Assembly: GCA_011390415.1 (NCBI GenBank)
Contig: JAABSL010000044.1
Location: 1-35,459 of the forward strand
From: Desulfobacteraceae bacterium
GTDB lineage: Bacteria > Desulfobacterota > Desulfobacteria > Desulfobacterales > Desulfosalsimonadaceae
DNA length: 35,459 nucleotides
Reading direction: 5' to 3'
This document shows, piece after piece, positions 1-35,459 of this stretch. The notes below the pieces were generated by a model, which had not been told where the DNA came from, made no database searches, and was given only the letters and a program-made list of their open reading frames with translations. Made by a program: the position numbers and the translations under genes. Every line of letters begins with the position of its first letter. The stretch's first letter is position 1.

Positions 1-507
1 ACGAAAGTATATTTAATTAAATATTCTACGTGGGGGCACCATTCACTGGCATTTTACGACGACGGATTATTGACAGAGTTCACTTACGGAGATTGGGAAT
101 TGTTTGCCCTGAACAAGAGGGATCCATGGACAGCGTTTAAAAACATGGCCTTTTTAACTCCGGGGTGTTTGGGAAGAAAATCCACTTCCTGGAAACCGGG
201 ACAACTGATTTGCGAGCGTTTCAAAGACTGCGAAATGGCTGTTTCTTTTTTCGCCCCTGCAGATAAAGTAAAAAAGCTGCATCATCAACTGCAGAATGCT
301 TACGAGGCCAAAGCTGAGACCGAACATTATAATCCGGGCGAACGTGTTTATTTTGTAAAACATGATGTGCCGTATTGGATTTTCCATAATTGTAACCATG
401 AACTGGCCGACTGGCTTAAAGACCTTGGGGCAGACGTTTCAGGCAGAGTATTTTATAAACCGGATTTTATCGGTGGAATGAAACCCAGACAGGAGCCATT
501 ACAATAA
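1..507 (+). CDS. 3' part of an unidentified protein, truncated by the window edge
   Basis: The reading frame is open from the first base, so the gene starts upstream of the window; a TTG at 70 is not needed as a start. About 168 residues are visible. The visible N-terminal part reads WGHHSLAFYDDG followed by EFTYGDWELFALN. This 'His near an acidic/Gly-rich turn, then YGDW' pattern recalls DUF2459-type and papain-like (NlpC/P60-like) hypothetical proteins, but the resemblance is loose and I do not assign a family. No membrane segment or Cys-rich motif is seen in the visible part. It ends with TAA 80 bases before the large activase gene on the same strand, so the two may be co-transcribed. Function unknown. 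Confidence 0.7.
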   Translation, partial: TKVYLIKYSTWGHHSLAFYDDGLLTEFTYGDWELFALNKRDPWTAFKNMAFLTPGCLGRKSTSWKPGQLICERFKDCEMAVSFFAPADKVKKLHHQLQNAYEAKAETEHYNPGERVYFVKHDVPYWIFHNCNHELADWLKDLGADVSGRVFYKPDFIGGMKPRQEPLQ

Positions 508-587
508 ATATCACCCGGCATGATATTAAACGCTCATCTGATAAAATGACTTAAATCTATTCGGATAGTAAGGGAGCAGCATAATAC

Positions 588-3500
588 ATGAAAGACGGCA
601 TGGTAAAAACAACGCCAGCAGGAAACGTAACAGCAGACGAAAAAAAAATGAGTCTCGGCATCTGCCTGGGCGCTTCCACCATATCCGTCGTACAGATGGA
701 GGCCACCAGAAACGGCCATCCAGCGGGCAGTTTCGGAAAAAACAATGGCACGCGAGTTGTCGATTATTCGGTCCATTACCATGGCGGCGACCCCAAGCAG
801 ACCATGCTGTCTGTTGTGGAAAATATCGATTTCAGTAAATTTGACAACATCGCGGTGACCGGAAGAAAATTTCATAAGTTCATCAACCTGTCCGCCATTT
901 CAGAGCCGGAAGCGGTTGAGCATGCGTTTAAGTTCATAAAACCCGAAGATGTTTCCTGCCCGGCGGTGGTTTCCGCCGGGGGCGAAACGTTCATGACCTA
1001 TGTACTGAACAGCAGCGGCAAAGTATCCAACGTGCTGACCGGCAATAAATGCGCTTCGGGCACCGGAGAGTTTTTTCTCCAGCAGTTACGTCGAATGGAC
1101 GTCTCTCTGGACGATTTAGAGGAGTGGATCGAGAATGAAGATCCTCACCATGTGTCGGGACGGTGTTCCGTGTTTTGCAAGTCGGACTGTACCCATGCCA
1201 CCAACAAGGGGATCCCGAAGTCAAAAGTCACGGCCGGCCTGTGCGTCATGATGTCTAACAAGATTCTGGAACTGTTGAAAAAAGTGGATCGCAAAAACAT
1301 CATGGTGACCGGCGGGACCGCATTGAACCGGATGATGATCAGCAACCTGAAGGCGGAAATACCCGGGCTGATTGTACCGGAAGAAGCGCCGTATTTTGAA
1401 GCAATGGGAACGGCTTTATGGGCATTGGACCACCAGACCGCACCGTTTCCCGGAAAAGACTCACTTTTCAGGACAGAGATTGAACCGTTTGAATCGTTGC
1501 CTCCCCTTGCAGACTTTGCGGACCAGGTGGAATTTAAATCCATTAAAACAGACAAAGCAAAAAAAGGCGATCAGTGTATCTTAGGTCTTGATGTGGGATC
1601 CACAACCACCAAGGCCGTGCTGCTGCGAAAAAATGACAATGCCATGCTGGCGTCCATCTACCTGAGGACCAACGGCGACCCGGTCGGCGCATCCCGGAAG
1701 TGTTACGAATCCATCCTTGAACAGGTGGCATCCGCTGTTGATCCGGAAAGTGTTAAAATTACAGGTCTTGGTGTCTGCGGTTCCGGCCGGCAGATCGCCG
1801 GACTTCATGCGATGACTGAGGGCGTGATCAACGAGATCATCGCGCACGCCGCCGCTGCCGTATTTTTTGATGACCAGGTGGATACGATTTTTGAAATCGG
1901 CGGCCAGGATGCCAAGTATACTTATATTACCAATGGCGTGTCTTCCGATTATGCGATGAATGAAGCATGCTCTGCCGGCACCGGATCATTTCTTGAAGAG
2001 TCCGCACTGGAATCACTGAATGTCGCCATGGAAGACATCGCGGATATTGCGATGAAAGGGAAACGCCCCCCGAACTTTAACGACCAGTGTGCCGCATTTG
2101 TCGCCTCGGATATCAAAAATGCGATTCATGAAGGTGTGGCGCACGAAGATATTGTTGCCGGGCTGGTCTATTCCATCTGCATGAACTATACAAACCGCGT
2201 CAAAGGAAACCGGCAGGTGGGCGAGAAAATTTTTATGCAGGGCGGCGTATGTTATAACCATGCCGTTCCGCTGGCCATGGCAGCCCTCGTGGGCAAACCG
2301 ATCATTGTCCCGCCGGAACCGGGACTGATGGGGGCTTTTGGCGTGGCGCTCGAGGTCAAAAATCGCATTGAAAACAACATCATGCCGGAGGGGCACTTTG
2401 ACCTCAACGCCCTTGTGGCGCGGGATGTAAGTTACGGTAAATCATTTATCTGCGGCGGCGGGAAAGAAAAATGTGACAGAAAATGCGACATTGCAATGAT
2501 CGAACTGGAGGGGGAAAAATATCCGTTTGGCGGCGCCTGTAACCGGTACTATAATTTAAGACGCAATATTTCATATGATATTAAGACCCTTGACCTGGTC
2601 AAATTCCGCCAATCGCTTGTTTTTGATAAATATGGTGCGGCGCTGCCGGAAAATTCAAAATCTAAAGGCCGGGTGGCGATCAACCGAAGTTTTCTGGTGA
2701 ATACCTATTACCCGCTCTATTCAACATTTTTTTCCGAACTCGGATATGAAATTGTGCTGCCGGATACACCATCCCAGGAAGGGATCGACCGGAGGGGATC
2801 CGCGTTCTGCTATCCTGCGGAACTTTCCCACGGTTTTTTCTATTCAATAATCGAGGCCGGCGATTCACCGGATTTTATATTTCTCCCGCATTTTAAAACC
2901 ATCCCCGCTTCCAACGAAGAAGCAAGCTCCCTGTTATGTCCGTTTGTCCAGGGCGAAACCTTCTTTCTGCAGACCACTTTCAGGGATCCGCTTGAAAAAT
3001 TAAAAGCAATGGGAAAGCAGGTTCTGGCGCCGCTTTTGGATTTGAGGACAGGCATTGATGCCGCACTGGCGCAGTTTGTTGAAACTGCGATAAAGATGGG
3101 GGAAACAAAGAAGGCTGCCGCAGCTGCGTTTAAAAAAGCGGCAGATGCCCAGAAGGCATGTTTTAACGAGATGAAGACAACCGGTAAACGCGTGATGGCC
3201 GAGTTGGAATCCGATCCGGACAGGACCGCCGTCGTTCTGTTCGCCAGATCCTATAACGGGTATGTGGGGGAAGCCAATATGGGCATACCGCACAAACTGG
3301 TATCGCGCGGGGTCCAGGTCATTCCTATCGACTTTCTCAGCGTTGATGATGAAAGGGATAAAAAACACATGTACTGGGGCACCGGTCAGCTGATAATAAA
3401 GGCGGCCCGCTTTGTTAAAAAACATCCCCAGCTGTTCGGCACCTACATCACCAATTTTTCCTGCGGTCCGGATTCCTTTCTCATCGGTTATTTCAGAAAC

Positions 3501-5015
3501 ATCATGGGCAAAAAACCGTCCCTGACACTGGAACTTGACAGTCATTCCGCAGACGCGGGCCTTGAAACCCGTATCGAAGCCTATCTGGATATTGTTGCGA
3601 CCTACCGGCAGCTCAACGGGCGTGAGAATGCCCCGGAAAAAAAGGCTGCATACAGAACTGCCGAGGTCTCCATTGAAAAGGGAATTCTGATGGTGACCAC
3701 CTCATCCGGAAAAACCCTTCCCTTGACGGATCCGTCGGTTACGTTACTTTTTCCATCAGTGGGCCGTATTGCCGGAGAAGCCCTGGGGGCTTCCTTTAAA
3801 TCCAAGGGGTTTCATACGTTCGTTCATCCGCCGTCGGACGAAACCATTCTGCGGCTCGGCAGGGCCAACACCAGCTGCAAAGAGTGCCTGCCGCTGGTGC
3901 TGACAAGCGGATCATTGCTGAATTATATTCAAAACCATAAAAAAGACGGAGAAATTGTTGTTTACTTCATGCCCACCGGCTCGGGACCTTGCCGGTTCGG
4001 CCAGTATTATGTTTTTATGGAGGATCTGCTCAAACGATTAAATATCCCGGATGTGGCGCTGCTGTCCCCTTCATCTGAAAACAGTTACGGCGGGTTTGGC
4101 ACGGATCTTCAGCTGAAGGTCTGGTCGGCAGTAATTGTGTCGGATGCCATGGAAGACATACGCTCCATGATTCTCGCAAATGCCGTGGATGTGGATGCGG
4201 CAATGAACATATTTGAAGCGGAATGGGAACAGATACTAAATGCCCTCGCAGCAGAAAATTTTTCAGAAATGGAACGGCAGCTTGAAAAATCAAGCTGGAA
4301 TTTAAAAGAAATTCCCATGAAACGGCCGCTGGCAGATGTTCCGGTAATTTTTCTGTCAGGGGAGATGTTTGTCAGGCGCGACGGCTTATCGCGCCGGTAT
4401 CTGACAGAAAATCTGGCTAAACGGGGGTTTGCCACAATCTGTGCGCCCATCGCGGAATGGATGATTTATTCAGACTACCTGGTGGATAAAAAGCTGGTCT
4501 ATATGTCCATGACGATTCTGGAAAAACTGGGATTCATGATAAAAAAAAGAGTCATGGCAAGACATGAAAGACGCATGAAAAACCTGCTGGGCAAATCAGG
4601 GCTTGTGCATGCGGAGATGGTTGATATCAATAGCATCATCGATAACGCCACACCCTATGTTTCCCCCAACCTGACGGGGGAAGTGATCCTTACTGTCGGA
4701 AGTGCAATTACGGAAGTTGCAGGCCAGGCATGTGGTGTTATTGCCATCGGACCTTTCGGCTGCATGCCCAACCGGATGTCCGAGGCGATATTAAACGAAG
4801 CCATGAACCGGGAAGACAAGCTGGCAGCTGATCCGAAAAACATTCAGCTCAAGTCAATCCTTAAAGATGTTGAGGAGCTTCCGTTTCTGGCCATTGAAAG
4901 TGATGGGTCGCCATTTCCCCAATTAATTCATGCAAAGCTCGAAGCCTTTTGCCTGAGGGCAGAACGGCTGCATGAACAGATGGTGAAAATCCGGCAAACA
5001 GGTCCATTTTTTTGA
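588..5015 (+). CDS. Fused acyl-CoA dehydratase/benzoyl-CoA reductase-type activase (tandem BadF/BcrA ATPase domains plus DUF2229 and D-component-like region)
   Basis: This 1475-residue protein joins two ASKHA-fold ATPase domains (about 22-300 and 330-600) to a long C-terminal half. That half resembles the DUF2229 and 2-hydroxyglutaryl-CoA dehydratase D-component-like families that accompany activases. Family members use ATP to drive low-potential electron transfer from a [4Fe-4S] cluster at a dimer interface. The second domain has a good phosphate loop (DVGSTTTK, about 336) and cysteines C461 and C501, 40 residues apart, close to the HgdC cluster ligands. The first domain keeps a Cys pair (C155, C193) but its loop reads CLGASTISV and lacks the Asp, so it may not hydrolyse ATP. 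ATG at 588 follows AGGGAG at good spacing. The real substrate protein is unknown; no dehydratase or reductase subunits are adjacent. Confidence 0.9.
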   Translation: MKDGMVKTTPAGNVTADEKKMSLGICLGASTISVVQMEATRNGHPAGSFGKNNGTRVVDYSVHYHGGDPKQTMLSVVENIDFSKFDNIAVTGRKFHKFINLSAISEPEAVEHAFKFIKPEDVSCPAVVSAGGETFMTYVLNSSGKVSNVLTGNKCASGTGEFFLQQLRRMDVSLDDLEEWIENEDPHHVSGRCSVFCKSDCTHATNKGIPKSKVTAGLCVMMSNKILELLKKVDRKNIMVTGGTALNRMMISNLKAEIPGLIVPEEAPYFEAMGTALWALDHQTAPFPGKDSLFRTEIEPFESLPPLADFADQVEFKSIKTDKAKKGDQCILGLDVGSTTTKAVLLRKNDNAMLASIYLRTNGDPVGASRKCYESILEQVASAVDPESVKITGLGVCGSGRQIAGLHAMTEGVINEIIAHAAAAVFFDDQVDTIFEIGGQDAKYTYITNGVSSDYAMNEACSAGTGSFLEESALESLNVAMEDIADIAMKGKRPPNFNDQCAAFVASDIKNAIHEGVAHEDIVAGLVYSICMNYTNRVKGNRQVGEKIFMQGGVCYNHAVPLAMAALVGKPIIVPPEPGLMGAFGVALEVKNRIENNIMPEGHFDLNALVARDVSYGKSFICGGGKEKCDRKCDIAMIELEGEKYPFGGACNRYYNLRRNISYDIKTLDLVKFRQSLVFDKYGAALPENSKSKGRVAINRSFLVNTYYPLYSTFFSELGYEIVLPDTPSQEGIDRRGSAFCYPAELSHGFFYSIIEAGDSPDFIFLPHFKTIPASNEEASSLLCPFVQGETFFLQTTFRDPLEKLKAMGKQVLAPLLDLRTGIDAALAQFVETAIKMGETKKAAAAAFKKAADAQKACFNEMKTTGKRVMAELESDPDRTAVVLFARSYNGYVGEANMGIPHKLVSRGVQVIPIDFLSVDDERDKKHMYWGTGQLIIKAARFVKKHPQLFGTYITNFSCGPDSFLIGYFRNIMGKKPSLTLELDSHSADAGLETRIEAYLDIVATYRQLNGRENAPEKKAAYRTAEVSIEKGILMVTTSSGKTLPLTDPSVTLLFPSVGRIAGEALGASFKSKGFHTFVHPPSDETILRLGRANTSCKECLPLVLTSGSLLNYIQNHKKDGEIVVYFMPTGSGPCRFGQYYVFMEDLLKRLNIPDVALLSPSSENSYGGFGTDLQLKVWSAVIVSDAMEDIRSMILANAVDVDAAMNIFEAEWEQILNALAAENFSEMERQLEKSSWNLKEIPMKRPLADVPVIFLSGEMFVRRDGLSRRYLTENLAKRGFATICAPIAEWMIYSDYLVDKKLVYMSMTILEKLGFMIKKRVMARHERRMKNLLGKSGLVHAEMVDINSIIDNATPYVSPNLTGEVILTVGSAITEVAGQACGVIAIGPFGCMPNRMSEAILNEAMNREDKLAADPKNIQLKSILKDVEELPFLAIESDGSPFPQLIHAKLEAFCLRAERLHEQMVKIRQTGPFF

Positions 5016-5093
5016 CTCATCATGGATGCCCTGCCCGGTATGCTCAAATTCCAAGGTCCGAATACGTTGCCGAAAATTACTGCAATGCTGCCG

Positions 5094-6878
5094 TCAGTCT
5101 TCTCCCGCCAAAAACGCCTCATCAAATTGAACCGATGCCGGTTTCGGCGGGAGCAGTGTCTTCATCTCAATGGCGTCGTTTAACATCGCCTTTGAATCTT
5201 CATCAATCCACCAATACCAGAGCGCACTGCTTTCATCTCCGTACTTGGAGAGAACCGTCGGCGGCGTGCCGAATTTGTTCCAGTACAGCAACCGGGTGTA
5301 ATCAATATTCCAGAGCAGCACATAGGGATATTCCTGATAAATCAGCTGATCGATTTCGCGGTAGATGTCATTTCGCTTTTCAATGTCAAAAATGGTTTTT
5401 TGTTTTTCGATCAGCGCATCCACGGTTTTGTTCTTAAATCCGGTAATATTATTGCCGCTGTTTCGGTCGGCTTCCGCGGACAGCCACATGCTTTCCGGGT
5501 CTTTAAAAACGCCGGAACTCCAGGATGCCCAGGTCATCTGATAATTGAATTCTTCCATGTCTCTGGCCCAGGCGGCCCAGTCCTTTTTGTCAATGCGCAT
5601 TTCAATACCCGCATCCTTGAGATCTTCGGCATAAATGGACAGAAACTTTTCAGAAGACGCATCCCGGGTGAGGAATTGAAATGAAAATTTATTTCCGTCT
5701 TTTTCAAGATATCCGGTGTCCGGATTGACCGCCCATCCGGCCTGCTTGAGCAGGGCCCTGGCTTTTTTCCGGTTGAGCTCAATGGCCGGATTGGGGCAGG
5801 GAATGGCATCGGAATACAGGTCTTCAAAGTAGGATTGATGAAGAAAATACTGGCCGTACATGAGTGTCTGGTTCATTTTTTCCCGGTCCAGGAGAAACGC
5901 CATGGCTTTTCTCACCAGAATGTCATCAAACGGCGGCTTGCGCATATTCATGGCAAACCCCTGAAACCCGACCGGTTTGTGATTGTGGATTTTCTGCTTG
6001 ATAATATGATTTTTGATGAACACCTCTCCCCCGGTTTCATTGATCCAGATCCGGGACGTATACACCGGGAAAAGATCGATGATGCCTTTTTTAAATGCTT
6101 CAAAGGCGTTGGTCCGTTCGGCAAAAAACTTATAGGTAATGGTGTCAAAGTTGCCTTTGTTGCGGGAAGACGCGGCATCAATGTGCCACCAGTCGGACCG
6201 CCGGTTCAGTTTCAGCAATACCCCTTCGTCGATTCTCCCCAACTGGCAGGGACCGGAGACCACGGGAAATTCAAAGTTAATGGTATTAAAATCCACATTC
6301 TGATACGCGGCCCTGCATAAAATTTGAAATCCGCTGGCCGCCAGCAGATTTTTCCAGTGAATCTCTTTGGCGGTAAACCGGATGGTGTGTTGATCCACAA
6401 CTTCCGGCGGGGTAAATCGTTCCATGTTGATTTTATGGGGGCCGGTCATATTTTTCGGATCTAAAATAACATCATAGGTCCATTTGACGTCTTCGGCGGT
6501 AACCGGTGTGCCGTCGCTCCAGCGTGCTTTGGGATTGATATGGAAGGTAAATGTTTTTTTGTCATCAGAGATGGTCCATTTATCGGCCAGTCCGGGTTCA
6601 TATTTCATGGTCAGGGGATTTAATGTCAGCAGCGACTCGAAAAGGGCGCCAAAAACCTCGGCTGACAGGACATTGTTGTCCAGATAATAATTCAGGCTTT
6701 TGGGGTATTGCCCGCCAAACACGGAAATTTCGCCGCCCACCCGGGCATTTTCATCGGCAAGGGGATCCGGCCGGTCTTTCCATGTTTTTTCGGGAAACAC
6801 CTGGTCTCCCCATGCCGTGCCGGCCAATAAAAAAATCAGACCAAAGATAACGATCAATGATTGCATGGCGTTTTTCAT
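5094..6878 (-). CDS. Periplasmic solute-binding protein family 5 (DppA/OppA/YejA-like)
   Basis: 594 residues with a clear signal peptide: a charged start, the hydrophobic run LIVIFGLIFLLAG, and probable cleavage after TAWG near residue 24. The mature protein has the SBP_bac_5 pattern: GLADKWTISDDKKTFTF, then SDGTPVTAEDVKWTYD (about 120-140), and later VRKAMAFLLDREK. It should bind peptides or similar ligands for an ABC importer, but no permease or ATPase is in the window, so it is an orphan here. The gene begins 6 bases after dapB and its AAGGGGG ribosome-binding site lies in the dapB end, which suggests translational coupling. Because dapB and murU-amgK lie just upstream, a murein-peptide ligand is a reasonable guess but is not shown by the sequence. 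Confidence 0.9.
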   Translation of the reverse strand: MKNAMQSLIVIFGLIFLLAGTAWGDQVFPEKTWKDRPDPLADENARVGGEISVFGGQYPKSLNYYLDNNVLSAEVFGALFESLLTLNPLTMKYEPGLADKWTISDDKKTFTFHINPKARWSDGTPVTAEDVKWTYDVILDPKNMTGPHKINMERFTPPEVVDQHTIRFTAKEIHWKNLLAASGFQILCRAAYQNVDFNTINFEFPVVSGPCQLGRIDEGVLLKLNRRSDWWHIDAASSRNKGNFDTITYKFFAERTNAFEAFKKGIIDLFPVYTSRIWINETGGEVFIKNHIIKQKIHNHKPVGFQGFAMNMRKPPFDDILVRKAMAFLLDREKMNQTLMYGQYFLHQSYFEDLYSDAIPCPNPAIELNRKKARALLKQAGWAVNPDTGYLEKDGNKFSFQFLTRDASSEKFLSIYAEDLKDAGIEMRIDKKDWAAWARDMEEFNYQMTWASWSSGVFKDPESMWLSAEADRNSGNNITGFKNKTVDALIEKQKTIFDIEKRNDIYREIDQLIYQEYPYVLLWNIDYTRLLYWNKFGTPPTVLSKYGDESSALWYWWIDEDSKAMLNDAIEMKTLLPPKPASVQFDEAFLAGED

Positions 6879-6884
6879 GAAATA

Positions 6885-7715
6885 TTATCCCCCTTTCAGA
6901 ACATCGATCATTGTATAGACGCTGCCGGCGGACCCGGCATTGATTTTTTTCTGCAAAAACAGAACTGCATCAAAGGTTCCCTGGGAATAGATATCCCGGC
7001 CGTTGATATTGTGCGAAAAACTGAATTGAGCGGTTTTGTCCGGTGCATCCAACGTATAGGTATGCCAGGCATGGCCGCCAAGATATGCTTCGGGTATTTT
7101 TAATTCTTTTTGCTGAATTTCAGGGTCCCGGATTTTGATGATCTGGTTTTCCCCAAAATCGATCCCGAGTTTATTGAAATATCGGACCATGGCCTTGGCC
7201 GTGCCGCTGGTGTCCACTTTGGTCTGCTGATGGCTTTCCCGGATTTCAAGCCGATATCCGGCGAACAGGCCGGGAAAATTTTCCGCGGCATATGCCATCA
7301 TGGCCTGGAACCCCACGATCTGTTTGGCCATGTTCGGCGCAATCACCGCGGAAATGGATGAACTGAGAACGCTCTGTTCAAGCTGCTCCCGGTCGCCGCC
7401 TGTTGTGCCCATGACAAATGGCAGATTATGCCGGCAGTAAAACTCCGCATTGTCGTTGACTGCCGCCGGCAATGTAAAGTCAACCGTGATAAAGAATCCT
7501 TCGGCCTGCTTGATTTTCTGAATTTCGTCATCCCGCACATCCGGCCTGACCAGCCGGACGGAAAATCCGTCCATCAGACAGGTTGAATCAGCGATGTCCG
7601 GCCCGGTAAAGGAAAAGGGCACCAGCTCAAATCTGTCGTCGGCCAGCACATGGTTTGCGATACTGCCGGCCACCTGGCCCGGCAGCCCGTTGATCATAAC
7701 TTTTAATCGGTTCAT
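6885..7715 (-). CDS. dapB: 4-hydroxy-tetrahydrodipicolinate reductase, plant-like type
   Basis: 276 residues. DapB reduces the tetrahydrodipicolinate precursor with NAD(P)H in the diaminopimelate/lysine pathway, in the cytoplasm. Visible elements are an N-terminal nucleotide-binding turn (MINGLPGQVAG, residues 7-17), GTTGGDREQL (103-112), APNMAKQ (126-132) and the active-site segment ESHQQTKVDTSGTAK (160-174). The last replaces the usual bacterial EIHHxxKxDAPSGTA; K166 would be the catalytic lysine. The SHQ..K.DTSGTAKA form is the one I associate with plant-type DapB. The ATG follows AAAGGAT. The gene sits 20 bases after murU-amgK and 6 bases before the binding-protein gene, consistent with one operon. 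Confidence 0.88.
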   Translation of the reverse strand: MNRLKVMINGLPGQVAGSIANHVLADDRFELVPFSFTGPDIADSTCLMDGFSVRLVRPDVRDDEIQKIKQAEGFFITVDFTLPAAVNDNAEFYCRHNLPFVMGTTGGDREQLEQSVLSSSISAVIAPNMAKQIVGFQAMMAYAAENFPGLFAGYRLEIRESHQQTKVDTSGTAKAMVRYFNKLGIDFGENQIIKIRDPEIQQKELKIPEAYLGGHAWHTYTLDAPDKTAQFSFSHNINGRDIYSQGTFDAVLFLQKKINAGSAGSVYTMIDVLKGG

Positions 7716-7735
7716 TGTTTATCCTTTGAAAATGC

Positions 7736-9442
7736 TTAATCTCTTGCGTGTAATAATATCAAAGCGTTTTTAACGGTTTCTGTCAATAATGGAAATGCAG
7801 GTGTCTCTGAAGACTCAAGGCGAAGGTTCAGATTTTTTAATGCAACGGGGATAAATTGTTCAAAAAAGGGCTTGTGCTTAATTTTTGACAGGCAGCCGAA
7901 GGCCCCTAAAGACTGCAATATCCGCGTGATCGAACAATACCGGTATCCGGCAATAAACTTTAATTTTTCACTTGATATCAGTCGGGCCAGTTTTTCGGTG
8001 CTGTAATCCAGCAGGTCATTTTGGATGGATTCGGTCAGATCAACATAAGGGTCTGTGAGCAGGGATGCCAGGTCATACTGAATCGGCCCGGTTCTGGCCC
8101 CCTGAAAGTCGATAAAAAATATCCGGCCCGCATGGATCATGATGTTTCTGGATTGCAGATCCCGGTGCATGAAACCGGTGACTGCATTTTCAAGGGTATG
8201 GTCGGCCAGGCATTGAAATTCCGCTGCCAGGTCCGCATAAGATATTTCCATATTCAGGCAGGTGTTCAAAAATGCGTCTACAAAATACCGGCATTCCTTG
8301 TCCAGAATCAAATCCCGGTCATATGCGCTGCTCTGATAGGTCCAGGCCGGATCAAATCCGTCTGCGCCGGATATGGACATGCGCAGAACCTGGTCGATGA
8401 CCTGCTGGTAAATCCGGATGATTTTCCGGGGGTCCGGCGTTTGGGCAATGACCGCCTGAAGATGGGTGTCTCCTAAATCTTCTACATAAACCTGTCCGGC
8501 GAAACCATCGGAATAAAAAATTTTCGGCACGGGAATATTTTGTTGAAACAGGTGGTTTCCGATGTTGACAAAAGAATCCACCTCCGCAATCCGGCTGTCT
8601 GCATTGATGCCATGGTCTCCCATGATCAGTCGGCGGCTGCCGGAGACCATCCGGTACCATCGCCGGTCGGATCCGTCTCCGGCCAGCAGGGTGCGTTCAA
8701 CCGGGGGGAATTTACTGGGGCCAAAGGCTTTTGCCAGAGCAATGGGCGCTGCGTGATCGTATACGGCCCGGGCATAACTTTCCGGCGTCCCGATATCCCG
8801 CCAATAATGATTTTTTGCCGTGTATGCCTTGATGGTCAGCCCGCTGCGGATCATTTTTTGATAGACATCAATACTGGACACCAGACCATCCTTTTCCGGG
8901 ATATGGTCCATGATCACGGGCGCCAGCACCTGTATGCCGGTAAATGCCCGGCAGCAGACATTCGGCGGCAGGTTTTGACCCGTGCCGGAAAACGCGAGGA
9001 TGTTGTCATTGTCATCGGTCCATACCTTGTTAAACATCGGATAGTCGTGCGTCACAAGGGTTGCGGGGTGGCCGTGCTGCCGGTGAAAATCAAAAACCGA
9101 TGAAACGTCAATATCAGTGACAATATCGCTGTTGATCACCAGAAACGGCTGGTCATCCAAAAAGTCGGCCACATTCCGGATGGCCCCGCCCGTGCCCAGG
9201 ATTCGTTCTTCGTAACGCGTGACCACCGGTATCGGATAATTCCGGCTTTTGATATAGGCGGTAATCTGCTGGTGCAGGTGGTGAACATTGATGATGATGG
9301 CGGTGATGCCCTGATCCATCAGCCGGCGGATGGTCAGATCAATCAAGGGCTGGCCGGCAACGGGAAACAGCGGCTTGGGAATATGGGTTGTGTGGGGCCG
9401 GAGACGGGTGCCGTATCCGGCGGCCAGGATAAGCGCTTTCAT
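7736..9442 (-). CDS. MurU-AmgK fusion: MurNAc/GlcNAc-1-phosphate uridylyltransferase joined to anomeric sugar kinase
   Basis: 568 residues. Residues 1 to about 235 form a sugar-nucleotidyltransferase with MKALILAAGYGTRLRPHT and PKPLFPVAGQPLI, and with LGTGGAIRN further in. Residues of about 245-568 form an aminoglycoside-phosphotransferase-fold kinase (COG3178) with GDGSDRRWYRM at its start, HRDLQSRNIM (about 424) as catalytic loop and FIDFQGAR (about 443) as metal-binding loop. In Pseudomonas these are separate neighbours: AmgK makes MurNAc-1-phosphate and MurU converts it to UDP-MurNAc, bypassing de novo synthesis. The length here equals the sum of the two. No clear Shine-Dalgarno precedes the ATG at 9442. 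Substrate assignment is by family; another hexose is possible. Confidence 0.85.
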   Translation of the reverse strand: MKALILAAGYGTRLRPHTTHIPKPLFPVAGQPLIDLTIRRLMDQGITAIIINVHHLHQQITAYIKSRNYPIPVVTRYEERILGTGGAIRNVADFLDDQPFLVINSDIVTDIDVSSVFDFHRQHGHPATLVTHDYPMFNKVWTDDNDNILAFSGTGQNLPPNVCCRAFTGIQVLAPVIMDHIPEKDGLVSSIDVYQKMIRSGLTIKAYTAKNHYWRDIGTPESYARAVYDHAAPIALAKAFGPSKFPPVERTLLAGDGSDRRWYRMVSGSRRLIMGDHGINADSRIAEVDSFVNIGNHLFQQNIPVPKIFYSDGFAGQVYVEDLGDTHLQAVIAQTPDPRKIIRIYQQVIDQVLRMSISGADGFDPAWTYQSSAYDRDLILDKECRYFVDAFLNTCLNMEISYADLAAEFQCLADHTLENAVTGFMHRDLQSRNIMIHAGRIFFIDFQGARTGPIQYDLASLLTDPYVDLTESIQNDLLDYSTEKLARLISSEKLKFIAGYRYCSITRILQSLGAFGCLSKIKHKPFFEQFIPVALKNLNLRLESSETPAFPLLTETVKNALILLHARD

Positions 9443-9516
9443 TGTAAATTTTTTATTTTATATAAGTAGGTGTTTAAGGCTGTGTTGTCCGGCGCAATCG
9501 GTTTTCAATGCCTTTG

Positions 9517-12132
9517 TTATTGCGGAAGAAAACGCCTGTAATTCTGGATGACTTTTGAATAAAATTCTATCTGATCCTTGTCCTTTTCCGCTTCGGTCAG
9601 GCCGTGACTGGTAAAAAACGTTACCGCATTTTTATAATTTACCTTGGACAAGGCCTCTTTTCGTTCCACCTCTTTTCTTTTGTACATTCTGTTGCCCAGG
9701 GACTGGATTTTTTTCATGTAATCTTTGGTGTCAAAAATGGATTTTTTGGTATATTTTCTGTAAAAATTTAAAACGATCCAGTAAGATTCAAAGTAAGGCA
9801 CTAAAAATGCCGCATACAGGTTCAGTTTCCGGTACCCGGCGGAGGTGAGGTTGTAAGTGTCCGGCAGGGTGGGGTGGGGCATAATAATGGCGTCGTCAAT
9901 AAATGCTTTTAAGTTTTTACGCACCAGATATTCCACCGGCTGATCCGGATCAAAGATAAATTCATTTTCAAAAAATTCCTGCAGGAATTTGTAGCTGACA
10001 TGAATGTCCACGGATGAAAATTGAAATGCATCCGCCTTTAAGATGGCCAGGGCGGTGAACGCGGCGGGAATAAAAGCAATGATGCCGTTGTTTTTGTAAT
10101 ACTCCAGCGCGGGCCGCTTGGACTCGATGATTTTGAACAGCGGATTGGCAATGGCGGATTTGGAAAACTCGGAAGTGGTTTTTTCAATGATTTTATTATG
10201 AACAAATGCCCCCAGCACCTGATTAAATGTCTGGGTCCGGTCGAGAATGAGGGTTTCGGCCAGATACGTTTTTTGGGATACAAGATAGGTCATGTAGGTA
10301 TCCACATGAACCATCAGCTGATTGTAATCAAACCGCTTCTGCCCGCTGTTTAATATGGCGCTGGCAATGACGGCATGGGGCGTGACCAAAGAGACCTGGT
10401 TGATGGCGCCGATCAGTTTTTTGCCGAATTCGCCGTATAATGTTTTCGGTTCCGCTCCCGCCGTGGTCGGATGCTCGCGGTCGTACTGGTTTAAATATTC
10501 TTTTAATGAAAAAGGCTCATGAAAGTTCAGATAAATCTTTCCGTATTTTTTCTTTAAAAATTTTCTGGCCTTGATCACATTTTTCAGGTTTTCCGGTGTT
10601 TTTTTCCCGCCTTCGATCTCGTTGATATAGGCGCTTTCCTCCAGCACCCGGTCGTAACCGATATAAATGGGAACAAAGGTCATGTCATCCCATTCATTTT
10701 TGATATATGCGTCGATCAACAGGGAGAGCAGCCCGATTTTGGGGGTCAGCAGTTTACCGGTCCGGCTCCGGCCGCCTTCGACAAAAAATTCGATATGAAA
10801 TCCTTCTTCCAGCACCTTTTTGATGTAGGCGGCAAATATTTTCGGATACAGAAGCTCGCCTTTAAAGGTCCGCCGGAGAAAAAAAGCGCCCCCGCCTCTG
10901 AATATGGGACCCAGGGGCCAGAAAGAAAGATTCTTCCCGGCCGCAATGAGCGGGCAGGGCATGTTGTTGTTGAAAAACACATAGGACAGGATCAGATAAT
11001 CCAGATGGCTTTTATGGCACGGAACCAGGATGAGCGGCCCTTTTTTGGATACCCGTTTGACCCGGTCCAGTCCTTTATAATCAATGACCATTCCTTCAAA
11101 TATATTTTTAAACATCCATCGCAGGGTAATATCAAAGAGCCGGATCATTTTTGTATTATAATTGGCGGCAATTTCATCCAAAAAGTCCGCCGCCTGCTTA
11201 TGGGCCTGATGAATGGAAAGCGCCTGATCCCGGGCATAATCCGCAATGATGTCCTGAACCTGCCGGTTGGTCAGCATTTCTTCCCGGATTTCCAGCCGGG
11301 ATTTTAAAATCGGTCCGGTGATGGTCTGGCGATGCTGGTTGATCTGGTTTAAAAGATAACGGCGAAGGGCGACTGCCTGGTCTTTTGAATTCAGCTTTTT
11401 GATATCCGGACGATTTAAAAACTCTTTTAAATAAACCGGGTCTGAAGTTTCGATGAAAATTTTTTTTGGATTTTTAAGCAGCGTAATCAGCCGGCGGAGC
11501 CTGCCGGGATTTTCCTGGGTGCCGAACAGCATGTCGACAAACGTCAGCTGGGTCGATCGCGGTGCTTTGCTGAAAAACATCAGATGCGGCAGAAAAATAA
11601 TCGGTTTTTCGATGTTTTTCTGTATTTCAATCAGGTAATGCAAGGGATCGGTTTTTGATTTGACAAATCGTCGGTAAAACCCCTTTTTTTCAACCAGGGA
11701 CAGCAGGGCTGTCTCGCCTTGCGTCAGTTTCTCCTGAATAAATCCGCTTTTGTAGGGATTCTGAAGTGAAAAATGCTTTAAAAAATGGTCCGCATAGGAG
11801 AGCAGAATTTTAAAAAACCGAAACACCGGCTGCCACAAAAAAAACCGGTAGTCAAATCCGATTCCCGGATACCGGAGGCCCTCTGCCTGGTACCGCAGAT
11901 GATAGAATAAATATTCAAAATAACTTTTATATTTATTAACCGTGATGACGATCCCTTGTTTTTCAAGTTCCCGGACAAATGGGACATGGTGGTGGGGGAT
12001 TTGAATATTGTGAAAAAATAATTTTAAAATGATCCGGGATGTCAGTCCGGTACTTTTGGGCAGGTAGCAGGCAAAGTGATTGTGCGTTCCGGAAATCAGG
12101 CGGCTGACCCATTGATTCAAGATCTTTTTCAT
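9517..12132 (-). CDS. plsB: Glycerol-3-phosphate O-acyltransferase, PlsB-like
   Basis: About 871 residues from ATG at 12132, which follows GAGAG; an upstream in-frame TTG at 12144 would add four residues. The acyltransferase core lies near residues 370-470. It has the block I motif CHKSHLDYL with the catalytic His-Asp (about 375), then GGGAFFLRRTFKGE, and FVEGGRSRTGK (about 450), which binds glycerol-3-phosphate. A long helical N-terminal region and a C-terminal region of about 350 residues match the large PlsB architecture; E. coli PlsB is about 807 residues. It would acylate sn-1 of glycerol-3-phosphate at the inner membrane, the first step of phospholipid synthesis. It stands 74 bases upstream of murU-amgK, with no terminator between them that I could find. 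Confidence 0.92.
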   Translation of the reverse strand: MKKILNQWVSRLISGTHNHFACYLPKSTGLTSRIILKLFFHNIQIPHHHVPFVRELEKQGIVITVNKYKSYFEYLFYHLRYQAEGLRYPGIGFDYRFFLWQPVFRFFKILLSYADHFLKHFSLQNPYKSGFIQEKLTQGETALLSLVEKKGFYRRFVKSKTDPLHYLIEIQKNIEKPIIFLPHLMFFSKAPRSTQLTFVDMLFGTQENPGRLRRLITLLKNPKKIFIETSDPVYLKEFLNRPDIKKLNSKDQAVALRRYLLNQINQHRQTITGPILKSRLEIREEMLTNRQVQDIIADYARDQALSIHQAHKQAADFLDEIAANYNTKMIRLFDITLRWMFKNIFEGMVIDYKGLDRVKRVSKKGPLILVPCHKSHLDYLILSYVFFNNNMPCPLIAAGKNLSFWPLGPIFRGGGAFFLRRTFKGELLYPKIFAAYIKKVLEEGFHIEFFVEGGRSRTGKLLTPKIGLLSLLIDAYIKNEWDDMTFVPIYIGYDRVLEESAYINEIEGGKKTPENLKNVIKARKFLKKKYGKIYLNFHEPFSLKEYLNQYDREHPTTAGAEPKTLYGEFGKKLIGAINQVSLVTPHAVIASAILNSGQKRFDYNQLMVHVDTYMTYLVSQKTYLAETLILDRTQTFNQVLGAFVHNKIIEKTTSEFSKSAIANPLFKIIESKRPALEYYKNNGIIAFIPAAFTALAILKADAFQFSSVDIHVSYKFLQEFFENEFIFDPDQPVEYLVRKNLKAFIDDAIIMPHPTLPDTYNLTSAGYRKLNLYAAFLVPYFESYWIVLNFYRKYTKKSIFDTKDYMKKIQSLGNRMYKRKEVERKEALSKVNYKNAVTFFTSHGLTEAEKDKDQIEFYSKVIQNYRRFLPQ

Positions 12133-12144
12133 ATCGACTCTCAA

Positions 12145-12475
12145 CTCAGCTTATTCAAATAGAAGAGGATAAAAATTAAAAATATGGGATTTAACGATTA
12201 CGGCGCACAAAGGTGCGCCGTAATCATCTATTGTATCTGTTTTGACAAAAAATTATCAAGAAACAGCTTTATTTGCAAGTATATAATCCGGCATCCGTAT
12301 TACGGGCAAAGAACTCATATCCGGATAGGGGTTTACGATTTGGCGAAATTTTACCTTGCTTTAAAAAAAAGGGTATGCTAAACAATTTAAATAATTAAAT
12401 GATACATAAATGAGCCTAAGGCATCCAAATTATTAAGATAATGAATCATTAGAAAAAGAAGGAGGAGTTGGCTTT
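12145..12475. other. Spacer between plsB and the small membrane gene
   Basis: A 331-base AT-rich region separating divergent genes. It holds a perfect 13-bp hairpin (listed separately). A TTGACA at 12242 and a TATAAT at 12282 are both present, but 34 bases apart, so they do not make a standard promoter together. A 65-codon plus-strand frame at 12184-12381 overlaps the hairpin, has no ribosome-binding site and no recognisable composition, and was not accepted as a gene. Confidence 0.6.
12196..12225. repeat. Perfect 13-bp inverted repeat with AAAG loop
   Basis: GATTACGGCGCAC (12196-12208), loop AAAG, then its exact complement (12213-12225). No U-tract follows on either strand, so it is not a textbook intrinsic terminator. 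It could be an RNA hairpin in a 5' leader, a protein-binding palindrome or a short repeat element. Confidence 0.85.
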
Positions 12476-12757
12476 ATGAAAACGTTAATTGGCGGCGCAA
12501 TAGCAGCCGTGATCGGAGTCATTGGTTTGGCGATTTGGTTTGATGCATTTTTGCAGCTTCTTGCGGGCGCAATTCCCGGCATGCTGCTGCTCGGTGGATG
12601 CCTGGCGCTTTACCTCGGGTTTGACGAACTGAAAGATACCTGGCAAAGCGAAAGTGTTGTCGCCCCGGCCGAATCGGGTGTCGAATCAGATGTTGAGAAA
12701 TTCAAAAAAGAAAATGAAGAACTGAAAAAAGAAATTGAGGCCTTAAAGGCACAATAA
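12476..12757 (+). CDS. Small membrane protein with C-terminal coiled coil
   Basis: 93 residues, not recognised. A very strong ribosome-binding site (AAGGAGGAG) precedes the ATG by about 9 bases. Two hydrophobic segments lie at about residues 3-22 (LIGGAIAAVIGVIGLAIWF) and 27-48 (LLAGAIPGMLLLGGCLALYL). They are followed by an acidic linker and a Glu/Lys-rich tail, about 70-93, with heptad-like KKENEELKKEIEALK. The hairpin-forming topology would leave the coiled coil on the same side as the N terminus. It stands alone, with its own terminator just downstream, and its promoter was not identified with confidence. The tail suggests oligomerisation or binding of a partner; no function is assigned. 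Confidence 0.8.
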   Translation: MKTLIGGAIAAVIGVIGLAIWFDAFLQLLAGAIPGMLLLGGCLALYLGFDELKDTWQSESVVAPAESGVESDVEKFKKENEELKKEIEALKAQ

Positions 12758-12795
12758 TCGCTTGTTTTCTTGTTCTATAGTGTTTTTGGTTTTTT

Positions 12796-12828
12796 AAAAA
12801 GCCTTGCGTTCGTTGCGCAGGGCTTTTT
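12796..12828 (+). terminator. Intrinsic terminator of the small membrane gene
   Basis: A 13-bp stem, AAAAAGCCTTGCG against CGCAGGGCTTTTT with one G-U pair, closes the loop TTCGTTG and runs into a T-tract. It begins 38 bases after the stop codon. The stem has A-runs on the left and T-runs on the right, so it could also work on the opposite strand for rnhA readthrough. Confidence 0.9.
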
Positions 12829-12915
12829 TTGTTTGCCTCTGTACATGCCAGGGATGAAGACTCCTTGTAACTGATTACAGGGATTCGGCGATTTTTTTTG
12901 GAAAAACCTCACCAT

Positions 12916-13025
12916 GTAAGCGGTCACAGGGCATCGCAGATGCAAGGCATCGGCCTGTGTAGCGTACTAACCCGTACGTGAACAGGCCGATAACACAGCA
13001 GATGCGGTGCCCTGTGACCGCTTAC
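12916..13025. repeat. Nested, bulged 110-bp palindrome (interspersed repeat family)
   Basis: The outer arms 12916-12938 and 13003-13025 are complementary over 23 positions with a single T-G wobble. Inside them are ATCGGCCTGT (12949-12958) paired with 12982-12991, and CGTAC (12963-12967) paired with GTACG (12974-12978). An asymmetric bulge has GATGCAAGGC on the left and AACACAGCAGA on the right. The right end overlaps the rnhA stop codon. A shorter, related element lies at 35371-35435. Confidence 0.85.
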
Positions 13026-13693
13026 AAATCCTTTTGTGCGGCAATGGCCGCCGTGGCCAGCTGATCCGCTTTTTCGTTGCCGTCAACCCCGCTGTGCCCC
13101 TTGACTTTGATGATTTTTAAATCCGTGAATTTTGTCATCAGCTGCCGGATGGAATTGACCAGGGCGATATTTTTTTTTGCTTTCCAGCCGTTAATGAGCA
13201 ATCCGCAGGCATAACTGCTGTCCGTGTAAATGCGGACCGGCAGATCCGTGCGCTTTATCTCTTGCAGGGCGGTTTCGATGGCGGTCAGTTCGGCGATATT
13301 GTTGGTTGAATTACCGATATATCCTGATATTTCGCGTTCATGATTGCCGTAGCGCATGAATACACCGATTCCGGACGGTCCCGGATTGCCGGATGACGCC
13401 CCGTCCGTATAGATGGTAATCGCGTTTTTATCTTCAGTCGGTGGAGCGGTCGGGGCGGCCTTTTTGGGTTTGCGGGCGGGCTTTGATCGGGCAGATGACA
13501 TTTGTCCGTCCCCATCTGCGGATATCTCATATACGCTGTCCGGTTTTACCCAGTATTCATGGTCCTGATCGAGCTGATACTTGATCAGGACCTTGTTTTT
13601 TTGAATCAGCGGATTTCCCGCCGGATCAGCCGCCACCCATACCTTGTTTTTTTTAAATTGTTTGCGTACCCAGTTGCAGTCTTCCGGTTTCAA
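13022..13693 (-). CDS. rnhA: Ribonuclease H (type 1) with an unusual N-terminal domain
   Basis: 223 residues from a TTG start at 13693, chosen because GGAG lies 8 bases upstream and no better start exists. Residues 91-218 are RNase H1, which cuts the RNA strand of RNA-DNA hybrids. The catalytic acids are D97 (YTDGASSGNPGP), E135 (NNIAELTAIE), D158 (YTDSSYA) and D210 (NEKADQLA), and H200 lies in the KGH loop. Residues 1-60 form a separate small domain (VWVAADPAGNPLIQKNKVLI, then YWVKPDSVYEI) that is not the viroplasmin-like hybrid-binding domain I know. A Lys/Pro/Ala linker of about 30 residues follows it. The ribosome-binding site overlaps the stop of the NamZ-like gene, so translation of the two is coupled. 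Confidence 0.93.
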   Translation of the reverse strand: MKPEDCNWVRKQFKKNKVWVAADPAGNPLIQKNKVLIKYQLDQDHEYWVKPDSVYEISADGDGQMSSARSKPARKPKKAAPTAPPTEDKNAITIYTDGASSGNPGPSGIGVFMRYGNHEREISGYIGNSTNNIAELTAIETALQEIKRTDLPVRIYTDSSYACGLLINGWKAKKNIALVNSIRQLMTKFTDLKIIKVKGHSGVDGNEKADQLATAAIAAQKDL

Positions 13694-13704
13694 AATTTTG
13701 ACTC

Positions 13705-14880
13705 CTATTCGTATAGATAAAACGGCCGTGCCGATCGCTTAAATTCTTCTGTTCCCGCTGCCCACCCCTGCCGGATCGATTCAAGATTTTCAAGACTTTC
13801 GATCTGCTGGCGAATGTGCTTGTCTCCGATAATCATGTCCATGGGCAGTTTTTCCCATTCATACTCATAGGGCGGGGATTTCCAGGCAAACGCATCTTTG
13901 TGGCAAAAGAGTATGGCCTGAAGCAGATACAGGGCGGTGAAATAAGCGTCATATTGCCTGCGATCCGTCACATGGATCTGGAACCCGTTGCATACCTCTC
14001 CGGCCCATTTGTTGGATGTCGGTTCAAATGCCACCGCCCGGAGCCGTGCCCCGGGAACCTCAGGGCCTTTGGTAAATGAAAGAATTTTGTCGGTGTTGAT
14101 AAACGGCGCACCGAATTGTTCAAAGGGCAGGGTGGTGCCCCGGCCTTCGGACACATTGGTTCCCTCCCAGATCACCTGGCCGGGATATACCGTGGCCGAT
14201 GCCGGTGTGGGCAGGTTGGGCGAGGGCAGGACCCAGGGAAGGCCGGTGTCGTCAAAATACATCCGGCGCCGCCAGCCGGTCATGGGAACAATGGTCAGCC
14301 GGCAGCCGATATTAAAGGTTTTGTTGATGTATGCGGCATATTCGCCCATGGTCAGGCCGTGCCGCATGGGAATCGGATAGCGCCCGACAAAAGACGCCAT
14401 GTCCGGGCACAGGCAATTCCCCTCCACCTGAATCCCGTTGACCGGGTTCGGGCGGTCCAGCACAATGACTTGCCTGTCAAGTGCTGCCGCCACCTCCAGG
14501 CAGTATGACAGCGTGGAGGTAAAGGTATACACCCGGGTGCCGACATCAATCAGGTCAATGATCAGCACATCAATATGATCGAACATTTGCGCTGTGGGAA
14601 TCCGGGTGGCACCGTATAAACTGAAAACAGGGATGTGAAGATCGCTGTCGATAAAATCATCCGATTCAATCATATTATCCTGTTTTTCTGCAAATAGTCC
14701 GTGCTGGGGAGAAAACAGCGCGGTCAGCTGGCCGGGAAATGTTTGATGCAGCAGATGCCGGGCATGCTGAAATTGCGCATTAACAGACGCCGGGTTACAT
14801 AACAGGCCGATCCGTTTACCGATTAAGTCTTTATGCGGGTGAGCGAGAAAATTTTCAAGGCCCGTGGTCACTTTTGTCAT
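13705..14880 (-). CDS. NamZ-like exo-beta-N-acetylmuramidase family protein (DUF1343/GH171)
   Basis: 391 residues matching DUF1343, the family of Bacillus subtilis NamZ, which removes terminal MurNAc from peptidoglycan fragments. Recognisable blocks are GKRIGLLCNPASV (about 21-33), SPQHGLFAEKQDNM (about 56-69), DLIDVGTRVYTFTST (about 110-124), VLDRPNPVNG (about 140-149), HGLTMGEYA and EGTNVSEGRGTTLPFEQFGAPF (about 240-261, given here as the conserved core). ATG at 14880 has GGAG 10 bases upstream. The frame upstream of it contains no start codon before a TGA, so there is no signal peptide and the protein appears cytoplasmic, unlike secreted NamZ. With murU-amgK nearby it suggests MurNAc salvage. 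Confidence 0.88.
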   Translation of the reverse strand: MTKVTTGLENFLAHPHKDLIGKRIGLLCNPASVNAQFQHARHLLHQTFPGQLTALFSPQHGLFAEKQDNMIESDDFIDSDLHIPVFSLYGATRIPTAQMFDHIDVLIIDLIDVGTRVYTFTSTLSYCLEVAAALDRQVIVLDRPNPVNGIQVEGNCLCPDMASFVGRYPIPMRHGLTMGEYAAYINKTFNIGCRLTIVPMTGWRRRMYFDDTGLPWVLPSPNLPTPASATVYPGQVIWEGTNVSEGRGTTLPFEQFGAPFINTDKILSFTKGPEVPGARLRAVAFEPTSNKWAGEVCNGFQIHVTDRRQYDAYFTALYLLQAILFCHKDAFAWKSPPYEYEWEKLPMDMIIGDKHIRQQIESLENLESIRQGWAAGTEEFKRSARPFYLYE

Positions 14881-15447
14881 AAATAGCAGACTCCATGGGA
14901 GGGTGAATCCGGTTGAAAAAACAGGGGCGAACAGTGTTCACCCATTTGTCTTACAATTGTCATATTTTTGTAAAAAACGATGAAATTTTAAGAAAATTGT
15001 AAAAATTAAACGATAATGATTTGTGGACAAAATCCATAAGTATTCCCAAGTAGCTTAATATTGCTGGTTATTTGTAAAATGAAGCAATTGCATGAAGTTT
15101 TAAATAGTTGTACTAAACCATAAGTCTAACATGCCAGCAATAAAAGAAATATATATTGTTTAAAAGTCCGTTTAAAAAAATGAAAAATCGCCGGATATAC
15201 AATTTGACGCAAAGGTGAAGATACTTTATAAGTGTGTTTAATTTCCTGTTGATGATTTCTTGATCAGTCAGCACAATTCCTGAATCAATCTTGAACAAAA
15301 CGTAATATCCCTTCCATTGGTCGGAACAGCGAAAAGGGCTTTGTGATTTTTTGGTGTTTTGTTAGTCTTTTGTAACCGATTTTAATGGCCCCAACAAGTA
15401 GTATTTTTGGCATCTTTTATTTGTAAATTGGCGAGGATGTAGCTTCT
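14881..15447. other. AT-rich spacer upstream of the dnaA-like gene
   Basis: A 567-base divergent spacer, visibly more AT-rich than its surroundings. It carries five direct TTGTAAA-type words (14968, 14997, 15072, 15370 with TTGTAAC, and 15421), one single-mismatch DnaA box on the minus strand (TTGTCCACA, 15022-15030) and one good promoter. There is no cluster of canonical TTATNCACA boxes. Short frames within it, such as minus-strand 15113-15298, look like AT-rich noise. Confidence 0.6.
15204..15232 (+). promoter_or_regulatory. Candidate sigma70 promoter for the dnaA-like gene
   Basis: TTGACG at 15204-15209 and TATAAG at 15227-15232 are separated by exactly 17 bases. Transcription would start near 15239 and leave a leader of about 210 bases, which contains two of the TTGTAAA words. 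Predicted from sequence only. Confidence 0.5.
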
Positions 15448-16803
15448 ATGGAAAAAATCTGGCAAAAAGTCAAAAGTACCATTAAAGAAAGTATCCCTTC
15501 CCACGTCTATAAAATGTGGATTGAACCGGTGCATTTTTTTAAAACCAACGGTGAAAACATCGTACTGACCTGCCCAAATAATTTTTTGAAAAAACGGGTG
15601 ATCGATAATTTCGGCGCATTGATAAAAAATGAGCTGACTCGGGAGGCCGGGGACGGGCATGATTTTTTGCTGGAGGTGTCGCGGGGCAACGGAAGGAATA
15701 CGGTACAACTGCCGGCAATGCCAGCAAATCGGGACATCCAGCTCACGCTGCCGCAAGTCGATATCCGCCCGAAAAATGGAAGAATGCTCAGGAAAGATTT
15801 TACATTTGACCAGTTTGTGGTCGGCGATAACAGTGATTTTGCCTATATGGCGGCACTTTCCCTGGCTTCTCAGAAAAAACCGTCACAGAATTCATTGCTG
15901 TTGTTCTCGCCGCCGGGTATGGGAAAAAGCCACTTGTCCCAGGCCGCCGGCCATCAGATTCTTTCCGCCTTTCCCAATGAACGCATTTTTTATATAACGG
16001 CCGAAGATTTTACCAATGAGATGGTCATGGCGTTTAAGCGAAATTCCATTGATGAATTTAAAAAGAAATACCGATCCTGCTGTGACGTCCTGTTACTGGA
16101 AGACATTCATATGCTGTCCGGACGGACGCGAACCCAGGAAGAACTGGCATTAACGCTGGATTATTTAAATGAGACCGGGAAAAAAATAATCTATTCCAGC
16201 AGTATTCAGCTGGCTAAAATTCCCAAAATGAGCGAACAGCTGAAATCCCGAATTGCGGTCAGCATGATTTCTGAGATTGAACCGCCGGATTTCCGGACCC
16301 GGGTGAAGATTCTCCGGCATAAGGCCAGGCACAATTCCCTTCGCGTGCCATCCGAAGTCATCGAATTCATGGCAAGCGAATTAAAGCAAAATGTCAGAAT
16401 CCTGGAAAGCGGTCTGATCGGTGTGACCACCAAATCATGTCTTCTCGGCATGCCCGTGGACCTGGCGCTGGCAGAGAGCATTGTTAAAAATATTATTTCA
16501 ACCAATAGCCATATCACCATTGATGTGATCAAAAATCTGGTATCCCGGGAGTTCGGCATTACCGTCAAAGATATGATTTCCAAATCCCGGAAACAGGCGG
16601 TTGTCCGGCCCCGGCAAATCGCCATTTTCCTTTCCCGGCGGTATACGGACCAGACCATCCAGTCCATCGGAAAAAGTTTTAACCGGTACCATGCCACGGT
16701 GATTCATTCCATCCACGCGGTTGAAAAGGATTTAAAAGGAAAAGGGGAAATGCAAAAGCAGGTGGATATTATTGAGCAAAAATTAAAAGCAGGTAATTTC
16801 TAA
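15448..16803 (+). CDS. Divergent DnaA-type initiator protein
   Basis: 451 residues with the whole DnaA layout: domain I (1-75), short linker, AAA+ domain (about 115-345) and C-terminal DNA-binding domain (about 355-440). Walker A reads SPPGMGKSH (154-162) rather than GGxGLGKTH, and Walker B is LLLEDIH (215-221) rather than LLIDDIQ. The arginine-finger segment LKSRI (R268) and sensor 2 NVRILES (R317) are kept. The DNA-binding helix keeps RPRQIA (387-392), but the signature is FNRYHATVIH instead of FGGRDHTTVLH. One Gly is missing, and Asp and Thr base-contact positions are Tyr414 and Ala416. It is probably a paralogue with altered DNA specificity. No dnaN, recF, gyrB or rpmH is nearby. The start follows GAGGAT. 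Confidence 0.88.
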   Translation: MEKIWQKVKSTIKESIPSHVYKMWIEPVHFFKTNGENIVLTCPNNFLKKRVIDNFGALIKNELTREAGDGHDFLLEVSRGNGRNTVQLPAMPANRDIQLTLPQVDIRPKNGRMLRKDFTFDQFVVGDNSDFAYMAALSLASQKKPSQNSLLLFSPPGMGKSHLSQAAGHQILSAFPNERIFYITAEDFTNEMVMAFKRNSIDEFKKKYRSCCDVLLLEDIHMLSGRTRTQEELALTLDYLNETGKKIIYSSSIQLAKIPKMSEQLKSRIAVSMISEIEPPDFRTRVKILRHKARHNSLRVPSEVIEFMASELKQNVRILESGLIGVTTKSCLLGMPVDLALAESIVKNIISTNSHITIDVIKNLVSREFGITVKDMISKSRKQAVVRPRQIAIFLSRRYTDQTIQSIGKSFNRYHATVIHSIHAVEKDLKGKGEMQKQVDIIEQKLKAGNF

Positions 16804-16812
16804 AACGGACTC

Positions 16813-18192
16813 ATGGCTTTTTCCCATAAGATTTTAACCAAACTCGAACACATTGTCGGCAAATCCAATTGCCTGCATCAAAAAGAAGATATTCTGTGCT
16901 ACGCCTATGATACCACGCCGGATCTTTATTATCCCGAAGCCGTGGTCTTTCCCCAAAATTCGCAGCAGGTCGCCTCGGTTTTAACGCTTGCCAGTCAGTT
17001 CGGGGTCAGTGTCACCCCCCGGGGGGCGGGATCCGGAATGACCGGCGGGTCTGTGCCGGTAAAGGGCGGTATTGTCATGGCCATGACCCGCTTAAACCGG
17101 ATTCTTGCCATTGACCGGGATAACCTGGTGGCCATTTGCGAGCCCGGCGTGGTGACCGGCCAATTCCAGAAAGCAGTGGAAGCCCAGGGCCTGTTTTATC
17201 CGCCGGATCCGTCCAGCGCCGATTTTTCTACACTGGGGGGCAATGCGGCCGAATGTGCCGGCGGACCAAGGGCGGTCAAGTATGGTGTTACGCGGGATTA
17301 TATTCTGGGGCTGGAGGTGGTGCTGCCCACCGGTGAAATTATCAAAACCGGTGTTCAGACAGCCAAAGGCGTGGTGGGGTATGATCTCACCCGGCTGATT
17401 GTGGGATCAGAAGGAACGCTCGGGGTGATTACCCGATTGATTCTTCGCCTGCTTCCATTGCCGGAAATGGTGCAGACCATGACCGTTATTTATGACAAAA
17501 TGGAAACAGCGGCGGAAACGGTTTCCGAAATTATCCGCCAGGGTATAATTCCGCGATCGGTTGAGTATATGGACAATGCGTCGATCCGGTGCGCGGAAGA
17601 ATACAGCAAGGCCGGTCTTCCGACGGATGCGGACGCCATCTTGATCATCGAAGTTGACGGTACTGAAAATGAAGTCTCCCATGCGGTTGAGCGGATCACA
17701 TCGGTTTGCAGTAAAGCCGGTGCCAGAGAAATCAAGCACGCCGAAAACCGGGAAGAGGCCGAAATATTATGGAAAGCCAGAAAATCCGTATCACCGGCAC
17801 TTTTTAAATACGGGCCGGATAAGATCAACGAAGACATTGTGGTCCCGCGCAGCCGGATTCCGGATATGGTCAGAAAAATAAAAGCATTGAGTCGTGAAAC
17901 CGGGCTGACCATGGTCAGTTTCGGCCATGCCGGCGACGGCAATATCCATGTCAATATTATGCTGGATAAAAAGGACCCGGTGTTGCTTCAAAAAGCCAAT
18001 CAGGCGGTGGCGGATGTGTTTGACTACACGCTGGAACTCGGTGGCACCATCTCGGGGGAACACGGGGTGGGGATTACGAAATCCGCTTATATGACAAAAG
18101 AAATCAGCGCGGAATCCGTCGCGTTAATGAGACGCATTAAAGCGGCATTTGATCCGGCAAAAATTTTAAACCCCGGAAAGATGATGGTTTAA
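16813..18192 (+). CDS. glcD: FAD-binding 2-hydroxyacid oxidase/dehydrogenase, GlcD type
   Basis: 459 residues, the normal length for GlcD/D-lactate dehydrogenase proteins of the vanillyl-alcohol-oxidase superfamily. The FAD half (about 35-215) shows VTPRGAGSGMTGGSVP (about 67-82), a GGNAAECAGGPRAVKYG segment and GSEGTLGVITRL. The C-terminal half carries GHAGDGNIHVNI and the terminal SGEHGVGITK. It should oxidise glycolate, D-lactate or a related acid and pass electrons to a partner. The gene starts 9 bases after the DnaA-like gene, so it is probably co-transcribed with it. The usual iron-sulfur partner (GlcF) is not in the window. Exact substrate cannot be told from sequence. Confidence 0.9.
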   Translation: MAFSHKILTKLEHIVGKSNCLHQKEDILCYAYDTTPDLYYPEAVVFPQNSQQVASVLTLASQFGVSVTPRGAGSGMTGGSVPVKGGIVMAMTRLNRILAIDRDNLVAICEPGVVTGQFQKAVEAQGLFYPPDPSSADFSTLGGNAAECAGGPRAVKYGVTRDYILGLEVVLPTGEIIKTGVQTAKGVVGYDLTRLIVGSEGTLGVITRLILRLLPLPEMVQTMTVIYDKMETAAETVSEIIRQGIIPRSVEYMDNASIRCAEEYSKAGLPTDADAILIIEVDGTENEVSHAVERITSVCSKAGAREIKHAENREEAEILWKARKSVSPALFKYGPDKINEDIVVPRSRIPDMVRKIKALSRETGLTMVSFGHAGDGNIHVNIMLDKKDPVLLQKANQAVADVFDYTLELGGTISGEHGVGITKSAYMTKEISAESVALMRRIKAAFDPAKILNPGKMMV

Positions 18193-18326
18193 AGAAGGCT
18201 GGAAAGTGGAAGGTCTGAGACTGAAGCAAAGCAAAAAAGCCCCCGCCGCCAGCCGATGTTGTTTTACCATTTTTATCTTCAGTCTTCCACCTTATACCTT
18301 CTACCTTATACCTTCAACCTCTATTT
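18193..18326. repeat. Convergent spacer with inverted repeat and 14-bp tandem repeat
   Basis: AGACTGAAG (18218-18226) is the exact complement of CTTCAGTCT (18277-18285), and GGAAGGT before it can extend the pairing to TTCCACCTT. The minus-strand T-tract is weak. Immediately after is a 14-base unit (CxACCTTATACCTT) repeated at 18287-18300 and 18301-18314, with a decayed third copy. The spacer lies between converging genes and may help end both transcripts. Confidence 0.6.
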
Positions 18327-18521
18327 TTACTGCATTTTCAATGAAATCTCCTGGGCATTGATAATGTCTTCCAGCTGAACCAGCCGATCCTGCTCCACCT
18401 GTTCGATGGCGCATTTTAACCGCAGCGCGCAGTATTTGCGGCAGACAGGGTCTTTTAAATTAAGATCTCCGAAACATTCAAGGTAACTGTCAACGAGCTT
18501 GTCTTTTGAGTGTTTGCGCAT
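18327..18521 (-). CDS. Small conserved-looking Cys-rich protein
   Basis: 64 residues, function not recognised. It is mostly charged helix with four cysteines in the pattern CFGDLNLKDPVC-x3-C-x5-C (C17, C28, C32, C38), which could hold a metal ion or iron-sulfur cluster. No membrane segment is seen. It begins 9 bases after the stop of suhB on the same strand, so it looks like the last gene of that unit. The length, compact operon position and Cys spacing argue for a real gene. What it binds is unknown. Confidence 0.65.
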   Translation of the reverse strand: MRKHSKDKLVDSYLECFGDLNLKDPVCRKYCALRLKCAIEQVEQDRLVQLEDIINAQEISLKMQ

Positions 18522-18530
18522 AATTACTTT

Positions 18531-19310
18531 TTATATCTCCAATGTGGATTGCAATTCATCGTGAATATGGCTGTTGGTTGCCATTATTTCTTTTTGGTTC
18601 AAATCATAGGGGTTGCCTGAAAAATCAGTGACCCGGGCACCGGCTTCTTCGGCAATGAGCCATCCGGCCGCCGTATCCCAGGGATTTAAATTTTCTTCCC
18701 AGAACCCTTCAAAACGTCCGCATGCGACAAAACAAAGATCAAGGGCCGCAGACCCCAACCGCCGAATGCCCTGGGAAGCGGCAATGCATTGTTTAAACCT
18801 GAGCATCACCGGGTCGAGCATTTGCTTAACATCATAGGGAAAACCGGTTGCCAGCAGGCTTTCTGAAATATCCTTTTGCCTGGAAACTTCTATGGCGGTA
18901 CCGTTTAACGTTGCCCCCTGTCCCCGCACCGCAGTGAACAGTTCCCCGGAAACCGGGTTGAGCACGATGCCGACGTTAATTTCATTGTCAACGGCAAAGG
19001 CAATCGATACGGCAAACAAGGGGATCTGATGGGCAAAATTGGTGGTGCCGTCCAGCGGATCAATGATCCACCGGCAGGCGGATTTCCCGGTTTGATTCAG
19101 CCCGCTTTCTTCCGCCAGAATTTCATGATCCGGAAATCGCCGGCGAATTTCTGCAATAATATTTTTTTCAGATGCAATGTCTGCTTCCGTGACCAGGTCA
19201 ATAGGGCCTTTTTTAGAAACGCGGGTCAGTTTTCCGGAAAAATTATTAATGATTTCAGCACTCTTGTATGCTGCGCCGATGGCGGTATTTTTTATCAGGT
19301 TTAAATCCAT
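18531..19310 (-). CDS. suhB: Inositol-1-monophosphatase family protein
   Basis: 259 residues, usual for the family. Mg2+-dependent phosphatase motifs are complete: EILAEESG (63-70, metal ligand E67 or E68), WIIDPLDGTTNFAH (81-94, metal ligands in DPLDGTT) and NPWDTAAGWLIAEEAGA (about 208-224, DNPWD-like). It should hydrolyse inositol-phosphate or a related sugar phosphate in the cytoplasm. E. coli SuhB also binds the NusG/rRNA antitermination complex, a second role that sequence alone cannot confirm here. AGGAGGAT lies directly before the ATG. An 89-base spacer separates it from hflX, and it precedes the small Cys-rich gene. Confidence 0.93.
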   Translation of the reverse strand: MDLNLIKNTAIGAAYKSAEIINNFSGKLTRVSKKGPIDLVTEADIASEKNIIAEIRRRFPDHEILAEESGLNQTGKSACRWIIDPLDGTTNFAHQIPLFAVSIAFAVDNEINVGIVLNPVSGELFTAVRGQGATLNGTAIEVSRQKDISESLLATGFPYDVKQMLDPVMLRFKQCIAASQGIRRLGSAALDLCFVACGRFEGFWEENLNPWDTAAGWLIAEEAGARVTDFSGNPYDLNQKEIMATNSHIHDELQSTLEI

Positions 19311-19399
19311 ATCCTCCTAAATATAACAGATCATTTGATTTCGTCAATATTATATATTGGATAATCTGTTTGCCCGGATGCCGGTAAGATTTATTTGCC

Positions 19400-21052
19400 T
19401 TATGAATTCGGATGAACAATGCCCGATTCCGGGGCCATGACCAAAGACTGCATCTTTTCAATTAACGGGGTCAGTGTGGCCGGAATTTTTGCGGAAATCG
19501 GGAGGCCGCCGGTTTCCTGCACAATGCCGGCCATGGTGTCTTCGTCCACCAGATCTTTTTTATTCAGCACGTTGATGGTCCGGATGCGGTCGATATTGAG
19601 ATCTTCCAATATGGTATTCACGGAATGAATCTGTGACGGATAATCCGGATTGCTGCAGTCAATCACATGGAGCAGCAGGTCCGCGCTTTCAAGTTCTTCC
19701 AGTGTGGCCCGGAATGCCACCTGAAGTTCCTTGGGCAGATCTTTGATAAACCCCACCGTGTCGGTGATGATGACTTCAGAATCTTTCGGCAGCCGCATCC
19801 GGCGGCTGGACGGATCTAAGGTGGCGAACAGGCGGCTTTCCGCCAGAACCCGGCTTTTGGTCAACGTGTTCAGCAATGTGGATTTTCCGGCATTGGTATA
19901 GCCGATAATGGATATGACCGGCAATCCCTTTTTTTCCCGTCTTGATTTCTGCAGCTGCCGCTGTTTTTTAACCTGTTTGAGCCCTTTTTCAATGCGCGTA
20001 ATCCGGTCCCGGATTCGCCGGCGGTCCACTTCCAGTTTTGTTTCTCCGGGTCCCCGGCCGCCGATGCCGCCGGCCAATCTGGACAGGGCCGTATTTTGTT
20101 TGATCAGCCGCGGCAGCATATATTTAAGCTGGGCCAGCTCGACCTGCAGCTTACCTTCCCGTGTCTGGGCCCGCTGGGCAAATATGTCCAGAATCAGCTG
20201 CGTCCGGTCGATGACCTTGAGTTCGACTTTGTCTGTGATGGATTTAATCTGTGACGGATTGAGTTCCTGATCAAACACAATCAGGGTCGCTCCTTTTTGC
20301 ATGGCCAGGATGTTCAACTCTTCGATTTTACCGCTGCCGAGAAGAAACCGGGCGTCGATTTTTTTTCTGTGCTGAATAATGGCATCCAGAACAAAAATAT
20401 TACTCGACCGGGCCAGCTCTTTTAATTCGGCAAGGGAGGCTTCTGCTTTAGATCTTGATGATGTGGTGACACTGATGAGAATGGCGCGTTCGACGCCGGC
20501 GTCCACATCGTGGAGTGCGCTGATCTTTGATAATTCCGATTCGATCGACTGGATCAGCGCAAGACAGTTGACATCGAGCTGGTCCGGAGCAGCCGGGGGG
20601 TGAATCTGATAAGGTGTGTTTGCGGATGGATCCGGAAAAATGGTTGCCAGATGGACCTGGTGGGGCAGACCCGCATCCGACAGGGTAATGGCGGCAATCA
20701 GGTCGAGTCGCAGCAGGGTCAGGTCAGTGAGGTCATCTTTGGTCAGGGGTTCGTTTTTAATATGGGTATGAACAAACCGCAGGCCTTTGAGCCGTCCCGG
20801 GGGGGTCCGGTAATCGCTGGTATCCGGGAGCATGATGCCGCTATGGTCACCAATGACCACATAGATGATTTTCCCCGAACGGTTTGCCAGAAATCCGATC
20901 TGGCGTTTGATTTCATAGGACAGCGCGCTGAGTTCTTCAAAAAGCTGGGGCGTTGCAATTACTTCCGGCGGAATTCGGTGACGGTAAATGTTTTCAATCC
21001 GGCGGAGTTGGGTGGCTTTGAGTCCGGTGGTGTTGCCAAGCAGTTTTTTCAT
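19400..21052 (-). CDS. hflX: GTPase HflX with an N-terminal extension
   Basis: 550 residues against about 426 in E. coli. The HflX part starts near residue 190. It shows the GGIGGRGPGETKLEVDRRRIRDR segment (conserved, cited in part), a coiled linker, then the G domain with GYTNAGKSTLLN (G1, about 382-393), DTVGF (G3) and NKKD (G4). HflX splits stalled ribosomes under stress. Residues 1-185 are extra: GLRFVHTHIKNEPLTKDD holds H95, H97, T104 and D107, reminiscent of a JAMM/MPN metalloprotease HxH...SxxD motif, with one residue fewer than the canonical spacing. The gene starts 17 bases upstream of the dnaB... that is, hflX follows dnaB on the minus strand with a 17-base gap, so they likely share a transcript. 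Confidence 0.92.
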   Translation of the reverse strand: MKKLLGNTTGLKATQLRRIENIYRHRIPPEVIATPQLFEELSALSYEIKRQIGFLANRSGKIIYVVIGDHSGIMLPDTSDYRTPPGRLKGLRFVHTHIKNEPLTKDDLTDLTLLRLDLIAAITLSDAGLPHQVHLATIFPDPSANTPYQIHPPAAPDQLDVNCLALIQSIESELSKISALHDVDAGVERAILISVTTSSRSKAEASLAELKELARSSNIFVLDAIIQHRKKIDARFLLGSGKIEELNILAMQKGATLIVFDQELNPSQIKSITDKVELKVIDRTQLILDIFAQRAQTREGKLQVELAQLKYMLPRLIKQNTALSRLAGGIGGRGPGETKLEVDRRRIRDRITRIEKGLKQVKKQRQLQKSRREKKGLPVISIIGYTNAGKSTLLNTLTKSRVLAESRLFATLDPSSRRMRLPKDSEVIITDTVGFIKDLPKELQVAFRATLEELESADLLLHVIDCSNPDYPSQIHSVNTILEDLNIDRIRTINVLNKKDLVDEDTMAGIVQETGGLPISAKIPATLTPLIEKMQSLVMAPESGIVHPNS

Positions 21053-21069
21053 TAACCTAAGTTGCGCAT

Positions 21070-22467
21070 TTAATTATAATCCGGTTCTCCGGCAGAATCA
21101 TAGCCTTCATACTCGTAGGCGATATTTTCAAAACGGGTATAGGAATCCTTGAAACTGAGCTGCTGCATGCCGGTGGGGCCGCTGCGGTGTTTGGCAATAA
21201 TGATTTCCGCATTGCCTTTGTGGGGGTTGTTCTCGTCTTTGTTGTAGACCTCGTCCCGGTAAATAAACATGACAATATCCGCGTCCTGTTCAAGGGCACC
21301 GGATTCTCTTAAGTCGGACAGCTGCGGCCGCTTGTCACTTCTTTCTTCCAGGCGCCGGTTCAGCTGGGACAGGGCAATAATGGGAATATTGAGCTCTTTT
21401 GCCAGGGCTTTTAACGAGCGGGACATCTCGGAAATTTCCAGGTCCCGGCGATCCATGGCCGAGCGGGGTTTCATCAGCTGGAGGTAATCAATGATAATCA
21501 GCCCGATATTTTTTTCCAGTTTCAGGCGGCGTGCCTTTGTTTTTACGTCCAGAGACGTCAGTTCGGAAGAATCATCCAGAAAAATGGGGGATTCGGATAA
21601 AATATCCGCAGCATCCGTCAGTTTGTTCCAGTCATCGTCGCTGAAAAAACCGCTCCGGACAGACGATGAATCAATCCGTGCTTCTGAGCACAAAAGCCGC
21701 ATGGAAAGCTGCTCTTTGGACATTTCCAGGGAAAAAAACAAAACCGGCGTTTCGGAATCCACCGCAATATTCCGGGCCAGGTTTAAGGAAAAGGCGGTTT
21801 TTCCCATACCCGGGCGGGCGGCCAGAATGATCAGGTCCGAACCCTGAAGTCCGGAAGTTAAGGTGTCGAGTTTTTTAAATCCGGTGGAAAGGCCGCTGAT
21901 CAGGGATTTGTTGCCCCGTCGTTCCACCAGCGCATCAATGTTCATATCAATGGCCTGGCTGATGGGATAATAGGAGGGCTTGCTTTTATTGTCCGCGATT
22001 TCAAAGATGATGCTTTCCGCAAAATCAATGACATCATCAACCCCGGAGGTATTGTCGAAACAGCGGTTTGAAATATCGCTGGCCGCCTTGATCATCCGCC
22101 GCAAAGAGGCGTTGTCCCGTATGATTTTGGCATATTCCACCGCATTGGCCGGAATGGGGGCCGTGTCCATCAATTTGGCCAGATAAACTGCGCCGCCGAT
22201 CTCATCCAGCTGATTATTGCTTTTCAGCGCATTGGCCAGGGTGACCAGATCAATGGGCTCATTTTTGTGGGACATTTCAGTGATGGTTTTGAAGATTTTC
22301 TGGTGGGCGGTCCGATAAAAATCTTCTGCTGAAAGAATGTCCAGAATATTCAGCAATGTATAATTATCAAGCAGAATGGCGCTGATAATGGATTCTTCCG
22401 CATCAATATTTTGCGGCGGCAGGCTGCCGGAAGGCGGCTGTGTGGTCTTCGTCCGTTTGGTGTTCAT
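21070..22467 (-). CDS. dnaB: Replicative DNA helicase DnaB
   Basis: 465 residues from ATG at 22467 (MNTKRTKTTQ). A longer frame starting at 22623 adds 52 unlikely residues and crosses a hairpin, so I chose the shorter form, which matches the family length of about 454-471. The N-terminal collar domain begins NIDAEESIISAILLD. The RecA-like helicase core has AARPGMGKTAFSLN (Walker A), FFSLEMSKEQL, IIIDYLQLM (Walker B) and a late SDLRESGALEQDAD with FIYRDEVY. DnaB unwinds DNA at the fork as a hexamer. No intein is visible. It lies 17 bases before hflX and 261 bases after rplI. Confidence 0.96.
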   Translation of the reverse strand: MNTKRTKTTQPPSGSLPPQNIDAEESIISAILLDNYTLLNILDILSAEDFYRTAHQKIFKTITEMSHKNEPIDLVTLANALKSNNQLDEIGGAVYLAKLMDTAPIPANAVEYAKIIRDNASLRRMIKAASDISNRCFDNTSGVDDVIDFAESIIFEIADNKSKPSYYPISQAIDMNIDALVERRGNKSLISGLSTGFKKLDTLTSGLQGSDLIILAARPGMGKTAFSLNLARNIAVDSETPVLFFSLEMSKEQLSMRLLCSEARIDSSSVRSGFFSDDDWNKLTDAADILSESPIFLDDSSELTSLDVKTKARRLKLEKNIGLIIIDYLQLMKPRSAMDRRDLEISEMSRSLKALAKELNIPIIALSQLNRRLEERSDKRPQLSDLRESGALEQDADIVMFIYRDEVYNKDENNPHKGNAEIIIAKHRSGPTGMQQLSFKDSYTRFENIAYEYEGYDSAGEPDYN

Positions 22468-22728
22468 ATCGAAAAAACAGGGCCCAGTGTTTGAAGAGAT
22501 AAAAATTTGAAACGGGTCAGCCGATAAAAACAATGGTTCATTTGACAACGCAGCATTGTAACAACCGGTTTTTACGTTATCGGGAAGGAATGCGCGCAAC
22601 ACCGGGTGCCGGTGTTGCGGCAAACCATTATAAGGAAATAAAAAGGTGCGGCATTGATCGTATCACCGCATTTTTTTTGCAAAGCTTCAGTTGCCCGCAA
22701 TGTTTTTTACTGCAAGTCCTTAAAACTT
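22468..22728. other. Spacer between rplI and dnaB with a perfect hairpin
   Basis: CGCAACACCGG (22595-22605) and CCGGTGTTGCG (22609-22619) form a perfect 11-bp stem on a three-base GTG loop. On the minus strand a weaker stem (TGCGG/CCGCA, about 22648-22672) sits between A- and T-rich runs and could terminate the ribosomal-protein transcript. The rest shows no gene. Confidence 0.65.
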
Positions 22729-23172
22729 TTATTCCGCTTCAATCTCAAGGGTAATTTCAGGCTCGATATCTTTATAGACCCGAATGGGAATTTGATAAGT
22801 GCCCAGTTCTTTAATGGGCTCTTTTAGTAGAATCATCCGTTTGAGCACGTCCACATTTTGCGCGGTGAGTGCATCCATGATTTCACGGGTGGTTACCGAA
22901 CCGTATAAACGGCCTTCGTCGGCAACTTTAGCAGAAATTTTGCAGACAACGCCTTCGAGTTTTTTTGCCATTTCTTCCGCGGTTTCCCGTTCTTTGGCAA
23001 TCTGAAAATCCAGTTTTGCTTTTTCCTGGGCCATGATATTCCGGTTGGCCGGGGTTGCGAAAACGGCTTTTCCGCGAGGGACTAAATAATTGCGTGCATA
23101 TCCGTTTTTGACGTCCACTTCCGAGCCGATGATGCCCAATGGTTCAATTGTTTCTTTTAGTATTACTTTCAT
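22729..23172 (-). CDS. rplI: 50S ribosomal protein L9
   Basis: 147 residues, normal for L9. The N-terminal domain has MKVILKETIEPLG, then GYARNYLVPRGKAVFAT (23-40 region), the L9 signature. It is followed by the long central helix (EKAKLDFQIAKERETAEEMAKKLEG) and the C-terminal RNA-binding domain with LYGSVTTREIMDAL. L9 binds 23S rRNA near the L1 stalk and helps maintain the reading frame. It is the fourth gene of rpsF-rpsR-membrane protein-rplI, 49 bases after the DUF2232-like gene. This order is common in bacteria. Confidence 0.97.
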   Translation of the reverse strand: MKVILKETIEPLGIIGSEVDVKNGYARNYLVPRGKAVFATPANRNIMAQEKAKLDFQIAKERETAEEMAKKLEGVVCKISAKVADEGRLYGSVTTREIMDALTAQNVDVLKRMILLKEPIKELGTYQIPIRVYKDIEPEITLEIEAE

Positions 23173-23221
23173 TTGTTAATCTCCGCAAGCATAAAAACCA
23201 TAAGTTTTTTTGTTAAAAAAA

Positions 23222-24196
23222 TTATGAAGACAGGGGAATCTGTTTGTCGGTGTCATTATTTCCCAGTTTTCTGAAATTCAGCCATACATCAAAAAAGCCG
23301 ATGCCGGCAATCACAAATATAAAAACCTGCTGAATGATAATCGTCGTGTATAATAAAACCCGGATCGCCAGCGGAATTTTCTTTTTTTCAAAATAAAACG
23401 ATATAATTGCTATTCCCTGAAAAAAATAGATGATGGTAAAAACAATCATTCCGTTTAAGCCCAGTATCTTTAAAAATCCGCCGGGCAGCAGCAGCGCCAG
23501 GGCGCTTGCCACGACTCCCCAGACCAGCAGATCCGGGGTTTTCCATGTATTCAGCCCGGCAATTGACTGATATGCATGGCTTTCGGTTTTGAGTACGATT
23601 CTTGCCAGCAGCAGATTGATCCATGCGGATACCAAAAGACCGGCTGTACAAATTGCCGGTAAAATCCGCACCAGCACATACCGGATCTGATCTATTGAAT
23701 CAGACAGCATGGTAATGCTTTCTTCCGGCATTCCCATGTTTTCATACAATGCAATCGTCAGCTCAAGGTTTTTGTCGATGTAGCCGGACACCAGCTGAAT
23801 CAGGCCGAGATTCGACAGGTTGGCATATACGGCCAGTCCGAAGATACCGGCTGTCAGAACCAGACCGGATGCATACCCGACTGTTTTTTCCACAGCCAGG
23901 TTCTTTTCTATAAATTCTCCCATGGAGAATCCCAGCAATAACATGCCGGCAATAAAATACAGATCCGCACTCAGGCCGCCGGAGAAAAAAATTAAAAATA
24001 TAAACGCGCCGCCGGCGACGATGGCTGCTTTCTGGGTTCCCAGGCGAATCCGGTAATAGAATGCCGGCAAGGGCACAACCAGAAAAAAAATAAACCCAAA
24101 AACCGGAATGGAAATTGACAGCGCGCAAATCAAAGCCGTAAGCGTAATGCCGAGCAATAGCATTTTCTGGTGTGTCTTCTGATTTGCGGTTTCCAC
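23222..24196 (-). CDS. DUF2232-like multi-spanning membrane protein
   Basis: 324 residues from GTG at 24196, chosen because AAGGAG lies 8 bases upstream; a longer frame from 24280 would overlap rpsR. About eight hydrophobic segments are visible, for example LLLGITLTALICALSISIP, FIFFLVVPLPAFYY, AAIVAGGAFIFLIFF and, near the end, IRVLLYTTIIIQQVFIFVIAGIGFF. Location between rpsR and rplI and the membrane topology match the DUF2232 (YybS-like) proteins often found in this operon. Family function is unknown; an energy-coupling-factor S-component-like fold has been suggested for such proteins, but I cannot verify that here. Confidence 0.85.
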   Translation of the reverse strand: METANQKTHQKMLLLGITLTALICALSISIPVFGFIFFLVVPLPAFYYRIRLGTQKAAIVAGGAFIFLIFFSGGLSADLYFIAGMLLLGFSMGEFIEKNLAVEKTVGYASGLVLTAGIFGLAVYANLSNLGLIQLVSGYIDKNLELTIALYENMGMPEESITMLSDSIDQIRYVLVRILPAICTAGLLVSAWINLLLARIVLKTESHAYQSIAGLNTWKTPDLLVWGVVASALALLLPGGFLKILGLNGMIVFTIIYFFQGIAIISFYFEKKKIPLAIRVLLYTTIIIQQVFIFVIAGIGFFDVWLNFRKLGNNDTDKQIPLSS

Positions 24197-24242
24197 CCCC
24201 TGTACTCCTTGTATCTGTTTCCAAAACCGTGTGTCCGGTTTT

Positions 24243-24488
24243 TTACGTATCCAGTGTACCGACATACGGCAGCAGGGCAATGGATCTGCTCCGTTTTATG
24301 GCTCTGGCCAGTTCCCGCTGATGATTGGCGCAGGTGCCGGAAATGCGTCTGGGAATTATTTTTGCCCGCTCGGAAATAAAATATCTCAGCATATTGACAT
24401 CTTTATAATTGATTTCCAGGGTGCTGTCGGCACAGAAGCGGCAGACTTTGCGTCGGTGAAAAAATCTTCTTTTTTGTGGTCCAGGCAT
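24243..24488 (-). CDS. rpsR: 30S ribosomal protein S18, cysteine-containing form
   Basis: 81 residues with the S18 core: [43 protein letters not shown] (described by its conserved blocks YKDV, RYF and [12 protein letters not shown]). S18 sits on the 30S platform paired with S6. The N terminus has CRFC (C16, C19), and CANH (C53, H56) completes a likely zinc-binding set, so this is the C+ form. The start codon overlaps the rpsF stop by one base (TAATG), which couples the two genes. Confidence 0.97.
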
Positions 24489-24973
24489 TATATTGACTCC
24501 TCTGTTTCTGATTCAGTTTCTGTGGTTTTGGTTTCCACGGCTTCATCAGATGTGTCTTCGGCAGAAGATGGTTCATCTGTTTTTTCTGTTTCCGCTGCTT
24601 CTGCTGTGCCCCCTGTTTCCGTTGCCTCAGCTGTTTTAGCGTCTGCTTCCGGTTCTTCTTCAATCACTGCCAGTGACTCAGGATCCACGTCTCTGGCCAG
24701 CAGAACCGTCATGTATTTCAGGATGCGATAATCCAGCCGGAAAAGCCGTTCTATCTCATCCACTAAAGCGCCTTCGCTGCAGAAATCCAGGCGGACATAC
24801 CGTCCCTGTCTCTTTTTCCTGATTTCATAGGCAAATTTTCGGCTGCCCCAGTCATCAAACATGATCAGTTTGCCGTCTGCCGCAATCCTTGATTTCAGTT
24901 TTTCAAAAATGGAATCCTGCTCCGTTTCCGGTGTGTCAGGATCGACAATAAATATTGTCTCGTAATGGTTCAT
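24488..24973 (-). CDS. rpsF: 30S ribosomal protein S6 with a long acidic tail
   Basis: 161 residues from ATG at 24973, placed by AAAAGGAGG just upstream; an earlier in-frame start at 25060 lacks such a site. Residues 1-100 are S6 ([13 protein letters not shown], then [19 protein letters not shown]). Residues from about 104 to the end are a low-complexity tail rich in Glu, Thr and Ala with almost no hydrophobics. S6 tails in other bacteria are usually shorter. In E. coli the RimK enzyme adds glutamates to the S6 C terminus, so a genome-encoded Glu-rich tail is a striking parallel, though the function of this one is unknown. Confidence 0.95.
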
Positions 24974-24995
24974 GCGTCCTCCTTTTGGATATAAA

Positions 24996-25017
24996 GCCCT
25001 GTCATTATTAACAGAGC
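24996..25017 (-). promoter_or_regulatory. Leader hairpin before rpsF
   Basis: In the rpsF mRNA leader, GCTCTGT pairs with ACAGGGC around the loop TAATAATG, a 7-bp stem with one wobble, located 22-44 bases before the start codon. Its place suggests a role in rpsF regulation, but I did not find the CCG element of the known S6:S18 leader motif. Confidence 0.35.
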
Positions 25018-25050
25018 AAGGATAAAAATGATTACCTGTAAAAACTATCT

Positions 25051-25079
25051 TTGATAACAATATCTGCCGGCACTGTCAA
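25051..25079 (-). promoter_or_regulatory. Candidate sigma70 promoter of the rpsF operon
   Basis: On the minus strand TTGACA (25079-25074) and TATCAA (25056-25051) are 17 bases apart. Transcription would begin near 25044, about 70 bases before the rpsF start. The -35 box is perfect and the -10 box matches at four of six positions. Confidence 0.55.
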
Positions 25080-25332
25080 GCAGTTTTGAATTTTGATATC
25101 ATCTGAAAGAAATAAACAAAAAGGGCTCAGATGGCAATGGATTTTAAAGAGCGCCAAAAACTGTTTATTTTCAAAATACGGTATCAAAATCAGCTAAATA
25201 CGGGTTTGGCTTTATTTGTTTTTTGGCCGTATTCCCCTATGATGACCTGTAACATGATCATCCCTGGCAGCCTGAGAAATTGATTTTTGCGGCGTCCGGT
25301 TATCGTTATATCAACAATATCTTTACGTTAAT

Positions 25333-27003
25333 GTGGATTACGAATCCCTGAAAGCGCCGATGGCATCTTTTGTAAAAAATTTTTTTATTTATATTTTACA
25401 CTTCCTGCGAAAAGTTCAAAATGAATTTTCAGTGGGTGACTGGTCTTTCAGGCTGTTAAATCGACCGGCGCATATTGAAAAAAAAGATACCACCGGACTT
25501 ATTATTTTTAAAATTGACGGACTGGGGCATGATCAGTTTGAAAAAGCGCTCAAAAAAAATCGACTTCCCTTTATCCGCCAAATTATTCGCAAGGGGGATG
25601 CTTCTGTAAAAAAATTTTACTCGGGCATGCCTTCCACAACCCCCGCGGTTCAGGCGGAGCTGTTTTTCGGGGTTAAAACTTCGGTACCGGCATTTGAATT
25701 TTTTGACCGTAAAAACGCGGCCATCGTTACCATGTACAAACCCCATTCCGCTCATCAAATGGCGGAAATTCTCGAAAAACAGGGAGTGCCATTGTTAAAG
25801 GGCGGTGCGTCTTACTCCAATATCTACGCCGGCGGCGCAGATGAGGCGCGGTATTGCTCACAGACGGTCAATATGGATTCGATCTTACACGCGGCCAATC
25901 CGTTCAGCCTGCTTGCCATTCTTTTTTTCCACACCGGCAAAATCCTCCGGATCATTGGGTACACAGTTTTTGAACTCTGTCTGGCGGTGATTGATTTTTT
26001 CAGGGGCATAATGGATCGGAAAAGAGTTTTTAAAGAGCTGAAATTCATACCGACCCGGATCTTTATCTGCATCATTCTTCGGGAGCTGATCCGGTTTCGG
26101 GTAAAAATTAATGTGACCCGGGGGGTTAAAATTATTCATGCCTCGTTTTTGGGCTATGATGAACAGGCCCATCGCCGCGGTCCCGGATCCGCATTTGCGT
26201 TCTGGACATTAAAGGGAATCGATGACGTGATCAAAGATGTTTACCAGACGGCAAAAACGTCTGAAACCAGAAAATACGAAATGATCATTTATGCGGATCA
26301 CGGCCAGGAGTCTGTGCGCAGTTATGAAAAGTACTATGGAAAACCGGTTGAGTATGCCGTCAAAGAGATTCTGTCCGACGATGATATTTTTTCCGGCGCC
26401 TTTGAAAAAAATAAAAAAAGAAATGATATCTCTCCTTTATATCAACGGGCCTGCAGTCTTTTGCAGAAAAATCACCGGTTGAAGGCCGGATGTGAAAATG
26501 ATGACTTAGACCTTGAACATATTCAAATAACGACCAAAGGGCCTCTGGGACATATTTATTTTCCCGCGGCAATTTCCGATGAGCAGACAGAAAACATTGC
26601 GCAAAAATTAGTTGAGACGGCGCATATTCCTTTGGTTCTTTATATTTTTCATGATCGGGTGATGGCCATCACGTCTGCGGGCAAATTTGATCTGTTAAAG
26701 CAGTGGGACAAAATTTTCCGGCCCAGTCATGCATATCCCTTTCCCTACCGGGTGGCATCGGACCTGGATGTGTTGTGCCGCCATTCCCATGCCGGTGATA
26801 TGGTGATATCCGGATGGACGTCTGATAGTTCAGCGCTGCCCATTACCTTTGCCATGGAAAACGGTGCCCATGGCGGACCCGGTAAAAACGAAACCTGTGG
26901 TTTTGTCATTCTCCCGGACGAAATCAGGGTTCACGAACCGGTTTTAAGGCCTCTGGATCTGCGAAAAATCATAATCGAATTTTTAGAATCCCAAAAATAT
27001 TAA
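25333..27003 (+). CDS. Alkaline-phosphatase-superfamily phosphoesterase with hydrophobic insert
   Basis: 556 residues from GTG at 25333; ATG at 25360 is an alternative, and neither has a good ribosome-binding site. The metal and nucleophile set is complete: D62 (FKIDGLGHD), nucleophile in MPSTTPAVQ (T102 or T103), D276 and H280 (GYDEQAHRRGPGS), D322 and H323 (IIYADHGQE) and a late His in NGAHGGPGKNE. This is the arrangement of nucleotide pyrophosphatase/phosphodiesterase enzymes. Residues of about 190-255 form a hydrophobic insert (FSLLAILFFHTGKILRIIGY and RIFICIILREL) that may touch the membrane. No signal peptide is obvious. Substrate unknown. An EEP protein follows 6 bases later. Confidence 0.85.
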   Translation: MDYESLKAPMASFVKNFFIYILHFLRKVQNEFSVGDWSFRLLNRPAHIEKKDTTGLIIFKIDGLGHDQFEKALKKNRLPFIRQIIRKGDASVKKFYSGMPSTTPAVQAELFFGVKTSVPAFEFFDRKNAAIVTMYKPHSAHQMAEILEKQGVPLLKGGASYSNIYAGGADEARYCSQTVNMDSILHAANPFSLLAILFFHTGKILRIIGYTVFELCLAVIDFFRGIMDRKRVFKELKFIPTRIFICIILRELIRFRVKINVTRGVKIIHASFLGYDEQAHRRGPGSAFAFWTLKGIDDVIKDVYQTAKTSETRKYEMIIYADHGQESVRSYEKYYGKPVEYAVKEILSDDDIFSGAFEKNKKRNDISPLYQRACSLLQKNHRLKAGCENDDLDLEHIQITTKGPLGHIYFPAAISDEQTENIAQKLVETAHIPLVLYIFHDRVMAITSAGKFDLLKQWDKIFRPSHAYPFPYRVASDLDVLCRHSHAGDMVISGWTSDSSALPITFAMENGAHGGPGKNETCGFVILPDEIRVHEPVLRPLDLRKIIIEFLESQKY

Positions 27004-27009
27004 ACCAGA

Positions 27010-27798
27010 ATGCGACCGGATAATAAAAACTCATTTTCACTTAAGGTGATGACCTATAATGTCCACTCCTGCATAAACATCTTCGGCCAATTTGATACCG
27101 GCAAAATAGTCGAAGTGATCCAAAATCTTGATCCGGATGTGGTGGCGCTTCAGGAAGTCGAATCCCGCAAATCAAGGAGTAATTACATCAATCAGGCCCG
27201 GTTTATCGCCCGTCAGCTGAATATGGCCTATCATTTTTTCCCGCTGGTTCAGGTTGAAGACGAAAAATACGGTCTGGCCATAATGGGAAAATATCCTTTT
27301 TTTAAAGTCAAGTATGACCGCCTTTCTGCGCTGCAAACCAAATTTCCCAGAGAAACCCGCGGCGCCATGTGGGTAAAAATAAAAACGCCGGCCGGATATG
27401 TCAATCTGATCAATACCCATTTCGGACTCATGAAAAAAGAACGCAAATTACAGATACGGGACCTGCTCGGCAGAAAATGGCTCAGGCATGTTATGACAAA
27501 AGAACCGGTGATTTTATGCGGTGATTTAAATGCCGGTGTGTTTTCTCCGGTATATAAAAGACTGGTCAAAGACTTGTCTGATGCCCAGGTGGCGGTTAAG
27601 CAGAAAGGATATCCCCGGCCGACCTTTTATTCCGTTTCACCGTTTTTCCGGTTAGATCACATTTTTGTATCAGCGCATTTGTCTCCGGTGGAAGTCGTTG
27701 TTCCCCGCTATCGCATTGCGAAAATCGCGTCCGACCATCTGCCGATATTTTGTGAACTCAGGTTTAAATCCATTAAAGTGGATCAATGCAAAGCATGA
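27010..27798 (+). CDS. Endonuclease/exonuclease/phosphatase (EEP) family protein
   Basis: 262 residues with every EEP landmark: N17 (MTYNVHS), E49 (ALQEVES), R117 (TRGAM), H137 (INTHFG), D172 and N174 (CGDLNAG), a late RLDHIFVS and the terminal ASDHLPI Asp-His. These bind a divalent metal and cleave phosphodiester or phosphomonoester bonds. No DNA-binding extra domain is present and no signal peptide is seen. Similar small EEP proteins (E. coli YbhP) sit beside a cardiolipin synthase gene, and some others act on lipids or sphingomyelin. Between a phosphoesterase and a VTT membrane protein, a lipid or headgroup substrate is the likelier guess, but the sequence does not decide it. Confidence 0.9.
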   Translation: MRPDNKNSFSLKVMTYNVHSCINIFGQFDTGKIVEVIQNLDPDVVALQEVESRKSRSNYINQARFIARQLNMAYHFFPLVQVEDEKYGLAIMGKYPFFKVKYDRLSALQTKFPRETRGAMWVKIKTPAGYVNLINTHFGLMKKERKLQIRDLLGRKWLRHVMTKEPVILCGDLNAGVFSPVYKRLVKDLSDAQVAVKQKGYPRPTFYSVSPFFRLDHIFVSAHLSPVEVVVPRYRIAKIASDHLPIFCELRFKSIKVDQCKA

Positions 27799-28442
27799 AG
27801 CTCGATATTAACATTAAAAAAATTCTATTGATCCTCCTGATCCTTCTGGCAGGGGCGGCGGTTGTTTTTTATTACCCCGAGATCAGTGCGTGGTTCAAAT
27901 TTGCGATCAATAAAGATACGCATCCGCTGTTATTTATTCTTCTGTTCGCCATCCTCCCCGTTTTCGGATTTCCCATCACTGTATTTTTAGTCCTCGTTGG
28001 CGCCAAATTCGGCTATTACCTCGGGACACTGATCATGCTCCTCTGCATACCAGTGCATCTGGTCGCATCGCTTTTTATTGCAAAGGCATTTGTCCGTCCG
28101 TTTATTAATTATTTTATCAAGGGCAAATACACCATCCCCAGCGTTCCCGAACACCATGCCGCCCGGTTCAGTTTTGTATTTATGGCCATTCCCGGACTTT
28201 CCTATACAATGAAAAATTATATTTTATTCTTATCCGGGGTGCCGTTGCGGTATTATTTTTTTTTCGGTTTGCTGGTAAATGCGGCTTTGGGGGTGCCGAT
28301 GATTGTTGCCGGCGGAGTTTTTAAAGACCGGCCGCTGCTGTTGATCGCCATTTTTGTCGGGCTGATCCTTGTGGCCAATGCCGCCAATTTTCTCGTAAAG
28401 CGCATCAACCGGGCAAAGGAGAAGAAGTATACTGGCAAATAA
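27786..28442 (+). CDS. TVP38/TMEM64 (VTT domain) membrane protein
   Basis: 218 residues, with a hydrophobic anchor at about 11-30 and several more segments, including LLFILLFAILPVFGFPITVF and LIMLLCIPVHLVASLFIA. The VTT hallmark is the FGFPITVFLVLVGAKFGYYLG loop, with the G-x-x-x-G-like second half PGLSYTMKNYILFLSG. VTT/DedA-type proteins are membrane scramblases or flippases for lipids in eukaryotes (TMEM41B, VMP1) and are linked to undecaprenyl phosphate recycling in bacteria. The gene overlaps the EEP gene by 13 bases, so it is translationally coupled to it. Specific lipid unknown. Confidence 0.9.
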   Translation: MQSMKLDINIKKILLILLILLAGAAVVFYYPEISAWFKFAINKDTHPLLFILLFAILPVFGFPITVFLVLVGAKFGYYLGTLIMLLCIPVHLVASLFIAKAFVRPFINYFIKGKYTIPSVPEHHAARFSFVFMAIPGLSYTMKNYILFLSGVPLRYYFFFGLLVNAALGVPMIVAGGVFKDRPLLLIAIFVGLILVANAANFLVKRINRAKEKKYTGK

Positions 28443-28456
28443 TTAAGACGAACTCG

Positions 28457-30328
28457 TCATTGGTTTTTTAAAATACGTTCAATTTCCGCATCAAAAAGGG
28501 TTTCCCGCTCTATCAGGGCTTCGGCAATATTTTTCAAATCGGTTTGATGTGCGGATAAAATTTCTTCCGCCCTGGCCTCCCTGCCTTCAATGATGGATTT
28601 GATTTCCTGATCAATGTGATGCGCGGTCTCATCGCTGTAATTCTTGGGCGCCGATATTTCCTTGCCCAGAAAAGGATGCTTTTCACCAAGCGGAAATGTC
28701 ACCGGCCCGATTTTATCACTCATGCCCCACTGGCAGACCATTCGTCTGGCCATATCGGTGGCATGCTTCAGGTCGCTTCCCCCGCCGGAGGAAATATCAT
28801 CAAAAACAATTTTTTCCGCAACCCGTCCCCCCATTAAAATGGTGATGTGATTTAACAGATAATTCCGGCTTAAATTGCGACGGTCTTCTTCGGGAATCTG
28901 TTCGGTAACCCCCAAAGCCTGACCATGGGGAATAATGGTGACTTTGTTTAACGGGTCTGCGCCTTTGAGAAGTTTTGCCATTAACGCGTGGCCGGCTTCA
29001 TGATACGCAATAATTTTTTTATCATTTTCACTGATGAAATCTTCGCGTTCCGGCCCCATCCGGATTTTATCCACCGCCTTGTTGAACACATCCTCATCCA
29101 CAATCTCTTTGCCGTCCCTGACAGCGATAATGGCGGCTTCATTAACGACATTGCGGAGGTCTGCGCCGGAAAAACCGACGGTCATGCCCGCAATTGTTGA
29201 AAGATCCACACTGTCAGCCACCGGCACATGTTCGCTGGTTATATGAATAGACAGGATTTTTTCTCTGGCCTTTTTGTCCGGCAGCTCAAGGGTAATGTTT
29301 CTGTCGAACCGTCCCGGCCGGACCAAAGCCGGATCCAGAACATCCGGGCGATTGGTGGCGGCGATCACAACAATGGATTCATGGGGTGAAAATCCGTCCA
29401 TTTCCGACAGAATCTGATTGAGGGTCTGTTCACGCTCATCGTGGCCGCCGCCGAGACCGGTTCCCCGGGCACGGCCGATGGAATCGAGTTCGTCAATAAA
29501 AATAATTGTCGGGGCTTCCTTTTTGGCCCGTTCAAACATATCCCGGACCCTGGATGCGCCCACCCCGACAAACATTTCAATAAATTCAGAGCCGCTGATG
29601 CTGTAAAACGGCACCTCCGCTTCTCCGGCGGCGGCACGGGCCAGAAGTGTTTTTCCGGTGCCCGGCGGTCCGGAAAGCAGTATGCCCTTGGGCAGTTTGC
29701 CGCCCATGCGGGTGAATTTTTCAGGAGACTTTAAAAACATAACGATTTCTTCAAGTTCCTGTTTTGCGTTTTCCAGGCCGGCCACATGCTTAAATCGGAT
29801 ATCGCTCGATGAGCGATCAAATAAATGAGATTTGGATTTTCCGAAACCGAAAATTCCGTTGCCGCCGCCCATCCGTTTCTGGAATTGCCGGGAACTGTAC
29901 ATAAAAAATCCAATGATCAGAATCCACGGCAGCAGATAGATGAACAGGGACGAAAACCAGGAGGTTTCATCAGACTCGGTTCTGATACGGACATTGTGTT
30001 CCTCGAGCAGTGACAGCAATTCCGGATCACCGAAAGACGGGACAATGGTTTTAAAATAGGAAATTTCTGTTGATTGATTTCCGGTGTCGATTTCAATTTT
30101 GTCTTTAAATTCTCCGGTGATCTGGTTTCCTTTTATCGTGATTTCGGAAATATCCTCCTGGCTGATCCGTTGTTTGAATTCGGAATAGGCCACGGGTTGA
30201 TATTGCTGACTGAAAAGAACGGAAACAAAATAGATCGCCATAAAACCGAATGCGATCGTCCAGAGCACCTGAGATGCGGGCGGTTCTTTTTGGGGCGGAT
30301 GTTGCGGATTTTTTTTATTGTTTTCCAT
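28457..30328 (-). CDS. ftsH: ATP-dependent zinc metalloprotease FtsH
   Basis: 623 residues, typical of FtsH. There is a short proline-rich N terminus, a first membrane segment (about 21-40), a periplasmic loop that includes [16 protein letters not shown], and a second membrane segment ([16 protein letters not shown], about 126-141). The AAA+ domain has [13 protein letters not shown] (Walker A), [11 protein letters not shown] (Walker B), and [20 protein letters not shown] with the second region of homology. The protease zinc motif HEAGH is near residue 442. It degrades membrane and regulatory proteins as a hexamer. It converges with the VTT gene, leaving only 14 bases between the stops. Confidence 0.97.
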
Positions 30329-30403
30329 AGGATCAGGAAGTTTTCATTTTTATGGGTCCTCCCCCGGGTTTCACCAATCATGCGTCGTTGACGCCCATTG
30401 AAA

Positions 30404-30763
30404 TTAGATCATCGACTTAATGGATGATACCAGGTCTTCCGGATTTTTATCTTTTTTGGATAGAAACTGATCTGCCCCGTATTCAAAAGCTGCTTCCCGG
30501 TATTCGGGAAGGTTGTGATTGGTATAAATAATGATCTTAATGTCCGGATAAATAGCCCGGATCTTTTGGGTCAGTTTCAAGCCGTTTTCGCCCGGCAGGC
30601 TGATATCTATTATAGCAACGTCGAAATGCTGATTGTTAATTTCAGGCAATGCGTCTTCGCTGTTTTCAAAAGACATGATCTCTGAAGAAGGGAAGTGTGA
30701 AATAAGTGTTTTATAAATGAGTTCCCTGAAAAAGGGATGATCTTCCACAATAATAATTTTCAT
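30404..30763 (-). CDS. Single-domain response regulator (receiver only)
   Basis: 119 residues from ATG at 30763 (MKIIIVEDHPFF). An upstream in-frame ATG at 30799 would add twelve residues, and neither start has a strong ribosome-binding site. Receiver residues are E7, D8, phosphoacceptor D53 (IIDISLPGENG), T81 (IIYTNHN) and K103 (LSKKDK). No output domain follows. It should be phosphorylated by a histidine kinase elsewhere in the genome; none is in this window. It lies 75 bases upstream of ftsH on the same strand. A NarL-like receiver without its DNA-binding domain is an alternative description. Confidence 0.88.
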   Translation of the reverse strand: MKIIIVEDHPFFRELIYKTLISHFPSSEIMSFENSEDALPEINNQHFDVAIIDISLPGENGLKLTQKIRAIYPDIKIIIYTNHNLPEYREAAFEYGADQFLSKKDKNPEDLVSSIKSMI

Positions 30764-30854
30764 ATGGGCTGCCCGGCGTTGATGTAGGTTTGAATGCATA
30801 ATATAACGGCTAAATTTAATTGGTTTTCAGTTTATCAGATCCCTGCCCGGCAAT

Positions 30855-30876
30855 AAATACATGATAGCATGTATTT
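30855..30876. repeat. Perfect 9-bp hairpin after mscS
   Basis: AAATACATG (30855-30863) and CATGTATTT (30868-30876) are exact complements around ATAG. The spacer follows the mscS stop codon on the minus strand. It has no long T-run, so termination there is possible but weak. Confidence 0.6.
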
Positions 30877-30893
30877 CACTTTCTTAAATCCGC

Positions 30894-31973
30894 TTATTCT
30901 TCTGTCTCTTCTTTTGCCGCGGAATCTCTCAGGTTAATCGTTTGTGTGGGAAAGGCGAAATCAATGCCTTCAAATTCGAATTTCTGGTAGAGGGCTAAAT
31001 TGATTGCCTGCTGAATGTCCATATAAATATTGTAATCCGGAGACAACACATAATAAACGATTTCAAATTTCAGGTCATAATTGCCAAAAGACTGAAAATG
31101 GGCCCGGTCAAAACGTGCCGGTACCTGCTTTTCCACAATCGCTTTTATCCAGTCCGGAATCTCTTTCAATTTTTCATAGGGCGTGGCATACACCACTCCG
31201 ATGGAAAAAACAACCCGTCGTTCTTCCATCCGTTTATAGTTGCGTATCCGGCTGCTGAGCAGGTCATTATTGGAAAAAACGAGCTGCTCTCCCGACAGGC
31301 TGCGGATCCGGGTTGTTTTAAGGCCGATGTATTCGATGTTTCCCAGATAGGAGTCCACGATAATAAAATCACCGATCACAAACGGCTTGTCAAAAATAAT
31401 GGAAAACGAGGCAAACAGATCGCCAAGAATATTCTGAACCGCCAACGCCACGGCAATACCGCCGACCCCTAATCCGGCAATCAGCGCGGTAATTTCCACA
31501 CCGGGAATATTGTCTAAAATTAGAAGCAGGGCAATGGCGCCAATGAGCAGCTTGGCTGAAAACCCGATGGCGCGCATGGTGGTGACCTTGCCGGAGTCAA
31601 TTTCCAGATTCACTTTCTGGTAACGATCCAGGGTAAATTTTACCATTGCATTGGCCCAGATCGTAAACTGGAGAATAAATGCGGCAATGGCGATGCTCGA
31701 TATCCAGGGCAGAAACCGGGGGGAAATATTTAGGACCACGGAAGCAAAATACAAACCGAATATAAAGATCAGAAATTTGTTGATGCCTTTTACCAGAATA
31801 GCGAGCACTTCATATATATCTTTGGGGCTTTTTTCCGCTATTTTAGAAAAATAATGAACCAGGATGCGCTGGATCAATCGCAGGAGAGTGATAAACGCCA
31901 CTGCAATAACCAATGCGATGATCCATTCGTAAATCGAGTTGTTCATGAATTTGAGGTTCAAAATGCCATTCAT
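30894..31973 (-). CDS. Small-conductance mechanosensitive channel, MscS family
   Basis: 359 residues. Hydrophobic segments lie at about 14-34, 62-84, 90-112, 135-158 and the pore helix region 160-185. The last carries the hallmark LIAGLGVGGIAVALAVQNILGDLFAS followed by FDKPFVIGDFI, then GNIEYIGLKTTRIRS and a beta domain ending with YYVLSPDYNIYMDIQ. The protein would release solutes on sudden loss of external osmotic pressure. The extra N-terminal membrane helices make it longer than E. coli MscS (286). ATG at 31973 follows AAAGG; ATG at 31946 is a possible second choice. No obvious operon partner. Confidence 0.93.
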   Translation of the reverse strand: MNGILNLKFMNNSIYEWIIALVIAVAFITLLRLIQRILVHYFSKIAEKSPKDIYEVLAILVKGINKFLIFIFGLYFASVVLNISPRFLPWISSIAIAAFILQFTIWANAMVKFTLDRYQKVNLEIDSGKVTTMRAIGFSAKLLIGAIALLLILDNIPGVEITALIAGLGVGGIAVALAVQNILGDLFASFSIIFDKPFVIGDFIIVDSYLGNIEYIGLKTTRIRSLSGEQLVFSNNDLLSSRIRNYKRMEERRVVFSIGVVYATPYEKLKEIPDWIKAIVEKQVPARFDRAHFQSFGNYDLKFEIVYYVLSPDYNIYMDIQQAINLALYQKFEFEGIDFAFPTQTINLRDSAAKEETEE

Positions 31974-32020
31974 GGTTGGTGCCTTTTTTATTCCTTTTGC
32001 TCCGGTTTAACGAGGGTTTT

Positions 32021-32791
32021 TTACTGGGCGGTATATCCGCCATCTACCACAATTTCACTGCCTGTCACAAATTTTGACTCATCCGATGCCAGATACAGGG
32101 CCGCATATGCAATGTCATCCGGTTCGCCCACATGTCCAATAGGATGTTTGGCATCCAGGCCCCGGCGAAAATCTTCGACGCTTTCTCCGGAGGATTTGGC
32201 CAGATTTTCTACCAAAGGCGTCCAGATAAAGCCGGGATGAATGGAATTAACCCGGATATTATGGGGTGCATAGAGCAGGGCATCGGTTTTGGTCATCAGG
32301 CGGACTGCGCCCTTGGACGCATGATAGGGCGGCAGATCCGCCGAACTGATAATACCGTAAATGGAAGAAAGATTGATAATGCTGCTGCTCTTATTTTTCA
32401 GCATATACGGCACCGCATGTTTGGTGCAGAAGAACACCCCGTTTATGTTGATTTGAATCACCCGGTTCCATTCGTTTGCGTCAATTTCATGGGTCGGCTT
32501 ATCAGGTCCCGATATTCCGGCATTGTTGACCAGCACATGAATTGTGCCCATTTTTTCCTTAATTTCGCCAAAAACCTGCCTGACATTGTCTTCGTCAGCT
32601 GTGTCAAGATGCCGGAACTCGGCATTGCCGCCGGCTTTTTGTATCTCATCGGTCAATTGCTGCCCTTCATCATCAATTATATCGGTAACAACAACGGCTG
32701 CTCCTTCTTCGGCAAATTTTTGGCAGATGGCCCGGCCGATGCCCCGGGCGCCGCCGGTAACAACCACCACTTTATTATCAATACGTCCCAT
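32021..32791 (-). CDS. Short-chain dehydrogenase/reductase (classical SDR)
   Basis: 256 residues from ATG at 32791, chosen over an upstream ATG at 32842 because AGGAG lies 7 bases before it. Classical SDR landmarks: TGGARGIGR (12-20) cofactor loop, an Asp at residue 37 after strand 2 that favours NAD(H), NNAG (89-92), the catalytic S143, Y156 and K160 (YHASK), and the C-terminal [16 protein letters not shown]. It would oxidise or reduce a hydroxyl/keto group; the substrate is unknown. No pathway neighbours point to it. A long antisense frame over this gene was not accepted. Confidence 0.93.
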
Positions 32792-33089
32792 TTTTTTCTC
32801 CTGTTTCCTATAGAAATTGTTTTCAAGCACATTAACGTACAACTGGGCTTAATATATAGGCAACGGAACCGGACTGTAAATCAGGTGTTTCATGTAATGA
32901 AACCGAAAAATACCCTACCAGTGAAAATAAATACAACCTGCCTGTTCTGCATATGGGGGGTGGACCTAATTTTATTTTTTTATTCACTGATATAGTAAAT
33001 TATTGTAAGATTATTTGGCATACTCAATACATCAACGAATGTTGCACCAGATTTTTAATAATGATGAAATGCGAAAAGGAGATCAGCCA

Positions 33090-33377
33090 ATGAGCGCAAA
33101 AACAGCAAACTTTGAAGCAATGAAAAAAGCCTCACAAGACCTGAAAGATAAAATTGCCCATTTGCAGTCGGATCTTGCGAACCTGGATGAGAAAAAACGG
33201 ACCGATGCGTTGAAAGTTCTTGAATATATGAAAGAACAGGATGAAATGATTGATCATTCCTTAAAACAGCTGGCAACGGAATCCAAAAAAATCACCGGCA
33301 CAAAGGCGGAAGAACTGGAACGTATGTTCAATGATGTGGATGATGCCTATCGTAACGCACTGGCCAACTATCGCTAA
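33090..33377 (+). CDS. Small helical coiled-coil protein
   Basis: 95 residues from ATG at 33090, preceded by AAGGAG. The frame can be opened upstream to 33015, but that part lacks a site. The protein is almost entirely charged helix (KKASQDLKDKIAHLQSDLANL, EELERMFNDVDDAYR), with no Cys, no membrane segment and no known family that I recognise. It starts the plus-strand unit that contains DUF5752 and TreT, 42 bases before DUF5752. The order suggests a role near trehalose synthesis, or mere proximity. Confidence 0.75.
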   Translation: MSAKTANFEAMKKASQDLKDKIAHLQSDLANLDEKKRTDALKVLEYMKEQDEMIDHSLKQLATESKKITGTKAEELERMFNDVDDAYRNALANYR

Positions 33378-33419
33378 GATCTGAAACCTGTATGAACAAA
33401 TAAGCAGAAGAGGTCCACT

Positions 33420-34100
33420 ATGGCTGACCCATTTGCCATTACCGATTGCGCGCTGATAGCCATTGCTACCGGGGAAAAGGCGCATAATCTCCGGGAATTA
33501 TTAGATCGGCTGTTGCGGATCGATATCCCGGACGTCATGTACTTTCATTTTTGGGGCGGGTTGCTGCACTCTCATTTCATGGATCCGGAATATCCCAATG
33601 ACTTCGGGGCCTGGGCATATCATTCCCTTCGTGACAGACGTCTGGCTGAGCGGCTCTCCATTATCAATCCCACGGATTTTGATTCCCTCGGTGATGTCCG
33701 CAAGCAGGTGATCGAAGTGGTCGAAGATCGGATGGAAGAAGCGGATTTTGATATCCGCAAAGAAGCGGAGCATCCTTTCTTCTTTATGCGGTCCCAGATC
33801 GTGGTTTTTGACACCCGGATACGGATAGAGCATCCCCGGGATCTGTCGGAAATCGTGCCTGCGATGACGCCGGGCAGTATTTTCTATCATCTGATTGATG
33901 CCCGGCGACGGACGGAATCCGGCCGAAATGATTTCAGCGAATGGCTGGCGCCATGGGGCGCACCCTATGATGCATTGGCTGAACGCATTGCCGCCCTGGA
34001 TCCCTATTTTATCAGTTTAAAGGAACTGCGCGACGAACTGGCAAGTACGGTAAAAAATACTTTTATGACGCGGAGGTTTCATGAGCGGCATATTAAATGA
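33420..34100 (+). CDS. DUF5752 family protein
   Basis: 226 residues. I recognise the family from its start (CALIAIATGEKAHNLRELL) and from the habit of lying next to trehalose synthases. Other conserved-looking features are YFHFWGGLLHSHF (about 41-53), DFGAWAYHSL (about 61-70) and a late LAPWGAPYDAL. It is a soluble, His/Trp-rich protein with no signal peptide or membrane segment. AGAGG precedes the ATG. The end overlaps the TreT-like gene by 20 bases, so the two are coupled in translation and probably act together. Function unknown. Confidence 0.8.
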   Translation: MADPFAITDCALIAIATGEKAHNLRELLDRLLRIDIPDVMYFHFWGGLLHSHFMDPEYPNDFGAWAYHSLRDRRLAERLSIINPTDFDSLGDVRKQVIEVVEDRMEEADFDIRKEAEHPFFFMRSQIVVFDTRIRIEHPRDLSEIVPAMTPGSIFYHLIDARRRTESGRNDFSEWLAPWGAPYDALAERIAALDPYFISLKELRDELASTVKNTFMTRRFHERHIK

Positions 34101-35319
34101 GTATGCCCCGATTGTCGGCGAGGAAATCATTGACCAGCTTCGGCAGCTGGCCGAACCTTTGCGGGGATTGAAAATAGTGCATGTCAATTCCACCCGCGAA
34201 GGCGGGGGCGTGGCCGAAATTCTCCATCGCCTGATTCCCCTGAAGCAGGATCTCGGTCTGGATGCCGAATGGGAGGTAGTCACAGGGGATGCGGATTTTT
34301 TTCTGTGCACCAAAAAAATGCATAACACCCTTCAGGGAAACCGGGAAACTATTTCAGATGACCTGCTGCGCCATTATGAGAAAATCAATGCCGCTAATTT
34401 TGAACGTTTAGAGAACACATTAACCGAAGCAGACATTGTTTTCATTCATGACCCCCAGCCCCTGTTTCTTGCGCATCTGTGTCCCGACCGCCGGGGGAAA
34501 TGGATCTGGCGATGCCATATTGATGCCAGTCATCCGTCTCGTCAGGTCTGGCGCTATCTCAAGCAATTCATTGCCGGTTATGATGCCAGTGTGTATTCAT
34601 TGCCGGCGTTTGCCCAACCGTCGGACCATCCGTTATACGTCATACCGCCGAGCATTGATCCGTTGAGCGAGAAAAATATTGAACTGAAAGAATCTGAAAT
34701 CAATTCCCTGTACAGCCGTTATGAAATTGATCCCGGCCGGCCGGTGATCAGCCAGATCTCGCGCTTCGACCGGTTCAAGGACCCTGTGGGGGTGATTCAG
34801 GCATATCAGATGGCGCGGTCCTTCGGTCCTCCGTTGCAGTTGATCCTGGCCGGCGGATCTGCCAGCGATGACCCGGAAGGGGCGGAAGTCCTCGAAGAAG
34901 TTCAGGCTGCCGCGGCCGATGATCCGGATATCCATGTGCTGCTGCTGCCGCCGGACGCCCATCGGATAATTAACGGTATTCAGCGTCTTTCGGATATTGT
35001 GCTGCAAAAATCACTTAAAGAAGGGTTTGGGCTCACGGTAACCGAAGCCATGTGGAAGGAAAAGCCGATTATCGGCGGCGATGTGGGCGGCATTTGCATC
35101 CAGGTGGTCAATCATCTCACCGGTTTTCGGGTGAATACCCCGGAAGGTGCGGCCCTGCGTATCCGGTACCTTTTAAAAGACCGTGAACTTCTCGCCCAAT
35201 ACGGAAAAACCGCCCGGCTGCTGGTACTGGAAAATTATCTGCTGACCCGCCATTTAAGAGAATACCTGACCCTGATGCTGGCCGTGCTGAGAGGGAGTGA
35301 AAATCGGATCGAATTCTGA
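34081..35319 (+). CDS. treT: Family GT4 glycosyltransferase, trehalose synthase TreT-like
   Basis: 412 residues. TreT joins glucose from a nucleotide sugar to glucose to give trehalose. The N domain has the sugar-nucleotide loop TREGGGVAEIL (about 39-49) and FIHDPQPLFLAHL (about 120-132). The C domain has ISRFDRFKDPVGV (about 225-238) and the EX7E-type segment KEGFGLTVTEAMWKEKPIIGG, whose first and second Glu bind the nucleotide. GGAGG precedes ATG at 34081. Substrate specificity within GT4 cannot be proved from sequence, but the GGGVAEI loop and the DUF5752 neighbour favour TreT. Confidence 0.85.
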   Translation: MSGILNEYAPIVGEEIIDQLRQLAEPLRGLKIVHVNSTREGGGVAEILHRLIPLKQDLGLDAEWEVVTGDADFFLCTKKMHNTLQGNRETISDDLLRHYEKINAANFERLENTLTEADIVFIHDPQPLFLAHLCPDRRGKWIWRCHIDASHPSRQVWRYLKQFIAGYDASVYSLPAFAQPSDHPLYVIPPSIDPLSEKNIELKESEINSLYSRYEIDPGRPVISQISRFDRFKDPVGVIQAYQMARSFGPPLQLILAGGSASDDPEGAEVLEEVQAAAADDPDIHVLLLPPDAHRIINGIQRLSDIVLQKSLKEGFGLTVTEAMWKEKPIIGGDVGGICIQVVNHLTGFRVNTPEGAALRIRYLLKDRELLAQYGKTARLLVLENYLLTRHLREYLTLMLAVLRGSENRIEF

Positions 35320-35370
35320 TTTAGGGCCGTGGAAAGAAATAATTATCCCGGATGGCGAAGGATTTTGGTT

Positions 35371-35435
35371 CGTATTCAAGGCGCGATGGAACGAGCATAT
35401 CGAGATATATAAGCTTCATCGCAACATAGAATACG
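35371..35435. repeat. Nested palindrome, second member of the bulged repeat family
   Basis: CGTATTC (35371-35377) pairs with GAATACG (35429-35435), GCGATG (35383-35388) with CATCGC (35417-35422), and ATATC-GA-GATAT (35397-35408) closes the tip. As in the element at 12916-13025, the left arm is followed by CAAGGC and the right inner arm by AACA-x-AG before the outer arm returns. It lies in the spacer after the TreT-like gene. Confidence 0.75.
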
Positions 35436-35459
35436 GGCCAATAGACAAGTAAGATGGGA

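Follow-up and report, generated by a model that had tools for sequence, protein, structure and literature searches.

A short-loop DnaA as the probable sole initiator in the Desulfobacterales, with a putative shift of DnaA-box preference at position 6

The dnaA gene described here probably encodes the sole and otherwise orthodox initiator of its host, a DnaA of a short-loop lineage that would act at an origin beside dnaN-gyrB and whose box preference appears to have shifted at position 6. Few bacterial pairs are as strongly conserved as DnaA and the DnaA box. The gene lies in a stretch of 35,459 nt (the window) from a sulfate-reducer-type bacterium of the order Desulfobacterales, the assembly of which comprises 3.4 Mb in 346 contigs and is 91% complete. 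It is the only DnaA in that assembly, its DNA-contact loop is of a type found across the order, it belongs to one of two DnaA lineages, and the box TTATNAACA is enriched across the order in dnaA upstream regions as well as at the dnaN origin; binding of the box and use of the origin are predicted from these patterns. A preliminary description of the same DNA had reported a divergent DnaA with altered DNA-contact and nucleotide-binding motifs, which is confirmed, and had interpreted it as a second initiator or a DnaA-like regulator with a different target sequence, which is supported in part.

The window protein scores 383.3 bits in a profile search against the NCBIfam equivalog model for DnaA, TIGR00362 (cut-off, 343.9), and DnaA_N, Bac_DnaA, and Bac_DnaA_C all exceed their Pfam cut-offs in the order I, III, IV, bearing out the earlier statement that the full DnaA architecture is kept. 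The variant motifs quoted there (PPGMGKS, LLLED, and FNRYHATVIH) are all present. The ATPase motifs comprise PGMGKS, LLLED, the box VII SR pair at residues 267-268, and the sensor II arginine R317, the SR pair and R317 being invariant in our alignment. Because the GxGKS core of Walker A and the acidic pair of Walker B are retained, and because closely similar forms of both motifs are general across the Desulfobacterales, ATP binding is probably unaffected by these variants. An Hda or AAA+-only DnaA-like regulator was considered and rejected, since the protein reaches only 72 bits against the Hda model (cut-off, 195) and carries domain IV. The best match in the PDB by sequence is Bacillus subtilis DnaA (8btg; E = 1e-73). 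An AlphaFold model (pLDDT 76, pTM 0.49), in which domain packing is unsure, aligns with 8btg with a Z score of 25.8 and an rmsd of 6.9 over 331 residues, adding little to the sequence matches.

Table 1. Features of the window around dnaA
Feature	Position	Strand	Remarks
AT-rich intergenic region upstream of dnaA	14881..15447	.	no exact TTATNAACA or TTATNCACA
TTGTCCACA, probable diverged DnaA box upstream of dnaA	15022..15030	-	in sisters TTATCAACA, TTATGAACA or TTATCGACA
dnaA, short-loop lineage, sole DnaA of the assembly	15448..16803	+	451 aa, ATG start
DnaA_N (domain I), residues 2-61	15451..15630	+	Pfam
AAA+ ATPase domain III, residues 114-273	15787..16266	+	
Walker A FSPPGMGKSHL, residues 153-163	15904..15936	+	GxGKS core intact
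Walker B LLLED, residues 215-219	16090..16104	+	E-D kept in most of the order
Bac_DnaA_C (domain IV, HTH)	16519..16719	+	
DNA-contact loop FNRYHATVIH, residues 411-420	16678..16707	+	FGGRDHTTVLH in E. coli
FAD-linked oxidase (GlcD-like), directly downstream of dnaA	16813..18192	+	same place in many relatives
dnaB, replicative helicase	21070..22623	-	within conserved dnaA-glcD-IMPase-hflX-dnaB block

The loop that contacts DNA is where the protein departs most clearly from the canonical type. Relative to E. coli DnaA, one residue (430) is missing, D433 is replaced by Y, and T435 is replaced by A, so that the GG[RK]DH[ST]T loop with Asp433, associated with recognition of canonical-type boxes, is absent and F-NRYHAT is found instead. 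R399, R407, H434, T436, and H439 are kept, and the other changes are K415 to R and P423 to Q. Nearly all the Desulfobacterales DnaAs that we read have a loop of the form F-NR[YMLK]H[AG]T, and nearly all have F-NRYHAT itself; exceptions to the latter include Met, Leu, or Lys at position 433 within the family of the host, and a single genome with FRRHHAT. The papers searched contain nothing about this loop motif, nor about duplicated DnaAs in this group.

The preliminary description had noted that no classical origin genes lie nearby. This holds for dnaN, gyrB, and rnpA, but dnaB and the genes for ribosomal proteins L9 and S6 lie within 9 kb of the window dnaA, in a block conserved across the order. 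None of 47 dnaA loci fetched contains dnaN. In the complete chromosomes of Desulfosarcina widdelii and Desulfosarcina alkanivorans, rdgC, dnaN-gyrB, and rng-rnpA-yidC-jag-mnmE-parS follow one another, as judged from gene names assigned by reading the sequences, at a distance of about 2.7 Mb from dnaA, and contig C306 of the host assembly carries rnpA-yidC-jag-mnmE together with a perfect parS (jag likewise read from sequence). GC skew over the whole chromosome, taken at 20 points, was weak, noisy, and only roughly informative, and a parS search together with local skew was used in its place. The local skew minimum lies within 0.6 kb of the dnaN start in D. alkanivorans and within 3.2 kb of it in D. 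widdelii, and in these complete Desulfosarcina chromosomes boxes are found at, or no more than 3 kb from, the minimum beside dnaN, with parS 16 kb away. One chromosome (G028) is less clear and counts against this placement, since dnaN has no box upstream and lies 22 kb away from the local minimum. Two sampled 20-kb stretches of the same chromosome, at 1.35 and 1.58 Mb, have a GC content of 34-37%, compared with about 57% for the chromosome, and are perhaps large foreign islands. In the host assembly dnaN was not found, implying that the host's own oriC is absent from the assembly, which also counts against our reading. In five assemblies that are 91-100% complete (G000, G003, G004, G008, and G012) dnaN was not detected, possibly because contigs break at the origin.

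The earlier suggestion of a different target sequence gains support at the level of the clade, where TTATNAACA appears to replace TTATNCACA as the enriched motif, in dnaA upstream regions as well as at the origin. In an unbiased scan of all 9-mer patterns of the form abcdNefgh upstream of dnaN in 55 genomes of the order, compared with dinucleotide shuffles, TTATNAACA ranked first (31 loci versus 3.2 in shuffled sequence) and TTATNGACA second (14 versus 1.2), whereas canonical TTATNCACA was at chance (3 sites versus 1.7). Regions upstream of dnaA, an independent set, gave the same picture, with 62 occurrences of TTATNAACA against 5 and TTATNCACA again at chance (3 against 2.6); TTATNCACA is also absent from the whole window. 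The canonical 9-mer TTATCCACA contrasts with TTATCAACA and TTATCGACA in having C rather than A or G at position 6. Boxes upstream of dnaN favour certain spacings from the gene, near -60 and near -200. The same scan in an outgroup from the phylum placed TTATNCACA first, at 17 of 29 loci against 0.2 expected, and so recovers known biology; these loci come from the 30 best-scoring of 118 genomes, a choice that favours canonical loops, and nearly all have a GG[RK]DH loop. The difference between order and outgroup gives Fisher p values of about 1e-10 by site and 2e-5 by locus, uncorrected for phylogeny among related genomes that are not independent. A box with A at position 6 (A6) occurs at least once in 29 of 45 families, in support of the shift. 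Since outgroups whose loop is canonical show a secondary enrichment of TTATNAACA as well (10 versus 0.5), the change would be a shift of preference rather than the adoption of a wholly new site.

These data bear on the strongest alternative, in which the sole DnaA is an ordinary one that has kept its preference for TTATNCACA, the loop has changed by neutral drift, and TTATNAACA is a mark of AT-rich upstream regions or of another regulator. Retention of H434, T436, and R399, together with the secondary enrichment of TTATNAACA alongside canonical DnaAs, would suit this explanation. We nevertheless consider it unlikely, because TTATNAACA far exceeds its frequency in dinucleotide-preserving shuffles (62 and 54 observed, about 5 and 4 expected), because TTATNCACA, which heads the scan in the outgroups, does not rise above chance in the order, and because the boxes are positioned and lie at the origin. 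Some observations count against a shifted preference. The exact A6 box is missing from 24 of the 55 dnaN-upstream regions of the order, and exact TTATNAACA does not occur in the host's own dnaA upstream region, the TTGTCCACA site there, in the place of the boxes of sister species, being probably a diverged box. A listing of boxes in the host genome, from which the dnaN region is missing, gave scattered sites and no cluster, and a search for doubled-box patterns across genomes gave few matches. In one genome (G060, near 4505.65 kb) an AT-rich run, AATAATAATATTAATA, directly follows the box TTATTAACA and resembles DnaA-trio repeats by eye.

We favour a reading in which an origin located beside dnaN-gyrB, away from dnaA, would be bound and opened by an assembly of ATP-DnaA recognizing a 9-mer whose preferred form may have moved from TTATNCACA to TTATNAACA, with A, or in some cases G, replacing C at position 6. 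This shift probably stems from the shorter loop, in which Asp433 has given way to Tyr (or Met, Leu, or Lys) and Thr435 to Ala. D433 of E. coli has been described as highly conserved and as contacting box position 7 (PMC8235120; see also PMC5043019). Position 7 neighbours the shifted position 6, in keeping with our reading, although a contact at 7 rather than at 6 counts against it; which residue would read position 6 can be suggested only by inference from the loop. When box counts were split by residue 433 (Y, M, L, or K), non-Tyr genomes were few and the residue was confounded with phylogeny.

A profile search of the host assembly gave a single Bac_DnaA_C match and no second, canonical dnaA. 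Two weaker Bac_DnaA matches proved to be IS21-type ATPases adjoining transposase-like ORFs and were set aside. Among 60 Desulfobacterales relatives, a single strong DnaA match (at least 77 bits, the next reaching 51 bits) was found in 58, many of them 97-100% complete, and none has two. Weak Bac_DnaA_C matches (20-50 bits) are numerous in genomes of the order (for example, G001, G006, G019, and G031), each with several such ORFs of about 330 aa, possibly REP-type transposases with a DnaA_C-like domain. The preliminary description had itself taken a loop variant shared by the single DnaAs of related genomes to argue against a second initiator, and nearly all of these single DnaAs have the same loop type. 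It is thus very improbable that the genome holds a canonical DnaA besides this one and that the window protein serves as an accessory initiator or as a DnaA-like regulator; the incompleteness of the fragmented host assembly and the coexistence of both DnaA types in genomes of other orders leave it some room, but no second DnaA was found in the host and no second strong match in the 58 relatives. The idea of a second initiator accordingly finds no support in the host and survives in terms of descent, since the lineage does coexist with canonical DnaA elsewhere.

In a quick tree of 90 DnaAs, made without bootstraps, all the sequences of the order fall inside the short-loop lineage (47 rows; SH-aLRT 100), and in a tree of the same kind made without domain IV the short-loop label needs only two changes. 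The Desulfobacterales have the short-loop type only, whereas the genomes sampled from other orders include seven with both types (G073, G139, G176, G098, G131, G110, and G091); in all six of these read with flanks (all but G091) it is the canonical copy, not the short-loop one, that lies next to dnaN. One of them, G139, has three DnaAs, a canonical one adjoining dnaN and two short-loop copies elsewhere. In G098 and G131 the canonical DnaAs are on very long branches and lie beside equally diverged DnaN proteins (76-79 bits to references), with the short-loop DnaA elsewhere. The dnaA-glcD adjacency of the window recurs in three distant genomes that have short-loop DnaA only. The simplest history is that an old second DnaA became the sole initiator in the Desulfobacterales and that the canonical copy beside dnaN was lost; transfer of a short-loop DnaA is also possible. 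We suggest tentatively, as something close to an even chance but short of it, that this was a natural rewiring, in which a paralogous DnaA replaced the canonical initiator across the order, dnaA left the origin, and box position 6 coevolved with the loss of Asp433. If loop and box did change together, the order would offer a natural experiment on replacing an essential initiator and rewriting its target, of which the gene's relatives that still coexist with canonical DnaA in other orders would form part. Origin finders that seek TTATNCACA next to dnaA would misplace origins in the Desulfobacterales.

Compared with the canonical DnaAs of E. coli and B. subtilis (TIGR00362), the window protein has the same order of domain I, AAA+, and HTH and the same Walker motifs and box VII and sensor II arginines, and differs in a loop one residue shorter, in D433Y, T435A, and P423Q, in a gene located away from dnaN, and in the clade box TTATNAACA. 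Thermotoga maritima DnaA also combines a short FNRxH loop (FNRSHP) with a noncanonical box, ACCTACCAC (PMC10316083), but that box is unrelated in sequence, whereas the Desulfobacterales box is changed at one position. Respecification to an unrelated box as in Thermotoga, with TTATNAACA incidental, would fit the shared short loop but is the least probable explanation of all, given that only one position separates the top motif of the unbiased scan from the canonical box. In other orders of the Desulfobacterota, second DnaA copies away from dnaN belong to the same deep short-loop lineage whether or not domain IV is included in the tree; they differ in coexisting with a canonical DnaA that lies next to dnaN, or in being the sole DnaA of small genomes, and in often keeping Asp433. 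The DnaAs of Epsilonproteobacteria likewise show a clade-specific box shift, which has been attributed to substitutions in helix 5 (PMC5043019), but there the shift is at box position 5, the residues are those equivalent to 435, 438, and 439, and D433 is kept.
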